A stretch of 64,000 bases of DNA from Erythrobacter sp. (GTDB lineage Bacteria > Pseudomonadota > Alphaproteobacteria > Sphingomonadales > Sphingomonadaceae), in NCBI GenBank assembly GCA_009993605.1, contig JAACTB010000013.1:62001-126000 (forward strand), read 5' to 3'. Positions 1 to 64,000 of this stretch are shown one piece after another. The notes under the pieces are model-generated. The model was not told the DNA's origin and did not search any database. It worked only from the letters and a program-made list of their open reading frames with translations. Positions within the stretch are counted from its first letter, which is position 1. Every line of letters starts with the position of its first letter. Both the position numbers and the translations under genes were made by a program.

Positions 1-483
1 GTTCAGCGTGATCGCCATGATTTCGGCGGACAGAATCAGGTCGGTGCGGATCGCCCCGCTGGTGCGCGCCTTTTCGAACGCCACCGGATCGGCGATCTCG
101 TCCTCCAGCGTCTTGCCGTGCTTTTCGCCGCCGAGCTTCTCCATCACCTTTTCGGCACCTTCGAAGGCGAGGTAACAGCCGCCCGCCATCAGGACGAAGA
201 TGATCGCGGCTGGCAATAGCCAGCTCAGCAAAAGCGCACCGGGCAACAGAATCAGCAGCTTGTTCTTCAAACTGCCCTTGGTGATGTTCCAGATGATCGG
301 CAATTCGCGCGCCGGCTTCAGCCCGGTGACATAGCCCGGCGTCACCGCCGCATCGTCGATCACCACGCCCGCCGCCTTCGATCCGGCGCGGCTGGCCGCG
401 ATACCGATATCATCCACCGATGCCGCCGCCGTGCGCGCGATCACTGAGATATCGTCGAGAAGGGCAACCAGGCCGCCGGGCAT
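1..483 (-). CDS. DUF808 family membrane protein (partial, C-terminus beyond window)
   Basis: The 161 residues visible are the N-terminal part of a DUF808/YedI-type inner-membrane protein of unknown function. The protein opens MPGGLVALLDDISVIA, the usual start of this family, followed by a segment rich in small residues and VTPGYVTGL. A hydrophobic stretch (LLILLPGALLLSWLLPAAIIFVL, in two overlapping membrane segments) comes next, then EKVMEKLGGEKHGKTLEDEI. The start is the ATG at 483. The gene runs off the left edge, so nothing can be said about its 3' end or downstream partners. It is transcribed away from the ribosomal operon on the other strand. Confidence 0.8.
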   Translation of the reverse strand, partial: MPGGLVALLDDISVIARTAAASVDDIGIAASRAGSKAAGVVIDDAAVTPGYVTGLKPARELPIIWNITKGSLKNKLLILLPGALLLSWLLPAAIIFVLMAGGCYLAFEGAEKVMEKLGGEKHGKTLEDEIADPVAFEKARTSGAIRTDLILSAEIMAITLN

Positions 484-688
484 ATCCGTACTCCGAGATG
501 AACAGGCCACCGCCCTGCCCGCACGGCCCGCGCGCGACAAGTCCGATCTTGTGTTGCAAAACGCACGGATCGCGCTATGTGCCCCGCTTCCCGGATGGCG
601 AGAGCCGACGGGAAACGAAGAAGGCCGGAGGGGCCCCGTCATCCGGACGGACCAGCCAGCGATCGGCATGAACTGAAAGGACCAAGGC
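484..688. promoter_or_regulatory. Divergent intergenic region upstream of rpsF
   Basis: About 205 bases separate the DUF808 gene from rpsF and must hold the promoter of the ribosomal operon. A clear ribosome-binding site (AAAGGA) precedes the rpsF ATG. I see no convincing -35/-10 pair or coding potential. Confidence 0.4.
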
Positions 689-1060
689 ATGGCTCTGTAC
701 GAGCATGTATTCTTGGCGCGCCAGGATCTGAGCCAGTCTCAGGTCGATCAATTGGCCGCCACCGCCACCGAGATCGTCGAAAACAACGAAGGCAAGGTCA
801 CCAAGACGGAGACCTGGGGCCTCAAGAACCTCGCCTACAAGATCGACCGCAACCGCAAGGCGCATTTCGTGCTGCTCAACATCGAAGGCCCGGGCTCCGT
901 GGTCGCCGAGCTCGAGCGCCAGACGCGCATCAACGAAGACGTCATCCGTTACATGACGATCCGCGTCGACCAGCACGAGGAAGGCCCGTCCGCCATGATG
1001 CGCAAGAACGAGCGCGACAGCAAGAAGCGCCGCGAGCGCTCCGACCGGGGAGACAATTGA
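689..1060 (+). CDS. rpsF: 30S ribosomal protein S6
   Basis: A 123-residue S6 protein of the small-subunit platform, binding next to S18. It begins [20 protein letters not shown] and carries the typical S6 core [13 protein letters not shown] near residues 45-57, then AHFVLLNIE. It is the first gene of the rpsF-rpsR-rplI operon, with an AAAGGA ribosome-binding site just upstream; its stop codon overlaps the start of rpsR by one base. The C-terminal tail is strongly charged and basic and ends in GDN. It lacks the terminal Glu-Glu that RimK extends in E. coli S6, although a rimK homologue lies 2.5 kb away. Confidence 0.97.
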
Positions 1061-1284
1061 TGGCCCGCCCGTTTTTCCGCCGCCGCAAGACCTGCCCGTT
1101 CTCGGGCAAGAACGCCCCCGCGATCGACTACAAGGACGTGCGCCTGCTCCAGGGCTTCATGTCCGAGCGTGGCAAGATCGTTCCGAGCCGCATCACCGCC
1201 GTGAGCGCGAAGAAGCAGCGCGAACTCGCCAAGGCGATCAAGCGCGCCCGCCATATCGGCCTTTTGCCGTACATCGTGCGCTGA
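1060..1284 (+). CDS. rpsR: 30S ribosomal protein S18
   Basis: A 74-residue S18, a small basic protein that pairs with S6 on the 30S platform. It starts [20 protein letters not shown] and contains the family signature [18 protein letters not shown], followed by the RNA-binding [19 protein letters not shown]. The ATG shares its A with the last base of the rpsF stop codon, so the two are translationally coupled. It is the second gene of the operon and is full length. Confidence 0.97.
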
Positions 1285-1297
1285 GGAGACTGACACC

Positions 1298-1939
1298 ATG
1301 GATATCATCCTCCTCGAACGCATCGGCAATCTCGGCAATATCGGTGACGTCGTCACCGTGAAGGACGGGTACGCCCGCAACTTCCTGCTGCCGCAGAAAA
1401 AGGCCCTGCGCGCCAACGATTCGAACAAGAAGGTGTTCGAAGCCAATCGCGATCGCCTTGAAAAGGAAAACGCGGAACGCCGCGGCGAAGCCGAAACGCA
1501 GGGCAAGAACGTCGACGGGACCGAAATCGTCCTGATCCGCGCCTCGTCCAACGCCGGCCAGCTTTACGGTTCGGTCAACGTTCGCGACATCGTTGCGGGC
1601 CTTGCCGAAAAGGGCCACGAGATCGACAAGAAGCAGATCATCATGGGCAGCCCGATCAAGTCGATCGGCATGCATGACGTGACCGTCGCTCTGCACCCCG
1701 AAGTGCACGTCACGGTGAAGGCCAATGTCGCCCGTTCGGACGACGAAGCCGAATTGCAGAGCCAAGGCGTCGACGTCCTCGCGCAGATGTTCGAAGACGA
1801 ACAGCGCGAGATCGAGGAAATGGCCGATGCCAACCGCATCGACCCCAACCTCGAGCCGGGCGAAATCCCCGCCGACATGCTCGACGAGCCGACCCCGGTC
1901 GATATGGACGGCAACCCGATCGAGCAGGACGGCGAGTAA
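1298..1939 (+). CDS. rplI: 50S ribosomal protein L9
   Basis: L9 sits at the base of the L1 stalk. The N-terminal domain reads [19 protein letters not shown] with the family motif [16 protein letters not shown] at about residues 23-38, followed by the long connecting helix and the C-terminal domain ([20 protein letters not shown]). At 213 residues it is longer than the roughly 150 of E. coli L9. The extra 50-60 residues form an acidic, proline-containing tail, a common feature in this bacterial group. It is the last gene of the operon, 13 bases after rpsR, and is followed by an intrinsic terminator. Confidence 0.96.
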
Positions 1940-1973
1940 TCCCGAACCTGCCGCTTCGGCGGAGCTTTGAAAG

Positions 1974-2007
1974 GGGCGCGGCGGCTTTTGCTGACCGCGC
2001 CCTTTTT
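1974..2007 (+). terminator. Intrinsic terminator of rpsF-rpsR-rplI
   Basis: GGGCGCGG at 1974-1981 pairs perfectly with CCGCGCCC at 1995-2002 across a 13-base loop, followed by TTTTT at 2003-2007. It lies 35 bases after the rplI stop codon. Confidence 0.85.
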
Positions 2008-2074
2008 GCAAGGCCCACAGGTCCGTGGCAGAGCCTGTCACGAAAACGATAGAGAGAGGCAAAAGAACGCCCCA

Positions 2075-3514
2075 ATGGATTCGATCGACACCATCCTCGA
2101 CAAGCTCGAAAGCGTTTACGAGGCCGCCGTGGCGCGGCTGCGGGCCGATGTGATCGCCTTCGGTCGCGATCGGACGCTGCCTCCTCCCGAACGCCGCAGC
2201 GACGGGTCCTACACCTATCCCGAACTGCGCCTGCGCTATCGCGGCGGCGAACAGCCGGAAGGCCGCCGCCGCGCCTTCGGCCGTCTGAACGCGCCGGGTC
2301 TCTACACCACCACCGTCACGCGCCCCGCTCTGTTTCGCGATTACCTCGCCGAACAGCTTTCGCTGATCTCCAGCAATTACGAAATCGAAGTCGAAGTCGG
2401 CTCCTCGCGCCAGGAAATGCCGTTCCCTTACGTGCTCGACGGCGCTGCGGGTGCGGAACTGGCAGGCGTCGATCCCAACGAGATCGCGCGCCATTTCCCC
2501 TCGACCGACCTCGCCGATATCGGAGACGAGCTGGCCGACGGGATCGAGCTGGACAATCCCGACGATCCCATCCCGCTGTCGCTGTTCGACGGCTTGCGCA
2601 CCGATTTCAGCCTTGCCCGGCTCGCCCATTACACCGGCACCGATCCCGAGCATTTCCAGCGCTTCATCCTGTTCACGAACTATCACCGCTATGTCGACGA
2701 ATTCGTCGATTGGGCGGGCGCGCAATTGGGCAGCAATGGCTGCTCGGCCCTCGCGGGTGCCGGCGGCATGTTGCTCACCGAAAAGACCGACAACGCGCGC
2801 GATCAGCTTTCCGATACGGCGTGGCGCCGCCACCAGATGCCGGCCTATCACCTCGTGGGCGAGAACCGCAGCGGGATCACGCTGGTCAATATCGGCGTCG
2901 GCCCGAGCAACGCCAAGACGATTTGCGATCACCTCGCCGTGCTGCGCCCGGAAGCCTGGCTGATGATCGGCCATTGCGGTGGCCTGCGCCCCAGCCAGAA
3001 GATCGGCGATTATGTGCTCGCCCACGCCTATCTGCGCGACGATCACGTGCTCGATCCGGTCCTGCCGCCCGAAATCCCCCTCCCCGCCATCGCCGAAGTT
3101 CAGCAGGCACTGGCAGGCGCAGCGGAGCAGGTCTCGGGCGAACATGGCAGCGATCTGAAGCGCCGGATGCGCACCGGAACGGTCGTCACGACGGACGATC
3201 GCAATTGGGAGTTGCGCTTTACCAGCTCCGCGCGGCGCATGTCGCTATCGCGCGCAGTCGGCGTCGATATGGAAAGCGCCACGATCGCCGGCCAGGGATA
3301 CCGCTTCCGCGTGCCCTACGGAACGCTGCTCTGCGTCAGCGACAAGCCCCTACACGGCGAGATCAAACTGCCCGGCCAGGCAAACCGCTTCTACGAACAG
3401 GCGATCGCCGCCCATCTCCAGATCGGCATCAGCGCCTGCAGGATGCTGCGCGAGGAAGGCCCAAGGCTCCACAGCCGCAAGCTGCGCGCCTTCAACGAGC
3501 CGCCGTTCAGGTAA
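2075..3514 (+). CDS. amn: AMP nucleosidase
   Basis: Hydrolyses AMP to adenine and ribose 5-phosphate in the cytoplasm, regulating the adenylate pool. The 479-residue length matches E. coli Amn (484). The N-terminal half is the AMP nucleosidase-specific domain (SDGSYTYPELRLRY near residue 45; FTNYHRYVDEFVDWA). The C-terminal half is the nucleoside phosphorylase fold, with MIGHCGGLRPSQKIGDYVLA and VGVDMESATIAGQGYRFRVP, then CVSDKPLHGEIK. I chose the ATG at 2075 because the protein then begins MDSIDTILDKLESVYEAA like the family, with AGAGAGAGG upstream; an in-frame extension to 1967 would run through the rplI terminator. Single gene, convergent with rimK. Confidence 0.93.
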   Translation: MDSIDTILDKLESVYEAAVARLRADVIAFGRDRTLPPPERRSDGSYTYPELRLRYRGGEQPEGRRRAFGRLNAPGLYTTTVTRPALFRDYLAEQLSLISSNYEIEVEVGSSRQEMPFPYVLDGAAGAELAGVDPNEIARHFPSTDLADIGDELADGIELDNPDDPIPLSLFDGLRTDFSLARLAHYTGTDPEHFQRFILFTNYHRYVDEFVDWAGAQLGSNGCSALAGAGGMLLTEKTDNARDQLSDTAWRRHQMPAYHLVGENRSGITLVNIGVGPSNAKTICDHLAVLRPEAWLMIGHCGGLRPSQKIGDYVLAHAYLRDDHVLDPVLPPEIPLPAIAEVQQALAGAAEQVSGEHGSDLKRRMRTGTVVTTDDRNWELRFTSSARRMSLSRAVGVDMESATIAGQGYRFRVPYGTLLCVSDKPLHGEIKLPGQANRFYEQAIAAHLQIGISACRMLREEGPRLHSRKLRAFNEPPFR

Positions 3515-3548
3515 GGTGGAAGATAAACTCGCCGGGTGAGGCGGGAGA

Positions 3549-4454
3549 TCACCCCGCCCCCTTGGTCTTCGTTTTCCCCTCTTTGGCCTTCGAGGCCATG
3601 AAGTCGATGATCATGCCCGCAATGTCCTTGCCAGTCGCGTTCTCGATGCCTTCGAGGCCGGGCGAGGAATTTACCTCCATGATCACCGGGCCGTGATTGC
3701 TGCGCAGCATGTCCACGCCGCAGACATTGAGCCCCATGCGCTTGGCGGCGCTGACGGCGGTCGAGCGTTCGGCGGGGGTGATCTTAATCAGTTCGGCGCT
3801 GCCGCCGCGATGCAGGTTGGAGCGGAAATCGTCCGCCGCGCCGGTGCGCTTCATGGTCGCGACCACCTTGCCGCCGACGACCAGCGCGCGGATATCGGTT
3901 CCGCCGGCTTCCTTGATGAATTCCTGCACCAGGATATTGACGTTCGCGCCGCGAAACGCCTCGATCACGGATTTCGCGCTCGACATCGTCTCGGCGAGCA
4001 CGACCCCGATGCCTTGCGTCCCTTCGAGCAGTTTGATGACCACCGGAGGGCCCTTCACCGCCCTGATGATCTCTTCGGCCTGCTTGGGATCGTTGGCGTA
4101 GGCGGTCAGCGGCAGGCCGAGACCGTGCTTGGCCAGGATCTGCATCGAGCGCAATTTGTCCCGGCTGCGCCCGATGGCGACGCTCTCGTTAAGCGGCCAG
4201 CAGCCGCGCATCTCGAACTGGCGCAATATGGCGAGGCCGTAATTGGTGATCGAGGCGCCGATGCGCGGGATCACCGCGTCATAGCCGACGCATGGTTCGC
4301 CGTTGTAATAGACTTCGGGCCGATGGCTCGCGATGTGGACGGTGCAGCGCGTCGTGTTGAGGATGTCGAGCGAATGCCCGCGCTCCTCCGCCGCCTGCTG
4401 CAGGCGTTTGTGCGAATAGAGATTGGCGTTGCGCGCCAGCATCGCAATTTTCAT
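3549..4454 (-). CDS. rimK: RimK-type alpha-L-glutamate ligase
   Basis: An ATP-grasp enzyme that in E. coli adds glutamates to the C-terminus of ribosomal protein S6. The 301 residues match RimK (300). Visible are [20 protein letters not shown], the substrate-domain [14 protein letters not shown], the ATP-grasp block [18 protein letters not shown] and the metal-binding end [21 protein letters not shown]. The start at 4454 is taken from the family N-terminus; 27 residues upstream in frame look like noise. It follows rimB by 10 bases in one transcription unit. The S6 gene is in the same neighbourhood, but its tail does not end in Glu, so the target could differ. Confidence 0.9.
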
Positions 4455-4464
4455 GGAGCGATCC

Positions 4465-4923
4465 TTACGGTTTGTGACCCTCGACCGTCTTCCGGCCGGG
4501 CGTCTGCATCCAGGAATGACCCGAATCGACGACAAAACGGCGTCTAAGCGAAGATCGTCCGATCAGCATCGGAAATCGCATGTCGGCCCGGTTGGCAAGG
4601 CTGATTTCCGCGCGGAATTCGACATCGCCGATTTTGAGCGGCGTCTTGATGATGCGCCGCCGCTGTGTCTTGCCGTTGGAACTGGTGATACCGCGCCAAT
4701 CCACATGCACCGCCTCGCACACCTGGCGGACATGCTGCTGCGGAAAATCGACGGCGAAGCGGACGAATTGCTCGCCGTCGCGCTCGTATTCGTCGAGAAC
4801 GGTCGCATGCAACGAAGATGTGCGCGCGCCTGTATCGATCTTGGCGGGGAGTTTGTGAAGGCCGAGATCGGGCAGATGCACCAGCTCGCGCCAGCCCACC
4901 ACGGGAAGTGGCGCTTTAGCCAT
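4465..4923 (-). CDS. rimB: RimB-like retropepsin-type aspartic protease (formerly ATP-dependent zinc protease)
   Basis: A 152-residue protein of the RimB/DUF785 family, retropepsin-like aspartic endopeptidases that work with RimK and trim the glutamate tail it adds to S6. The active-site segment [17 protein letters not shown] (DTGA catalytic motif) lies near residues 24-40, and the second conserved block [17 protein letters not shown] is near the C-terminus. The ATG at 4923 gives the family length; the longer in-frame ORF overlaps the propeller gene deeply. Its start overlaps the stop of the upstream lipoprotein gene by 8 bases, and rimK follows after 10 bases. Confidence 0.85.
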
Positions 4924-5944
4924 CCGCGCCTCCCAGGATCGCCAGGCCATCGCCTCCATCGCCGCCGGAAAAGCGGCGCAAGACCTTGCCGGTCGGGAAA
5001 TCGACCTCGGCAATCGTGTCCGTGCCGGTCTCGGCGACATAGATGCGCTCGCCATCGGGGGACCACAGGATCGTTACCTGAAACCGCTCCTGCGCCTCGT
5101 CCCGGCTCGAAACGGCGATCTGCCGTGCGACGGTGCCGGACCGCAGGTCGATCACGGAGAGGGCGCCATCGGCGAGGTCGGAGGTGACTGCAAAATCGCC
5201 TTGGGGGCGGATCGCGATCCGCAAGGGGAAATCGCCGACCGGAATGGTCCGGCGGACCTCCATGGATTGCGGCGCGATCGCATAGACCTCGTCCGATCCG
5301 CGGGCGGAGACATAGAGCGTTGCGCCATCGTCCGACAGCGCGATCCCCTCGGGCTCGATCCCGACCTCGACCGATTGCGGAGCGCGGCGCGTGAGGAGGT
5401 CGATCCGCGTGACCGTCTTCGAGCCGAGATCGGTGGTCCAGGCATGGCGGGCATCGGGCGATACGACCAGCATGTGCGTCCCATCCTGCCCGCTGCCATA
5501 TTCGAAGGTTTCCGTCTCGCCGAGCGGGTCCTTGACCCAGAAGACCGATTTGCGCCCCTCCGCCGTCGCGTAGAGATCGCCGTTCGCGTGCCAGACGATC
5601 CCGTGCGGGCGGGCATTCTCGCCAAGCTCGATGCTCTTGACCTTTGCGAGATCGCCGGTGCGGAAAATGTCGAGCGTGGTGCCGCCATAGCAGGCGAGCG
5701 CGACATGCGCCCCGTCGGGCGAGGTGGCGAGTTCGTGCGGATTGACGCAACTCGCGACCCGTGCGGTTTCGCGCCCCGTGGCAAGATCGATCCGGGCCAG
5801 CGTGTTGCCGAACTTGCCTGCGACGAACAGCGCGCCGGTTGCGTCGCTTTCAAGGGAAGCCCGCTCTCCAACAGGGCCAACCGGCGCACATCCGGCCAGC
5901 GCGGCCAATCCAGCCGCCGCGATTATCGAGATACGCGAAATCAT
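4916..5944 (-). CDS. YncE-like beta-propeller lipoprotein
   Basis: A 342-residue exported lipoprotein built from beta-propeller repeats. The signal peptide ends in a lipobox (LAGC, Cys19). The rest has repeated blade motifs such as HELATSPDGAHVAL, EPEGIALSDDGATLYVSARG and VTILWSPDGERIYVAETGTDTIAEVD, typical of the YncE/lactonase-like cytochrome-D1 superfamily. The precise role is unknown; such proteins are often scaffolds or ligand binders in the periplasm. It is first in a unit with rimB and rimK, overlapping rimB by 8 bases. Whether it has any functional link to S6 modification is unknown. Confidence 0.8.
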   Translation of the reverse strand: MISRISIIAAAGLAALAGCAPVGPVGERASLESDATGALFVAGKFGNTLARIDLATGRETARVASCVNPHELATSPDGAHVALACYGGTTLDIFRTGDLAKVKSIELGENARPHGIVWHANGDLYATAEGRKSVFWVKDPLGETETFEYGSGQDGTHMLVVSPDARHAWTTDLGSKTVTRIDLLTRRAPQSVEVGIEPEGIALSDDGATLYVSARGSDEVYAIAPQSMEVRRTIPVGDFPLRIAIRPQGDFAVTSDLADGALSVIDLRSGTVARQIAVSSRDEAQERFQVTILWSPDGERIYVAETGTDTIAEVDFPTGKVLRRFSGGDGGDGLAILGGADG

Positions 5945-6004
5945 CGGAAAAAAGAGCCCCTTCCCTTGTTCTGAAACCCTACCTGACCGCGCATCTCGCG
6001 CAAA

Positions 6005-6766
6005 TCAAGCAGGCGAGCCCAGCCAATCCGCCATCGCCCGCCCCAGATCTGGCTTGGTGACGCTGCCCATATGCGTGCCCGGGACCTCCACGAAGTCCGC
6101 ATTGGGGAGCAAGTCCGCAAGCTCCTCCGCCGATCCATTGTCCCGGTCCTCGTCACCGCAGACCACCAGAGTCGGCATGGTGACGCGTTCGAGCAGCGAG
6201 AGGTCGAGGTCGGGCATGGAGCCGAGAAGATGCCGCGCGGCGATGCGGTCGGTGCCCTGCGATTTCAGAAACTGCATCGAGAAATAGGCGGGATCGCCCT
6301 TCGGGATCGCGTCGAATTCGTCGATCACGCGGCGAAAGAAGCTCGCACGCTTCTCCCATTCGCCGAGGCCCGCCGTACCCATTCCGCCGATGATCAGCCG
6401 CGCGGGTTCTAACACGCCGTGAGCGACCGCATGGAGCGAGGTGCGCGCGCCGAGCGAGAAGCCGCCGAGGTCGTAATCGGTCAGCCCGAGATGATCGACC
6501 AAAGCCGCCACATCGCGCACCAGCACGTTATCGGGATAGGCCTCCGCCTCGCGCGGAGCGGCGCTGTCGCCGTGAACCCGGAAATCGAGCATCAGGACCT
6601 CGTAGCCCTGACCCGCGATCCGCTCGGCGTGGCCGAAACGGATCCAGTTCATCTGTGCGCTGGAAAAAAGGCCGTGCAGGAGCAACAGCGGTCGTCCTTC
6701 GCCCATGCGATGCAGGGCCAGACGCGTGCCGTCGAAGCTGTCGAAATGGTCGGTCGTCGGTGTCAT
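6005..6766 (-). CDS. Alpha/beta-fold hydrolase
   Basis: A 253-residue cytoplasmic alpha/beta hydrolase. Visible are the oxyanion-hole region PLLLLHGLFSSA, the nucleophile elbow GFSLGA (Ser about residue 104), the acid in VCGDEDRDNG and the catalytic His in VPGTHMGS, close to the C-terminus. No signal peptide. The substrate cannot be told from sequence; esterase or lyase activity are equally possible. It begins one base after the stop of the small lipoprotein gene and is the last gene of the asd-lipoprotein-hydrolase operon. Confidence 0.82.
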   Translation of the reverse strand: MTPTTDHFDSFDGTRLALHRMGEGRPLLLLHGLFSSAQMNWIRFGHAERIAGQGYEVLMLDFRVHGDSAAPREAEAYPDNVLVRDVAALVDHLGLTDYDLGGFSLGARTSLHAVAHGVLEPARLIIGGMGTAGLGEWEKRASFFRRVIDEFDAIPKGDPAYFSMQFLKSQGTDRIAARHLLGSMPDLDLSLLERVTMPTLVVCGDEDRDNGSAEELADLLPNADFVEVPGTHMGSVTKPDLGRAMADWLGSPA

Positions 6767-6767
6767 G

Positions 6768-7361
6768 TCAGCGGAAGAAACAGGTCGTACCGGAATAAAG
6801 CGCCTCCACCGTGCGTGAGCCTTCCGATCCGGTCAGAAACCCGGAAATGCCCTCTTCGGTCGTGAATTCGTCACCAAGCGTGCTGTCCATTGCCTCGACC
6901 GAGTAGGCCGCATCAAGCGCCGCTTCGTCAGACTTGAGGGAAATACCCTCGGCGGTCGCGATCGGTTCGGGCTCGCCGTCGGCCGCGCTATCGTCGCCGC
7001 TCAGAACCCAGCCTTTCAGCCTGCCTGCCTGGAAGTTCACGGTGAGGCCTCCCGGGAAGCTCGTGGACGTGACCGTGCCGGTGCCGCATTCCTCGTTGCG
7101 ACTGCGGTCGACGATCGGGCCGAGCACGCCCGCCAATTCGATCTCCACCGTTTCACGCGGACTGTCGAAGGCCAGGTAGGTGCCCTCCGCGCCGGTGATC
7201 TCCACGCCGTCGGCGCGAAGCCGCACCTCGGCAGACGATTGCTGAGAGCCCTCTTCCGCGTCAGCGAGTTTTTGCACGCTACCTTCGCCTTCGCCCGCCT
7301 GTTGGCACCCGACGATAAGGACGAGGCCGGCAAGCAAAGGGAAGAGGCGGGTGCATATCAC
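6768..7361 (-). CDS. Small lipoprotein of unknown function
   Basis: A 197-residue protein with a lipoprotein signal peptide (MICTRLFPLLAGLVLIVGC, lipobox Cys19), followed by a low-complexity Glu/Gly/Ser/Gln linker and a compact beta-rich domain with two cysteines (NEECGTG, TTCFFR). I do not recognise the family. Its start overlaps the asd stop as ATGA, so it is probably translated together with asd, and the hydrolase gene begins one base later. Likely an outer-membrane-anchored periplasmic protein. Confidence 0.7.
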   Translation of the reverse strand: MICTRLFPLLAGLVLIVGCQQAGEGEGSVQKLADAEEGSQQSSAEVRLRADGVEITGAEGTYLAFDSPRETVEIELAGVLGPIVDRSRNEECGTGTVTSTSFPGGLTVNFQAGRLKGWVLSGDDSAADGEPEPIATAEGISLKSDEAALDAAYSVEAMDSTLGDEFTTEEGISGFLTGSEGSRTVEALYSGTTCFFR

Positions 7362-8383
7362 CCCTTCTTAAGGCATTCGCGCCCCAGGAGTTCCGCGATC
7401 TGCACCGCGTTCAAGGCAGCACCCTTGCGCAGATTGTCGGAAACGCACCACAGATTGAGCCCGTTCTCCACCGTGGGGTCCTCGCGCACGCGGCTGATAT
7501 AGGTCGCGCTGTCGCCCGCCGCTTCGACGGGGGTGATGTATCCCTCGTCCTCGCGCTTGTCGACGAGCATGCAGCCGGGCGCCTCGCGCAGAATGTCCTG
7601 CGCCTGTTCGGCGCTTATCTCGTTTTCGAATTCGATGCTGACCGCTTCGGAATGGCCGACGAAGACAGGCACGCGCACGCAGGTGGCCGTGAGCTTGATC
7701 TTGGGATCGAGGATCTTCTTCGTTTCGACCACCATCTTCCATTCTTCCTTGGTCGATCCATCGTCGAGGAAGCTGTCGATATGGGGGATGACGTTGAAGG
7801 CGATCTGCTTGGTGAACTTCACCGGCTCGACCGTGTCGCCCACGAAGATCGCGCGGCTCTGTTCGAACAATTCGTCCATCCCCGCCTTACCTGCGCCGGA
7901 AACCGACTGATAGGTCGAGACGACGACGCGCTTGATCGTGGCGAAATCGTGCAGCGGCTTCAGCGCCACTACGAGCTGCGCGGTCGAGCAGTTCGGATTG
8001 GCGATGATGTTGCGCTTCTTGTAGTCGTGGATCACATCCGGATTCACCTCCGGCACGATCAGCGGCACATCCGGATCCATGCGATAGAGCGAGCTGTTGT
8101 CGATGACGACGCAGCCCGCCGCGGCCGCCTTGGGCGCGTATTCCTTGGCCGGGCCGCTACCGGCGGCGAACAGGGCAATGTCCCAGCCGTTCCAGTCGAA
8201 ATATTCGATGTTCTGGCATTTGAGCATCTTGCCGGTGTCGCCGAACTCGACCTCCGAACCATGGCTACGGCTGGAGGCGACCGCGGCCACCTCGTCGCAG
8301 GGGAAGCCCCGCTCCGCCAGCACCATCATGATTTCGCGCCCGACATTCCCCGTCGCGCCGACCACGGCTACCCGATAACCCAA
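7358..8383 (-). CDS. asd: Aspartate-semialdehyde dehydrogenase
   Basis: Reduces aspartyl phosphate to aspartate semialdehyde with NADPH, the branch point for lysine/diaminopimelate, threonine and methionine. The 341 residues begin MGYRVAVVGATGNVGREIM with the Rossmann GxxGxxG, and contain the catalytic cysteine in IIANPNCSTAQ (Cys132) and the family blocks VVSTYQSVSGAGKAGMDEL and CVRVPVFVGHSEAVSIEFE with the active-site His. It is the first gene of a three-gene unit, overlapping the small lipoprotein gene by 4 bases. Confidence 0.95.
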   Translation of the reverse strand: MGYRVAVVGATGNVGREIMMVLAERGFPCDEVAAVASSRSHGSEVEFGDTGKMLKCQNIEYFDWNGWDIALFAAGSGPAKEYAPKAAAAGCVVIDNSSLYRMDPDVPLIVPEVNPDVIHDYKKRNIIANPNCSTAQLVVALKPLHDFATIKRVVVSTYQSVSGAGKAGMDELFEQSRAIFVGDTVEPVKFTKQIAFNVIPHIDSFLDDGSTKEEWKMVVETKKILDPKIKLTATCVRVPVFVGHSEAVSIEFENEISAEQAQDILREAPGCMLVDKREDEGYITPVEAAGDSATYISRVREDPTVENGLNLWCVSDNLRKGAALNAVQIAELLGRECLKKG

Positions 8384-8441
8384 TTCGCTTCTCCAATTCC
8401 TGTGTGCCGCCGAGATAGCGACGGCCCTGCCCCGCGCAAGC

Positions 8442-10736
8442 TCATTCCGGCGGCGTCACTCCGTGGCTTTCGAGGAAGCGGAACACGGTGTTGTAGCGGT
8501 GCGGCGAGATATTCTCGCCCGACACGCGGTGCGTGTAGCCGGGATAGAGCATCATTTCGAACGGGACATTGCCTTCCTGCATCTCGGCGATGATCGCGGT
8601 CGCATTCTCGAACACGACGTTGTCGTCCGCCATGCCGTGGATGATCAGCAGCGGATCGCTGATCTTGATCGCATTCGGGATCGCGGATGCCGCTTCGTAA
8701 GCCGCGGCATCGCCCTGCGGCGTACCCATGTAGCGTTCGGTGTAATGCGTGTCGTAAAGCGCCCAATTTGTCACCGGCGCGCCGCTGATCCCGGCAGCAT
8801 ACAGGCCCGGGTCGGCCTGGAGCTGCTTCAGCGTCATGTATCCGCCATAGCTCCACCCATCGATGGCGATCTTGTCGGGATCGACGAAATCGAGCGTCTT
8901 GAGATATTCCGCACCCGCCTTCTGGTCGCGCACCTCGACCCCGCCCATCGCGCGGTAGATCGGTTGTTCGAAAGCGACGCCGCGATTGTTAGATCCCCGA
9001 TTGTCGAGCGCGAACCAGATATAGCCCTTGTCGACGATCGCCTGCCTCAGCGCCCCATCCCAGCCGCGATTGACGATCTGCGGCCCCGGCCCGCTGTAAT
9101 GATAGAAATAGACCGGATAGCGCTTGCCCGGTTCCATCTCCGGCGTGACCATTTCCCAATAGAGCGGCGTGCCGTCCTCCGCTTCGATCTGCCCGTATTG
9201 GGTCGGACGATGGCTGGCGAGATAGGGGGCGTAGGGATGATCGGCGTCGAGCTTGTTCTCCTCGACCCATGCGAGCCGCTCGCCTTCCTGGTCGGCGAGA
9301 TAGATCTGGCTCGGCGTATTGTCGTTCGAGCGCGTGACGAGCAGCGTCTGCCCCTTGCCGTCCATGGTCGCCGAGTGAGTGAAGCCCTTTTCGGTCAGGC
9401 GCCGGGGCGCGCCGATCGTGTCGCTGCCGTAATCGAGCGCATAGACATGCTGTTCGAGCGGGTCGTCCTCGCTGGTGGCGAGATAGAACAGACGCTGCGC
9501 CGACTGATCCACGCCGACAAGCGTGGTCACGACGAACTCGCCGCGCGTCAGCTGCCGCGACGTGCCCCAGCCATCCGCGCCGGAATACCGATAGAGGTGG
9601 CCGAAACCGTCGCGTTCCGACCACCAGATGAGGTCGCCATTGTCGAGGATGCGGTAATTGTCGGACAGGTTGATCCAGTAATCGTCTGCTGCCGCCTTCT
9701 CGGCGAAGACCGGCGCGACATCGCCCGTCGCCGGATCGACGCGCAGCAGGTCCATATGAGTCTGCGCGCGGTTCTGCCGCTGGACGTAGAGCGCGCTGCC
9801 ATCCGGCGCCCAGTCCACCCGGGCAAGGTAGAAATCGGTCGGATCGCCACCGGTGTAGACATCGGGATGCTGGAAATCGCCGAGATCGACCTTCACTCGA
9901 TTGCCGCCATCGGGGTCCATTACGAACAGTTCTACATCGGCATTCTCGCTGCCCGCGACCGGATAGCGTTGATCGAAGACCCGCGTACCGGTCGCGCCGA
10001 TGGCCGCACGCGTGACGACGCCGACCATGCTCTCGTCGAACCGTTCGACCGCGATCCGCTTGTCGTCGGGGCTCCACCAATAGCCGGTCAGGCGCCCCAT
10101 CTCTTCCTGGGCGACGAATTCCGCTTCGCCCCAGCGCACGTTCTCGTTCGCTTCGACGGGGGTGATCGGCGCGGACTCCTCGCCCACTTCGCCGACCCAG
10201 AGCCTGCGATCGCGCACGAAGGAGACATAGGCCCCCGTTTCGCTGAGCGCGGGGTTGAGCTCGCTTTCCTCCGTATCGGTCAGGCGCACCACGTCGCCGT
10301 CCAGACGCGCGAGGTAGAGATCGCCATCGAGCGGAACGAGCACGCCCTCCCCGTCGCTCGCCCACTGATAGGCGATGATTCCCTTGAGGCTGCCGACGCG
10401 CGCCCGTTCGCGCTGCATCTTTTCGTCCTCGGACAGCTCGCGGCCCGAGCCCAGTTTCTCGCTGTCGACCAGCATGGACCATTCCCGGCTCTCGCGGTCG
10501 TAAGCCCACAGATCGTAGCGCTCGCGATCGTTCTCGCGATTGCGCAGCAGGGTGAGATAGCGCCCATCGGGCGACAGTTTCGCCTGCCGCGGGCTCGGCC
10601 CGTCGAGGCTGGGCGAAGCGAAGACACGCTCGAAGGTAAGGTCCGCGCTCTGGCTCATCGCGCTGTCCTGCGCGAAAACGGGCGCGGCGAGCGGCGCGGT
10701 GGCGAGGAGGATGGCGGCGGTGATGACATGGCGCAT
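8442..10736 (-). CDS. Secreted S9 prolyl oligopeptidase / dipeptidyl peptidase IV
   Basis: A 764-residue serine peptidase exported by a signal peptide (cleavage near VFAQD, residues 20-24). The N-terminal two thirds form the DPP-IV beta-propeller (GRYLTLLRNRENDRERYDLW; GYWWSPDDKRIAVERFDES). The C-terminal alpha/beta-hydrolase domain has the nucleophile in GWSYGGY (Ser629), Asp in HGMADDN (about 704) and His in YPGYTHRVSG (about 736). The EE motif of DPP-IV (VAQEEMGR) is present, which suits cleavage of X-Pro dipeptides from the N-terminus. Single gene; probably periplasmic peptide catabolism. Confidence 0.9.
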   Translation of the reverse strand: MRHVITAAILLATAPLAAPVFAQDSAMSQSADLTFERVFASPSLDGPSPRQAKLSPDGRYLTLLRNRENDRERYDLWAYDRESREWSMLVDSEKLGSGRELSEDEKMQRERARVGSLKGIIAYQWASDGEGVLVPLDGDLYLARLDGDVVRLTDTEESELNPALSETGAYVSFVRDRRLWVGEVGEESAPITPVEANENVRWGEAEFVAQEEMGRLTGYWWSPDDKRIAVERFDESMVGVVTRAAIGATGTRVFDQRYPVAGSENADVELFVMDPDGGNRVKVDLGDFQHPDVYTGGDPTDFYLARVDWAPDGSALYVQRQNRAQTHMDLLRVDPATGDVAPVFAEKAAADDYWINLSDNYRILDNGDLIWWSERDGFGHLYRYSGADGWGTSRQLTRGEFVVTTLVGVDQSAQRLFYLATSEDDPLEQHVYALDYGSDTIGAPRRLTEKGFTHSATMDGKGQTLLVTRSNDNTPSQIYLADQEGERLAWVEENKLDADHPYAPYLASHRPTQYGQIEAEDGTPLYWEMVTPEMEPGKRYPVYFYHYSGPGPQIVNRGWDGALRQAIVDKGYIWFALDNRGSNNRGVAFEQPIYRAMGGVEVRDQKAGAEYLKTLDFVDPDKIAIDGWSYGGYMTLKQLQADPGLYAAGISGAPVTNWALYDTHYTERYMGTPQGDAAAYEAASAIPNAIKISDPLLIIHGMADDNVVFENATAIIAEMQEGNVPFEMMLYPGYTHRVSGENISPHRYNTVFRFLESHGVTPPE

Positions 10737-10813
10737 GGCAAGAAAGGCGTCCCGTGATTGCGAAATGGTGCGCAGCCTAGCCGGGTTGGGATTTGCCGCA
10801 AGCGTTGTCGGTT

Positions 10814-10940
10814 GGGTTCACACGAAGACACGAAGATGCAGTGCGCGCGGCGAAGCCGCCCTCCTACGAAAAAGCGAGGCATCAAGAAGGAATAGCTCCG
10901 GCGGGCCTATCACGCCATCTTCGTGTCTTCGTGTGAACCC
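10814..10940. repeat. Intergenic element with 25-bp perfect inverted repeats
   Basis: The 25 bases at 10814-10838 (GGGTTCACACGAAGACACGA...) are the exact reverse complement of 10916-10940, separated by 77 bases. Each arm contains an internal tandem ACACGAAG unit. The element lies between the S9 peptidase and rplS genes and holds no ORF. It looks like a miniature palindromic intergenic repeat (REP- or MITE-like); copy number elsewhere is unknown. Confidence 0.75.
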
Positions 10941-10955
10941 GTCTTAGGCGAAAAC

Positions 10956-10988
10956 GAAAAAGGGCCCGGCGGTCACCCACCGAGCCCC
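10956..10988 (-). terminator. Intrinsic terminator of trmD-rplS
   Basis: Read on the minus strand, GGGGCTCGGTGG pairs imperfectly with CCGCCGGGCCC, followed by TTTTTCG. It begins about 20 bases after the rplS stop codon. Confidence 0.7.
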
Positions 10989-11008
10989 AAATTTCGATCG
11001 CGAAAAGC

Positions 11009-11377
11009 TTACGCCTTGGGCGCGGACGCCTTGCGCTCGGCGATACGCGCGCTTTTGCCGGTGCGGCCGCGCAGGTAATACAGCTTGGCGCGACGCACCA
11101 CGCCGCGGCGGACCACGGTGATGCTGTCGACGATCGGCGAATAGAGCGGGAAGACGCGTTCCACGCCCTCGCCGAAGCTCATCTTGCGCACGGTGAAGTT
11201 GGAACCCATGCCGCGGTTGGAACGCGCGATCACCACGCCTTCGAAGTTCTGCACGCGCTCGCGCTGGCCTTCGACCACCTTCACGCCGACGCGCACGGTG
11301 TCACCCGCGCGGAATTCCGGAATATCCTTGCCGAGATTTTCAATCGCTTCGGCTTCGAGCGTCTGAATCAGGTTCAT
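11009..11377 (-). CDS. rplS: 50S ribosomal protein L19
   Basis: L19 lies at the 30S-50S interface. The 122 residues begin [20 protein letters not shown] and carry the family core [54 protein letters not shown] and the basic [17 protein letters not shown]. The ATG at 11377 gives the family N-terminus; an in-frame extension of 41 residues reaches into trmD and is not plausible. It follows trmD by 11 bases in one transcription unit and is closed by a terminator. Confidence 0.96.
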
Positions 11378-11388
11378 TGCCTGGTCCC

Positions 11389-12114
11389 TTAATCGTTTCG
11401 CCGCGCGCCAGAGGCAGGCTGGTCCCGAGCGCCACTGTGGCGCTCCCAAAGGTCCGGCCTGCGTAACCGTGTATCTTCTTCCGCGCGGGCTTTCCTCCAC
11501 GCGGCGATCTTCGCATGATCCCCCGATCGCAGCACTTCGGGGATCGTGCGCCCTTCCCAGTCTTGAGGTCGGGTGTATTGCGGGTATTCGATGAGGCCGT
11601 CCTCGAACGACTCCTCGACCCCGCTACAGGCCGCGCCCATTACGCCCGGAAGCAGCCGAATGCAAGCGTCGAGTATGGCGATCGCGGCGGTCTCTCCGCC
11701 CGACAGGACGATGTCCGCTAGGCTCACCTGCTCGACCTGCGGATAGGCGTCGAACAGGCGCTCGTCGAAGCCTTCGAACCGGCCGCACAGGATGGTGACG
11801 CCCGGCCCCGCCGCGATGGTGCGGATGCGGTCCTGCGCGATCGGTTTTCCGCGCGGCGTCATGGCGAGCACGGGTCGCTCGTCGTTCACGCTGTCGAGCG
11901 CACGGCCGAGCACGTCGGGCTTCAGCACCATGCCCGCGCCGCCCCCTGCGGGCGTGTCGTCCACCGTGCGGTGCTTGTCGGTCGCGAAGTCGCGGATCTG
12001 CACCGCCTCGCACGACCAATCCCCGCGCTCCAAGGCCCGTCCCGCCAGCGATACGCCGAGCGGACCGGGAAACATTTCGGGATACAGCGTCAGGACGGTG
12101 GCGGCGAAGGTCAT
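11389..12114 (-). CDS. trmD: tRNA (guanine-N1-)-methyltransferase
   Basis: Methylates G37 next to the anticodon with S-adenosylmethionine, preventing +1 frameshifts. The 241 residues show the SPOUT trefoil-knot features: [20 protein letters not shown] at the start, [18 protein letters not shown], the SAM loop [38 protein letters not shown] and the C-terminal [20 protein letters not shown]. It is upstream of rplS in the same unit. The usual upstream partners rpsP and rimM are 1 kb away on the same strand, cut off by an oppositely oriented oxidoreductase gene. Confidence 0.96.
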
Positions 12115-12170
12115 GCCGCGCGCTTTAGGCGGCGCGGCAACGCTTTGCCATCCCGCGCGTTCGGACCGCC

Positions 12171-13091
12171 ATGAGCGAGCATATCGACGACTGCATCATC
12201 GTGGGCGCTGGCCCCGCCGGGCTGACCGCCGCGATCTACCTGGCGCGCTTCCATCTCTCGATCCGCCTGTTCGATTGCGGGACGAGCCGTGCGAGCTGGA
12301 TTCCGACCAGCCACAATCATGCGGGCTTTCCGGACGGTATCAATGGCAAGGAATTGCTGGAGCGGATGCGCGATCAGGCGGCGAAATACGGCGCGCTGCG
12401 CGAACCGAAGCGCGTGACCGGGCTATCCAAGCAAGGTGAGATTTTCGAGGTCGGATGCGGCGACGAGATCTATCGTGCCCGCACTGTCCTGCTCGCGACC
12501 GGTGTCGTTAACAATCAACCCGATGGGATGGACGAGGCGCTCCACGCCGAAGCACTCTCGCGCGGGCTTCTGCGCTATTGCCCGATCTGCGACGGCTACG
12601 AAGTGACCGACAAGCGCGTCGGCGTGATCGGGACGGGCGGCCACGGCACCGCCGAAGCGCAATTCCTGCGCGGCTACACCGCCGATATCACGCTGATCAG
12701 CCCACATGGCGACCACGATCTGGACGATCAATGCTCGCGCGCTCTGGACGATGCAGGGATCGCAAGGTTCGCGGGACCGTGCGGCGATTTCGCGATCGAA
12801 CAGGATAAGCTGGCGGTCGATACTGCCGAAGGCCGCTTGGCATTCGACAGCATCTATCCGGCGCTGGGATCGAAAATCCGCTCCGGCCTCGCCGTGGATT
12901 GCGGCGCCGATGTCAGCGACGAAGGCTGCATCCTCGTCGGCGATCACTTGGAAACCAGCGTGCCGGGCCTGTTCGCCGCAGGAGACGTCGTGGTGGGCCT
13001 CGACCAGATCAGCCACGCCATGGGCCAGGCGGGCGTCGCGGCGACGACCATCCGCAACCACCTGGCCGAGGAACGCCCGCTGCGGCGCTGA
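12171..13091 (+). CDS. Thioredoxin reductase-like NAD(P)/FAD oxidoreductase
   Basis: A 306-residue flavoprotein with the thioredoxin reductase layout: FAD Rossmann motif [20 protein letters not shown] at the N-terminus, a CPIC redox pair (residues about 139-142, in YCPICDGYE), the NAD(P) motif [20 protein letters not shown], and the C-terminal FAD block [23 protein letters not shown]. The CxxC is of the thioredoxin-reductase kind rather than that of CxxC-less ferredoxin-NADP reductases, but the real partner is unknown. It lies inverted between trmD and rimM: 56 bases divergent from trmD, and its stop is 2 bases from the rimM stop. Confidence 0.87.
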
Positions 13092-13093
13092 GG

Positions 13094-13579
13094 TCAGTCC
13101 AGAAAATCCGCGCTCATCACCAGGCGCTCGGCGCTCCATTCGGGAACGGCCCGCTCGGTCAGCGGAATCATGAAGCTCTTGCCATCGGGTTTTTCGATCT
13201 CGACGATATCGGTAGCGCCGAAATTCTCGATCGCTCTCACCTCGCCCACCGGCTCGCCGCTATCGGTAACGACCGCGAGACCGATCAGGTCGGAGTGATA
13301 GAATTCGCCGTCTTCCAACGGCGGCAGATCGTTTCGCGAAACGCTCAGCGTGGTGCCGCGCAGCTTTTCGGCAGCGGTGCGGTTGTCGATGCCCGCGAAC
13401 CGGGCGATCGCCCCGCCTTTATTGTCGCTGCGTACCTTTTGCAGCGTCAATGCACCGTCATTGTAGTGCTTGTGCGCTTTGAGGCTTTCCAGCCCATCGC
13501 CGAGCAGCTTCAGCCGCACCTCGCCCGCGATGCCATGGGCGCCGGTGACGGCAGCGAGCGTAATGGGATCGCGAGACAT
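13094..13579 (-). CDS. rimM: Ribosome maturation factor RimM
   Basis: A 161-residue 16S processing factor that binds S19 during 30S head assembly. The N-terminal domain has ITLAAVTGAHGIAGEVRLKLLGD and RTAAEKLRGTTLSVSRNDLP. The C-terminal PRC-barrel has EFYHSDLIGLAVVTDSGEPVG, DIVEIEKPDGKSFMIPL and a final VPEW. It is downstream of rpsP across a 74-base gap that holds a long hairpin. Its stop nearly touches the stop of the convergent oxidoreductase gene. Confidence 0.94.
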   Translation of the reverse strand: MSRDPITLAAVTGAHGIAGEVRLKLLGDGLESLKAHKHYNDGALTLQKVRSDNKGGAIARFAGIDNRTAAEKLRGTTLSVSRNDLPPLEDGEFYHSDLIGLAVVTDSGEPVGEVRAIENFGATDIVEIEKPDGKSFMIPLTERAVPEWSAERLVMSADFLD

Positions 13580-13598
13580 GCCTACCTTGTAAATCGGT

Positions 13599-13640
13599 CC
13601 CGCCCCCGCTCGACGACCAATAGTGTCGAGCGGGGTCGGG
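13599..13640. repeat. Long hairpin between rpsP and rimM
   Basis: CCCCGCTCGAC (13604-13614) pairs exactly with GTCGAGCGGGG (13625-13635). With one mismatch the stem extends by four more pairs outward (13599-13640), around a 10-base loop. There is no T-run on the minus strand, so it is more likely an attenuator, RNase or mRNA-stability element than a full terminator. Confidence 0.6.
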
Positions 13641-13653
13641 ATATGGCCTGAAA

Positions 13654-14133
13654 TCAGCTCTCGGCCTTGTCTTCGGCCTCTGCCGCAGTCTCGGCGGTTT
13701 CCGCAGCAGCGCCTTCATCGGCGGGCGTTTCTGCGGTTTCTTCCTCGGCCGGAGCATTGGCTTCGGCTTCGGCGGCCTTCTTGGCTTCTTCGGCTTCAGC
13801 GGCCTTGGCAGCCTTTTCCTCGGCGCGTTCCTTGGCGGCTTCGCCCGGCTCGCCCTTCTTGGGGTTGTTGCGCGCCGCACGTTCCACGATGCCCGCCTTG
13901 TCGAGGAAACGGGCGACACGGTCCGAAGGAACGGCGCCGACGCCGATCCAGTAACGCGCACGATCTTCGTCGATCTTCACGCGGCCTTCGTCGTCCTTGG
14001 GCAGCATCGGGTTGTAGGTGCCGATCTGCTCCAGATACTTGCCGTCGCGCGGGGCGCGGCTGTCGGAGACGACGATACGATAATACGGACGCTTCTTGGC
14101 GCCACCGCGCGAGAGACGGATTGCAACTGCCAT
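13654..14133 (-). CDS. rpsP: 30S ribosomal protein S16 with long Ala/Glu-rich tail
   Basis: S16 binds the 5' domain of 16S rRNA. The first ~80 residues are canonical: [41 protein letters not shown] and [20 protein letters not shown]. The protein is 159 residues, about twice the E. coli length. The extra half is a low-complexity tail of Ala, Glu, Lys and Thr, probably flexible, of a kind seen in this bacterial group. Lies 33 bases downstream of ffh and upstream of rimM. Confidence 0.95.
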
Positions 14134-14166
14134 TTTATGTCACCTTTCGAATGTAAAAACCTGAAA

Positions 14167-15648
14167 TCACTTCTTGTTCAATAATCGTGCAAGATCGGGC
14201 GGGAGCGTGTTGGGATCGACGCCAGGCCCCTGCCCGCCGCCGCCGCCGGGCAGGCCTGGCATTCCGCCCCCGCCCATTCCGCCGAAGCCTCCACCGCCGC
14301 CGAACAGCGCGCCGAGGCCCTTAAGTCCGCCCATCTTTTTGATCTGCTTCATGGCGCGGCCCATCTCCTGGTGCATCTTGAGCACTTTGTTGACGTCCTG
14401 CACCTGCGTGCCCGAACCTGCCGCCACGCGCTTCTTGCGCTTGGCGTTCATCAGTTCGGGGCGCTTCCGTTCCTTCGCGGTCATGGAACCGATGATGGCG
14501 TCCATGTGCAACAGCACCCGGTCGTCCATATTGGACGCCGCCATCGCCGCCTTGGCCTTCTTCATGCCGGGCATCATGCCCGCCAGCATCCCCAGCCCGC
14601 CCATGTTCTGCATCTGCTTCAACTGCATCCGCAGATCGTCGAGGTCGAACTGGCCCTTCGCCATCTTCTTGGCGAGCGCTTCGGCGTCTTCCTGCTTGAC
14701 GCTGGCCGCTGCCTTTTCGACGAGGCTGACGACGTCGCCCATGCCGAGAATGCGGCCCGCGACGCGCTTGGGATCGAAGGCCTCGATCGCGTCCAGTTTC
14801 TCGCCCGTACCCGCGAACTTGATCGGCTTCCCGGTAACGAAGCGCATGGAGAGCGCAGCGCCGCCGCGTGCATCGCCGTCCATCCGGGTCAAGACGACGC
14901 CGGTCAGCGGCACTTCGTCAGTGAAGCTCTTGGCGACGTTGACCGCGTCCTGACCGGTCAGGCTGTCGACGACGAGCAGCACTTCGGTGGGCGTCGAGAC
15001 CGAGGCGACCGCCTTCATCTCGGCCATCAACGCCTCGTCGACATGCAGGCGGCCCGCCGTATCGAGCAGGAGAACGTCGGCATTCTGAAGCTTCGCACTC
15101 TCGAGTGCGCGGCGCGCGATATCGACCGGCTGCTGGCCTTGGATAATCGGCAGAGTCGCGACATCGACCTGCGTGCCCAGCACCTGCAACTGTTCCTGCG
15201 CCGCCGGACGATTGACGTCGAGCGAGGCCATCAGCGCCTTTTTGCCGTGCTTTTCGCGGATCAGGCGGCCGAGCTTGGCGGTGGTCGTCGTTTTACCCGA
15301 GCCTTGCAGGCCGACCATCATGATCACGACCGGCGGCTTTGCCTCGAGCTTCAGCTTGCCCGCATCCGCATCGGCGTCCTCGCCGCCGCCGAGCATGGCG
15401 GTCAGCTCGTCATCGACGATCTTGATGACCTGCTGGCCGGGGGTGACGGAACGCAGCACGTCCTGGCCGATGGCGCGTTCGGTGACGGCATCGATGAATC
15501 GGCGCACGACGGGCAGAGCCACGTCGGCTTCGAGCAGCGCGATCCGCACTTCGCGCATCGCATCGCGCACGTCCTGTTCGGACAATGCGCCGCGGCCCTT
15601 CAAGCGATCGAAGACGGAGCCGAGACGGTCGGACAGAGTGTCGAACAT
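14167..15648 (-). CDS. ffh: Signal recognition particle protein (SRP54 GTPase)
   Basis: Binds signal sequences of nascent membrane proteins together with 4.5S RNA and docks to FtsY. The 493 residues have the N domain (MFDTLSDRLGSVFDRLKGRG), the G domain with P-loop GLQGSGKTTTTAKL (about 110-123), DVNRPAAQEQL, DTAGRLHVDE, TRMDGDARGGAAL and GTGEKLDAIEAFDP. The methionine-rich M domain contains the RNA-binding SGTQVQDVNKVLK and ends in a Gly/Met/Pro-rich tail. First gene of the ffh-rpsP-rimM unit. Confidence 0.97.
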   Translation of the reverse strand: MFDTLSDRLGSVFDRLKGRGALSEQDVRDAMREVRIALLEADVALPVVRRFIDAVTERAIGQDVLRSVTPGQQVIKIVDDELTAMLGGGEDADADAGKLKLEAKPPVVIMMVGLQGSGKTTTTAKLGRLIREKHGKKALMASLDVNRPAAQEQLQVLGTQVDVATLPIIQGQQPVDIARRALESAKLQNADVLLLDTAGRLHVDEALMAEMKAVASVSTPTEVLLVVDSLTGQDAVNVAKSFTDEVPLTGVVLTRMDGDARGGAALSMRFVTGKPIKFAGTGEKLDAIEAFDPKRVAGRILGMGDVVSLVEKAAASVKQEDAEALAKKMAKGQFDLDDLRMQLKQMQNMGGLGMLAGMMPGMKKAKAAMAASNMDDRVLLHMDAIIGSMTAKERKRPELMNAKRKKRVAAGSGTQVQDVNKVLKMHQEMGRAMKQIKKMGGLKGLGALFGGGGGFGGMGGGGMPGLPGGGGGQGPGVDPNTLPPDLARLLNKK

Positions 15649-15788
15649 GGTCTTTCAACTCCTTGCGCGCCGTGGGCGCCGGATCAAACGCGAAAAACGC
15701 CGGCGGACGAGAACTCGTCGGCCAGCGTTGCGAATTCAAGCGAATTCGGCTTTGTCGTATGGGCTAAAAAAGCCCGGAAACCTTCGAA

Positions 15789-15864
<76 letters not shown>

Positions 15865-15958
15865 GCGCCATTCGTCGCCCGCCGGACGGATCCGGTGGGC
15901 AGGACGCGCCCTCTATAATCAGGGCGCGTCCGTTGCAAGTCAAAAAACTCGGTCCGAC

Positions 15959-16282
15959 TCAGCTTTCTTCCTCGTCGTCGTCGCCCTTGCCCTTGGACAC
16001 GCCGAGATCGTCGTCGCCGCCGAGATCGACCTCGTTGTCGGGCGAATCCTCGTCATCGTCGATATCGTCCAGATCGTCATCGGCCAGATCGCTGTCGGCC
16101 TCGCCATCCTTGTCCTTCTTCTCCTCCTCGAAGGGGATCGGCTGCTTGGACTTCAGGACGGGTTCCGGCGTCCATTCCTCACCGCATTCGATGCAGGTGA
16201 CGGGATCTTCCTTGTTCAGATCGTAGAAGCGGGTGCCGCACTTCGGGCAGGTCCGCTTGGTGCCCCATTCCGGTTTGACCAT
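15959..16282 (-). CDS. TIGR02300 family zinc-ribbon protein (FYDLN acid domain)
   Basis: A 107-residue protein typical of alphaproteobacteria, function unknown. The N-terminus has a zinc-ribbon of two CxxC pairs (TCPKCGTRFYDLNKEDPVTC, then IECGEEW) with the FYDLN motif that names the family. The C-terminal half is an extremely acidic Asp/Glu run with little else. The start at 16282 gives the family N-terminus MVKPEWGTKRTCP; a longer in-frame reading reaches into the aroA region and is implausible. Lies just upstream of tRNA-Ala. Confidence 0.88.
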   Translation of the reverse strand: MVKPEWGTKRTCPKCGTRFYDLNKEDPVTCIECGEEWTPEPVLKSKQPIPFEEEKKDKDGEADSDLADDDLDDIDDDEDSPDNEVDLGGDDDLGVSKGKGDDDEEES

Positions 16283-16463
16283 GTGTAATCCTTGGCTTGG
16301 CGCCCCCGGCACGATGCCGCAGGGCGATGAAATCGATACGTCATGATGGGAACCTGCGCTGCATTCGGCAAGGCAGGAATCAACAGCGCGCGCGCCTTGC
16401 CAGAACGCCCCCCCACTGTCAAAGCGCGGGGCCTCACCCCTGCCAGCCTTACCGGACCCCGCC

Positions 16464-17768
16464 GTGACCGCCCATCGCTTCATGCCCACCGGCCCGCTTA
16501 CCGGACGCATCCGCGTGCCGGGCGACAAATCGATCAGCCATCGCGCCCTGATGTTCGCGGCACTTGCCGTGGGCCGCAGCCGGATCGAGGGCCTGCTCGA
16601 AGGAGAGGACGTCCTCGCAACCGCCGCCGCCCTGCGCATGATGGGCGCGACGATCGTGCGCGAAACCGATGCATGGGTCGTCGACGGAGTCGGGGTCGGC
16701 GGCTTGCTGGAACCGGACGGCCCGCTAAACATGGGCAATAGCGGCACCTCCGCAAGGCTCCTGATGGGGCTGTTGGCAAGCCACGGCTTCACGGCGAGCA
16801 TGGTCGGCGACGCCAGCCTGTCGAAGCGACCGATGGGCCGCGTGACGCAGCCGTTGTCTCAAATGGGCGCAAGCTTCCAGTCCGCAGGCGACCGCCTTCC
16901 GATGATCATCGAGGGCGCGCATCCCGCCGTGCCGATCGAATATCGCCTCCCGGTGGCGAGCGCGCAGGTCAAGAGCGCGGTCCTTCTCGCCGCGCTCAAC
17001 ACGCCCGGAACGACGCGCGTGATCGAGCCCGTGCCGACCCGCGACCACACCGAACGGATGCTGCGAGGCTTCGGCGTCGATGTCGCAGTGAGCGTGGAAG
17101 AGGGAGAGCGGGTCATCTCGATTACCGGCCCCGTCGACCTCGAACCCTGCGACGTGATTGTCCCAGGCGATCCCTCCTCCGCCGCCTTTTTCGCGGTGGC
17201 GGCTAGCGTGGTGCCGGGAAGCGATCTCGTGATCGAGAATGTCGGCCTCAATCCCACGCGCGACGGGATCTACAAGGTGCTCGATAAGATGGGCGCGAAT
17301 ATCGAGAAGCTGGGCGCGCGCGAGGTGGGCGGCGAACCGGTCGCCGATCTGCGCGTACGCCATGCGCTGCTCAGCGGTGTCGAGGTCGACCCTGCCCTCG
17401 CCCCCAGCATGATCGACGAATTTCCGGTCCTGTTCGTGGCCGCGGCCTTGGCGGACGGGACGACCGTCACCAGCGGGCTCGACGAACTGCGCGTCAAGGA
17501 AAGCGACCGCCTCTCCACCATGGCCGCCGCGCTCGGCGCGATCGGCGCGAAAGTGGAAGAGCGCGAGGACGGTCTCGTCATCGAGGGCAGCGCGGGCGCT
17601 CCGCTCGCAGGCGGCGGTCCGATCGCGACTCATCTCGACCACCGCATCGCAATGAGCATGGCAGTCGCCGGGCTCATCAGCCGCGATGGCGTGGCCGTCG
17701 ACAGCGTGGACCCGATCGCGACGAGCTTCCCCAATTTCATGGACCTGATCGGCGAGGCTGCGCGATGA
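16464..17768 (+). CDS. aroA: 3-phosphoshikimate 1-carboxyvinyltransferase (EPSP synthase)
   Basis: Sixth step of the shikimate pathway: joins PEP to shikimate 3-phosphate. The 434 residues carry IRVPGDKSISHRALMFAALA (PEP/S3P site), LNMGNSGTSARLLMGLLASH, MGRVTQPLSQMGA, EYRLPVASAQVKSAVLLAAL and DELRVKESDRLSTMAAAL. Residue patterns look like the class II type common in alphaproteobacteria, but this is a judgement by eye. The start is GTG at 16464 (MTAHRFMPTGPLTG); an ATG at 16482 is an alternative. It overlaps the next gene as ATGA. Confidence 0.95.
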   Translation: MTAHRFMPTGPLTGRIRVPGDKSISHRALMFAALAVGRSRIEGLLEGEDVLATAAALRMMGATIVRETDAWVVDGVGVGGLLEPDGPLNMGNSGTSARLLMGLLASHGFTASMVGDASLSKRPMGRVTQPLSQMGASFQSAGDRLPMIIEGAHPAVPIEYRLPVASAQVKSAVLLAALNTPGTTRVIEPVPTRDHTERMLRGFGVDVAVSVEEGERVISITGPVDLEPCDVIVPGDPSSAAFFAVAASVVPGSDLVIENVGLNPTRDGIYKVLDKMGANIEKLGAREVGGEPVADLRVRHALLSGVEVDPALAPSMIDEFPVLFVAAALADGTTVTSGLDELRVKESDRLSTMAAALGAIGAKVEEREDGLVIEGSAGAPLAGGGPIATHLDHRIAMSMAVAGLISRDGVAVDSVDPIATSFPNFMDLIGEAAR

Positions 17769-18025
17769 CCGAGACGATCGATTTCGCAACGCTCGTCGGC
17801 TTCGTAGGAATGGCCTGCATTATCGCGGCCTATGCCTATCTGACGTGGAAGACGGATCCCAATCCCTTCATCCTCCACGGTACCAATCTGACCGGCGCGG
17901 CGCTGCTGACCGTATCGCTGCTGGTCCACACCAACTGGCCGAGCCTGGTGCTGGAGGGGTTCTGGGCCGCGATCGCAATCTGGGGTCTCGTCAAAGCCAT
18001 GCGCGATCGCAGGAGACAGACATGA
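17765..18025 (+). CDS. Small CBU_0592-like membrane protein
   Basis: An 86-residue inner-membrane protein with three hydrophobic helices: VGFVGMACIIAAYAYLTW (about residues 11-28), GAALLTVSLLVHTN and VLEGFWAAIAIWGLVKAM, then a basic C-terminus. The pattern matches the CBU_0592 domain family of unknown function. It overlaps aroA by 4 bases and cmk by 4 bases, so the three genes are translated as one operon. Confidence 0.75.
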   Translation: MTETIDFATLVGFVGMACIIAAYAYLTWKTDPNPFILHGTNLTGAALLTVSLLVHTNWPSLVLEGFWAAIAIWGLVKAMRDRRRQT

Positions 18026-18663
18026 TCATCGCCGTCGACGGCCCAACCGCTTCGGGCAAGGGCACCATCGCCAAGGCATTGTCCGCCCATTTCGGCCTGC
18101 CGCACCTCGACACCGGCCTGCTCTACCGCGCGGTCGGGCGGCAGGTCCTTCTCAACGGCGGAGACCCCGACGATGCGCAGGACGCGCTGGCGGGATGCAC
18201 CTTCCCCGATACGCTGCTCGACGATCCCAGCCTGCGCAACGAGGAGACCGGCGGGCTCGCAAGCCGCGTGTCGGTTCATCCGCCGGTTCGCGAGACGCTG
18301 TTCGAACGCCAGCGTGCCTTCGCCACACAGGTCGGCGGCGCCATTCTCGATGGGAGGGACATCGGCACAGTGATCGCGCCCGAAGCGGAGGCGAAGCTGT
18401 TCGTCACTGCGAGTGTCGAAGCGCGCGCCCAGCGCCGCTTCCTCGAAATGCGCGAACGCGGCGTGCGCGTGACGCTGCTCGAAATCGCGGACGATCTGAG
18501 GCGCCGTGACGAGCGCGACCGCGAGCGCACGGTGGCCCCTCTTATCCCCGCTAAGGACGCGATGGTGCTGGATACGAGCGGCCTGGGCCGGGAGGAAGCC
18601 ATAGAAGTAGCGATCGCAGCGGTCGAGCAGATGGCCGCCCGTGGACGAACCGGAGAAGCCTAA
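18022..18663 (+). CDS. cmk: Cytidylate kinase
   Basis: Phosphorylates CMP and dCMP. The 213 residues begin MIIAVDGPTASGKGTIAKAL (P-loop GPTASGKG) followed by LPHLDTGLLYRAVG and the family block AILDGRDIGTVIAPEAEAKLFVTASVEARAQRR; the lid and C-terminal region LRRRDERDRERTVAPL, then DAMVLDTSGL. The start ATG at 18022 overlaps the preceding stop. In many relatives rpsA follows cmk; here it does not, and the convergent HD-GYP gene overlaps the stop by 4 bases. Confidence 0.95.
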   Translation: MIIAVDGPTASGKGTIAKALSAHFGLPHLDTGLLYRAVGRQVLLNGGDPDDAQDALAGCTFPDTLLDDPSLRNEETGGLASRVSVHPPVRETLFERQRAFATQVGGAILDGRDIGTVIAPEAEAKLFVTASVEARAQRRFLEMRERGVRVTLLEIADDLRRRDERDRERTVAPLIPAKDAMVLDTSGLGREEAIEVAIAAVEQMAARGRTGEA

Positions 18664-19940
18664 CCCTCAGCCGCCTGCAGGACGGGATCGCTCCACACTT
18701 CGCGGATCGCGTCTGGGCGGCAATCCTGCATCGTCAGGCCGAATTCTTCAGGTGCAGCGATCCGCACGATCGCATCGCTGGCGAACTCGTCGTCGATGAC
18801 GATCTCTTCGGGCTCGATCCTGCTGGCGCCTTCGACTGACAAAAAGTTCAGCAACAGCGGCCGCGAATTGCGCTTCGCATTGTCCAGTACGATACCAAGG
18901 CGCCCGCTGCGCAGTTCCACTAGCAGTCCCGGCGGAAACACCCCCATCGCCTGCATGAAGGCGAACAGCAGCTCCTGATCGAACTGGCCGTGCCAACGCC
19001 ACATCGCCGAAACCGCTTCCGCAGGGGACCATGCGCTCTTGTAGGCACGGTTGGAGGTCAGCGCGTCATAGACGTCGCAAATGGCGCCCAGCCGCGCGGC
19101 TTCGGTCAATTCATCGCCCGCGAGCTTGTGCGGATATCCCTTGCCATCGACCCGCTCGTGATGATGCAAGCAGACGTCGAGCGCCATTTCCGGGACATTC
19201 GCGGTCTTCAAAAGCATGGCGTGGCCGAATTCGGGATGATGGCGGACGCGCTCCATCTCGTCGTCGTTGAGCGAGCCGGGCTTGTTCAGGATCGTATCCT
19301 CCACGCCCATCTTGCCGATATCGTGCAGCAGTCCCGCCATGCCGTAATCGCGCACTTCTGCCTCGCTGCGTCCGAGATGGCGCGCGACATTGACCATCAG
19401 GGTGCAGACGGCGACCGAATGAAGGTAGGTGTATTCGTCCTTCTTCTTGAGCCGGAGAATATCGAGCAGCGTGCGCGGCGTGCGCTCGACCATGTCGATG
19501 ACTTCGTCCACCAGACCGGTGATCTGCGGCATCCGAACCGCGCGCCCCAAGCGGACATCGCTGCAGGCGCGGCGCATCGTCACCAGCGATTCGGCGACCA
19601 GCGCTTGCGCCCGTTCGCGATCGCTCTTGCGCCGCCAAGGTTCGATTACCGGTCCACGTCTTTTTGGCTGACCCGTCGGATTGGGTCGCGACGCTTTTGG
19701 CACGACCGCAATTCGCACAGGCTCCGCGGCTTTCGGCTTGGGTGGCTGAGGCCTGTCCGGCCCGATGCCCTTTTCGTCATCGATCACGACAGCGGGAATT
19801 TTCGCCTGATTGATGCGAGCGACATCCGCAGGCTTTACGACGAAGCGCGAGAACCAGAAGGGGTGATCCAGCCAGCTGCCACCGAATTTGGCCACATACA
19901 TTCCGGCCCGGACGTCTGACGGGGGAATCGAATGCAGCAC
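18660..19940 (-). CDS. HD-GYP domain protein (c-di-GMP phosphodiesterase candidate)
   Basis: A 426-residue cytoplasmic protein: N-terminal DUF3391-type segment (VRAGMYVAKFGGSWLDHPFW), then an HD-GYP domain with YTYLHSVAVCTLMVNVARHL, the metal-binding HD in LLHDIGKMG (about residues 210-218), HPEFGHAMLL, and HHHERVDGKGYPHKLAGDEL, which contains the GYP loop. All key motifs look intact, so hydrolysis of cyclic-di-GMP is plausible. Starts on GTG at 19940 with AGGGTGAG upstream. Convergent with cmk, sharing 4 bases. Confidence 0.88.
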   Translation of the reverse strand: MLHSIPPSDVRAGMYVAKFGGSWLDHPFWFSRFVVKPADVARINQAKIPAVVIDDEKGIGPDRPQPPKPKAAEPVRIAVVPKASRPNPTGQPKRRGPVIEPWRRKSDRERAQALVAESLVTMRRACSDVRLGRAVRMPQITGLVDEVIDMVERTPRTLLDILRLKKKDEYTYLHSVAVCTLMVNVARHLGRSEAEVRDYGMAGLLHDIGKMGVEDTILNKPGSLNDDEMERVRHHPEFGHAMLLKTANVPEMALDVCLHHHERVDGKGYPHKLAGDELTEAARLGAICDVYDALTSNRAYKSAWSPAEAVSAMWRWHGQFDQELLFAFMQAMGVFPPGLLVELRSGRLGIVLDNAKRNSRPLLLNFLSVEGASRIEPEEIVIDDEFASDAIVRIAAPEEFGLTMQDCRPDAIREVWSDPVLQAAEG

Positions 19941-20070
19941 CGTCTCACCCTCATCTTTCGCCAGACCGCACGAGGCGCGGGAATCGACCGCCTTTCGGGT
20001 CGGGCGAAGCCTAGGGTTTCATTCGATAAAAATGAGTAAATCGCGTAATCTCTTTTCGATTGAACAGCGA

Positions 20071-20505
20071 TCAACCGATCGAAAAGCCGGCCGCCTTGGC
20101 TTCCGCACGAATCTCGGCTTCATCGAGGCGCGCATGCGCACCTTCCACACGTGCCCAAACCGCCGCGCGATCGGCGAAGATTTCCCGATCGACGGACAGA
20201 GCCTTCGCAGCGTCGAACAGCCCGGCGGAAAAACTGCGATTGCCGGTGGGCAAGAAACGGAACCATAGCGTGCTTCCGCATCGGGAACAGAACGCTCTCT
20301 CGGCCCATTCGCTCGAGCGGTAGACAGCGATGGCTTCCCCGCCCGATACAGTCGCCTCGTCCCCGGTCATCGCCGCATAGAACGCCCCGCCCCAGCGCCG
20401 ACACATGTCGCACTGGCAAATCTCCAAACGATCCGCAGGTTATTCGAGCTCGATCGAAACGGCTCCACACAGGCACCGCCCTTCGATCGCGCCCTTTTCC
20501 GTCAT
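20071..20505 (-). pseudogene. GFA family (glutathione-dependent formaldehyde-activating-like) gene broken by in-frame stop
   Basis: From the ATG at 20505 the frame reads MTEKGAIEGRCLCGAVSIEL plus E, then TAA (20442-20440), and continues in the same frame PADRLEICQCDMCRRWGGAF to 20071. Both sides are the same GFA domain: the first zinc-site motif GRCLCGAV is before the stop, while CQCDMCRR and FCSRCGS are after it. The ATG overlaps the stop of the upstream Lrp gene as ATGA, supporting this as the true start. A restart at TTG 20427 would lack the first CxC. One nonsense change would explain it; sequencing error or readthrough remain possible. Confidence 0.75.
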
Positions 20506-20966
20506 TCCAGCGGTACGCCCGGTTCGTTCTTGCTGTTGCGGATGGTCAGCGACGTCTTCACGCTCGCGACATTGGGCGCCGGCGTCAGCTTGCTGGTGAG
20601 GAATTCCTGGAAACTCTGAAGGTCGCGGCTGACGATCTTGAGGATGAAATCGATCTCGCCATTGAGCATATGCACTTCGCGCACCTCGGGCAGATCGTTC
20701 ATCGCCGCCTCGAACTCGCGCAGCGCGCTTTCGGCCTGGCTCTTCAGGCTGACCATGGCGAACACCATGATCGAAAAGCCGAGCGAGGCGGGATCGAGCT
20801 CGGCGTGATACCCGCGGATCACGCCTTCTTCCTCAAGCGCGCGAACACGCCGCAGACAGGGCGGAGCGGTCAGCCCGACACGGTGGGCGAGCTCGACATT
20901 CGTCACGCGCCCTTCGCGCTGCAATTCGGTAAGCAATTTGCGATCGATCGCGTCGAGATTGGCCAT
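20502..20966 (-). CDS. Lrp/AsnC family transcriptional regulator
   Basis: A 154-residue one-domain regulator: N-terminal helix-turn-helix (MANLDAIDRKLLTELQREGR, then TNVELAHRVGLTAPPCLRRV) and C-terminal RAM ligand domain (DPASLGFSIMVFAMVSLKSQ; EVREVHMLNGEIDFILKIV). Such proteins control amino-acid or related metabolism; the effector is unknown. I took the ATG at 20966 rather than a start 7 residues upstream because it matches the family N-terminus. Its stop overlaps the start of the broken GFA gene. Confidence 0.9.
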   Translation of the reverse strand: MANLDAIDRKLLTELQREGRVTNVELAHRVGLTAPPCLRRVRALEEEGVIRGYHAELDPASLGFSIMVFAMVSLKSQAESALREFEAAMNDLPEVREVHMLNGEIDFILKIVSRDLQSFQEFLTSKLTPAPNVASVKTSLTIRNSKNEPGVPLE

Positions 20967-20987
20967 GCGTCCCCCGCCCCCAAACAC

Positions 20988-21206
20988 TGTGGCACCAGTT
21001 CAGATTTGATGCCGAAACATGAAATGTAACCTGCGTAGAAATGCGCGCAAGACTAATATTATTGTTTGTGCCCGCAATCGTCTCGTATTGCAACGCCGCC
21101 GCAACGTTCCGGTAAGGTTATTCGTTGACTGTGTATGAGGGATAGCGGTGGCAGGGGCGACACTGCCCCACACGCTACCGCGTGGCGCCCACCAGCCGGA
21201 GTAACG
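20988..21206. promoter_or_regulatory. Divergent intergenic region between Lrp regulator and histidine-kinase gene
   Basis: About 240 bases with a comparatively AT-rich stretch (21030-21070, ACTAATATTATTG). It presumably holds promoters for both divergent genes. No ORF or clear operator recognised. Confidence 0.35.
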
Positions 21207-23027
21207 ATGCTTTTCGACGATCGCCTTGCCACAGTGCTGCGCCATCGCGCCACGGGCGGTCGAGCGGTGCGCACGCAGTATCGGCAATTGCTCGATCTGC
21301 TCGGAGGCGCACAGGGCATTTCCGAAGAGCATGGCGGCGATCCCAGCATGACCGCCGCCGCCTATCTCCGCCTGACGGCCCTCTCCGACCTGGTTCCTGC
21401 GGCCGAACGAGCGCGGATCATAACCGAAGGCGGCAAGCGCATTCGCAATCCCCGCCTCGTGGATTGGTTCGCGCAGGCCGAGCCCGAAATTGCGGCGAGC
21501 GCGCTGGCCCGATCCGCCCTGACCGAAGCCGAATGGGTGGAACTCATCCCCGGCCTGCCGATCCGCGCGCGCGGCTTCCTGCGGCACCGCAACGATCTAC
21601 CCCGAAACGCCGTAGCGGTTCTCGATCGCCTCGGCGTCAGCGATCGCGGCCTCCCCGAACCTGAAAAAATTCCCGCCGAACCCGTCGCCGCCCCCGCCCC
21701 TATTGCCGAGCCGCCACAGGCAAGGCCACTGGAAACCGCAGCCGCACGGATCGAGAGCACTCAGCCCGAAGAGGCTGGGGCTTCGGGCATCGGCGATCTC
21801 GTGCGCAGGATCGAAGCCTTCCAAAAAGCACGCGATCCGAGCGAGCATGGCAAGGCGGCGGACCGAAAGAACCAGGACGGGGCAGGACCTGCCGATCCTC
21901 GCCTCCCGCTGGGCGAAAGAAGCGGTCCACGCCTCGGCAGCGGCTTTCCCGAGACGCGCCGCCCGCCGCTGATAAATTTCGCCTTTTCGACCGATGTCGA
22001 CGGCCGGATCGATTGGGCGGATGCGCCGGTCGCGCCCATGGTGGTCGGCACCGATCTTGTCGCTCGCCACGCATCCAACACCACTGCCGCAAAGGACGGT
22101 TTCGCTGCCGCCTTCTTCGATCGTCGCCCGGTACGCGACGCTGCGGTCACCCTGTCGGGTGCGCAACGCATCGTGGGAGAATGGCTGGTCGACGCCGCAC
22201 CGCGCTTCACGCCGAGCGGAGGGCGCTTCGAAGGCTATCTGGGGCGGTTCCGCCGTCCCGCCGAAAACACGGCGCAGGATCGGGCCGCCGCACAGGCCGA
22301 TCGGATCCGGCAATTGCTCCATGAATTGCGCACTCCGGTCAACGCCATCCAGGGGTTCGCCGAAGTCATCCAGCAGCAGCTGTTCGGCGCGACGCCTCAC
22401 GAATATCGCGCTCTGGCCGCGGCGATCGCGGGTGACAGCGCCCGGATGCTGGCGGGGTTCGACGAGCTCGACAGGCTTGCCAAGCTGGAAGGCGGCGTCT
22501 CCGAAATGGAGGCAGGCGAGGCCGATATCGCCGCGATCCTCCGACGCCAGAGCGAACAATTGCAGACGGTGCTGTCGCCGCGCGTCGCGCGCCTCGCAAC
22601 CGATTGGGCGCTGGCGCATGCCGTGGTCGAAATCGCCGTGCAGGAGGCCGAGCTGCTCTCTTGGCGCGTCCTGGCGACGATCGCCTCGGCGACCGGCGCT
22701 GGCGAGACGGTAAAGATAAGCCTGACCGCGCAGGATGGCGCGATGTGCCTTCGCTCTGCCCTCCCCCAGACCCTGGCGACCGCGAAGGACATCTTTTCCA
22801 CCGAGACACGCCCGGTCGGCGGCGCGCTGAGCCCGGGCATATTCGGCGCCGGTTTCGCACTGAGATTGGCCCGGGCCGAAGCGCGCACGATCGGCGGCGA
22901 TCTCTATCGCGAAGAGGACGATCTCCTGCTCTCGCTCCCGATCCTCTCGCCTGTCGATCGCGCGTTTTCCTCACCAGACATGAGCGGTGCGGCAGGCGAC
23001 GACCTTCGCAAAGGGACTGCGAACTGA
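21207..23027 (+). CDS. Sensor histidine kinase-like protein with weak ATPase motifs
   Basis: A 606-residue cytoplasmic protein without clear membrane helices. The N-terminal ~350 residues are helical and Pro/Ala-rich. A HisKA-like dimerisation box follows, QLLHELRTPVNAIQGFAEVI (His372). The C-terminal ATPase domain is unusual: a G-box-like FGAGFALRLARAEARTIGGDL is present, but where the N-box should be I see ELLSWRVLATIASATGAGET, with no Asn-rich motif. It may be a degenerate kinase or scaffold. The ATG at 21207 has CCGGAG upstream. The deacetylase gene follows immediately. Confidence 0.75.
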   Translation: MLFDDRLATVLRHRATGGRAVRTQYRQLLDLLGGAQGISEEHGGDPSMTAAAYLRLTALSDLVPAAERARIITEGGKRIRNPRLVDWFAQAEPEIAASALARSALTEAEWVELIPGLPIRARGFLRHRNDLPRNAVAVLDRLGVSDRGLPEPEKIPAEPVAAPAPIAEPPQARPLETAAARIESTQPEEAGASGIGDLVRRIEAFQKARDPSEHGKAADRKNQDGAGPADPRLPLGERSGPRLGSGFPETRRPPLINFAFSTDVDGRIDWADAPVAPMVVGTDLVARHASNTTAAKDGFAAAFFDRRPVRDAAVTLSGAQRIVGEWLVDAAPRFTPSGGRFEGYLGRFRRPAENTAQDRAAAQADRIRQLLHELRTPVNAIQGFAEVIQQQLFGATPHEYRALAAAIAGDSARMLAGFDELDRLAKLEGGVSEMEAGEADIAAILRRQSEQLQTVLSPRVARLATDWALAHAVVEIAVQEAELLSWRVLATIASATGAGETVKISLTAQDGAMCLRSALPQTLATAKDIFSTETRPVGGALSPGIFGAGFALRLARAEARTIGGDLYREEDDLLLSLPILSPVDRAFSSPDMSGAAGDDLRKGTAN

Positions 23028-23028
23028 T

Positions 23029-24135
23029 ATGGCAAGCCGACATCTGGATCGTATGGGAAATCGAGCGCCAGCATTTGGCGCATCGAACGAACGCAGGGCC
23101 ATCTCGACGGGGGACGATCGGGGCGTGAGCAGAAATCCATCGGCATGTTTGCGCAGCATCCCTGCGCCGGGCCAGAAGGCCCGTTTCGCGCCCGATTTCG
23201 GGCAGCGTTCGCTGCTGACCGTCGATACCGAGGAAGAATTCGACTGGGAGGGCGATTTCAGCGCCAGCGACCACGGCCTCAAACACCTGAAATCCATCGC
23301 CGAATTCCAGCAATTCGCCGAGAATATCGGCGTCATCCCGACCTATCTGATCGACTGGCCGATCGCCTCGTCAGTCCGTGCGCAGGAAATGCTCGGCGAA
23401 TATGTCAGGCGCGGCACGGCGGAAATCGGCATTCAGCTGCACCCTTGGGTCAACCCGCCTTTCGAGGAGGATGTGAACCCTTATAACAGCTATGCCGGCA
23501 ACCTCCCGCACGCGCTCGAACGCGAGAAGTTCCTGCGCCTCCAGGAACGGATCATCGAACGCTTCAACTGCACGCCGCAGATCTATCGCGCCGGGCGCTA
23601 TGGGCTGGGCACGCAATCGGCCCGGATGCTGACGGATGCCCGCGTGGCGATCGACAGTTCGGTGCGCTCGCTTTATGATTACCGCCCCGGCGACGGACCC
23701 GATTATTCCCAGCATCCGCTCGAACCCTATTGGGTGGACGAACGGCGCCAGTTACTCGAACTTCCGCTTACGACGGTGTTCTGGGGCCTGTTGCGTCATC
23801 AAGGCCGCTGGCTTTTCCCCCGCATGGCGAAGCTGCCGCGTGCGAACGGCATCCTCGCCCGAACGCGACTATTGGAACGGATCGCGCTGACACCAGAGGG
23901 CGTGCCGAAGGAGGCGGCGATCCGCGGCATCGACATGGCGATCGACGACGGCCTGCCGGTGCTGGTTCTGAGCTTCCACAGCCCCTCGCTGATGCCCGGC
24001 CTCACGCCTTATGTGCGCAGCGAGGACGATCTCGACGAATTCTACGACTGGCTGCGCGGCGTCTACGCCTATCTCGAACAGCGCGGTATCGCGCCAACGA
24101 CCGTCGAGGAGATCAAGGCGAGCGTCCTCGTCTGA
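23029..24135 (+). CDS. WalW-like polysaccharide deacetylase family protein
   Basis: A carbohydrate esterase-4-like (NodB homology) protein of about 368 residues. Motifs: LLTVDTEEEFDWEG (catalytic Asp-type motif 1), EIGIQLHPWVNPP (the metal-binding H-x-x-W variant), YRAGRYGLG and LPVLVLSFHSPSL near the C-terminus. Such WalW-type proteins sit with exopolysaccharide or sensor genes in sphingomonads; the substrate is unknown. The start is uncertain: ATG 23029 is one base after the kinase stop, but conserved sequence begins only near 23190, so ATG 23053 or a later GTG is possible. Confidence 0.75.
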   Translation: MASRHLDRMGNRAPAFGASNERRAISTGDDRGVSRNPSACLRSIPAPGQKARFAPDFGQRSLLTVDTEEEFDWEGDFSASDHGLKHLKSIAEFQQFAENIGVIPTYLIDWPIASSVRAQEMLGEYVRRGTAEIGIQLHPWVNPPFEEDVNPYNSYAGNLPHALEREKFLRLQERIIERFNCTPQIYRAGRYGLGTQSARMLTDARVAIDSSVRSLYDYRPGDGPDYSQHPLEPYWVDERRQLLELPLTTVFWGLLRHQGRWLFPRMAKLPRANGILARTRLLERIALTPEGVPKEAAIRGIDMAIDDGLPVLVLSFHSPSLMPGLTPYVRSEDDLDEFYDWLRGVYAYLEQRGIAPTTVEEIKASVLV

Positions 24136-24226
24136 CCGCTGTCGAAGCGCGTGATCGGCCGGCGCAATCGGATGCTTGTGCTGGAAGGGTCGCCGGGCTA
24201 GGCGGCTGTCGCCGACGCATCGGGAC

Positions 24227-24302
24227 GGGCCTGTAGCTCAGCGGTTAGAGCTGGCCGCTCATAACGGCTAGGTCGCGGGTTCGAATCCTGCCGGGCCCAC
24301 CA
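24227..24302 (+). tRNA. tRNA-Ile2(CAT, lysidine type)
   Basis: A 76-nt cloverleaf with acceptor GGGCCTG/CGGGCCC, D-arm GCTCAGCGGTTAGAGC, anticodon stem GGCCG/CGGCT with loop CTCATAA (anticodon CAT), T-arm GCGGGTTCGAATCCTGC and encoded CCA. Overall it resembles E. coli ileX rather than initiator or elongator Met, so I call it the isoleucine tRNA whose C34 is converted to lysidine by TilS. Elongator Met remains possible. Confidence 0.85.
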
Positions 24303-24354
24303 GATGCATGGTGCAACGAAAGCCGCCCCGCCCGGCACAATCGGCGGCCCCGGT

Positions 24355-24433
<79 letters not shown>

Positions 24434-24560
24434 GTTTGGAATGGCAATCTTCCGCAATATCCATGGGACCTGGGCAACGCGCTCGCGAACGTGCGTGACT
24501 TGCCTGGATAGGGGTGGAACACAGCGGTTTGATCTTCCACGACGAACGAGCGGCATCACG

Positions 24561-24674
24561 ATGAAAAGACTTCTCCGAAAAATCCTGCGACAGCCGCCGT
24601 CTGAAATTCGTGATGATATTCAGGTGGAGGAATTCGTCGAATTGCAGCGCTGCGAACTGTTCGGTCCGTCCTAG
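24561..24674 (+). CDS. Very small ORF, possible N-terminal remnant
   Basis: A 37-codon ORF ([20 protein letters not shown], then a Glu-rich end) downstream of the two tRNAs. A short basic start followed by Pro is seen in some hexapeptide acetyltransferases, and a decayed acetyltransferase lies 100 bases further on, so this may be its N-terminal fragment. That link is a guess; it could also be chance. Confidence 0.3.
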
Positions 24675-24778
24675 TCGGGTTTCGCAGTTACGCCAATTCT
24701 AGCCTGCTAAGACACGTTCGGATCGGACGGTTCTGCTCGATCGGGCGGCGTTGTTCGATTGGGGCGGCTCTGCACGAC

Positions 24779-25171
24779 GTGGCGTGTTTCACTACGCACC
24801 CGATAGCGCGGGCCGATACCTTCGCGTCCGATCCTTTGACGACGATCGGCAACGATGTCTGGATCGGCGACAATGTGGTCGTCGTGGCGGGCGTCTCCGT
24901 GGGCGACGGGGCGGTGATCGGCGGCGGTGCCGTGGTTACGAAAGACGTACCACCCTATGCGATCGTCGGCGGCGTGCCGGCTCGCCTGATCCGGCCGCGT
25001 TTCGACGAACAACAGATCGCCTACCTCCTTGAAGCGAAATGGTGGCGCTATGGCGACCGCGCCGTAGATCTGTGCGGCAAGGGTGCGAGCCCCGCCCAGA
25101 TGCTGTCCGCACTGGCTGGCGCTTCGCTCGAGCCCCTGCCCGAGCATTTCAGCTCATGGCGAGGTTTCTGA
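24779..25171 (+). pseudogene. Truncated CatB-like hexapeptide-repeat acetyltransferase
   Basis: The 130 residues from GTG 24779 contain the C-terminal half of a left-handed beta-helix acetyltransferase of the CatB/Vat (xenobiotic) type. They include [20 protein letters not shown], then [28 protein letters not shown] and the tail [17 protein letters not shown]. Family members are about 200-210 residues and begin with further hexapeptide turns and the catalytic His loop; here these are absent, and upstream sequence up to tRNA-Pro has no matching frame. It is most likely a remnant of a larger gene next to a tRNA pair. Confidence 0.65.
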
Positions 25172-25195
25172 TCATCGGGTTGCCGGAGGCTTCCC

Positions 25196-27385
25196 TTACT
25201 CCGGCATGACTTCGAGCACGCGGTCAGGCGTCATCGGGAAGCTCAGGACCCGCGCACCGCAGGCGTTGTAGATCGCATTGGCGATGGCCCCTGCGCCACC
25301 GCACATGCCGAGTTCGCCGATGCCCTTTGCCTGGATCGGGCTCGCGACCGGGTCGCGTTCCTCCACCATCAAGACCTCGACCTCGCCGACGTCGCGGTTT
25401 ACCGGAACGTGGTATTCCGCGAGGTCGCAATTGACGAGATGGCCGTCATTGGGATCGAAATGCAGGGCCTCGGTCAGCGCCGCGCCGATACTCCAGGTAA
25501 TGCCGCCCAGACATTGCGAGCGCGCGGTCTTCTCATTCAGGACGCGCCCGAACCCGAAGGCGCCCAGCATCCTGTCGACCCGCGTTTCCCCGGTGAAGCG
25601 GTTGACCCGGACCTCGGCGAAGAAGGCCCCGAAACCCGAAGCGGTGTGGCTGTCGGCGATATCGCCCGGCTCGTAATGGCCTTCTTCGGACAATTCCTCG
25701 CCGTCGAGCAATTCCACCAGAGATCGACCGCCGTCCACTGCGCCATCGCGCAGGACCAGTTCGCTCTCGTCTGTACCTGCCTTTTCGGCCAACATCCTGC
25801 GCAAGGCGCGGCAGGCGAGGTAGGCCGCCGATCCGATCGAGGCCGCGCCCCAGCTGCCGCCGGAACCGGGGCCGCGCGGGAAATCGGTATCGCCCAGCTG
25901 GACGAGCACGTCGTCCACGGCGATCCCCAGCATTTCCGCGACCAATTGCGCGAGGATCGTATAGGTGCCCGTTCCGATATCGGTCATGTCCGAGCGGATC
26001 TCGGCCGTGCCATCGGGCTTCAGCGTCACGCGCGCCCTCGCCTCGCCGACATTGTGCACGCGCGCTGCGCTCGCCATGCCGGTGCCGGTCCACCATTCGC
26101 CGTCAAGCGTATGGCGCGGTGAGCGGGCGCCGGAGTCCCAGCCGAAGCGCTCCGCCCCCTGCTTCAGGCATTCGGCGAGCTTGTGGGACGAGAAGGGAAG
26201 ATCCTCTTCGGGATCGCGATCGGGAATGTTGCGAAGGCGCAGCTCCACCGGATCGATTCCGCTCTTTTCGGCGAGAACGTCCATCGCGATTTCCAGTGCG
26301 GGCATACCGACCGCCTCACCCGGGGCGCGGACCGATCCGGCGGTCATCCGATGGATTCGCGCGACTTCGAGCTTCAGCGCGCGATTGGCGCCGCCATAGA
26401 GAAAATGCGAGGACTGCAGGACAGGCTCGGCAAATTCCTCACCGGGTAGGTTCGAGACCAAGGCCTCGTGGCCGAACCCGTAGAGCTTTCCTTCGCCGTC
26501 TCCGGCCAGACGCAGACGCTGCGTGGTCTCGCTGCGGCGCATGACGCACTGAAAGACCTGCTGGCGGCTCATCACCACGCGGACCGGCCTTCCGACCTGT
26601 TCGGCAGCGATCGCGGCGGCGACCACCTCTTCACTGACTCCAAGCTTCGACCCGAACCCGCCGCCTACATACCGCGAAACGAGCCGTACCCGGTCCTCTG
26701 CGATCCCCAGCGTGTCGGCGAGTTCGGCGATGTTGTAATTCAACATCTGTAGCGAGGCGTGGACGGTGAGCTTGTCACCCTCCCACTGCGCGATCGCGGC
26801 GTGCGGTTCCATGGCGGCGGACGCGTGGCCTTCGGTCGTGATTGCGAGGTCAACCGCATGATCGGCGCGGCTCATCGCCTGTGCCAGATCGCCCTGATCG
26901 ACGGTTTCGTCCTCCTGCTCCTCCGGCTCGGCATCCGATGGATCGAGGGGAGCGCCCTCCTCGGCTCGATATTCCACCTTGAGATGCTTGGCCGCGTCGC
27001 GCGCTTGCTCGAACGTCTCGGCGACGACCACGGCGATCGGCTGGCCCCAGAAAAAGACCTGGGTCGGACCCTGTTGCGGTGCTTCGCCAGCGGTTCCCTG
27101 CGCTGCGCGCGTCGTCAGGCGCTCGTCGTCGATAATGGCGAGGACTCCCGGCATTGCGAGCGCCGATGCCTTGTCGATCGACACGACCTCGCCCCGCACG
27201 ATCGTAGAGGTTACGATCACGCCGTCGGCTGCATTTTCGATCGGATATTCGGCAGCATAAGGCGCCGTCCCGGTCACCTTCGCCAGCCCTTCGACCCGCG
27301 AAACGGGCTTGCCGAGCACGCCCTGCTTCATCGTGTCGAGAAAATTCTCGGTATCGGGTTCGTCTTGCTTGAGATGGGCGGTCAT
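25196..27385 (-). CDS. Xanthine dehydrogenase-family molybdopterin-binding subunit
   Basis: The large catalytic subunit (729 residues) of a three-subunit molybdenum hydroxylase of the aldehyde oxidase/xanthine dehydrogenase family. Visible are GKPVSRVEGLAKVTGTAPYA (domain 1), VVVAETFEQARDAAKHLKVEY, YVGGGFGSKLG, GSVRAPGEAVGMPALEIAMD, and near the C-terminus the Moco/catalytic GIGELGMCGGAGAIANAIYNA. No signal peptide, so cytoplasmic. The substrate cannot be told. Its start overlaps the FAD subunit stop by 4 bases; last gene of the operon. Confidence 0.9.
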   Translation of the reverse strand: MTAHLKQDEPDTENFLDTMKQGVLGKPVSRVEGLAKVTGTAPYAAEYPIENAADGVIVTSTIVRGEVVSIDKASALAMPGVLAIIDDERLTTRAAQGTAGEAPQQGPTQVFFWGQPIAVVVAETFEQARDAAKHLKVEYRAEEGAPLDPSDAEPEEQEDETVDQGDLAQAMSRADHAVDLAITTEGHASAAMEPHAAIAQWEGDKLTVHASLQMLNYNIAELADTLGIAEDRVRLVSRYVGGGFGSKLGVSEEVVAAAIAAEQVGRPVRVVMSRQQVFQCVMRRSETTQRLRLAGDGEGKLYGFGHEALVSNLPGEEFAEPVLQSSHFLYGGANRALKLEVARIHRMTAGSVRAPGEAVGMPALEIAMDVLAEKSGIDPVELRLRNIPDRDPEEDLPFSSHKLAECLKQGAERFGWDSGARSPRHTLDGEWWTGTGMASAARVHNVGEARARVTLKPDGTAEIRSDMTDIGTGTYTILAQLVAEMLGIAVDDVLVQLGDTDFPRGPGSGGSWGAASIGSAAYLACRALRRMLAEKAGTDESELVLRDGAVDGGRSLVELLDGEELSEEGHYEPGDIADSHTASGFGAFFAEVRVNRFTGETRVDRMLGAFGFGRVLNEKTARSQCLGGITWSIGAALTEALHFDPNDGHLVNCDLAEYHVPVNRDVGEVEVLMVEERDPVASPIQAKGIGELGMCGGAGAIANAIYNACGARVLSFPMTPDRVLEVMPE

Positions 27386-28368
27386 ATCGTGGTCTCCGTC
27401 GCTTCGGCCAACACGGCGGCGAGCGTGCGCCGGGCGAGCGGGATTTTGAAATCGTTCTCGCCATAGCCCTGCGCGTCTTCCAGCAGCAGGTCGGCGGCGC
27501 GGTCGAACAATGCGGCGTCCGGCACCTTTCCGACCAAGAGCTCGGCAAGCCGGGGATCGTGCCAGGGTTTGTGCGCCAATCCGCCGAAAGCGAGATCGGC
27601 GCGCGCGATGGTGTCGCCCTCCATCGCAATCACGGCGGCAACCGAAACCAGAGCAAACGCATAGGACGAGCGTTCGCGCACCTTGCGGTAGATCTGCTTG
27701 CCCTCGACGGGGGCTGGCAAAATGACTGCGGTGATGATTTCGCCCGGTTCCAGCACATTGTCGCGCCAGGGCGTGTCGCCCGGCAGGCAGTGGAAGTCGC
27801 GAACCGGAACCTGGCGGCGGGTGTCAGCCGCCCCTTCGATCTCGACCACGGCGTCGAGCGCGCTCATCGCCACGGCCATGTCGCCGGGATAGGTCGCGAT
27901 ACATTGTGGGCTGGTGCCGAGAACGCCGTGGAGGCGCGCAATCCCGTCGATCGCGCCGCAGCCCGAACCGGGTTCGCGCTTGTTGCAGGGCTGGTCGATA
28001 TTGGTGAAGTAATAGCAGCGGGTGCGCTGGCACAGATTGCCGCCGGTCGTCGCACGATTGCGCAATTGTTGGGTCGCGCCCGCGAGAATGGCACGCGCCA
28101 GGACCGGATAGTCGGCGCGGATGCGGTCGTGGTTCGCCGTCGCCGTGTTCGTGACGAGCGCGCCGATGCGCAGCCCGCCGTCCTCCGTATCCTCGATCGC
28201 ATTCATGCCGAGCCGGTCGATCGCGACCAGCCTCTCGGGTGTCTCTACCTGCAATTTCATCAGGTCGAGCAGATTGGTCCCGCCGGCGATCAGCGTCGCG
28301 GTCTCGCCATCCGAAAGCGAATGGGCATGATCGAGGCTGTCGGGCCGCTGAAGATCGAAGGGTCTCAT
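27382..28368 (-). CDS. FAD-binding subunit of molybdenum hydroxylase
   Basis: A 328-residue medium subunit that passes electrons from the iron-sulfur subunit to FAD. It shows the FAD-binding segment ATLIAGGTNLLDLMKLQVET near residues 25-45, HDRIRADYPVLARAILAGAT, QLRNRATTGGNLCQRTRCYY, and the C-terminal CO-dehydrogenase flavoprotein domain. A cysteine-rich insertion (RCYYFTNIDQPCNKREPGSG) matches the YagS/PaoB type with an extra 4Fe-4S cluster. The start ATG 28368 gives the family N-terminus MRPFDLQRP and overlaps the Fe-S subunit stop by 4 bases. Confidence 0.9.
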   Translation of the reverse strand: MRPFDLQRPDSLDHAHSLSDGETATLIAGGTNLLDLMKLQVETPERLVAIDRLGMNAIEDTEDGGLRIGALVTNTATANHDRIRADYPVLARAILAGATQQLRNRATTGGNLCQRTRCYYFTNIDQPCNKREPGSGCGAIDGIARLHGVLGTSPQCIATYPGDMAVAMSALDAVVEIEGAADTRRQVPVRDFHCLPGDTPWRDNVLEPGEIITAVILPAPVEGKQIYRKVRERSSYAFALVSVAAVIAMEGDTIARADLAFGGLAHKPWHDPRLAELLVGKVPDAALFDRAADLLLEDAQGYGENDFKIPLARRTLAAVLAEATETTI

Positions 28369-28877
28369 GCGGCGTCTCCCTGTTCGGCGACATCGCGGAT
28401 CGCGGCGACGATATTGGCATAGGCCCCGCAGCGACACAGATTGCCGCTCATCCGTTCCCTGATTTCCTCGGCCGTCGCCTTCATCTCGCTCGTTAGATCA
28501 GCGCTTGCGTCGCTGGCGAACCCGGCCTTGATCTCGTCCAGCATGGCCGTGGCCGAACACACCTGCCCCGGTGTGCAATAGCCGCACTGATACCCGTCAT
28601 GCTCCACGAAGGCGACCTGGAGCGGTGACGGGTTCTCGGGCGTGCCCAAACCCTCGATCGTGGTAACGTCGTCCCCGTCATGCAGGGCGGCGAGCGTCAG
28701 GCAGCTGTTGATCCGCATCCCGTTGACGATGACGGTGCAGGCCCCGCACTGGCCGTGATCGCAGCCTTTCTTGGTGCCATGAAGGCCCAGATCTTGACGC
28801 AGGAAATCCAGAAGGCTCGTGCGCGGATCGCTCGGCAGGGGGTGGTCGGTTCCGTTGATGGTGATGGTATCGGGCAA
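28365..28877 (-). CDS. (2Fe-2S)-binding subunit of molybdenum hydroxylase
   Basis: A 170-residue small subunit with two 2Fe-2S clusters: plant-type ferredoxin motif HGTKKGCDHGQCGACTVIVNG (Cys pairs, residues about 33-53) and the C-terminal four-helix cluster GYQCGYCTPGQVCSA and MSGNLCRCGAY. The start appears to be TTG at 28877 with GAGGAG about 8 bases upstream; earlier in-frame sequence has no family similarity. First gene of the operon, with 4-base overlaps to both followers in turn, as in PaoABC/YagTSR-type enzymes. Confidence 0.9.
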   Translation of the reverse strand: MPDTITINGTDHPLPSDPRTSLLDFLRQDLGLHGTKKGCDHGQCGACTVIVNGMRINSCLTLAALHDGDDVTTIEGLGTPENPSPLQVAFVEHDGYQCGYCTPGQVCSATAMLDEIKAGFASDASADLTSEMKATAEEIRERMSGNLCRCGAYANIVAAIRDVAEQGDAA

Positions 28878-28981
28878 GACGGTCTCCTCGTTCTCCCTCA
28901 ACCGACTTGCGCCGCATAAGGTCCGAAAAAATTTATGGAGTTTCGGGTTGCGGTGGAGCGAATCGGCGGCAAAGGAGCGCG
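28878..28981. promoter_or_regulatory. Divergent promoter region, molybdenum hydroxylase operon / flavin reductase gene
   Basis: About 100 bases between divergent starts; a short AT-rich block (AAAAAATTTATGG, 28925-28937) stands out. The promoters of both units must be here. No operator recognised. Confidence 0.35.
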
Positions 28982-29599
28982 ATGACCGATTATCATTTCT
29001 ACCGACCCGAAGATGGGCATCGCCTTGCGCACAGCCCGCTGAACGCAATCGTCGCGCCGCGCCCGATCGGATGGATTTCGACGATCGGCCAGGACGGTAC
29101 GCGCAATCTGGCGCCCTACAGCTTCTTCAATCTCATCAATTACGACCCGCCCCTGATCACCTTCGCCTCTTCGGGGTGGAAGGACACGGTGGCCAATATC
29201 GAGGCGACCGGCGAATTCGTCTGGAACCTCGCCACGCGCGCGCAGGCCGAAGCGATGAACGCGACGTCCGCGAGCGTCGAGGCGGGCGTGGACGAGTTCA
29301 CGCTGGCGAAGCTCGACACGCTCCCTTCCTTGATCGTGAAGCCGCCGCGCGTGGCGGGCAGCCCGGTTCATTTCGAATGCAAAATGACCCAGCTCATCCG
29401 GCTCGAGGATCGCCATGGCGAAGAACTCGACCAATGGCTGGTCGTCGGCGAGGCGGTCGGCATCCATATCGATCCCGCCATGCTACAAGACGGCATCTAC
29501 CAGACCGCCCGCCCCGTCCCGATCATGCGTGGTGGCGGGCCGGCCGATTATTTCGCCATAACCGAAGACACGCTCTTCAAAATGAAGCGCCCCGACTGA
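28982..29599 (+). CDS. Flavin reductase family protein
   Basis: A 205-residue FMN-binding split-barrel protein. Family features are SPLNAIVAPRPIGWISTIGQ near residues 20-40, RNLAPYSFFNLINYDPPLIT, and SPVHFECKMTQLIRL. Such proteins bind FMN and either reduce it for a partner monooxygenase or act as oxidoreductases; the partner is not evident. The start at 28982 gives MTDYHFYRPEDGH; an in-frame extension upstream looks non-coding. Divergent from the molybdenum hydroxylase operon. Confidence 0.85.
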   Translation: MTDYHFYRPEDGHRLAHSPLNAIVAPRPIGWISTIGQDGTRNLAPYSFFNLINYDPPLITFASSGWKDTVANIEATGEFVWNLATRAQAEAMNATSASVEAGVDEFTLAKLDTLPSLIVKPPRVAGSPVHFECKMTQLIRLEDRHGEELDQWLVVGEAVGIHIDPAMLQDGIYQTARPVPIMRGGGPADYFAITEDTLFKMKRPD

Positions 29600-29617
29600 C
29601 CCGTCCAGCGCAATCGC

Positions 29618-30979
29618 TCAATATCCCGGCGATCCGACCGCCGCGTGGAAGGCGACGTGCGAGGATGCCAGTGCCGCTTCGCTGTCGATCAGCGACTGGC
29701 GGCTGGCGATGAGCTGGCGCTGCGCATCGAGGACGTCGAACAGGGAAGCGAGCCCTTCGCGATACAACGCATCCGATTGGCCGAGCGCGGTCTCGCTCTG
29801 TTCGATCGCCTCCGTAAGGTCGCCATTGCGCTGCTCGTAGGCCTCGATGGCGACCAGCGCGTTCTCGACCTCGCCCAGCGCATCGAGAAAGGTCGCGCGA
29901 TATTCGGCAAGCCGCGCCTGGCCCTCGGCGCGCGCCGCTTCGACCTCGGCGCGGCGGCGCCCGCCATCGAACAGGGGGAGATCGAGCGCGGCGCCGATAT
30001 TCGCGAGGAAACTGCCGAACAGCCCGCCGAGCGTGCCATCGCCAAGCCCCAGCGTGCCGGGGATCGTCAGCGAAGGCCGCAAATCCGCCTGCTCGATGCC
30101 GATCTGCGCCGCGGCCTGCGCCAGGCGTGCCTCGGCGGCGAGCAGATCGGTGCGGCGGCGCAGCAGATCGGCGGGTGTCCCTGCTGCGGGGCCGCGCGCG
30201 TAATCGGGGATCGTGCCGTCATCGCGCGCCGGGGGCGGTGCGAAGGTGCCGGGCGGTTCGGCGATCAGAACCGCCAGCGCATTGGCCGCCGATGCCCGAG
30301 CGATCGCGATCAGCCCGCGCCGCGCCCGCGTCTGCGCGAGATCCGCGGCGGCGCGCCGCACGTCGAGATTGGCCGCGAGCCCGGCCTCGAAACGCAAGGT
30401 CACGATGCGCAGCGTGCGTTCCTGAAGGTCGGTCGACTGTTCCAGCAGATCGAGCTGCGCACCGGTGCGGCGATATTCGATATACTGGTTCGCGATCGCC
30501 GCCGCGACGAGGCGGCGCTGGTCCGCGAGGACGTAATCCGCCTCGGCATAGTCGGCAGCGGCGGCGCGGATTTCCGCGGCGAGGCGACCGTTCAGATCGG
30601 GGTCGAACAGGCCGAACAGGCCCGCGCTCGCACGGACGCGATTGTCGCTGCCGAGATCGACGCCCGCTTCGCCTGCGGCATCGAGCGTCGGCAATCTGTC
30701 CGACCGCTCCGCCGCGAGCAGTGCCGCTGCCGCATCGAGGCGATCCGCCGCCGCATCGATGTCGAGATTGGCGGCCAGGCCCCGCTCCACTAGCGCATCC
30801 AGCGCCGGATCCTCGAATCCGCGCCACCACGCCTCGTCCAATCCTGCGGGCGGTAGGTCCGTGGCATAGACCGGCGGCGGCGCGACAACTGCGATCAGTT
30901 GGGGATCGGGCGCGGTGGCGCATCCCGCCAACATGGCCGCGCCGACCAGTGCAACGCCCTTGCAACGACCCCGCATCAT
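29618..30979 (-). CDS. RND efflux outer-membrane factor (NodT/OprM family)
   Basis: A 453-residue TolC-like lipoprotein channel. The signal peptide ends in a lipobox (MLAGC, Cys20). The body has the two coiled-coil repeats of the family: DEAWWRGFEDPALDALVERG, NLDIDAAADRLDAAAALLAA, RTGAQLDLLEQSTDLQERTL and FLDALGEVENALVAIEAYEQ. It is the third component of the pump operon and its start overlaps the permease stop by 4 bases. It takes substrates across the outer membrane. Confidence 0.92.
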   Translation of the reverse strand: MMRGRCKGVALVGAAMLAGCATAPDPQLIAVVAPPPVYATDLPPAGLDEAWWRGFEDPALDALVERGLAANLDIDAAADRLDAAAALLAAERSDRLPTLDAAGEAGVDLGSDNRVRASAGLFGLFDPDLNGRLAAEIRAAAADYAEADYVLADQRRLVAAAIANQYIEYRRTGAQLDLLEQSTDLQERTLRIVTLRFEAGLAANLDVRRAAADLAQTRARRGLIAIARASAANALAVLIAEPPGTFAPPPARDDGTIPDYARGPAAGTPADLLRRRTDLLAAEARLAQAAAQIGIEQADLRPSLTIPGTLGLGDGTLGGLFGSFLANIGAALDLPLFDGGRRRAEVEAARAEGQARLAEYRATFLDALGEVENALVAIEAYEQRNGDLTEAIEQSETALGQSDALYREGLASLFDVLDAQRQLIASRQSLIDSEAALASSHVAFHAAVGSPGY

Positions 30980-33900
30980 GCCGGCGCCATGGTCATATCT
31001 TCATCGGTCGCCTCGATCTCGTCGCGCAGCCGTTCGAGGTCCAGCTTGCGCGGCTTGCCGAGCCGGGCGACGCCGAGATAGATCACGGGGGTCAGAAACA
31101 AGGTGAACAGGCCCGCAAGACCCAGCCCACCGAAGATCACCCACCCGATCGATTGGCGCGCCTCCGCCCCGGCGCCGCTCGCCAGGATCAGCGGCACCGC
31201 GCCGAGCACGGTCGAAATCAGCGTCATCGCGATGGGGCGCAGGCGGATGGCGGCGGCTTCCTCCACCGCTTCGCGCACGCTGCGGCCCTGATGGCGCAAT
31301 TGATCGGCGAATTCGACGATCAGGATGCCGTTCTTGGCCATCAACCCGATCAGCATGACGAGGCCGATCTGCGAATAGATGTTGAGCGACACGCCCGACA
31401 GGAACAGCGCGAAAATCGCCGCGGCCAGCGCGAAGGGCACGGTCAGGATCACGACCGCCGCGCTGGTCAGGCTCTCGAACTGCGCGACCAGCACCAGGAA
31501 GACGATCACCAGTGCGAACCCATAGGTCAGCAGAAGGTCGTTCGAGGTCTCCTCCAGGCTCTGCGCATCGCCCTGAAGGACCATGTCGATACCCGGTTCC
31601 ACGCTCTCTTCGGCGAGGCGCTCGATCTCTTCCACCGCATCCTGCAACGGAGTGCCGGGGGCGATGTCGGCGCTGACTTCGATGGCGCGGCGCTGTTCCG
31701 TCCGGTCGAGTTCGGCGGCGATCCCCTGTTCCTCGATCTGCGTCACGCTCGACAGCGGCACCAGCGCATCGTTCGTTCCGCGCACGTAGAGATTGCGAAG
31801 GTCCTGCGGATTGGTGATCGTCACGGCCTGCGCGGTCAGGAAGATCGGGACGGCCTGATCGCCGACATTCAGATCCACGATATCCTCGCCCCCCACCATC
31901 GCGCGCAGGGTCTGCGCCAGATCGTCGAGATCGACGCCGAGATCGGCGGCGCGCTGGCGATCGATGCGGATCGAGAGTTGCGGCTGGGTCGGCTGATAGG
32001 AGAGGTCGGGATTGGAGAGGATGTCCGACTGCGTATCGATCGCGGTGGCCAGCGCCGTCGCGGATTCGAAAATCGTGCCGTATTCCGGGCCGGTCAGCGC
32101 GACCTCCAGTCCTTCGCCCCCGCCCCCGAAGCTCAACGTGCCGCGCCCGCGCGCATTGGTGCGCGATCCGGGAATTTCCTCCAGCGGCCCGTTCAACTCC
32201 TCGACGATCTCGGTCTGCGAACGATCGCGATCGTCCCAATCGGCCAGCTCCGCCGTCACGCGCACGCGATTGGGATCGTAGCGCCCGACGATGGAGAACG
32301 TGCTCTCGATCTCGCCGCTGTCGAGATAGGGCTGGAGGACCTGTTCGACCTCGTCGAGTTCCCCATCCATGAAATCGATCCCGACGCCATCGGGCCCGGT
32401 CGCATCGACGGTGACGACGCCGCGATCCTCGTCCGGGACCAGCTCGTTGTCGAGCTGGGTGTAAAGCAGCCCCGCCGCCCCGGCGAGCGCGACCGAGACG
32501 ATCCCGGCAAGGCGCGGGCGATCGAGGCATTTCCTGAGCGTGCGCGAATACCAGTCGGTCGCCTTGCCGCCCCATCGTGCCAGCCGCCCGGAATCCTCCT
32601 TCTCGCTGGTAAGGTCGAACCGGGCGGCAAGCGCCGGGACGAGCGAGAGCGCCACGAAGCTCGACAGGATCACCGCAACGGCCAGCACGAACCCGAATTC
32701 GCGGAACAACCGTCCAACTTCCGACGGCAGGAAGCTGATCGGCACAAAGACGCTGACAAGGACGGCGGTGGTCGCCACCACCGCGAAGAAGACCTGCCGC
32801 GTGCCGATCACCGCCGCCGCACGCCGCCCCAGCCCCTTGTTCTGAAGCCGCTGCGCGTTTTCGAGCACGACGATGGCATCGTCCACGATGAGGCCGGTGG
32901 CGAGCACCAGAGCGAGCAGAGTCAGCAGATTGATCGAAAAGCCCATCAGCCAGATGCCCGCGACCACGCCGACCAGGGCCACAGGGATGGTCGCGCTGGG
33001 CACGACGGTCGGGCGCCATGCGCGGAAGAAGACCAGCATCGTGCCGACGACCACCAGAATGGTGAAGCCCAGCGTTATCAGCACCTCGCGCACCGAGATA
33101 CGGATGAATTCGGCATCGTCCGACACGATTTCGATGCTGAGATCGTCGAAGCGTTCGTTCAGCCTGTCGACCCCGCTGCGGATCGAATCCGAAATGGCGA
33201 TCGTGTTCGAACTCGCCTGCCGCACCACGCCGAGGCCGATGATCGGTCGCCCGTCGAGGCGGACGAAATTGGTGGCGTTGGCGGGCGCGAAATCGGCCTG
33301 GGCGACATCGCCCACGCGCGTGGTGCCGGAAATGACCACGTTCTCGATCAGCGCCGGATCGGTGGCGCTCGCCTCCGCGCGCACGATCAGTTCCTGCGCG
33401 TTCGAGCGGAACGATCCGACCGGCACGTCGTACGGCGCGCCTTCCAGCGCGGTCGCCACATCGGCGAGCGTCAGGCCGAAACGATTGAGCCGCGCCGGAT
33501 CGACCGAGACGCGCATCTGCCGGGCGCGCGTTCCGAATTCCTCGATACTGGCGACCCCTTCCGCAGCGAGCAGTTCGGGCACGATGTCGTTTTCGACGAT
33601 CCGCGTCAGTTCCGCTTGATCGTACTGGGTCGACTGGACCGCCAGCGTCATGATCGGCTGGGCATCCTGGTCGGCCTTCACCACGGTGACCTGTTCCACC
33701 CGGTCGGGCAGCTCGCGCGTCGTGCGGCTGACCGCCTCGCGCACGTCGGATGCCGCGGTGTCGAGATCGACCCCGGGATTGAATTCCACCCGGATGCGCG
33801 AATTGTTCTCTTCGCTGGACGAGCTGATCTCGCGCACGCCGGACACGCGGGCGACCGCGTTTTCGAGGAGGCTGGTGACTTCGGAATCCATCGTCTCGGG

Positions 33901-34077
33901 CGCGGCGCCGGGCAGGTTGGCCGTGACCGAGACGATCGGGCGATCGACATTGGGCAGCTCGCGCACCTCGACCCCCATCAGCGCGGCGATGCCGGCGATG
34001 ACGATCAGGAGATTGAGCACGCCGATCAGCAGCGGTCGCTTGACCGCGAGCATGGGCAGGTCGTTGCGGTCCTTCAC
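30976..34077 (-). CDS. RND efflux transporter permease
   Basis: An inner-membrane proton antiporter of 1033 residues, the usual size of the HAE-1/MMPL-like RND pumps. There are 12 predicted helices: one after MLAVKRPLLIGVLNLLIVIA, a cluster starting EVLITLGFTILVVVGTMLVF, the family motif LATGLIVDDAIVVLENAQRL in TM4 (the two conserved Asp of the proton relay), and a second cluster from LLLTYGFALVIVFLVLVAQF. Two large periplasmic loops separate them. Overlaps the adaptor and outer-membrane factor genes by 4 bases each. Substrate unknown. Confidence 0.94.
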   Translation of the reverse strand: MKDRNDLPMLAVKRPLLIGVLNLLIVIAGIAALMGVEVRELPNVDRPIVSVTANLPGAAPETMDSEVTSLLENAVARVSGVREISSSSEENNSRIRVEFNPGVDLDTAASDVREAVSRTTRELPDRVEQVTVVKADQDAQPIMTLAVQSTQYDQAELTRIVENDIVPELLAAEGVASIEEFGTRARQMRVSVDPARLNRFGLTLADVATALEGAPYDVPVGSFRSNAQELIVRAEASATDPALIENVVISGTTRVGDVAQADFAPANATNFVRLDGRPIIGLGVVRQASSNTIAISDSIRSGVDRLNERFDDLSIEIVSDDAEFIRISVREVLITLGFTILVVVGTMLVFFRAWRPTVVPSATIPVALVGVVAGIWLMGFSINLLTLLALVLATGLIVDDAIVVLENAQRLQNKGLGRRAAAVIGTRQVFFAVVATTAVLVSVFVPISFLPSEVGRLFREFGFVLAVAVILSSFVALSLVPALAARFDLTSEKEDSGRLARWGGKATDWYSRTLRKCLDRPRLAGIVSVALAGAAGLLYTQLDNELVPDEDRGVVTVDATGPDGVGIDFMDGELDEVEQVLQPYLDSGEIESTFSIVGRYDPNRVRVTAELADWDDRDRSQTEIVEELNGPLEEIPGSRTNARGRGTLSFGGGGEGLEVALTGPEYGTIFESATALATAIDTQSDILSNPDLSYQPTQPQLSIRIDRQRAADLGVDLDDLAQTLRAMVGGEDIVDLNVGDQAVPIFLTAQAVTITNPQDLRNLYVRGTNDALVPLSSVTQIEEQGIAAELDRTEQRRAIEVSADIAPGTPLQDAVEEIERLAEESVEPGIDMVLQGDAQSLEETSNDLLLTYGFALVIVFLVLVAQFESLTSAAVVILTVPFALAAAIFALFLSGVSLNIYSQIGLVMLIGLMAKNGILIVEFADQLRHQGRSVREAVEEAAAIRLRPIAMTLISTVLGAVPLILASGAGAEARQSIGWVIFGGLGLAGLFTLFLTPVIYLGVARLGKPRKLDLERLRDEIEATDEDMTMAPA

Positions 34078-35174
34078 CGCTCCGCCGGTTCTGGAGCGGG
34101 CGTCCCGGAGGCAGCGGGGCGCACCCGCACGGTCTGGCTGCCCGCACCGCCGCCGTTGACGAGGCGGATATCCTGCCCGTCGCGCACTTTCTGGACGCCC
34201 TCCACGATCACGCGATCACCGCGCCGGATCGCGCCGTCCACGAAGACGCGGCCTTCTCGGCGCGCGGTGATGGTGACGGGAACGCGCACGGCCTTCGCAT
34301 CGCGGACTACGAAGATGTGCGACCCCTCGCCGCCCCACACGATCGCCTGTTCGGGCACGACCGGGCGCGCTTCGCCCTGGCGTTCGAAGACGACGCGAAA
34401 GCTCATGCCCGGGCGAAGGCGATCGTCGTTATTCGGGATGGCGGTGCGCACGATGAAATCGCGGCTGTCCTGCGAAATCCGGCTGTCGGTGGTGACGACG
34501 CGCGCATCGATGGTGCGCGACCCGTCGGAGAACGGCGTCACCTGCACTGTCTGTCCGGGGCGCAGGGCGTTGAACACCGCCTCGGGCGCGGGGAAATCGA
34601 CATAGAGCGTTCCGCGCTGGTCGATCTGAGTGATGGGGGTCGTGTCGCTGACCCGGTCGCCCCGGTCGATCTCGGTCAGGCCGACATGGCCCGAAAACGG
34701 CGCGCGCACGATCCGGTCGGTCAAATCCGTCTGCGCCTGTTGGAGGGCGACGCGCGCGCTGGCGAGCGCGGTCTCGCCCGCCTCGATCTGGCTGGCCGAC
34801 AGCGCCCCCGTATCCTCGATCCGGCGATAGCGGGAGAGCAGCTGATCGGCCTCGCGCACCTGGACCCGCGCGGCTTCGACTGCCAGCCGTTCGGCCCGCG
34901 CGTCGAGTTCGACCAGCGGCGCCCCGTCGCGCACGAAATCGCCTGCCGCGAACAGCACCCGCGTCACGCGCCCGGAGGTTTCGGGATAGATTTCCGCCGA
35001 TGTCGCCGCGCGGGCCGAACCGATCGCTTCTATCTCCAGCGTTTCGGGAAGGACGCGGATATCCTGCGCCACCACCGGCACGGGATCGCGCGTCGGCTCC
35101 GGCTCTTCACCGGAACACGCGGCAAGCGAGGCGAGACAGAACAGGGCGAATGCGCGAGGGATCGTGATCGCCAT
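34074..35174 (-). CDS. RND efflux periplasmic adaptor (membrane fusion) lipoprotein
   Basis: A 366-residue HlyD/AcrA-type adaptor. Lipobox LASLAAC (Cys20) anchors it in the inner membrane. The lipoyl half-motif EIYPETSGRVTRVLFAAGDF and its partner LTDRIVRAPFSGHVGLTEID surround a helical hairpin, followed by beta-barrel and membrane-proximal domains. Start chosen at ATG 35174 (MAITIPRAFALFC). First gene of the adaptor-permease-outer-membrane-factor operon. Confidence 0.92.
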   Translation of the reverse strand: MAITIPRAFALFCLASLAACSGEEPEPTRDPVPVVAQDIRVLPETLEIEAIGSARAATSAEIYPETSGRVTRVLFAAGDFVRDGAPLVELDARAERLAVEAARVQVREADQLLSRYRRIEDTGALSASQIEAGETALASARVALQQAQTDLTDRIVRAPFSGHVGLTEIDRGDRVSDTTPITQIDQRGTLYVDFPAPEAVFNALRPGQTVQVTPFSDGSRTIDARVVTTDSRISQDSRDFIVRTAIPNNDDRLRPGMSFRVVFERQGEARPVVPEQAIVWGGEGSHIFVVRDAKAVRVPVTITARREGRVFVDGAIRRGDRVIVEGVQKVRDGQDIRLVNGGGAGSQTVRVRPAASGTPAPEPAER

Positions 35175-35252
35175 ACGCAAGCCCTAACCGACAATTTCGA
35201 GCGTGCAAAGACACGATCCGAACGGATTTCGCGCAAACCGCGTAGCAAGTGA

Positions 35253-35266
35253 TGTAACCGGTTGCA
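35253..35266 (+). promoter_or_regulatory. LacI-type operator TGTAACCGGTTGCA upstream of GH97
   Basis: A near-perfect 14-bp palindrome with the AACCGGTT core, 49 bases before the GH97 start and in the divergent region with the RND adaptor gene. It matches the sites at 41986-41999, 42007-42020 and 48457-48470. LacI-family repressors in this group commonly use such CG-centred palindromes. Confidence 0.75.
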
Positions 35267-35314
35267 GGAGCGGGCGCGATGCGACAGGATCGCTGCAAAG
35301 GCGAGAGGATCGAG

Positions 35315-37729
35315 ATGGCGAGCGTTTGGAAGAGGATTGCGTTGGCGCTGGCCGTGTTGGCCCTGCCGGTTCCGGGAGCAGCGCAGGACGAGGACCCTTA
35401 CCGCACTTGTTCTCCGAACGGGCGGTTGTGCTTCACCCTCGAGACTATGGCGGAAGCGCCGCATTACTCGGTGACGCGCGACGGCGAAGCAGTGATCGCT
35501 CCCTCCCGCCTCGGCTTCCTGCTGCGCGGCGCGGGCAAATGGGGCAACCGCGTGGCGTTGGGCGAGGCGGTGCGGCGCGATCATGACGGCGAGTGGGAGC
35601 AGCCCTGGGGCGAGAACCGCATCGTGCGCGACCACTATCGCGAAATCCGCATACCCATCACCGAACTCGGCAAGACCGAGCGCCGGATCGACCTCATCGC
35701 ACGGGTCTTCGACGGCGGCGTCGGCTTTCGCTTCGCCTTTCCCGACCAGGACCAGCTGTCCGACGTCATGATCGACGAGGAGCTGACCGAGTTCAATATT
35801 TCGGGCGAAGCCGAAGCCTGGTGGATCCCGGGCGGCGAGTGGAACCGATACGAATACATCTACAACCACACCCCCGCCAACCAGGTCGGCACCGCGCATT
35901 CGCCGCTGACACTGCGCCGTGCGGACGGCCTCCATGTCGCGATCCACGAAGCGGCGCTGGAGGATTACAGCGGCTTCTGGCTCCAGCGGGTCGAAGGCCA
36001 GCGGTTCCGCACGATGCTCGCGCCGTCCTCCCAGCCCTGGAAGGTGCGCCGCGCCGCGCCCTTCGTCACACCCTGGCGCACGATCCTGGTCTCCGAGGAC
36101 GCGCCGCGACTTTACGCGGCAGCGGATATCCTGCTCAATCTCAACGAGCCTAATCGGCTGGGCGACGTCAGCTGGGCGAAGCCGCACAAATATGTCGGCA
36201 TCTGGTGGGCGATGCATCTCGACACATGGAGCTGGAACGCAGGCCCCAAGCATGGCGCCACCACCCAGCACGCGATCGACTATATCGATTTCGCCGCGAA
36301 ACATGGCTTCCATTCCGTGCTGGTCGAAGGCTGGAACGAGGGATGGTGGAGCGAGAGCGGACGCAATTTCCAGTTCGCCACGGCCTATCCCGATTTCGAC
36401 ATGGACCGCATCGCCGCCTACGCCGCGTCGAAGGGTGTGGAGATCATGGGCCACCACGAAACGGCGGGCAATGCCGGGCTCTACGAACGCCAGCTCGAGG
36501 CCGCGCTCGATTATTACCAGCGCCATGGCGTCCATTCGGTCAAGACCGGCTATGTCGCCGATGCGGGCGGCGTGCTGCGCGAAGACCCGGACGGGACCGA
36601 ACAGTGGGAGTATCACGACGGCCAATACATGGCCCGCCACCACGTCCTCGTCGCCGAACGCGCCGCAGAGCACCAGATCGCCGTCAACGCGCACGAGCCG
36701 ATCAAGGACACCGGTATGCGCCGCACCTATCCCAATCTGATGACCCGCGAAGGCGCGCGGGGGACCGAATACATGGCCTGGGGCGAGCCGCCCAATCCGC
36801 CCAGCCACGAACCGACCCTGCTGTTCACGCGAATGCTGGCAGGCCCCTTCGACCTGACGCCGGGCATCGTCAGCCTTCGGGGGCGCGAAGGGCTGTTGCC
36901 GAACACGCTGGCGCGGCAATTGGCCGATTACGTCGTGATCTATTCTCCGCTCCAGATGGCGGCCGATCTGCCCGAAAACTACGCCAAGGCGCCCGACGCG
37001 ATGGCCTTTATCGAGCAAGTCCCGGTCGATTGGGAGCGGACCAAGGTCCTCTCCGGCGAGGTCGGACAGTTCGGTGTCGTCGCACGCCAGCGTCGCGGCG
37101 GAGCGGATTGGTGGGTCGGCGGCGTCACCGACGGCACCGCGCGCGAAGTCGAGCTGGACCTCACCTTCCTCGATCCCGGCAGGCGCTATACCGCAGAAAT
37201 CTGGCGCGACGGCGAAAACGGCGGGATCGACGGGGATCGCTTCGCCATGGTGCGCGAGACGCGCACCGTCACGGGCGGCGAAGCGATGCGGGTGCTGATG
37301 CAGGCGGGCGGCGGCTTCGCAATGAGCCTCAAGCCGCGCGATTTACGTTTCGAAGGATCGGCGGGGCAGCAGCCGACACTATCGCTAACGGGAAGCCCGG
37401 CGAAAGCAGGCTGCAGAGGCGAGCCACGATCCGGCGAGGACCACGCTCCAGACCAGCACGCGCATCGGCCCGCCCGGCTGCGCGATCGTCGAGGGCGCGG
37501 TGGCGAACAGCAAGCCGAGCGCCACCTGCATGATGGCCACACCGGCCATTGCCCGCGCCATGCCCTCCGCCTCCATCCGCACGGCAGAGGCGCCGACTCC
37601 CGCCGCGAGGATCACCATGAAGGACGCCGCGCCCTGTCCATCATCGCGCACGATCGTGGTCCATACGGTCATGAACGCGGTCAGCGCGGCCAAGCCGAGT
37701 CCGATCCGATAGGTCCGCGATGCTGGTAA
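35315..37729 (+). CDS. Glycoside hydrolase family 97 protein with C-terminal read-on
   Basis: A secreted alpha-glycosidase (alpha-glucosidase/alpha-galactosidase family, SusB-like). Signal peptide ends GAAQ (about residue 28); the beta-sandwich carries GRLCFTLETMAEAPHYSVTR and the barrel has HKYVGIWWAMHLDTWSW, VLVEGWNEGWW, IMGHHETAGN and SVKTGYVADAG. That last block lacks the Asp of the retaining subgroup, which suggests an inverting alpha-glucosidase-type enzyme (inference). The domain ends at about GGGFAMSLKP, residue 674, but the frame continues about 130 low-quality residues to 37729, antisense to a real membrane-protein gene. The original stop seems lost. Confidence 0.8.
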   Translation: MASVWKRIALALAVLALPVPGAAQDEDPYRTCSPNGRLCFTLETMAEAPHYSVTRDGEAVIAPSRLGFLLRGAGKWGNRVALGEAVRRDHDGEWEQPWGENRIVRDHYREIRIPITELGKTERRIDLIARVFDGGVGFRFAFPDQDQLSDVMIDEELTEFNISGEAEAWWIPGGEWNRYEYIYNHTPANQVGTAHSPLTLRRADGLHVAIHEAALEDYSGFWLQRVEGQRFRTMLAPSSQPWKVRRAAPFVTPWRTILVSEDAPRLYAAADILLNLNEPNRLGDVSWAKPHKYVGIWWAMHLDTWSWNAGPKHGATTQHAIDYIDFAAKHGFHSVLVEGWNEGWWSESGRNFQFATAYPDFDMDRIAAYAASKGVEIMGHHETAGNAGLYERQLEAALDYYQRHGVHSVKTGYVADAGGVLREDPDGTEQWEYHDGQYMARHHVLVAERAAEHQIAVNAHEPIKDTGMRRTYPNLMTREGARGTEYMAWGEPPNPPSHEPTLLFTRMLAGPFDLTPGIVSLRGREGLLPNTLARQLADYVVIYSPLQMAADLPENYAKAPDAMAFIEQVPVDWERTKVLSGEVGQFGVVARQRRGGADWWVGGVTDGTAREVELDLTFLDPGRRYTAEIWRDGENGGIDGDRFAMVRETRTVTGGEAMRVLMQAGGGFAMSLKPRDLRFEGSAGQQPTLSLTGSPAKAGCRGEPRSGEDHAPDQHAHRPARLRDRRGRGGEQQAERHLHDGHTGHCPRHALRLHPHGRGADSRREDHHEGRRALSIIAHDRGPYGHERGQRGQAESDPIGPRCW

Positions 37730-37750
37730 TGATGTCGCGCGTGCAGTCAT
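37385..37750 (-). CDS. Small membrane protein of unknown function
   Basis: A 121-residue protein with four likely transmembrane helices (IGLGLAALTAFMTVWTTIV, AASFMVILAAGVGASAV, MAGVAIMQVALGLLFATA, VLVWSVVLAGSWLASAA). The layout is that of a small hypothetical inner-membrane protein frequently seen in sphingomonads; no function is known. It overlaps, on the other strand, the last 345 bases of the extended GH97 reading frame. Its hydrophobic periodicity makes it the more credible reading of that stretch. Confidence 0.65.
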   Translation of the reverse strand: MTARATSLPASRTYRIGLGLAALTAFMTVWTTIVRDDGQGAASFMVILAAGVGASAVRMEAEGMARAMAGVAIMQVALGLLFATAPSTIAQPGGPMRVLVWSVVLAGSWLASAACFRRASR

Positions 37751-37835
37751 CGGCGGCTCTCCCGTTCGAAAGGGGAAAACTGCCCGATGGGGACTGGGAA
37801 ATCATGAGCGCGATGTGAGCAATCGCGCCTGTCGC

Positions 37836-39530
37836 TCAATGATGCGAATGCTTCCCCGCCCCCGCCGCACGGTCGGCATCGGCGCGGCCCTTCGCCATCG
37901 CGGCTGCGTCACCGATCGGCGCGTCCACGGCCGGGCCGTCGCTGTCGCGATATCGGCGGCGCAGTTCCACGAGCTTGGCCTTCATCCGCGCAATCTCGTC
38001 CTTCATCCGGGGATCGTCGATGCGATTGTGCATCTCGCTCGGGTCGGTCCGAAGGTCGTAGAACTCCCACTGGTCGATATCGCCATAGAACCGCATCAAT
38101 TTGTAGCGGCCCTGCTTGACGCCGTAATGCGCGCGCACCGAATGGAAGCCGGGATATTCGTAATAGTGATAATAGACCGCATCGCGCCAGTCCGATGGCG
38201 GCGTCCCGTCGACGACTTCGCGTAAAGAGCGACCCTGAATGCTCTCGCGTTCGGGCAGGCCCGCATAGTCGAGGAAAGTGGGCGCGTAGTCGACATTCTG
38301 CACCGCTGCGCGAACCCGCGTGCCGGGCGCGATATGGCCGGGATATTGCATCACCAGCGGGGTGCGAAGGCTCTCCTCGTACATGAAACGCTTGTCGAAC
38401 CAGCCATGCTCGCCGAGATAGAAGCCCTGATCGGACGTGTAGATGACGATCGTGTTGTCCGCCTCGCCCGAATTTTCCAGCCAGTCGAGCACCCGGCCCA
38501 CGCTGTCATCCACTGCGGCGACCGTGCCGAGATATTCGTGCATGTAGCGCTGGTATTTCCAGATCGCCATGTCCCGGTCGCTCATCTCGGCGGCATTCAT
38601 GGCATCGTTGCCGGGCTGGAGCGCGCCGAAATAGGCCTCGCGCTGTTCGGGCGTCATGCGCGCGAAATCGTCGGTCCAGGGATTGAAGCGTAGTTCGCGG
38701 CTCCCCTCCTCGACCGTCATCTTCAGATCGTGGCCTTCATACATGTCGCGATAGATGTTCATCTCCTGCGCCGCAGCGGCAGGGCGACCGTCGTAATGGT
38801 CGAAATAATTGGTCGGCAACGGAAAGTCGGTGCCGATATATTTCTGCACATGGCGCAAAGCGGGCATGAAATTGCGATGCGGCGCTTTGTGATGGATCAG
38901 CAGGGCAAAGGGTCTGTCGCTGCCCGCCCGCGCATCGAGCCAGGCGAGGCTGCGATCGGTGACGAGGTCGGTGGCATAGCCTTCGACTACGCTGCGGCCT
39001 TCGGGCGTGATGATGTCGGGATTATAATATTTGCCCTGATCGTCGAGCACGGCCCAATCGTCGATCCCGGCACCTTCGGGCGAGTAATTGAGGTGCCATT
39101 TCCCGAAAAGGGCGGTGTCGTAACCCGATGCGCCCAGCTCGCGCACCCAGTTCCATTGCGAATTGTCGAATTTCTGCCCGTTCCGGGTGAAGCCATGCAT
39201 GTGGCTGAACTGGCCCGTCAGCATGGTGGCGCGCGCCGGGCCGCACAGCGAATTGGTGACGTAGCTGTTTTCGAACAACGCCCCGTTCTTCGCGATCCAG
39301 TCGATATTGGGCGTCGGCGCCAGACGGCCGATCTCGGTCCCGTAGGCGGAGATCGCGGTCTGGGCGTGATCGTCCGACATGATGAAGATGATGTTCGGGC
39401 GGCGCTGTTCGACTGGAGCCGTCCTCGTCTGCGCCACCGTTCCCGCTTTCTCGGTGGCGGCGGGAACGGTGGCGCAGCCTGCTAGGGCGCAGGCCGCAGC
39501 CAGCAAGGCGAAAGCGCTGCGCCCCGTCAT
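37836..39530 (-). CDS. Sulfatase (FGly-dependent) lipoprotein
   Basis: A 564-residue arylsulfatase-type enzyme exported as a lipoprotein (lipobox LAGC, Cys19). The alkaline-phosphatase-fold motifs are clear: NIIFIMSDDHAQTAISAYGT with the metal-binding DD; the formylglycine site NSLCGPARATMLTG (CxPxR type, Cys96); FGKWHLN; and TVIYTSDQGFYLGEHGWFDKR in the C-terminal half. Substrate not determinable, but it starts 5 bases after the GH3 stop in one operon, implying a sulfated glycan or glycoside. Needs a formylglycine-generating enzyme encoded elsewhere. Ends in a His-containing tail. Confidence 0.9.
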   Translation of the reverse strand: MTGRSAFALLAAACALAGCATVPAATEKAGTVAQTRTAPVEQRRPNIIFIMSDDHAQTAISAYGTEIGRLAPTPNIDWIAKNGALFENSYVTNSLCGPARATMLTGQFSHMHGFTRNGQKFDNSQWNWVRELGASGYDTALFGKWHLNYSPEGAGIDDWAVLDDQGKYYNPDIITPEGRSVVEGYATDLVTDRSLAWLDARAGSDRPFALLIHHKAPHRNFMPALRHVQKYIGTDFPLPTNYFDHYDGRPAAAAQEMNIYRDMYEGHDLKMTVEEGSRELRFNPWTDDFARMTPEQREAYFGALQPGNDAMNAAEMSDRDMAIWKYQRYMHEYLGTVAAVDDSVGRVLDWLENSGEADNTIVIYTSDQGFYLGEHGWFDKRFMYEESLRTPLVMQYPGHIAPGTRVRAAVQNVDYAPTFLDYAGLPERESIQGRSLREVVDGTPPSDWRDAVYYHYYEYPGFHSVRAHYGVKQGRYKLMRFYGDIDQWEFYDLRTDPSEMHNRIDDPRMKDEIARMKAKLVELRRRYRDSDGPAVDAPIGDAAAMAKGRADADRAAGAGKHSHH

Positions 39531-39535
39531 CCCGC

Positions 39536-41878
39536 TCACTCCGTCAGCGTGAAAGTGAGAGGCGTGCTGGCCTCCGCGCCCGAACTCGGCGCGATCCAGA
39601 GACGGAATTCGCCCGGCTCCCACCCATGCGACATATCCTGTCGGGTAAAGGCGAGATCCTCGGGCCGCAGGGTGAAGGTGACGGTCCGGCTCTCTCCGGG
39701 CTGAAGCATGACCTTCTCGAAGCCCATCAACTCCTGCACCGGGCGCGTCACCGATCCGACGAGATCGCGGACATAGAGCTGCGCAACCTCCGCACCGGCG
39801 CGCTGGCCGGTGTTGGTAATGGTCGCGCTGGCAGTAATCGATCCGCCCGCCCCCATGCTCGCCGCGCTTAGGTTGACTGGCGAATAGGAAAAGTCGGTGT
39901 AGCTCAGCCCGTACCCGAACCGATAGAGCGGCGCGTTCGGGGTGTTGAGATAGCGCGAGACGTATTTCGCGCCGGGTTCACCCAGTTCGATCGGGCGGCC
40001 GGTGTTCTTCATGTCGTAATGGATCGGCGCCTGGCCGACATTGACCGGGAAGGTCACCGGCAGCTTGCCCGAGGGATTGTAATCCCCGAACAGGACATCG
40101 GCCACCGCATGGCCCCCCTGCGTGCCGGGATACCAGGCGTGGAGGATCGCGGGCACGTTCTCGTCCGCCCAGGTGATCGAGTTCGGGCGCCCGCTCATCA
40201 TTACCAGCACCACCGGCTTGCCGGTCGCGACGAGGCGTTCGAGCAGCGCCTGCTGGTTGCCCGGCAGGTCGAGAGAGGTGCGGCTCGCCGCCTCGCCCGT
40301 CATGTCCCATTTCTCGCCCATCACCGCGACGATGACGTCCGACCGGTTCGCGACCGCGAGCGCTTCGGCGAAACCGTCCGTCTTGCCTGCATCGGCGAAT
40401 TCGTAGCTCGCGCCCTTGGCGTATTCGACGCGCACGCCGTCTCCGGCCCGCGCTTCGAGGCCTTCGCGCACGGTGACCGGACGGGTCTGGCGATCGCCCG
40501 CTGCGGCCCAGCTGCCGATCATGTCGGGCTTGCTGTCGGCCAGCGGGCCGATCAGCGCGATGCTCTGCGCCCCGGCGACGAGCGGCAGGGTATCGCCTTC
40601 GTTCTTGAGCAAGACCATCGATTTACGGGCGACATCGCGCGCGGCTTCGAGGAATTCGGGCTTGTAAAGCGTCGCCTCCTGCCGCGCCTCGTCGGCATAG
40701 CGATAGGGATCCTCGAATAGGCCGAGGCGGTATTTCATCTCCAGCACCCGGCGGGTCGCGGTGTCGACCTGCTCCATCGTGACGCGGCCCTTCGCGATCG
40801 AATCGCCGAGATGCTCGAGGAACACCGCGCCCTGCAAATCCATGTCGACCCCGGCATCGAGCGCCTGTTCGCCTGCCTGTTCGAGATCCTTCGCATAGCC
40901 ATGCGCCACCATCTCGTTGATCGAGGTGTAGTCGGTAACCACGAAGCCATCGAAACCCCATTGGTCGCGCAGCACGTCGGTCAGAAGGTATTTGCTGCCG
41001 CTCGCGGGCACGCCGTCATATTCGTTGAAGGCCGTCATGATGCTGCCCACGCCCGCATCGATCGCGGCCTTGAACGGCGGAAGATAGACGTCGCGCAGCG
41101 TGCGCTCGGAGATATCGACCGTGTGATAGTCCCGCCCGGCTTGCGCCGCGCCGTAGCCGACGAAATGCTTGACCGTAGCGAGCACGGTGTCAGTCGCGGC
41201 CAGATCGTCGCCCTGATAGCCTTCGACCCGCGCCTTGGCCACGCGGCTGCCGAGATAGACGTCCTCGCCCGCCCCTTCCGATATCCGGCCCCAGCGCGCA
41301 TCGCGGGCGATGTCAACCATGGGGGAAAAAGTCCAGTGGATGCCCTCGGCGCTCGCTTCCTGCGCGGAGACGCGGGCAGATTTCTCCACCGCGTCCATGT
41401 CCCAGCTCGCCGCCTCGCCCAGCGATATCGGGAAGATGGTGCGATGACCGTGGATCACGTCGTATCCGAACATCAGCGGAATCTTCAGCCGCGTGTTCTC
41501 GACCGCGAGCTTCTGCAATTCGCGGGTGTAACCGGCGGTATAGGCGTTGAAGATGTTGCCGACCTTACCGGCGCGAATATCCTCCTGATAGCTGTCGCGC
41601 ATGGTCGGGCCGGTCGATTCCCAGTCGCTCGTCAGCAGCGTGAGCTGGCCGACCTTTTCCTCCAGCGTCATCTTGCCGATCAGCTCGTCGAGGAACCGGT
41701 CCATCTCCTGATCGCGCGCGGCCCAGGCGGGCTGCGCGGGTCGGATCGGGACAGTGCCGGTGGAAGCGGGGGCGGCGACTGGTGCAGCGCGTTCGACGGG
41801 GGCCGATTGCGCCGTCGCGCAAGCCGTCGTCGCCAACAATGCCGCTACGATCGTGGTGGTGCGAGCCGCAAAGCCCAT
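39536..41878 (-). CDS. GH3 beta-glucosidase (BglX-like)
   Basis: A 780-residue exported GH3 enzyme: signal peptide, then the barrel with MTLEEKVGQLTLLTSDWEST, IPLMFGYDVIHGHRTIFPIS, TWTFSPMVDIA-like SPMVDIARDARWGRISEG, VKHFVGYGAA and the nucleophile Asp in GFVVTDYTSINEM (about residue 320). The C-terminal sandwich has VVAVMGEKWDMTGEAASRTS with the acid/base region, and a fibronectin-III-like end (QRAGAEVAQLYVRDLVGSVT). Operon with the sulfatase. Divergent from the TonB receptor across two LacI-type operators. With the neighbouring GH144 gene, beta-1,2-glucan oligosaccharides are a possible substrate. Confidence 0.92.
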   Translation of the reverse strand: MGFAARTTTIVAALLATTACATAQSAPVERAAPVAAPASTGTVPIRPAQPAWAARDQEMDRFLDELIGKMTLEEKVGQLTLLTSDWESTGPTMRDSYQEDIRAGKVGNIFNAYTAGYTRELQKLAVENTRLKIPLMFGYDVIHGHRTIFPISLGEAASWDMDAVEKSARVSAQEASAEGIHWTFSPMVDIARDARWGRISEGAGEDVYLGSRVAKARVEGYQGDDLAATDTVLATVKHFVGYGAAQAGRDYHTVDISERTLRDVYLPPFKAAIDAGVGSIMTAFNEYDGVPASGSKYLLTDVLRDQWGFDGFVVTDYTSINEMVAHGYAKDLEQAGEQALDAGVDMDLQGAVFLEHLGDSIAKGRVTMEQVDTATRRVLEMKYRLGLFEDPYRYADEARQEATLYKPEFLEAARDVARKSMVLLKNEGDTLPLVAGAQSIALIGPLADSKPDMIGSWAAAGDRQTRPVTVREGLEARAGDGVRVEYAKGASYEFADAGKTDGFAEALAVANRSDVIVAVMGEKWDMTGEAASRTSLDLPGNQQALLERLVATGKPVVLVMMSGRPNSITWADENVPAILHAWYPGTQGGHAVADVLFGDYNPSGKLPVTFPVNVGQAPIHYDMKNTGRPIELGEPGAKYVSRYLNTPNAPLYRFGYGLSYTDFSYSPVNLSAASMGAGGSITASATITNTGQRAGAEVAQLYVRDLVGSVTRPVQELMGFEKVMLQPGESRTVTFTLRPEDLAFTRQDMSHGWEPGEFRLWIAPSSGAEASTPLTFTLTE

Positions 41879-42119
41879 CGTCCTATCTCCCGCTGCCCGA
41901 ATGGTCGGCGCCCGAAAGGGCCCTACGCCATCCTGTTGTGATTATTTTCGGATTCGCCCGATGCGCGGCTTCTATACAATCGAATTGAAACCGGTTACAA
42001 GCCTGTTGAAACCGGTTACAGATCGGTGAGAGAGAAACCATGATTCGCGCCGTCTTGCATGGCCGGGGCGAGTCGCTAGCCTCCGTCATAAGGAGGCGGA
42101 TACGGGGAGAAGAAGGGCC
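41879..42119. promoter_or_regulatory. Control region with two LacI-type operators between GH3 and TonB receptor
   Basis: Two copies of TGAAACCGGTTACA lie at 41986-41999 and 42007-42020, 21 bases centre to centre, i.e. two helical turns, so a regulator could bind both on one face. They sit between divergent starts. A good ribosome-binding site (GAGAAGAAGG) precedes the receptor ATG at 42120. Confidence 0.8.
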
Positions 42120-45100
42120 ATGATCTTTTCGCACGCCAAACGCACGTCCGTCGCAGGCAGGCTGGCCGGAGCGCTCGCGCTCGGCAGCGCCACCGGCGCC
42201 CTCGCCATCGCGCTGGCCGTTCCCGCCCATGCCCAGGAATCGAACGCTTCGCTGCGTGGTTCGGTGACCGGAGCAACCCAGATCACCGCGGTCGACGTGG
42301 CGACGGGTTTCCGGCGCACGGTCGATGTGTCGCAGGATGGCCGCTACAATTTCCCGCAGCTGCGCCCCGCTACCTACTATCTCGAGATCACCGGCGCTGA
42401 CGGCACGCTGCGACGCACCGACGAATTCACGCTCCAGATCGCGCAGGACGCTGTGCTCGATTTCGACGACATCGCGCAGGAGCCGACCGTGGCGGACGCT
42501 TCCGCGGCGCCGGGGTCTGCCGACAATCTCATCATCGTCACCGGTGGACGCATCGTGACGCTGGAGGGCGGCGAAGTTGGCGCGAACATCTCCCAACGAG
42601 AGATTGAAACCCTCCCCCAGAACAATCGCAACTTCCTCGCCTTCGCCGATCTCGCTCCGGGCGTTTCCTTCGAAAATCCCGATGGCCAGTCGCGCATTCA
42701 GGGTGGTGCGCAGAACAGCCGCACAGTCAATGTCTATATCGATGGGGTCGGCCAGAAGGATTATGTCCTCAAGAACGGCGTGACCGGCCAGGATAGCTCG
42801 GAAGGCAACCCCTTTCCCCAGCTGGCGGTGGGCGAATACCGGGTGATCAGCTCCAACTACAAGGCGGAGTTCGATCAGGTCAGCTCGGTCGCGATCACCG
42901 CGGGCACCAAATCCGGCACCAACGAATTCCGCGGCACTGCCTTTGTCGACTATACCGATACCGACATGCGACAGGAAACCCCGCTGGAAAAGTTCGGCGG
43001 ACGCGAGAAAGCCGAGACCAAAGATATCCAGTTCGGCGGCGCGCTCGGCGGGCCGATCGTCAGGGACGTGGCGCATTTCTTCGTCACATATGAGGGCAAG
43101 CGCCGCCGCCTGCCCGTCACGATCGAGCCGGGCGCGGATTTCCCGGTCAGCTTCTTTCCGTCCGATCTGCAAGACGTGTTCGGCCCGACGCAGCGCGAAT
43201 TCAACGAGGACCTGTTCTTCGGCAAGATCAGCCTCCAGCCGACCAGCCGTGACCTGATCGAGGTTTCGGGCAAGTATCGCAGGGAAACCGGTGTCTTTCT
43301 GAGCAGCGGCAGCACCGCTGCGGAAGCGGCTGCGTCGCAGGATGTCGACGAAAAGCGCGGCCTGCTTCGCTGGGAACACAGCGCCGACAATTTCATCAAC
43401 GATTTCAAGTTCACCTACGAAGACGCGTTCTGGTCGCCGCGTCCGCAGAATTTCATTCCCGGCGCGATCTACACCTTCAGCGGTCGGAGCCCTGTCACCG
43501 GCAACAATCTGTCGCGCGCGCAATTGCTACGCATCGGCGGAAGCGCCAATTTTCAGGACAAGGGCCAGGAAGGTTACAGCATCCAGGACGATTTCACCTG
43601 GATTGGATTCGAAGGCCATACGATCAAGGCGGGCGTAAAGTCCAAATGGGTCAAGCTGACGCGGATCGAACAGAACTTCTTCAATCCCCAGTATTCCTAT
43701 AACGTCAATCGCACGCCCGGCACTTTCAACACCACCATCCCGTATCAGGTGCAGTTCGGCGCCGCGACCGGTCAGGGCACGGCGTCCGTCATCTCCAAGA
43801 ACTGGCAGTTCGGCGTCTATATTCAGGACGATTGGGATGTGAACGATCGCCTCACTCTTAACCTCGGCATTCGCTGGGATTACGAGGAGACTCCGTCCTA
43901 TCTCGATTTCGTGACGCCGCAGGATGTCGTCACTGCCGTTTCGGAAGCAAATTACCCGAATATCTACAAGCCCGGCGTCGAGTACGACATCAACGACTAT
44001 ATTTCGGATGGAACGCAGCGCGAAGCGTTCAAAGGCGCGTTCCAGCCGCGTCTCGGCTTCAGCTATCAGCTCCTCGATCGCGGGAAGCTGGTGCTGTTCG
44101 GCGGCTATGGTCGCTCCTATGACCGCAACCAGTTCGATTATCTGGCGCAGGAATTGAGCATCAATGCCTACAGCACCCGCACCTTCAACTTCTTGACCAA
44201 CGATCCGAACAACACCTGCACCGCAAGCCCGACCTGCGTTCCGTTCGATCCGATATATCTCACCGAAGCGGGTCGCCAGCAGCTGCTGGCAGGCGCCGGG
44301 GCCGGTGGCGGGCGCGGCATCCGATTGATCAACAACGATCTGAAAGTGCCGTATTCCGACCAGTTCAGCATCGGTCTGCGTAGCGATCTGACCAGTCTGC
44401 TCAACGTCGAGGTCGGCTTCCGGCACATCAAGAGCCGCGACGGGTTCGCCTATCTGCTCGGCAACCGTCGTCCCGATGGGACGTTCTTCACGCCTCCTCC
44501 CGCTACGCCGGGATCGCCCTTCGGCTTTACGCCTCCAGGTTTCGGTTCGATCATCATCGGGACGAACGGGTTGAAGACCGACGAAAATGCAGCCCACTTC
44601 AAAATCGCGAAGCGCTATACCCAGGCTTCGCCCTGGAATCTTACGGCGACCTACACCTATACCGATGCGACCGAGAACCGGGCTTTCGGCGAGTATTTTT
44701 CGTTCGATTTCCCCACACTGGAAGATTACACGGTCAAGACCTCCAGCGGCCTGCGCAAACATCGTCTTGTGATGGCCGGATCGGTCGACCTGCCGACGAA
44801 TACCGTGATTTCCGGCAGCTTCCGGATCTCCTCTCCACGCTATCTCAACAACTTCGTGCGCACGATCGGCGGCGATCCGCCCCTCGTCATCGATACGATC
44901 AAGACCGCGAGCAATGGCGATCGCTGGGGCTTCCGCCAGCTCGACCTTGCCATCACGCAGAATATCGATCTCGGCTTCCTGACCGATCGCAGCCGAGTCT
45001 ATGTCCGCGCCGACATCATCAACGCGCTGAACGATCGCAATTACAACAGCTTCCTCGGCACGACGGGCGAGCGTAACCTGAACTCCTTCAGCACGGATGG

Positions 45101-45143
45101 CCCTCCGCGCACGCTCAAGGTCTCCGCCGGCTTTGAATTCTGA
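42120..45143 (+). CDS. TonB-dependent outer-membrane receptor, carbohydrate type
   Basis: A 1007-residue receptor: signal peptide (cleavage near PAHAQ, residue 38), a carboxypeptidase-regulatory-like N-terminal domain (SNASLRGSVTGATQITAVDV; GRYNFPQLRPATYYLEITGA), a plug domain (NRNFLAFADLAPGVSFENP; VNVYIDGVGQKDYV), and a large beta-barrel (YGRSYDRNQFDYLAQELSIN; TLKVSAGFEF as the final strand with terminal Phe). This oar/SusC-like layout is common for glycan or peptide import in sphingomonads. Regulated by the two upstream operators and closed by a strong terminator; GH144 follows. Confidence 0.93.
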   Translation: MIFSHAKRTSVAGRLAGALALGSATGALAIALAVPAHAQESNASLRGSVTGATQITAVDVATGFRRTVDVSQDGRYNFPQLRPATYYLEITGADGTLRRTDEFTLQIAQDAVLDFDDIAQEPTVADASAAPGSADNLIIVTGGRIVTLEGGEVGANISQREIETLPQNNRNFLAFADLAPGVSFENPDGQSRIQGGAQNSRTVNVYIDGVGQKDYVLKNGVTGQDSSEGNPFPQLAVGEYRVISSNYKAEFDQVSSVAITAGTKSGTNEFRGTAFVDYTDTDMRQETPLEKFGGREKAETKDIQFGGALGGPIVRDVAHFFVTYEGKRRRLPVTIEPGADFPVSFFPSDLQDVFGPTQREFNEDLFFGKISLQPTSRDLIEVSGKYRRETGVFLSSGSTAAEAAASQDVDEKRGLLRWEHSADNFINDFKFTYEDAFWSPRPQNFIPGAIYTFSGRSPVTGNNLSRAQLLRIGGSANFQDKGQEGYSIQDDFTWIGFEGHTIKAGVKSKWVKLTRIEQNFFNPQYSYNVNRTPGTFNTTIPYQVQFGAATGQGTASVISKNWQFGVYIQDDWDVNDRLTLNLGIRWDYEETPSYLDFVTPQDVVTAVSEANYPNIYKPGVEYDINDYISDGTQREAFKGAFQPRLGFSYQLLDRGKLVLFGGYGRSYDRNQFDYLAQELSINAYSTRTFNFLTNDPNNTCTASPTCVPFDPIYLTEAGRQQLLAGAGAGGGRGIRLINNDLKVPYSDQFSIGLRSDLTSLLNVEVGFRHIKSRDGFAYLLGNRRPDGTFFTPPPATPGSPFGFTPPGFGSIIIGTNGLKTDENAAHFKIAKRYTQASPWNLTATYTYTDATENRAFGEYFSFDFPTLEDYTVKTSSGLRKHRLVMAGSVDLPTNTVISGSFRISSPRYLNNFVRTIGGDPPLVIDTIKTASNGDRWGFRQLDLAITQNIDLGFLTDRSRVYVRADIINALNDRNYNSFLGTTGERNLNSFSTDGPPRTLKVSAGFEF

Positions 45144-45155
45144 TCTCTCCTCCTT

Positions 45156-45192
45156 CCGCCGCCGCTTCTTCCCGGAAGCGGCGGCGGTTTTT
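45156..45192 (+). terminator. Strong intrinsic terminator after the TonB receptor
   Basis: CCGCCGCCGCTTC (45156-45168) and GAAGCGGCGGCGG (45175-45187) form a perfect 13-bp stem with a 6-base loop, followed by TTTTT (45188-45192). Only 11 bases separate it from the GH144 start codon. Confidence 0.9.
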
Positions 45193-45203
45193 CTAGTCAG
45201 CAG

Positions 45204-46736
45204 GTGATCGCCATTTCCTTCGTTCGCGCTTCGCTCGCCCTTCCGTCCACCGCACTGGTAGCGCTGGCCCTGGCCGGATGCGCGAGCGTCCTGGGTGCCA
45301 GCTCCGATGCGCCCTCTCAAATCCCTCAGGCTGCGCCATCAGCCTCCGCGCAAGCGGCGTTCTCCGAGGACCTCACTCGCCGAACCTTTACCTATTTCTG
45401 GGAGACCACCGACAAAGAGCGGTGCCTTGCGCCCGATCGCTGGCCGTCCAATCCCTTTTCCTCGATCGCCTCGACCGGCTTCGCGCTAACCGCCTACGGG
45501 ATCGGGGCGGAACGCGGTTATGTCAGCCGCGAGGATGCCGCCGCGAGAACGCGCGATTGCCTCGAATTCTACTGGAACGCGCCTCAAGGGCCGGCGGTCG
45601 ACGGAGTGTCGGGCCACAAGGGCTTCTTCTATCATTTCCTGAAGAACGACGATGGAACCCGCTTCGGCAAGACCGAGCTTTCCACCGTGGACACGTCTTT
45701 ATTGCTCGGCGGAGTCCTGTTCGCGCAGAGCTATTTCGATCGCGACAATCCGACCGAAGCTGCGATCCGCGATCTCGCCGAAAAGATCTATGCCCGCGTC
45801 GACTGGACCTTCGCCCAGCGCGAGAACAGCACGATCCCTTCGGCCAATGGCGGCAGCGGCAAGGCGATCGCCATGGGCTGGTATCCCGAGCGCGGAGATG
45901 CCGGCGATTTCGGCACCCATGACTGGGTCGGCTACAATGAAGCAATGCTGGTCTACATCCTCGCCGCCGGGTCGCCGACCCATGCGATCACCAAGGAAGC
46001 CTGGGATACCGGGTGGGCCGCGGATTTGGAAAAGGACTGGGGTGCCTATTACGGGTACGAACATCTCCAGTTCGAACCCCTGTTCGGCCACCAATACAGC
46101 CATGTCTGGGTGGATTTCCGCGACATCCGGGATGAGTATATCGCGACCAAGGGGATCGATTACTTCGAGAACAGCCGCCGCGCCACACTCAGCCAGCGGG
46201 CCTACGGTCTCGACAATCCGAACGACTGGGTGGGATATTCGGGCGATCTGTGGGGCTGGACCGCGTCCGACGGACCGACCGGCGCTGCCAATGGTCGCAT
46301 GGTCAACGGCAAGCCGCGCCAGTTCCAGGATTACAGCGCGCGTGGGGTCAGCGCGGTCCGGGTCGTCGATGACGGCACGATCGTGCCGACTGCGGCGGGC
46401 GGCTCGGTCGCCTTTGCCCCGGAGGTCGCGATACCCGCGCTGATGGCGATGGGCGCACGTTATGGCGACAGGCTCTATACGCGCTACGGGTTCAAGGACG
46501 CCTTCAACCCCAGCTACACCTTCACCGACGCAGGCAGCCGGAGCGGAACGGTGGACACCGAGACCGGCTGGATCGCCCGCGACCATCTTGGCATCGATCA
46601 GGGGCCGATCCTGGCGATGATGGAAAACCACCGCAGCGGCCTCGTCTGGCGCACCATGCGCAAGAACCCGCACATCCGGCGCGGATTGGAACGGCTGGGC
46701 TTCACCGGCGGCTGGCTGGAAACGCCCGCCGACTAG
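45204..46736 (+). CDS. GH144-type glucoamylase-like lipoprotein (endo-beta-1,2-glucanase candidate)
   Basis: A 510-residue exported lipoprotein (lipobox ALAGC, Cys26) with the glycoamylase-like (alpha/alpha)6-barrel. Landmarks are RTFTYFWETTDKERCLAPDR, SSIASTGFALTAYGIGAERG, GHKGFFYHFLKNDDGTRFGK, ELSTVDTSLLLGGVLFAQSY, and GYNEAMLVYILAAGSPTHAI. Characterised GH144 enzymes hydrolyse beta-1,2-glucan, often next to a GH3 that takes the products, which fits this locus; substrate is still an inference. Starts on GTG 45204, 11 bases after a strong terminator and with a poorly spaced AGCAGG, so it may depend on readthrough or on its own promoter inside the receptor gene. Confidence 0.85.
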   Translation: MIAISFVRASLALPSTALVALALAGCASVLGASSDAPSQIPQAAPSASAQAAFSEDLTRRTFTYFWETTDKERCLAPDRWPSNPFSSIASTGFALTAYGIGAERGYVSREDAAARTRDCLEFYWNAPQGPAVDGVSGHKGFFYHFLKNDDGTRFGKTELSTVDTSLLLGGVLFAQSYFDRDNPTEAAIRDLAEKIYARVDWTFAQRENSTIPSANGGSGKAIAMGWYPERGDAGDFGTHDWVGYNEAMLVYILAAGSPTHAITKEAWDTGWAADLEKDWGAYYGYEHLQFEPLFGHQYSHVWVDFRDIRDEYIATKGIDYFENSRRATLSQRAYGLDNPNDWVGYSGDLWGWTASDGPTGAANGRMVNGKPRQFQDYSARGVSAVRVVDDGTIVPTAAGGSVAFAPEVAIPALMAMGARYGDRLYTRYGFKDAFNPSYTFTDAGSRSGTVDTETGWIARDHLGIDQGPILAMMENHRSGLVWRTMRKNPHIRRGLERLGFTGGWLETPAD

Positions 46737-46756
46737 ACGCGCCCCGTCCCCCGCGC

Positions 46757-47650
46757 TCAGCGCAGTTGGAGTTCGATATCGGCCAGCACCGGGTAATGAT
46801 CGGACGGCAGGCGACCGCCCCAATGCTGAGTGATGGTGGCGTGGCGGATGACATCGAGGCCCTCCGACACGAAGATGTGATCGATCGGCTCGTCCGCGTT
46901 GCGCGTGATGTCGAAGCCGGTGAAGGTCCCGGTCGGGCCATAGGGCGATGATCGCGAGATCGTGCGCGTGTTGACAAGGCCGCTGCGCGCCGGATCGGCC
47001 AGGATGCGGATCGGCGCGCTCGACGGGGTCGCGTTGAAATCGCCCATCACCAGCACCGCCTCGCCCGCATCGCGGTGGCGTTTCGCCCAGGCCGCGATCT
47101 GGGCCGCGCTTTGCCGCCGCGCCTCTTCGCCGACATGATCGAAATGGGTGTTGAGGACATGGACCCGCTGTTCTGTCTTTCGATCCTGCAAGAGCGCCCA
47201 GGTGGCGATGCGCGGCAGCGCTGCGTCCCAGCCCTTGCTCGGCGTCCCGGGCGTCGGCGACAGCCAGAACGTGCCGCTCTCCACAGCGTCGAACCGCGCG
47301 GTCTTCCAGGCGAGCGGAGAGAATTCGCCCTTCGTCCTGCCATCGTCGCGCGCCACGCCGGCGAAGCGATAGGTCGGCAGCGCCGCCTCAAGATCCCGTT
47401 TCTGGTTGAGCAGGACTTCCTGAAAGCCGATCACGTCAGGCTCGTGGTAACGGATCGTCTGGCCCACGATGTCCTTGCGATAGGGCCACGCATTCGCTCC
47501 GTCCGACGCTGTGTCGAGGCGGATGTTGAAGGTCATCGCCCGCATCGTATCGGTCGCGCGATCGGCGACAGGGGGTGTATGGACGCAGGCCGACAGACCG
47601 GAAGTGAGCGCCAATCCCGCCAAGATCAGCGACAGTTTCAATCGTTTCAC
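46757..47650 (-). CDS. Endonuclease/exonuclease/phosphatase family lipoprotein
   Basis: A 297-residue exported protein of the EEP superfamily (lipobox GLSAC, Cys22). Conserved blocks: MRAMTFNIRLDTASDGANAW, VIGFQEVLLNQKRDLEAALP (catalytic Glu), VHVLNTHFDHVGEEARRQSA, VLVMGDFNATPSSAPI and the terminal LPSDHYPVLADIEL. Secreted members near glycan loci are usually phosphodiesterases or lipid phosphatases rather than nucleases; the substrate is unknown. Starts on GTG 47650 overlapping the esterase stop as GTGA. Confidence 0.85.
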   Translation of the reverse strand: MKRLKLSLILAGLALTSGLSACVHTPPVADRATDTMRAMTFNIRLDTASDGANAWPYRKDIVGQTIRYHEPDVIGFQEVLLNQKRDLEAALPTYRFAGVARDDGRTKGEFSPLAWKTARFDAVESGTFWLSPTPGTPSKGWDAALPRIATWALLQDRKTEQRVHVLNTHFDHVGEEARRQSAAQIAAWAKRHRDAGEAVLVMGDFNATPSSAPIRILADPARSGLVNTRTISRSSPYGPTGTFTGFDITRNADEPIDHIFVSEGLDVIRHATITQHWGGRLPSDHYPVLADIELQLR

Positions 47651-48423
47651 GATCCCGATTCCTTGCGGTGGCTCAACAGCCAGAGATACAGCGCCGGATC
47701 GGCATAGGCCGGATCCCAGGCGTTGTGGCCGAGATCCGGATAGATGGTAAGGCGGCTTTCGTGCCCGCCGCAGGCCCGGATCGCGCGCGCCATCGCGAAG
47801 CTGCCTTCGGGCACCACCACGTCGTCGCGATCGCCGTGAAAGGCCCAGACGGGGAGGTCCTTCAGCGCGCAAGCCGTGGCCGGATCGCCCCGCCCCGCCA
47901 CCGCGGCGATGGCGGCGAAGCGCGCAGGCTCGGCAGCGGCCCAGCGCCAGGTCGCATGGCCCCCACGACTGAGGCCCGTCAGATAGACGCGTTCGGGGTC
48001 GACCGGCAGAGTGGCCATGGCATGGTCCAGGATCGCGTCGAGTTTCGCGATGTCCCAATCCTCCTCGGCGGGCAGCAGGGGCGAGATCAGAATGAAAGGG
48101 AAGTTCGGATCGCGGTCCGCCAGCTTTGGCGGACCGTGCGCCTTGACCCGCGCGACATCGCTGCCCCGCTCGCCCGAACCGTGGAGGAACAGCATCAGCG
48201 GATAGGTCGCGCCGTCGTTTTGGCTCGCTTCGGGCACGCCCGGCGGGACGAAGAGCTGATATTCGTAGCCCCCGGCGGCCAGGGCCGGTTGCGCATGTTG
48301 TCCCGCCTGCGGCGGCGGTGCGGCTTCGAGTGGGCCGAGCCCGGTGCATCCCGACAGCAGAAACAAAACGGCCAGCGATCGTGCGAGGCGCGTGGGGACG
48401 AAGTGGTTGAGGGCGAAGGACAT
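47647..48423 (-). CDS. Esterase/dienelactone-hydrolase-like lipoprotein
   Basis: A 258-residue exported alpha/beta hydrolase with a lipobox (LLSGC, Cys26). The oxyanion region PLMLFLHGSGERG, nucleophile elbow LTGLSRGGHATWR (Ser about 145), DRDDVVVPEG acid site and LGHNAWDPAY catalytic His are all visible. This resembles polyhydroxybutyrate-depolymerase-like or feruloyl/acetyl-xylan esterase families in the wider carbohydrate esterase 1 group. It overlaps the EEP gene by 4 bases. A LacI-type operator lies 34 bases before its ATG. Confidence 0.85.
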   Translation of the reverse strand: MSFALNHFVPTRLARSLAVLFLLSGCTGLGPLEAAPPPQAGQHAQPALAAGGYEYQLFVPPGVPEASQNDGATYPLMLFLHGSGERGSDVARVKAHGPPKLADRDPNFPFILISPLLPAEEDWDIAKLDAILDHAMATLPVDPERVYLTGLSRGGHATWRWAAAEPARFAAIAAVAGRGDPATACALKDLPVWAFHGDRDDVVVPEGSFAMARAIRACGGHESRLTIYPDLGHNAWDPAYADPALYLWLLSHRKESGS

Positions 48424-48456
48424 GAGGCGGCTCTCCCGATCCGGCATTGCCATCTT

Positions 48457-48470
48457 CGTAACCGGTTACA
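48457..48470 (-). promoter_or_regulatory. LacI-type operator TGTAACCGGTTACG before the esterase operon
   Basis: The 12-bp core GTAACCGGTTAC at 48458-48469 is a perfect palindrome; same family as the sites at 35253 and 41986/42007. It lies between the LacI gene and the esterase gene, on the same strand as both. Confidence 0.8.
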
Positions 48471-48512
48471 TACGGTGCGGCTAGACCTTGCGGAACGCCA
48501 TGCGCCCGATTT

Positions 48513-49535
48513 TCATTTGTCCGACTTGAATAGGCCGCTCGTCGATCCGCGCACCGCGAGGGTCGGCGCGATGACGAGCGAATCCTGCGCGTCCGGCGTC
48601 TCCCCGGCCAGCATTCGGAACAACAGCTCCGCCGCCGCCGCGCCCAGGCGCGTAATGTCCGAATGCACCGTGGTGAGCTGCGGGGTCACGTACCGGGCCA
48701 GCGGAATGTCGTCGAACCCGGCGACCAGCACCTCGCTGCCGATCGCCAGCGATGCTTCGCGCAGTTCGGCCATGCAATCGACCGCCATGATATCGTTGCC
48801 GCCGAACACGGCATTGAAGCGCGTCCCGCTTTCGAGCAGATAGCGCGCGGCATCGCGCCCGGCGTCTTCGCGGAAATCGCCCGGCAGGACCAGCGGATCG
48901 GCGATGCCCAACCCTTCCTTCAACGCCTCGCGAAAGCCGCGCTCGCGTTCCCGCGCGTCGCGATTGCTGGCGGGCCCCGCGATGTGGACGATGTGGCGCG
49001 CACCGCGTTCGATCAGATGCTCGGTCACCAAACGCGCGCCCGCATAATCGTCGACCGCGACGAAGGGCGTCGCCCCGTCCGAGGCTCGCGCATTCAGGAG
49101 CACTGCGGGTATCCCGTGCGTCAGCGCCTGATCCAGCGTCTCCGCGCTGGAATGCGGCGGCATGACCAGCAATCCGTCCACCCGGCCGCGCATCGCGCGG
49201 ATCGCCTGTCCGGTCTGCTCCGGACTGCCATGCATATTGCCGAGCAGCAGGTTCTTGCCCGCGCCCTGTACCGCCCGATCGATCCCGCGCACGATCTCGG
49301 AAAAGAATTCACCGAACAGGTCGGGAAGGATCACGCCGATGGTGTCGGTCTGCCGCCGTGTCAGGCTGCGCGCGCCGCTATGGGGTACGTAATTTAGTTC
49401 CTTGGCAGTCGCTTCGATTTTGGCGCGGGTTTTCGCAGTTACGCTGCTGAGGCCGTTGAGCGCGCGCGACGCCGTCGCCACCGACACGCCTGCCGCCTTG
49501 GCCACCTCCCTGATCGTTATCGCGCTTCCCACCAA
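48513..49535 (-). CDS. LacI family transcriptional regulator (first)
   Basis: A 340-residue repressor with N-terminal helix-turn-helix and hinge (ITIREVAKAAGVSVATASRA, ALNGLSSVTAKTRAKIEATA) and a periplasmic-binding-like sensor domain (TDTIGVILPDLFGEFFSEIV, GGNDIMAVDCMAEL, VAGFDDIPLARYVTPQLTTV). The start is TTG 49535 or GTG 49532; neither has a strong ribosome-binding site. It lies between an MFS transporter and the operator/esterase operon, so it is the most likely reader of the AACCGGTT sites. The effector is probably a sugar released by the locus. Confidence 0.9.
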   Translation of the reverse strand: MVGSAITIREVAKAAGVSVATASRALNGLSSVTAKTRAKIEATAKELNYVPHSGARSLTRRQTDTIGVILPDLFGEFFSEIVRGIDRAVQGAGKNLLLGNMHGSPEQTGQAIRAMRGRVDGLLVMPPHSSAETLDQALTHGIPAVLLNARASDGATPFVAVDDYAGARLVTEHLIERGARHIVHIAGPASNRDARERERGFREALKEGLGIADPLVLPGDFREDAGRDAARYLLESGTRFNAVFGGNDIMAVDCMAELREASLAIGSEVLVAGFDDIPLARYVTPQLTTVHSDITRLGAAAAELLFRMLAGETPDAQDSLVIAPTLAVRGSTSGLFKSDK

Positions 49536-49587
49536 GCGGGTCTATCGCCGAACCGGGCCCGCGCCAAGCGACAGAACAGCCAAAAGG

Positions 49588-50805
49588 CTAGAATTTGCGC
49601 ATCGTCGCCAGCAGGAGGCAAGCCAGCGCTGCGAAACACGCCAGGAGCGCGAACAGGGCCTGGAAGCCGAACATAGGAATCAGCGCCAGCACCAGCCAGG
49701 GCATGATCAACGAAGGCACGGTGTTGGTCAGATTGAAGATGCCCAGATCGCGTCCGCGCGTGGCGGGCCGGGGCAGAACGCGTAGCGTCTGGCTGGCGTG
49801 CAGCGAAAGAAAGACGCCCGCCATGATCGCGAAGACGACATAGCCCGCAATCCCGGCGGCGATGTCCTGCGCGAAAGTCAGCATCACGAGACCGACAGCA
49901 GCCCCGGCGGACGTGATCGTCAGCGGCAGGCGCGGTCGCCCGGTCGAATCCGACCATCGCCCCACGATGAGCGCAAGGGGAACGCAGGTGAACAGCACCA
50001 CCGTGAAGAGTTGGGCGACACGGTTGTCGGTCACACCGGCGTCCAGCGTCCGGAACCAGAGCAGCAAAAAGGCGAACAGAGCGGCTTCCGCGATTTGGAT
50101 CAGCAGCCGCACCATCCACATCCGCGCCACCGGCGCGCGATCGGCGGGATAGATCGGATCGCTCGCCACGATCGGCGGGCGCGCCTCATTCCCGGTCGAA
50201 GATGCCATAAGCTGCGGCATCGCGCGGGGGCGCCCGAACACGACCACCGGCAACACCATCGCCGCGACCAGCACGGCGTTGAGGATGAGCCGCATCTGCG
50301 GGGAGGCGAGGTCCGGTGCGGTCAACAGCACACCCGTCAGCGCCCCGGTTGCGGGTGCCACCGCCAACAGCCCGCCCAGCGTGCCTTTCTGTTCGTCGGG
50401 AATGCAATCTCCCGCCCAGGCGAAGAGCGGCCCCAGCATCATGTTGAGAGCGACCTGCCAGGCCGCGATCGCCGCGAGAAACAGCGGAACGCTCTCGATC
50501 CGAAACAGAAGCGTCAGCAGCACGCTCGACAGGATCAGTCCGGCGACGATCCATGGGCGGCGCATCCCGGTGACATCGCTCGCCCAGCCGAACACGATAT
50601 TCCCCAGGCTCGCCGCGATCGCGCCGGTGAAGGCGGCGTAGGAGAGGACCACGATCCCCTCCCCGCCCCAGACATCCGTGGCATAGACCGGCAGGAACAG
50701 GGTCAGCAGCGGTGCATAGGCGGCCGACCCGCCCGCCGCGGCCAGTGCGTACAGCACCAGATAGCGCGGCGATTGCAGCCGCGATGCTCCCGATCTCTCC
50801 CTCAT
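49588..50805 (-). CDS. MFS transporter
   Basis: A 405-residue inner-membrane carrier with 11-12 hydrophobic helices, beginning RYLVLYALAAAGGSAAYAPL. The loop-2 motif VFGWASDVTGMRRPWIVAG resembles the GxxxDRxGRR signature of the superfamily, and a second half-repeat begins VRLLIQIAEAALFAFLLLWF with GRWSDSTGRPRLPL. Located in a glycan-use cluster next to two LacI regulators, so sugar or oligosaccharide import is likely but not shown. Followed on the same strand by LacI-1. Confidence 0.87.
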   Translation of the reverse strand: MRERSGASRLQSPRYLVLYALAAAGGSAAYAPLLTLFLPVYATDVWGGEGIVVLSYAAFTGAIAASLGNIVFGWASDVTGMRRPWIVAGLILSSVLLTLLFRIESVPLFLAAIAAWQVALNMMLGPLFAWAGDCIPDEQKGTLGGLLAVAPATGALTGVLLTAPDLASPQMRLILNAVLVAAMVLPVVVFGRPRAMPQLMASSTGNEARPPIVASDPIYPADRAPVARMWMVRLLIQIAEAALFAFLLLWFRTLDAGVTDNRVAQLFTVVLFTCVPLALIVGRWSDSTGRPRLPLTITSAGAAVGLVMLTFAQDIAAGIAGYVVFAIMAGVFLSLHASQTLRVLPRPATRGRDLGIFNLTNTVPSLIMPWLVLALIPMFGFQALFALLACFAALACLLLATMRKF

Positions 50806-50891
50806 GGATAGGCCCTACTCCGCGCCGAGAGCGGTTCCAAGCCCGAAGCGTGCAGCTTGTTCGCCAGCGCGCTTGGCGCTAGCCCAAACGG

Positions 50892-51938
50892 ATGAGCACG
50901 AGGGAGAGAACGGACCACGCCGAAGCGGGCGAGCGGCGCAGAGTGACGTCCTTCGACGTCGCCGAACGCGCAGGCGTTAGCCAGTCTACGGTCAGCCGCG
51001 CGCTCGCCGGGCTGGAGACGATCACCGCCGCGACCCGCAGGCGCGTGGAGGAGGCTGCGCGCGAACTCGGCTATTTCGTCGATTCCCGCGCCGCACGCCT
51101 CCGCAGCGGCGATACGCGCACCATCGCCGTGGTGGTCATCACGCGCGAGGGCGGTGACGTGCGGGCGATTAACCCGTTTCACTTCACGCTCCTTGGTAGC
51201 ACCTGTGCAGCGGCGGCGGCGCGCGGTTTCGAGGCGCTGGTGACCTTTCAGAGCGAGCCCGAGCAGTTGTTCGGCCGCTTCGTCGAAGAACGCCGGGCCG
51301 ATGCGGTGATCGTGATCGGTACGACCGCCAATCTCCCCGCCTGGGAGCACTTCCGCAATCTGGCCGAAGACCAGCCGAACATGGCGTTCTGGGGCGTGGG
51401 CGGCGAAGAGAACGAATGGGTCCGGTCGGACAATTTCCAAGGGGCCCAGCTGGCGGTCGAACGGCTGGTCGCGGCAGGCCATCGCCGGATCGCCTTCGTG
51501 GGCGAGACCGGCGGTCATCAGCCCCAGTTCGGCGAACGCTACGAAGGCTATTGCCGGGCGATGACGGCCCAGGGGCTCGCCCCCCTTCCCGCTGTGACCG
51601 GCGCGGGCGATACGCGCGACGGGCAAGGCCGCGCCGCGATGGAGGCGATCCTCGAAGGCGATCGGCCCGATGGCCTGTTCTTCGCCTGCGACGCCATGGC
51701 ACTCGGCGCGCTCGACCATCTCGCCCAGAACGGTGTCGACGTGCCGGGGGATATCGGCGTGGTCGGGTTCGACGGTCTGGGCAGCGGCGCGCATTCGCAT
51801 CCTCCGCTCACCACCGTGGAGCCCGAGTTCGCGCTAGCAGGCGAAATGCTCGTATCCGTCGCGCTGGATGCCGGTTCGAGCGAGCGGCGCGTACCCGTCA
51901 GACTGGTCGAACGCCGCAGCGTCCGCGCGCCGCGCTGA
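50892..51938 (+). CDS. LacI family transcriptional regulator (second)
   Basis: A 348-residue repressor: helix-turn-helix VTSFDVAERAGVSQSTVSRA and LAGLETITAATRRRVEEAAR, then a sugar-binding sensor domain (RTIAVVVITREGGDVRAINP, GHRRIAFVGETGGHQPQFGE, GVVGFDGLGSGAHSHPPLTT). The recognition helix (SQSTVSRAL) differs from that of the first LacI (SVATASRAL), so it may have a different operator; none is evident in the 86-base gap it shares with the MFS gene. Divergent from the MFS transporter. Confidence 0.9.
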   Translation: MSTRERTDHAEAGERRRVTSFDVAERAGVSQSTVSRALAGLETITAATRRRVEEAARELGYFVDSRAARLRSGDTRTIAVVVITREGGDVRAINPFHFTLLGSTCAAAAARGFEALVTFQSEPEQLFGRFVEERRADAVIVIGTTANLPAWEHFRNLAEDQPNMAFWGVGGEENEWVRSDNFQGAQLAVERLVAAGHRRIAFVGETGGHQPQFGERYEGYCRAMTAQGLAPLPAVTGAGDTRDGQGRAAMEAILEGDRPDGLFFACDAMALGALDHLAQNGVDVPGDIGVVGFDGLGSGAHSHPPLTTVEPEFALAGEMLVSVALDAGSSERRVPVRLVERRSVRAPR

Positions 51939-51941
51939 AAC

Positions 51942-53321
51942 TCAGCCGGTCAGATCGGTGACGAAATCCTCGGTCCATTTCTCAACATTATCGTCATGCA
52001 CCGTTCGCACCATCCTGTCGTAACGGGCGCGCCGCTCGTCGATCTTCATGTCGAGCGCCTTGCCGATGGCGTGGGCGACATCGTCGGGACTGTGCGGGTT
52101 GACCAGCACCGCATCCTCCAATTGCTGGGCCGCCCCGGCAAAGCGAGACAGGATCAGCACGCCGGGATCGTCCGGGTCCTGTGCCGCGACATATTCCTTC
52201 GCGACCAGATTCATCCCATCGCGTAGCGGCGTCACCAGGCCGATCTTGGCGGCGCGGAAGAAGCCATAGAGCTCCGCATGGGTATAGCCGCGATTGACGT
52301 AGCGGATCGGCACCAAGTCGACCTCGGAGCGCGCGCCGTTGATCTGTCCCGTCTTCTGTTCGAGCAGGGTGCGGATCTGCTGATAGCTTTCGACATCCTC
52401 GCGGCTGGGCGGCGCGACTTGGATATAGACGAGGTCGCGCACCCTCTCCGGGTGTTGATCGAAGAAGCGACCGATCCCGTCGATCCGTTCGGGCAGGCCC
52501 TTCGAATAATCGAGCCGGTCGACCCCGATCATCGCAGTGCGGCGCCGGGTGGAGGACAGCAGGCGCTGTTCGGCCTGCCGCGATTCCCCGGTATCGCCCT
52601 GCGCCTGGAAATGGTCCCAATCGATCCCGATGGGATAGGCCTTGGCCGTGACCGTCCGCCCGTCGAGCGTCACCGAGCCGGTCGCCTCGTCCACCTCCGC
52701 GTGCAATTCCTTGGTGCAATAATGCAGGAAACTGTCGAGCCATTCCTGCGTCTGGAAGCCGATCAGATCGTATTGCAGCATCGTGCGCACCAAGCGCTCG
52801 TGATATGGCAAAGAGACGAACAGGCGGGTCGGCGGCCAGGGGATATGGAGGAAGAACCCGATCCGGTTCGTAATCCCGCGCGAACGCAGACGTTCGCCGA
52901 GCGGGATCAGGTGATAGTCGTGCACCCAGACGAGATCGTCCTCCTCGATCAGCGGCGTGACCGCTTCGGCGAAGGACTCGTTGACGCGCTCGTATCCCTT
53001 GCCGGTCTCGCGCTCGTATTCGGTAAGGTCCAGGCGGTAGTGAAACAACGGCCAAAGCGTCGCGTTGGCGTAGCCGTTGTAATATTCGTCGATATCGCGT
53101 TTCGAAAGGTCGACCGTGGCGGTCGTCACGCCGTCATGAGTCTGGGTATCGATCCCGCCGCCGGCACCGTCTTCGCTTTCCTGCCCCGACCAGCCGAACC
53201 ACACGCCGCTATGCTTGCGAAGCGCGGAATTAAGGGCCCCGGCAAGCCCGCCCTGCGCACCGGCAGCGCCGCGCGCCTTGGGCACCGCGACCCGGTTCGA
53301 GATGACGACGAGTTTCGCTAT
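51942..53321 (-). CDS. otsA: Trehalose-6-phosphate synthase, apparently starting on ATA
   Basis: Joins UDP-glucose and glucose 6-phosphate (GT20). The body is canonical: RDIDEYYNGYANATLWPLFH, DDLVWVHDYHLIPLGERLRS, YDLIGFQTQEWLDSFLHY, GVDRLDYSKGLPERIDGI and TPLRDGMNLVAKEYVAAQ. The family N-terminus (KLVVISNRVAVPKA, containing the substrate-binding Arg) is present in frame, but between it and the preceding in-frame TGA there is no ATG, GTG or TTG. The expected start position is ATA 53321-53319, overlapping the GH15 TAG, with GGAG 9 bases upstream. Initiating at the GTG of VPKA (53285) would remove strand 1. Confidence 0.88.
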   Translation of the reverse strand: MAKLVVISNRVAVPKARGAAGAQGGLAGALNSALRKHSGVWFGWSGQESEDGAGGGIDTQTHDGVTTATVDLSKRDIDEYYNGYANATLWPLFHYRLDLTEYERETGKGYERVNESFAEAVTPLIEEDDLVWVHDYHLIPLGERLRSRGITNRIGFFLHIPWPPTRLFVSLPYHERLVRTMLQYDLIGFQTQEWLDSFLHYCTKELHAEVDEATGSVTLDGRTVTAKAYPIGIDWDHFQAQGDTGESRQAEQRLLSSTRRRTAMIGVDRLDYSKGLPERIDGIGRFFDQHPERVRDLVYIQVAPPSREDVESYQQIRTLLEQKTGQINGARSEVDLVPIRYVNRGYTHAELYGFFRAAKIGLVTPLRDGMNLVAKEYVAAQDPDDPGVLILSRFAGAAQQLEDAVLVNPHSPDDVAHAIGKALDMKIDERRARYDRMVRTVHDDNVEKWTEDFVTDLTG

Positions 53322-55150
53322 CGGACTTCACTCCAGGGTTTGGACAACAGTCCGGCACAATTGATCACTCCTACCAGCGAGTAGGTCTGCGGGAAGTTCC
53401 CCCACAACTCGTTGTTTTCGTAATCCAAATCCTCGCTCAACATGCCCGAGCGCGTGGTGTGGCCGAGCATCGTCTCGAACAGCGCGCGCGCTTCGGTATC
53501 CCTCCCCGCGATATGCAGCGCCTCGATCAGCCAGAAGGTGCAGACGTTGAACGCGGTTTCCGGCGCGCCGAAATCGTCTTCCGCGGCATAGCGGAGCATG
53601 TGATCCCCGCGCCGCAATTCCTTTTCGATCGCGGCGAAGGTCGAGGTGAAGCGGGGATTGTCGGGCGAAATGAAGCGCAGCTCGATCATCTGCAACAGGC
53701 TGGCATCGAGATAGTCGCTCTGGAAGCTGGCGCCGTAATGCCCCCCGTCCTCGCTGTCCTTCCACGCTTCGGTCTCGATGCGCGTCCGGATCGCTTCGGC
53801 CCGTTCCCGCCAGAAATCGCGGCGGTCCGCCTTGCCTAGGTGGTCGGCCACATTGGCGAGCCGGTCGCAGGCCGCCCAGCACATGACGGCGGAATAGGTG
53901 TGGACTTCCTGCCGGGTGCGAAACTCCCACAGGCCCGCATCGGGCTGGTCGTGCATCGCCCAGGCCATCTCGCCGACCTGCTCCAGCTTCGCGAAATCGC
54001 GCTCGTCCGCCATGCGGAGCAGACGCCTGTCGAAAAAGCCCTGCGCGGTCGGCATCACGATCTGGCCGTAGCAATCGTGCTGAACCTGCGTGTAGGCCGC
54101 ATTGCCGCGCCTGACCGGCCCCATGCCGCGATATCCGGCAAGGTTGGTGGCGAAAGTCTCCTCCAGCTCGTGCTCGCCCATCACCGAATAGAGCGGCTGG
54201 ATCTGACCTCCCTTGGCCGAATCCACGATATTGCGCAGATAGGCGAGGTATTTCTCCATCACGTCGAGCGCGCCGAGCCGGTTGAGGGCCTGCACCGTGT
54301 AATAGGAATCGCGGATCCAGCAGAACCGGTAATCCCAATTGCGCTCGCTGCCCGGCGCCTCGGGGAGAGAGGTCGTCAGCGCGGCGACGATGGCGCCGGT
54401 TTCCTCGTGCTGGCACAGTTTCAGCCCGATCGCGCAGCGGATTACCTCGTCCTGCCATTCCAGCGGGATGTGGAGGCCGCGCGTCCATATCTTCCAGTAA
54501 TCCCGCGTGAGAGCTTCCATGCGCTGCAATTCCGCCCGCAGATTGCCGCTGAACGGTTCATCCGGGCCGAGGAAGAAATGCAGCTCGCTCTCCACCCTGA
54601 AGGATCGATCCTCCAGCACGTATCCGATCGGCGCATCGGTGCTGAGCCGCAGCGCCTGCGGGCCGATCAGATAGCGGACATGATTGGTCCCGTGCGTGGT
54701 CGGCGCGATTTCGGCGCCGTAATCGCGCATCGGTTTGAGCACCACGCGCAACCGCGGATTGCCGGAGACCGGGCGGACATTGCGGACCCAGGCGACCGGC
54801 CGGTACATCCGGCCCGAACTTTCGAAGCGCGGACAGAAATCGCGGATTTCGACCGCGCTGCCATCCTCCGCCTCGATCCGGGTCACCAGTATGGCCGTGT
54901 TGCGCTCGTAATGCTGCTCGACAGAGGTTTGCCCTTCGAGCTCGAACCGCCAGATCCCCGCATCGCGCCGATCGTCGTTCAGCAGCGCGCAGAACACCGG
55001 ATCGCCATCCACGCGCGGCACGCACCCCCAGACGAGCGCACCGGTGCGATCGACCAGCCCGCTGACCTGGCAATTGCCGATCGGCCACAATTCGAGATCG
55101 GCTTGGTCGAAGCTTCGGCTGGGCCGGGAAATATCCTGCGAAACGGTCAT
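53318..55150 (-). CDS. Glycoside hydrolase family 15 protein (glucoamylase/trehalase-like)
   Basis: A 610-residue cytoplasmic GH15 enzyme. The (alpha/alpha)6-barrel blocks are clear: ELWPIGNCQVSGLVDRTGAL, SERNWDYRFCWIRDSYYTVQ, NLAGYRGMGPVRRGNAAYTQ, VMCWAACDRLANVADHLGKA and SEDLDYENNELWGNFPQTYS. Bacterial GH15 members include glucoamylases and trehalases; placement inside otsB-otsA suggests trehalose or its phosphate, but this is inference. Its ATG at 55150 overlaps the otsB stop as ATGA, and its stop overlaps the otsA start. Confidence 0.9.
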   Translation of the reverse strand: MTVSQDISRPSRSFDQADLELWPIGNCQVSGLVDRTGALVWGCVPRVDGDPVFCALLNDDRRDAGIWRFELEGQTSVEQHYERNTAILVTRIEAEDGSAVEIRDFCPRFESSGRMYRPVAWVRNVRPVSGNPRLRVVLKPMRDYGAEIAPTTHGTNHVRYLIGPQALRLSTDAPIGYVLEDRSFRVESELHFFLGPDEPFSGNLRAELQRMEALTRDYWKIWTRGLHIPLEWQDEVIRCAIGLKLCQHEETGAIVAALTTSLPEAPGSERNWDYRFCWIRDSYYTVQALNRLGALDVMEKYLAYLRNIVDSAKGGQIQPLYSVMGEHELEETFATNLAGYRGMGPVRRGNAAYTQVQHDCYGQIVMPTAQGFFDRRLLRMADERDFAKLEQVGEMAWAMHDQPDAGLWEFRTRQEVHTYSAVMCWAACDRLANVADHLGKADRRDFWRERAEAIRTRIETEAWKDSEDGGHYGASFQSDYLDASLLQMIELRFISPDNPRFTSTFAAIEKELRRGDHMLRYAAEDDFGAPETAFNVCTFWLIEALHIAGRDTEARALFETMLGHTTRSGMLSEDLDYENNELWGNFPQTYSLVGVINCAGLLSKPWSEVR

Positions 55151-55890
55151 AGCCCCAACCATTCGATGGTTCGCGCCACGTTCGCAAGTGCGAAATGGGC
55201 GCTGCTCCCCTGGCGATCGCCCACCAGCACGCCCCCACCGCCCAATTCGGCGCAGGCGGAAAAACCATCGTCGTCGGTGACGTCATCCCCCACGAACCAG
55301 GGTTGTGCGCCTGCGAAAGCGGGAGTCTCGAGAAAGGCCCGCACCGCCCCACCCTTATCCGCACCGGGTCGGACCAGTTCGACGACCGCCTTGCCGCTCC
55401 TCACATCGAGATCGTTCTCTCGTGCGAGATCACGCGCGAAGGCCACGACCATCGCAGCGCTTTCTGGGACGGACCGGTAATGCAAAGCGCCGCCATGGCT
55501 CTTGGTTTCGTATAAGAGCCCCTCACGCTCGGCGAGGCGGCGCATTGCCTGGACCGCGGCTTCGGGAAGCCCCTCCGGCTCCTCGCCGAGCCAGCTACCG
55601 TCGGCGTATTTGCGCGCCGCGCCGTGCGATCCGGCGCGTGCCACCGCGATGTCGGGCAGATGGCTCTCGATATCGTCGAGCGCGCGCCCGCTGACGAGCG
55701 CGAGGCGCCCATCCAATCGATCCGCCAGCGCCTTCAACCGCGCGCACAGCGTCGGCGGAACGTGGATCGCGTCGGGCGTGTCCGCCAGTTCCACCAGCGT
55801 CCCGTCGAAATCGAGGAACAGCGCCAGCGGCCCGCCATCCGCGAGCCGGTCGAGAGGGGGCGGCGAATGCAGCGCAGGGGTCGATGTCAT
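55147..55890 (-). CDS. otsB: Trehalose-phosphatase
   Basis: Dephosphorylates trehalose 6-phosphate. The 247-residue HAD phosphatase has the nucleophile motif LALFLDFDGTLVELADTPDA (Asp27, Asp29), motif II-like ALVSGRALDDIESHL, and the metal-binding WFVGDDVTDDDGFSACAELG near the C-terminus. First gene of an otsB-GH15-otsA operon with 4-base overlap to GH15, making a compact trehalose module for osmotic or desiccation stress. Confidence 0.94.
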   Translation of the reverse strand: MTSTPALHSPPPLDRLADGGPLALFLDFDGTLVELADTPDAIHVPPTLCARLKALADRLDGRLALVSGRALDDIESHLPDIAVARAGSHGAARKYADGSWLGEEPEGLPEAAVQAMRRLAEREGLLYETKSHGGALHYRSVPESAAMVVAFARDLARENDLDVRSGKAVVELVRPGADKGGAVRAFLETPAFAGAQPWFVGDDVTDDDGFSACAELGGGGVLVGDRQGSSAHFALANVARTIEWLGL

Positions 55891-56038
55891 GCCGAGCGTC
55901 TTAGCGATGTCAGCCTCGCGCGATCAAGCGATGTGCCGAAGGAGCGCCACGATTAGGCACTGATCGGGTCAGCCATGCGTTGGGGGAAAGGCTTTGTTCG
56001 AAGCCGCTTCCCCGATCTCGTTCTGAAAGGCTCACGAA

Positions 56039-56638
56039 ATGAAAATCCTCATCGCAGGCTCCACCGGGAAAACCGGCCTTCGGCTCACCAGGCAGCTGAT
56101 GGATGCCGGACATCAGCCGATTGCCATGCACCGCGCCTCCTCCGACACGTCCGACTTGCCGGAAGGCGTCGCCAAGCGGGAGGCCGATCTCACCGATCTC
56201 TCCGACGATGTGTGCGAAGGGGCCGATGTCGTGGTGTTCGCCGCCGGGTCGGGCGGGGATACGAGCGCCGAAATGACCGACCGTGTCGATCGCGATGGCG
56301 CGATGAAGCTGATCGATATCGCCGCCAAGACAGGCGTCGATCATTTCGTCATGCTCAGCTCGGTCGGCGCCGACGAACCCGATCCCCAATCCGATCTCGC
56401 CCATTATCTCAAAGCCAAGCACGACGCCGACGAACATCTGATGGCGTCCGGGCTCTCCTACACCATCGTGCGGCCGGTCTCCCTGACCGACGATGACGGC
56501 GCGCGCGACATGATACTTGGCGAAGAGGTCGATCCCAAGGGCAAGGCCGCACGCGGAGACGTCGCCGCCATCCTCGCCCGCGCGACGACCGACCGCACGC
56601 TTGCCGGCAAGGTCTTCCTGATGGAAAGCCGTGCCTGA
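56039..56638 (+). CDS. NAD(P)-binding SDR-like oxidoreductase (atypical, NmrA/YwnB type)
   Basis: A 199-residue protein with an N-terminal Rossmann motif (MKILIAGSTGKTGLRLTRQL), then DVVVFAAGSGGDTSAEMTDR, VDRDGAMKLIDIAAKTGVDH and FVMLSSVGADEPD. This is the extended/atypical SDR group that senses or reduces with NAD(P); the usual catalytic YxxxK is replaced by HYLKAKHDADE. Function unknown. Last host gene before the displaced tRNA half. Confidence 0.85.
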   Translation: MKILIAGSTGKTGLRLTRQLMDAGHQPIAMHRASSDTSDLPEGVAKREADLTDLSDDVCEGADVVVFAAGSGGDTSAEMTDRVDRDGAMKLIDIAAKTGVDHFVMLSSVGADEPDPQSDLAHYLKAKHDADEHLMASGLSYTIVRPVSLTDDDGARDMILGEEVDPKGKAARGDVAAILARATTDRTLAGKVFLMESRA

Positions 56639-56670
56639 GCGCTCGGCTTGATCGATGTCGGATTGGGAAA

Positions 56671-56718
56671 TGGTAGCGGAGGAGGGACTTGAACCCCCGA
56701 CACGCGGATTATGATTCC
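56671..56718 (-). other. Displaced 3' half of a CAT-anticodon tRNA gene (attachment site of an integrated element)
   Basis: Read on the minus strand, the 48 bases hold a tRNA from the anticodon stem to CCA: GGAATCATAATCC (anticodon CAT), variable loop, T-arm GGGGGTTCAAGTCCCTC, 3' acceptor strand CTCCGCT, discriminator A and CCA. The expected 5' half (AGCGGAG..., D-arm) is absent upstream; instead unrelated AT-richer DNA begins at 56719. This is what an integrase that recombines at a tRNA 3' end leaves at the far att site. Confidence 0.8.
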
Positions 56719-56730
56719 AACGGAAACGCG

Positions 56731-56750
56731 CTGTAGACGCGTCTATGTAG
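56731..56750 (+). promoter_or_regulatory. Palindrome TAGACGCGTCTA near the att site (copy 1)
   Basis: CTGTAGACGCGTCTA at 56731-56745 (12-bp palindrome at 56734-56745), 13 bases inside the element from the att fragment. The same 15 bases occur at 60048-60062 before the small regulator gene. It may be an integrase/excisionase arm site or an operator. Confidence 0.6.
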
Positions 56751-56757
56751 ACTGTCG

Positions 56758-58473
56758 CTAATTAGTAGGATTAGCTGCATAGTCATCCAAGACGGCAACG
56801 ATGCGACCCAGAAGGGGCGCGAAATCGGAGAAATCAATTTCTGCTTTTTTGGCTCGAACGATCTTCTCAGCGAAGACTTGCTTACTGTATTTGTCTGGCG
56901 CCCCATGCTTTTTAGCAGGATCAAATTCTTTTCCGTTTATTTTTTCCTTGAAAAGCTCAGGCTTGAAGAAGTTCTCAATGCAGCTTGTCCCCTCGTTGCC
57001 GAGCTCGGGTGTTTTCACGAGGTAAAGATTTTCGGTCAGACGATAGAAGGGATCTGAGGATTTAAGTGATATGCCATCGATACCCAGGCCTTTCGCGGCA
57101 TTGAACACTTGTTTCCCACCAGAGTCATTATCCACCAACACGATGACAGGGTTTGGAAGAGGCCTATGCCGGAACCGCTTGAGGGAGATCCGATATTGCC
57201 GCACAAAAAACTGAAGGTCCCCATACCCGCCGCCTAGCTGTAAAACATCGTGGATCGCGGGGGAAAAGTTCAAGAACTTGACCGATTGCTTAAACTTACC
57301 ATCCTCAAAGCTACCAAGGCGTGGATGATATTCGCTCAGTCTTTCGATTGCCGCCCGAAGATATATGGAGTCTGTCTTTCCCTCAGGAACCACCAATGGC
57401 TGAGGTGCTACCACGAAATTCCGATAGAAAAGGAAACGCTGATAGAGGCTCCTAGTAGCCGTCGGCTTTTGTTTTTTTTCGGACGATGTTCGCCGATCTA
57501 TCTGATTACGGACGTGATAGATATGACCCAGCAATCCTTGTAATGGAGCAAGCTTGGTTGTCTGATCACGAACATCTGGCTCACCCGGCTCACCTCCCGA
57601 AAGGGCCGCAGGAACCATTCGGTAGTATGAGCCCGTATTGAATAGCGAGGAACACATGGCTCGAACGCTACGATAGTATTCTGAGCAGATATTAGGCTTC
57701 TCGTTGACGACCAAGCCTGTTGTCTGCTGCCTTGAACCTCTGAGCTGCATTCTGGTCTTCCCAGGGTTGATTTGAAATCCAGCTTTGGAAACCTCTGCTT
57801 CCAGGTTTGCACCAACTACCCATTCATCGCCGAGAAACGAAAGCGGCTCGGCAACCTCCGGCGGGAAATGCTTCGCGTTCGTGGAAAAAGTAATGTCATC
57901 AGCGTAACGAGAGTATGTGCATTTGTGCGCACGGGCAAAGCGCACGAGCCGGATGTCTAACAAATTGCCAATAATGTTCGAGATCACCGGCGAGCAGGGA
58001 CTACCTTGCGGCAACGCGTTCTCATGACATGCAACCTGCGCGATTAATGTAGCGATAGTTGGATCGAACTGAAATCGTCGATCATTAATAAATACACCCC
58101 GAACGCGACCAAAATTGATTGACGGGAAAAAGTTCTTCAAATCGAAATTAAGAACGAAGCGCTTTCTCTTATGGTTCTTCGCATTGGTAACGATCGACAG
58201 ATTCTTAGCGAAGCCATGTGATAGAGGTTTCCGCGGATTTCCTGCCTTATCGATGTCGGCAAGCACTGCATAAAGTAAGTCAGCCAAACGCCGCTGCAGG
58301 AGCTTGAGCTTTGGCTTCGGAGCAAAAATAAGTCTCTCTTCACCACTCCTCTTAGGTATCGTGAACGAGCGATACTTCAGCGCAGGAGGCTGGCGATAAA
58401 GTATGTAGGAAAGCCCTGCGGGAGAGTAGCCCAGAAGGGTAGCAAAATCTTCGAGCGATGTTGCTGCTTTCAA
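56758..58473 (-). CDS. Retron reverse transcriptase fused to a C-terminal TOPRIM domain
   Basis: A 571-residue retron RT. The RT part (1-~330) has the catalytic YADD (190-193, SRYADDITFS), LPQGSPCSP (154-162), Asp111 in LNFDLKNFFPSI, the retron signature NAxxH as NAKNH (97-101), and TTG (251-253) in the VTG position. The C-terminal part has TOPRIM features: VVPEGKTDSIYL (Glu364), VIVLVDNDSGG (Asp448/Asp450) and CIENFFKPEL. RT-TOPRIM fusions are type I-C retrons, as in Ec67 (Eco2), of similar size. Start is TTG 58473; CTG 58491 with AGGGGG upstream is an alternative that adds family-like LARLKAATSLEDF. Preceded by its msr-msd RNA. Confidence 0.92.
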   Translation of the reverse strand: MKAATSLEDFATLLGYSPAGLSYILYRQPPALKYRSFTIPKRSGEERLIFAPKPKLKLLQRRLADLLYAVLADIDKAGNPRKPLSHGFAKNLSIVTNAKNHKRKRFVLNFDLKNFFPSINFGRVRGVFINDRRFQFDPTIATLIAQVACHENALPQGSPCSPVISNIIGNLLDIRLVRFARAHKCTYSRYADDITFSTNAKHFPPEVAEPLSFLGDEWVVGANLEAEVSKAGFQINPGKTRMQLRGSRQQTTGLVVNEKPNICSEYYRSVRAMCSSLFNTGSYYRMVPAALSGGEPGEPDVRDQTTKLAPLQGLLGHIYHVRNQIDRRTSSEKKQKPTATRSLYQRFLFYRNFVVAPQPLVVPEGKTDSIYLRAAIERLSEYHPRLGSFEDGKFKQSVKFLNFSPAIHDVLQLGGGYGDLQFFVRQYRISLKRFRHRPLPNPVIVLVDNDSGGKQVFNAAKGLGIDGISLKSSDPFYRLTENLYLVKTPELGNEGTSCIENFFKPELFKEKINGKEFDPAKKHGAPDKYSKQVFAEKIVRAKKAEIDFSDFAPLLGRIVAVLDDYAANPTN

Positions 58474-58512
58474 TCTCGCCAGACTTGTCAGAACCCCACC
58501 CCCTAAGAAAAA

Positions 58513-58650
58513 TGGCTTACAGGCACTCCTATGCGTTCGTCACGAACGTTCTATAACGGTCAGTTACACAAAGTTTCTCAATGGGAGCATCGCTGCCCAA
58601 CATCGTTGTCGTATATCGCGATGCGCGATAATAACTCTGCCTGTAAGCCG
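58513..58650 (-). ncRNA. Retron msr-msd non-coding RNA
   Basis: Between integrase and RT genes, on the RT strand. The ends are a perfect 12-nt inverted repeat: GGCTTACAGGCA read 5' to 3' from 58649 (a1) and TGCCTGTAAGCC ending at 58514 (a2). a1 is followed by GAG, offering the priming G. Inside are hairpins ATCGCG-CAT-CGCGAT (58615-58629), CAAC-GAT-GTTG (58598-58608) and GGGCAGC-GAT-GCTCCC (58583-58598), forming the msr, and CGTTCG-TGA-CGAACG (58534-58548) in the msd. The 3' end AGGAGTGCCTG resembles, from memory, that of Ec67. Ends about 40 nt before TTG 58473. Confidence 0.88.
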
Positions 58651-58720
58651 TAGCCTCCCTCTCCCAAGCCGCTGATTGGGTCAAGAATTTTCATGACCAC
58701 GATGGGGTGTCGCATAAGGC
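58651..58720 (-). promoter_or_regulatory. Probable promoter region of the retron
   Basis: Seventy bases between the integrase stop and the a1 repeat. A TTGACC (58684-58679, minus strand) could be a -35 box, but I see no good -10 at the right distance. The retron could also be transcribed from upstream with the integrase. Confidence 0.35.
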
Positions 58721-59668
58721 TCACGCCACCAGCAATTCACGCTCCATTTCCCCCATGAGGTCCACGTCCTTCGCGGGATCGTGAAACAGGTGCCCGTAGA
58801 CATCATACGTCATCGTGATCGACGAGTGCCCGAGCATCACCTGAATGCGCTTAGGTGGCCAACCCTGTTCGATGAATAACGAGGCGGCAGCATGACGCAT
58901 AGCGTGCAGTGAGAACCTCGGAGCGCCCTCCCCGTCCACGATGCCGCACGTGAGCATGAGGGGCTTGAAGATGCGATTGTAGATGTTGGAGTGGGTCTCG
59001 ACGTTACCCACGCCATTGGGGAACACCAGGTCGAGATCACCCTTTGGGCAAGCGGGCCTCCAAGCCTTGAGCAACTTGGCAAGCCCCGGCCCCATCGGGA
59101 TCTCACGTCGCCCGGCCTTGCTCTTCGTGTTACCCATGTCACAGTAGCGATCGGCGCGCTTCCTGACCGTGATGATGCTCCGATTGAAGTCGATGGCATC
59201 CCAGGTCAGTCCGCGAAGCTCTGACATTCGCATCCCGGTCAGGAGCGCAGTCATGATGATCGGCTGGTGTCGCTCAGGTGCGTTGGCGATCAGGGCTTTG
59301 ATCTCAGCCTTGGTTGGAAACACGCGATCAGGATCATGACGCTCTGATCGCCGCAGCTTCACATCGCGCGCGACGTTGTGCTGGACCAAGCCGCGTTCCT
59401 GCGCTGCGCTGATGATCGACCGGAGCGTGGTCAGGCACTTCTTCGCCATCGCTCTGGTGCTGTCACGAAGCATGGCGTCCAGAAAGTCGCGCACATGCAC
59501 TGCGCTCAGTTCGGTGAGCAGCAGATAACCAATCTTCGGTTCAATGTGGTTCTTCACATGCCCGCGGTAGGAATGAAGCGTAGCGCGTTCGAGCTGTTCG
59601 AGTTCGCACCGAGCGATCCAGATTTTGGCTGCATCGCTGATGGTCACTGTATCTGTGGGGGTAGTCAT
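58721..59668 (-). CDS. Tyrosine-type site-specific integrase
   Basis: A 315-residue phage-type recombinase. N-terminal SAM-like core-binding domain (SDAAKIWIARCELEQLERAT; YRGHVKNHIEPKIGYLLLTE), then the catalytic domain with Arg in LLTGMRMSELRGLTW, Lys in NTKSKAGRREIP, HxxR in SLHAMRHAAASLF, His in MLGHSSITMTYDVYGH and the nucleophile Tyr in the same block (about residue 295). Complete and likely active. It lies 2 kb from the displaced tRNA half, in the same orientation as the retron. Confidence 0.95.
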   Translation of the reverse strand: MTTPTDTVTISDAAKIWIARCELEQLERATLHSYRGHVKNHIEPKIGYLLLTELSAVHVRDFLDAMLRDSTRAMAKKCLTTLRSIISAAQERGLVQHNVARDVKLRRSERHDPDRVFPTKAEIKALIANAPERHQPIIMTALLTGMRMSELRGLTWDAIDFNRSIITVRKRADRYCDMGNTKSKAGRREIPMGPGLAKLLKAWRPACPKGDLDLVFPNGVGNVETHSNIYNRIFKPLMLTCGIVDGEGAPRFSLHAMRHAAASLFIEQGWPPKRIQVMLGHSSITMTYDVYGHLFHDPAKDVDLMGEMERELLVA

Positions 59669-59743
59669 TGAGCATATCCTAGAGCGTTGGTTTATCCCGC
59701 TATTCTAGGAGACGCGGAGCGAGCTGTCGGGTGGATTCCGTGC

Positions 59744-60040
59744 CTATTCGAAGGGTTCTTGTGCCTTCTCGCTATCTCGCTTGCGCTTGGCGAGATCACC
59801 TACGATGTGCGCCACGCTGGACCAGTTATCGACGATAAAGCGCCTCTTCTCAGCGAGGGTTGCACGCGAATAGTGATAGGTGATCTGATCGGCTCGAGGC
59901 TGCGCGCCGCGCTTCTTGCGATAACCCATTTTCAGCGCAGCGGCGTAGACAGTGATTTCGCCCCGCTCGATCTGTTCGATCAGATCAGCCCGACCGTCCT
60001 GCTCAAGACGTCGCAGATAGTCTTCATTGTTGCCAGCCAT
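59744..60040 (-). CDS. Small putative DNA-binding protein of the element
   Basis: A 98-residue basic/acidic protein. Its centre, LIEQIERGEITVYAAALKMGYRKK (residues about 16-39 in two overlapping parts), reads like a helix-turn-helix, and the C-terminus is charged (AKRKRDSEKAQEPFE). I do not know the family, though short genes of this kind are often next to integrases. ATG 60040 is chosen; a TTG extension to 60076 would run through the palindrome at 60048-60067. Could be an excisionase-like factor or autoregulator; 75 bases upstream of the integrase. Confidence 0.6.
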   Translation of the reverse strand: MAGNNEDYLRRLEQDGRADLIEQIERGEITVYAAALKMGYRKKRGAQPRADQITYHYSRATLAEKRRFIVDNWSSVAHIVGDLAKRKRDSEKAQEPFE

Positions 60041-60047
60041 GCAGACC

Positions 60048-60067
60048 CTGTAGACGCGTCTACATAG
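60048..60067 (+). promoter_or_regulatory. Palindromic site before the small regulator (copy 2)
   Basis: TGTAGACGCGTCTACA (60049-60064) is a perfect 16-bp palindrome, 8 bases upstream of the ATG at 60040. Shares CTGTAGACGCGTCTA with 56731-56745. Fits an operator for the regulator itself. Confidence 0.6.
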
Positions 60068-60084
60068 GTTGATCAATATGCTGA

Positions 60085-60582
60085 TTACCGGCGCTTCGGT
60101 GATCGATTTTTCTCGGCATCACAACACACTCGCGGAGCACTTTTCAGTCCGAGCCCGAACGGCTCCATGGTATACTGATGGCAAGCCAGTTTTGGCCCGC
60201 GACAGACGGATCGCATCCGCGCGTTGTCATAGCACAGGGGATCTAGCCGCCCGCCCCGCGGCAACATGGTAGCCGAGACTAAGATCGGAGCCAGGCGAGT
60301 GCGCGTTAAGGGAAAATCGGCCGACACCATCGGCAGGTAAAAGCCCGGCTCCATCTGGAGCGAAAGGTTGCCAAAAAGATGGGGTTTGTGCCCCTGCCTC
60401 GTGAGAATTGCAGGAAAGTTTAGCGGGGTGAGCCCAGCAGGTGCTGGGTGACCGAACGGGCCGAGAGGCCGGGGTTTCGGAGCAGATAGGTTGGTAATGC
60501 GTTCCGCCAACCTGATCGTCGCACGATCGATGCTCTCTACCACTTCCCATGGGATAACCAGGAATAACCCCTTCGCTGCCAT
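60085..60582 (-). CDS. Hypothetical protein of the element
   Basis: A 165-codon ORF upstream of the small regulator on the same strand. The first ~55 residues (MAAKGLFLVIPWEVVESIDR, ATIRLAERITNLSAPKPRPL) look like protein with amphipathic helix; the rest is less convincing, with Pro/Arg/Cys-rich sequence. No family recognised. It may be a real gene with a shorter true end, or a chance ORF; codon use is not clearly like that of the neighbours. Confidence 0.35.
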   Translation of the reverse strand: MAAKGLFLVIPWEVVESIDRATIRLAERITNLSAPKPRPLGPFGHPAPAGLTPLNFPAILTRQGHKPHLFGNLSLQMEPGFYLPMVSADFPLTRTRLAPILVSATMLPRGGRLDPLCYDNARMRSVCRGPKLACHQYTMEPFGLGLKSAPRVCCDAEKNRSPKRR

Positions 60583-61190
60583 GCTGACCTCTTTGCATGG
60601 TGGCGGGGGGATTAGAGGTCTTCCTTGGGATGGTTGTTGTGATTCATATTCATGATCAAAACTAATCTGGATCGATGCTGCGAAGCAGCGTCGTTCCGCT
60701 GCCGGGCGAAGCCCGGTAGCATTGAACCATGAACACCATGGCGCTCACGAGAAACATGTTATCCGCGGAAGCCATAGAAGCCCTTACCCCGTGAAGCATG
60801 GTTACCTTGGTCCGGTGGTCGCTACGCTTATGAACTTCATGATCACAAGACGGTGACGATCTTGATCAACACGAAAAGCATAGACCCCATGGGTTGTGGC
60901 TCTGCGATTCTTTATCAACTAGATTTTGAAATTTCTGCCCTACACCGAGGGATCTGTAAGTTCCTGATTACAGGACAGAAGTATCCATCTGAGGGTTGCG
61001 AGTCTTCTTTATGAGGTAAACAATTTCAACTTCCATCTCCACGGAGAGAACCATGGATGAGGTCACCTCCGCAGAGAATGGAAGTCCTAGGAATGGCTGG
61101 TCTCAAACACCCGGATGGCGCCAAAATCCCGATTGGTTTTTAGCCAGCGCCATCCACTGACGTCGGGACTACTGATACACGAGAATGGAT
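60583..61190. other. About 600 bases without a gene, containing hairpins
   Basis: No ORF with protein-like sequence. Two adjacent GAA-loop hairpins lie at 60677-60689 (GCTGC-GAA-GCAGC) and 60698-60720 (10-bp stem with one G-T pair). A larger imperfect hairpin spans 61029-61085 (ACTTCCAT/ATGGAAGT outer, CGGAG/CTCCG inner). Base composition is lower in GC than the host region. Possibly decayed coding DNA, an untranslated structured RNA, or transfer/replication sites. Confidence 0.4.
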
Positions 61191-61535
61191 CTACCTTGGT
61201 AAAACCCCGCTCAGCCCATGGTAGATGCCCCATGCGAACGTCATCGGCTCCACCAGATTCTCTGGCACATGCCGCTGTCGAAGGGCATTTTCGCACGCCT
61301 TAGCGATCTTGCGATAGCGCACTTTTCGCGGGATGATCCCCGCCCTCACGTCATCTCGGAGCTTCCTCCAATCCCCGATTGTCAGATGCTGGTTCCAAAT
61401 CAGGTAGGCTTGCTTACCGGCCTCCTGATAATCGGGCAGAGGGTCTGGAACGGAACTTTCAATGCCAGCTGCTTTCAAAGCGGCAGCGATCTCTTCAGCC
61501 TTGTCAGCGTTCGAGTGAGGGGTCATTTCGTTCAT
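61191..61535 (-). CDS. Hypothetical protein of the element
   Basis: A 114-residue soluble protein starting MNEMTPHSNADKAEEIAAAL with an AAAGGA ribosome-binding site 7 bases before the ATG. It looks like a genuine small protein: helical N-terminus, then IWNQHLTIGDWRKLRDDVRA, GIIPRKVRYRKIAKACENAL and a hydrophobic C-terminus FAWGIYHGLSGVLPR. I recognise no family. Between the structured gap and the DUF5131 gene, same strand as the latter. Confidence 0.6.
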   Translation of the reverse strand: MNEMTPHSNADKAEEIAAALKAAGIESSVPDPLPDYQEAGKQAYLIWNQHLTIGDWRKLRDDVRAGIIPRKVRYRKIAKACENALRQRHVPENLVEPMTFAWGIYHGLSGVLPR

Positions 61536-61590
61536 ATTAATTCCTTTCGTGGTTTGCATAGAAGGTCATGGGCTGTTGGTTCGTGGCAAC

Positions 61591-62463
61591 TCAGTTCGGT
61601 TGATGATGGCGCTCTGGCATCGCGATGCCCGAACAGTCGGGAGCAGGACCTCGATACCCCGTGTCGCTCAGGAGTTTGTCGAGCCAATCGCGGTGCCCAA
61701 GCAGCCATTCACGGTTCAAAGTATTGGGACGATTTCGGTGATGCGCTCCGTCGAGCAAATCGCTCGGTCCGCTCCGAAGCTCGCTCGCCTGCTTGAAATA
61801 AAAAGACAGGCCCATCACTGCACTTTGATCGCGGAGATTTCGTGCCCAATCTGGCATCATGAACCTCCCCAGGGGCCCTGTTTCGCATCCGACAATCACC
61901 CACTTGGGAGCTGTAAAATAGTCGAGAGTGACCGGGGCAAGAAGTGGTTCGAAATTGCCGAACGTAAATATAGGGTGCAATTTGAGAGCCGCTTCCCGCA
62001 GCAAGGGTGCATCTCGATTGTATTCGTCCTGACTCGAAATAGAGACGCCAAGAGCGACATTGTTGGGAAGACGCTCAGTGAATTGCACGACTTCGCTGAT
62101 ACGTCTCGTCAGCAAAAGCCAAACCAAATGTGGCGTCTCTTCAATCAGTCGAAATAGGTCATCACGCCAACAAGAGCTGACCTCAGGATCGAATACGTCG
62201 CAAAGGCTACCACACGAAACAAACGGTCGATTTTTGTAATAGTAAGCTCGCCAATCCCAGAGCTTTGGCTTTTCCCAATAGCTCGTGGAAGTTCGAGAAC
62301 GGGGGTTTCCGTCACCCCACTCAACCCTTCCGAAACGCAGATCTTGCTGTCTATGCGCATAGCATTCACGGCATCCATCGCTAACTTTTGTGCAGCCTAT
62401 CCAGGGGTTGAACGTGTAGTCCGCCCAATCTGTCGTTAGTTTTTCCAAAGGGTCTGCCTCCAT
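61591..62463 (-). CDS. DUF5131 (phage Gp37/Gp68) family protein
   Basis: A 290-residue protein of the phage Gp37/Gp68 family. The hallmark is the N-terminal block WADYTFNPWIGCTKVSDGC followed by RECYAHRQ, a three-cysteine cluster spaced like a radical-SAM iron-sulfur site (Cys24, Cys32, Cys35). Later blocks HLVWLLLTRRISEV, LGVSISSQDEYNRDAPLL and KWVIVGCETGPLGRFMMPDW are family-like. Function not established; members ride on phages and islands, sometimes with a three-Cys-motif partner (TcmP). No TcmP is evident here. Confidence 0.82.
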   Translation of the reverse strand: MEADPLEKLTTDWADYTFNPWIGCTKVSDGCRECYAHRQQDLRFGRVEWGDGNPRSRTSTSYWEKPKLWDWRAYYYKNRPFVSCGSLCDVFDPEVSSCWRDDLFRLIEETPHLVWLLLTRRISEVVQFTERLPNNVALGVSISSQDEYNRDAPLLREAALKLHPIFTFGNFEPLLAPVTLDYFTAPKWVIVGCETGPLGRFMMPDWARNLRDQSAVMGLSFYFKQASELRSGPSDLLDGAHHRNRPNTLNREWLLGHRDWLDKLLSDTGYRGPAPDCSGIAMPERHHQPN

Positions 62464-62571
62464 TTTTGTCCATCAGGATCGATGAAGGCTTCGTCACATA
62501 CACCCGCTTTTCTCACTGTAACGATGGATGGCTGTTGCAAATTCCGTCATCGCTGGAAGAGACTGTTTTGC

Positions 62572-63120
62572 ATGGCGATTGATAAAGAAAAGCAGCGCGC
62601 TCGGTGGTTGCGAAACCAGAAAGCGTATCGGCTAAGGAGAAAGGGTAGTGCCCCAGCGCTGCCGCCGATTGATCCAAATTTTGAGTCGGCGGTCTGGGCA
62701 GAGGCCGAGAAAAGGCTCCGCAATTTCCCTTGGTCAATACCAGATCTCAAGCCGAACCGCTTCTATCCCCGCCAAACGAATGAGAAGACCTATCCCTTCA
62801 TTTGCGATGTCTGGGCTGCAATTACGCTGCTAAAAAGCCAGCGAGAAGATCGACCGGTGACGAATGCGATGATCGGCTCGTTTCTATTGGCCAAGGGCAG
62901 AGACTATGGGGTGAAGCAGGGTTCGCTCAGAACCAAAATTCCCCGTGCCCGAAAGATTATCGAACATCTTGAGGATTCGCCGGCCACTGATACGGTAGGC
63001 TCGTATTGGCCCCAATTTCCCGAAACCATACCGGAGCGGGGTTCGGGCGTTCATCAACACGTGGCCAAGGTCATGGACTTCCTTGAAGCGATCAGGGCGT
63101 TCGAACGGAAGCCCAAATGA
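62572..63120 (+). CDS. Hypothetical basic protein of the element
   Basis: A 182-residue soluble protein. The N-terminus is strongly basic (MAIDKEKQRARWLRNQKAYR, then RRKGSAP), followed by AVWAEAEKRLRNFPWSIPDL and a C-terminal half with possible helix-turn-helix character (PVTNAMIGSFLLAKGRDYGV, KQGSLRTKIPRARKIIEHLE). Nucleic-acid binding is possible from composition only. ATG 62572 is chosen over an upstream in-frame ATG at 62482, whose sequence looks non-coding. Divergent from the DUF5131 gene. Confidence 0.55.
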   Translation: MAIDKEKQRARWLRNQKAYRLRRKGSAPALPPIDPNFESAVWAEAEKRLRNFPWSIPDLKPNRFYPRQTNEKTYPFICDVWAAITLLKSQREDRPVTNAMIGSFLLAKGRDYGVKQGSLRTKIPRARKIIEHLEDSPATDTVGSYWPQFPETIPERGSGVHQHVAKVMDFLEAIRAFERKPK

Positions 63121-63269
63121 GCAGCCCAGAGTAAGCCAATTTTAGCAACAGCCCTCGCCTCGCCTTGGGGTAAAGAGAGTTTACGCCGCCCACCGCATTG
63201 CCCACCCGACACCCGCCGGGGATGCTCATAGACCTTGCTGCATCAACCACAGCATGAAGGTCTATTCAG

Positions 63270-63794
63270 ATGAAATTTCACCTCTACGAGTGCACTATCC
63301 AGCGTCACAATCATACGGCGCGTGCCTACGTTGTAGCGCCCACTCAGGACTCAGCATGGCTTACAGTGTTGGAGCACGAGGAAGCGCTCGGCCTCGAACA
63401 CGAGGATCTTACGCTGGAGCGGATCGACGACGTCATTGACGACGAACTTCGCCCTGGCCTCGACGACCTGTTGGAGTCCGCTCCGGTGGGGTTCGCGAGC
63501 TTCGCAGACCGCTGGATCGCGCACATCGCGCCGGTGCAGCAGCTGAAGCTCTACCGCACGATCGACGACAAGGGCGGTAATGTTTTTGCCATAGCTCCGA
63601 ACGCTGACATTGCCGCCGCGGTGTTCACCAAGGAGCTTGGAATTCGACCGGGAGAGGCAAAGCTCTTGTTGATTTCGGATGGGATGGCGGACCTGCCGGA
63701 CCAAATGGTTTGCAACCTACCTCGTTTGCTTGAATTTGGTCCTATCGGGACAGCGGTTTTTGATTCAGACGAACGGCGTTGGTCCGTATTTTGA
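63270..63794 (+). CDS. Hypothetical acidic protein of the element
   Basis: A 174-residue soluble acidic protein, MKFHLYECTIQRHNHTARAY, VVAPTQDSAWLTVLEHEEAL, then LKLYRTIDDKGGNVFAIAPN, ADIAAAVFTKELGIRPGEAK. Two similar halves are suggested (each begins with a short beta strand pattern then a 'xAP...A' helix segment), so it may hold a duplicated small domain. No known family. Followed 8 bases later by a long perfect hairpin terminator. Confidence 0.6.
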   Translation: MKFHLYECTIQRHNHTARAYVVAPTQDSAWLTVLEHEEALGLEHEDLTLERIDDVIDDELRPGLDDLLESAPVGFASFADRWIAHIAPVQQLKLYRTIDDKGGNVFAIAPNADIAAAVFTKELGIRPGEAKLLLISDGMADLPDQMVCNLPRLLEFGPIGTAVFDSDERRWSVF

Positions 63795-63802
63795 ACTTAT
63801 TG

Positions 63803-63841
63803 GAATACCGTGGGATGCTCATTCATCCCACGGTATTCGTT
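63803..63841 (+). terminator. Hairpin terminator after the acidic protein gene
   Basis: GAATACCGTGGGATG (63803-63817) and CATCCCACGGTATTC (63824-63838) form a perfect 15-bp stem with a 6-base loop, followed by GTTTA. The T-run is short, but position and stem quality fit an intrinsic, possibly bidirectional, terminator. Confidence 0.7.
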
Positions 63842-64000
63842 TACGAAGACTCTCTGCGCGTTCGATCGCGACGTCCTTCTTCACCCTCAATGTCCAAATG
63901 GGTTTTCCCTCTTACCGTCCAAAACCTGGCCCGGCCCTCACGTCTCGGCTTCCGCATTTAGAACAACGCAGGCGGCGCTCGACGACAGGTATCTGCCGCG
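63842..64000. other. Right edge, no gene seen
   Basis: About 160 bases up to the window end with no convincing coding sequence. The far att site and the intact tRNA expected for the element are not in it. Confidence 0.4.

Follow-up and report, generated by a model that had tools for sequence, protein, structure and literature searches.

Do the reverse transcriptase (RT) gene and the RNA ahead of it, at positions 56758..58650 of the Erythrobacter sp. DNA analysed here (a stretch of 64,000 nucleotides, called the window below), make up a complete retron, and how far can what is known of a described retron be carried over to it? An earlier note on this DNA, made from the letters alone, had proposed a type I-C RT-TOPRIM retron in an integrated element, a reading that is now supported by the protein family, the tree, the RNA covariance model, the structure comparison and the element ends. 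The locus is very probably a complete type I-C retron of the Eco2/Ec67 family, with an Eco2-like mechanism carried over by analogy. What is established here are its components, the homology, the conservation of catalytic residues, the covariation of the RNA and the mobile-element setting. It is a new member of a familiar type, Eco2 (Ec67), an anti-phage device of bacteria in which an RT fused to a toxic nuclease goes with its own template RNA, and the CTG start codon is its unusual point. The positions of the features are collected in Table 1.

Table 1. Features of the retron and of the element that carries it; positions are those of the window unless a contig or locus is named.
Feature	Position	Strand	Basis or remark
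RT-Toprim fusion gene, type I-C retron	56758..58491	-	CTG start 58491-58489, stop at 56758
RT domain	residues ~1-330		numbered from TTG at 58473
Toprim domain	residues ~350-571		numbered from TTG at 58473
Predicted CTG start codon	58489..58491	-	aligned with ATG/GTG/TTG starts of relatives
Shine-Dalgarno-like AGGGGGTG	58497..58504	-	5 nt before CTG; read by eye
Retron ncRNA, 136 nt with both arms	58514..58649	-	covariance model and covariation
a1 arm	58638..58649	-	GGCTTACAGGCA at 58649-58638
a2 arm	58514..58525	-	TGCCTGTAAGCC at 58525-58514
Predicted branching guanosine (Eco2 rG15 equivalent)	58637	-	homology to the Eco2 ncRNA in L127
msr stem-loop, 7-bp stem, CAU loop	58614..58630	-	helix 2 of the covariance model
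Predicted msd template, 75 nt	58527..58601	-	inferred from transferred Eco2 boundaries; cDNA begins TCCTATGCG
Tyrosine integrase of the element	58721..59668	-	Pfam Phage_integrase, E 1.4e-27
tRNA-Met 3' fragment, left-end att repeat	56669..56718	-	50 bp, 98% identical to the other copy
Second att copy, in the intact tRNA-Met	G000:C22:130260-130309		past the window end
Intact tRNA-Met, far element end	G000:C22:130262-130338		past the window end; ARAGORN
GNAT-PIN and ASCH-like pair	L086 9478-12064 = G000:C22:127477-130063		past the window end

The open reading frame on the minus strand holds 571 codons when it is opened at the TTG (56758-58473), as the earlier note had given it, and all the motifs named there were found again, including NAKNH (97-101), YADD (190-193), the tripeptide TTG in the VTG position (251-253), EGKTD (364-368), DND (448-450) and IENF (499-502). 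In sequence comparison the homology with Eco2 (Ec67) runs almost end to end, with 35% identity, and the protein scored far above the cut-off of the curated Ec67-family model of NCBIfam. Among the PADLOC models, type I-C gave the best score for the RT, and the next type reached less than half of it. By HMM score, the closest of the other retron RTs with a fused effector belong to types XI (RT-Protease) and XII (RT-TIR), which carry a C-terminal effector other than Toprim. Other retron and RT models also match the RT domain, more weakly, which could speak for an RT of another class (group II intron, DRT or another retron type) beside an incidental inverted repeat; however, the gap between the I-C score and the next type, the tree, the blind match of the RNA model and the whole-length fold match to Eco2 make this reading close to negligible.

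For the tree, 37 RT rows were used, and 20 of them, the window included, form one side of a branch with 99/98 support. These 20 rows (the window, seven proteins and 12 loci) are all labelled I-C, by a full-length match, the family cut-off or the record annotation. The other 17 rows consist of nine typed by PADLOC and eight without a type, and the nearest to the branch are L020-L022 of PADLOC type XI, which adjoin the I-C rows from outside; of types XI and XII, the tree covers XI only. Broken or cut genes (L018, L046, L047, L048, L077 and L080) are absent from the tree, among them L047, which PADLOC types as I-C, and the root was set at the midpoint for display. The RT groups with the I-C retrons and not outside the retrons, which answers the point on which the earlier note had proposed a tree. 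On the structure, for which a comparison of the C-terminal part had been proposed there, the outcome points the same way: the predicted whole-length model aligned with Eco2, of which cryo-EM structures exist (PDB 9lm3, 9i2f and 9s1f), over the whole length, Toprim part included (VIA-align on the Foldseek list), with a large rmsd (14.9 Å), and the match is no test of the domain arrangement.

To compare single residues, 26 relatives were aligned, and the protein of viral locus L127, which matches the Eco2 chains of the PDB over 1-580 with 1312.9 bits, was taken as Eco2. It turned out that N97, A98, H101, Y190, D192, D193, T252, G253, E364, D448, D450 and E500 are unchanged in all 26 relatives and D368 is retained in 25, while A191, T251, N501 and F502 are variable. 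Y190, D192 and D193 align with Eco2 Y199, D201 and D202, and E364, D368, D448, D450 and E500 with Eco2 E374, D378, D460, D462 and E515. The two retrons thus share the RT-Toprim fusion, alike in length and domain order, and the main catalytic residues. Eco2 is reported to lose its defence when the named Toprim residues are changed to alanine (PMC12405507). In contrast, the metal-B ligand Ser513 of Eco2 is replaced by Cys498 in the window protein (Cys in 24 of the 26 relatives), and the thumb His281 of Eco2, which stacks on the msr loop, is replaced by Ser275, at a position that varies in the relatives. Therefore, details of the Eco2 complex may not transfer. The absence of an equivalent of R332, a residue of the Eco2 trimer interface, was also considered and dropped, because two alignments disagree (an Arg in one, a gap in the other). 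As a separate observation, PMC12405507 names a “catalytic lysine K562”, and the Eco2 sequence (L127) has Asp at 562; a lysine kept in 26 of 26 relatives, K531, corresponds to Eco2 K546 by alignment.

The second component of the retron is the RNA. The a1/a2 pair ahead of the gene, described earlier as a perfect 12-nt match, is exact: the arms are complementary over all 12 nt, and none of 200 mononucleotide shuffles of the 250 nt upstream gave a pair of this length (maximum 10, with arms 100-220 nt apart). An alignment of 16 relatives was made from 20 loci, leaving aside L014 (the window), L081 and L083 (which repeat L073 and L019) and L080 (with an insertion in the flank), and 18 of the 21 predicted pairs show double changes in it. 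The covariance model trained on these 16 relatives, without the window, recovered the RNA as its sole match in the 64 kb up to E = 10 (58513-58650 on the minus strand, 77.7 bits, E 5.6e-15). In a test on nine loci, the training rows L074 and L077 were matched in full and L047 (26.8 bits) and L080 (16.6 bits) in part, with no match in L020, L021, L022, L049 and L050. Of 42 further loci 38 were matched, namely 36 of the 37 viral loci L101-L137, L100 and L140, and no match was obtained at L133 (with almost no upstream DNA), L138, L139 and L141.

We then summarized covariation on 39 sequences, picked by eye, where viral loci that seem to be repeats, L133 (on a contig that begins with the gene itself) and L138-L141 were omitted. 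Double changes occur at all 12 pairs of the first helix, 97.1% of the cells are paired, and the covariation score is 0.713 compared with 0.297 in shuffles (none of 500 as high) and at most 0.17 when the structure is slid, scores which are favoured by an alignment fitted to the model and including its 16 training sequences, and which related sequences inflate. Because the ncRNA alone folds no better than shuffles (z -1.0), it is conservation and covariation, not thermodynamics, that support the RNA. No Rfam family matched the ncRNA at the gathering threshold or up to E 10, and the promoter scan gave no sigma-70-like promoter above shuffles.

Several landmarks are common to the window ncRNA and that of Eco2, including GGCAGA at the a1 end, an msr hairpin with a 3-nt loop and GGAGTGCC at the a2 start. 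In the Eco2 locus L127, the count arrives at position 15 for the branch G and at 67 nt for the msd template, in agreement with the published rG15 and 67 nt (PMC12405507), and the same boundaries gave the branch site and the template listed for the window. By this homology, a branched msDNA of about 75 nt is predicted. Its core is unrelated to that of Eco2. The Eco2 msd is described as one long hairpin (PMC12405507), whereas the predicted cDNA of the window, which folds better than shuffles (z -2.65), forms short hairpins with no single long one. A side observation concerns L140, where the RNA model matches at 2297-2427 with 63.3 bits and the RT that follows aligns with the query over residues 8-276 only; this is possibly a different effector arrangement that shares the I-C RNA type.

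The start of the gene deserves a closer look. The automatic call opened it at the TTG at 58473, and no in-frame ATG, GTG or TTG lies between the upstream stop and this codon. In relatives, this TTG corresponds to a codon inside the gene, which in most of them encodes Leu (exceptions are Ile in L077, Met in L103 and Phe in L130), and the protein usually starts upstream with M/V/L-S-x-L-x-x-L-K. In the window, the six codons upstream of the TTG (CTG ACA AGT CTG GCG AGA) read (L)TSLAR, followed by LKAATS, which aligns with the relatives, and therefore the aligned start is the CTG at 58491-58489, predicting a protein of 577 residues. The 571-codon frame of the earlier note stands, but its TTG is not the start by homology. 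Eco2 starts with ATG, and CUG initiates poorly in bacteria. An ATG, GTG or TTG is found upstream in all 53 compared loci, some of them near-identical: in 16 of 16 relatives at codons -4 to -12 (exactly -6 in 10) and in 37 of 37 viral loci, several near-identical, at -3 to -14. Start calls restricted to ATG, GTG and TTG misplace the N-terminus of the window gene. Among the literature found for CUG starts with retrons or bacteria, no title or abstract beginning dealt with bacterial CUG starts.

The CTG could be a sequencing error or a lost start. If the usual GTG, ATG or TTG was mutated to CTG, the retron would be decaying or silent, with little or no protein, and the upstream starts of the 53 loci, with GTG in L100, the nearest relative with DNA, fit such a loss. 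The RT gene of L100 is interrupted by an insertion and the genes of L046 and L048 carry a stop codon; therefore decay does happen in this retron family. Against it, the window gene is open over 571 codons with its catalytic residues retained, the ncRNA is intact, and a strong Shine-Dalgarno-like run lies 5 nt before the CTG, with a similar G-rich run before the GTG of L100. Besides, for P0002, an 89% identical relative among the matches listed, the prediction opens at a Met further down (565 aa), an indirect hint that a usual start codon is lacking at that place there as well. We consider decay quite unlikely and retain the reading of an intact type I-C retron with a predicted CTG start.

The family is a known one. 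Of 8000 scored proteins, 4250 matched at E 1e-30 or better, and among the matches listed, relatives with 67% identity carry the automatic name “retron Ec67 family”. One of them is P0005, an alphaproteobacterial protein with 67-68% identity (source name Sphingobium yanoikuyae). The earlier note had thought of an undescribed retron, and indeed no paper on this copy was found, but the family is well described and such relatives are already named. The source genome has one match to the Ec67-family model, and above-cut-off matches occur in 6 of 396 sampled genomes of the order and in 6 of 385 of the class, its own genome counted in both. With the single protein as query, 13 distant RTs were found in the genome contigs and no RT relatives in the viral contigs, while the alignment as query gave 41 RT relatives in the latter. 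Judged by titles and abstract beginnings, the literature found on retrons in Sphingomonas or Sphingobium does not deal with such a retron. An excerpt of one of these papers, PMC3832669, mentions a retron-like RT carried by a plasmid of Paracoccus, and the excerpts of PMC12548924, on new environmental retrons, held no TOPRIM or type I-C passages.

The locus L100 (587-1994, in genome G858 of the same family) carries a 68% identical retron with a full ncRNA, which by eye encodes the same protein as P0005 in two pieces. An insertion of roughly 1.3 kb with two ORFs, transposase-like by eye, breaks its RT gene behind residue 36-39 or thereabouts. The ncRNA is 80% identical to that of the window, with identical a1/a2 and msr stem, whereas the msd core is unlike.

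How such a retron may work has, as far as found, been worked out only for the E. coli member of the family, Eco2. Eco2 protects E. coli against a phage, as shown with mutants; with its msDNA it forms a self-inhibited trimer, its Toprim domain is an RNase, and phage escapers mutate denB, whose product is the suggested trigger, although toxicity precluded a direct test of DenB (PMC12405507). According to an excerpt of PMC12956279, which cites others, Toprim cleaves tRNA once DenB relieves the inhibition. By analogy, we infer msDNA synthesis, oligomer, trigger and RNase activity for the window retron, which would most likely be an abortive-infection RNase system like Eco2. The a1/a2 stem would close the 136-nt RNA, and the RT domain would copy the msd into msDNA of about 75 nt and join the cDNA to the branch G (58637). 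The RT-Toprim protein and the msDNA would then form a self-inhibited complex, as in Eco2. Attack of a phage nuclease on the msDNA would free the Toprim active site, and the freed Toprim would cleave RNA, so that phage growth stops. The CTG start should reduce the protein level. A more far-reaching proposal, which we regard as rather doubtful, is that the I-C clade of the Alphaproteobacteria represents a functional variant of Eco2, in which the Toprim metal site is changed (Cys for Ser513), the thumb histidine that contacts the msr loop is not conserved and the msd is hypervariable with several hairpins, and that in the lineage of the window obligatory CUG initiation might keep the toxic fusion low, so that template RNA exceeds effector.

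Through this locus the family gains an alphaproteobacterial retron of well-defined extent, for which the ncRNA, the predicted branch site and the ends of the element have been mapped. The covariance model, together with the exchanges at Ser513/Cys498 and His281/Ser275, makes the reach of the Eco2 mechanism in distant members testable.

Finally, we looked at the DNA around the retron. The earlier note had seen an integrated element, and three features confirm it: one end has an intact tRNA-Met, the other, 39 bp beyond the retron stop, has a 50-bp repeat of the 3' part of this tRNA (98% identity), and a tyrosine integrase is encoded inside. The retron sits as cargo at the end of this integrase element, which occupies about 11.6 kb in a tRNA-Met gene and extends out of the window. 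In a search for the empty site, the left-flank DNA was matched in 10 of 20 other genomes, two of them only over short stretches, and no tRNA was found in the eight larger matches with their flanks. Ten ORFs of the element were scanned, five of which remained without a match; the five named ones are, from the retron end, tyrosine integrase, DUF5131, VRR-NUC, ASCH-like (below the Pfam cut-off) and GNAT-PIN. The GNAT-PIN fusion (719 aa) and the overlapping ASCH-like gene match the PADLOC phage-defence candidates PDC-M11A/B; with this pair, the element may carry another defence system, or a toxin system, besides the retron. The retron, as end cargo next to other candidate defence genes and with 41 RT relatives on viral contigs, might serve the mobile element (in competition with other elements, stability or addiction) and not the phage defence of the host. 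This is unlikely in view of the mutant-tested protection of E. coli by Eco2 (PMC12405507), and the two roles are compatible. The preferred reading stays with an Eco2-like retron, probably for defence, carried by the element. Another observation is that the DUF5131 protein (61591-62463, minus strand) also matches radical SAM mobile pair protein A, below the cut-off, as well as the PADLOC candidates PDC-M41B/M30B.
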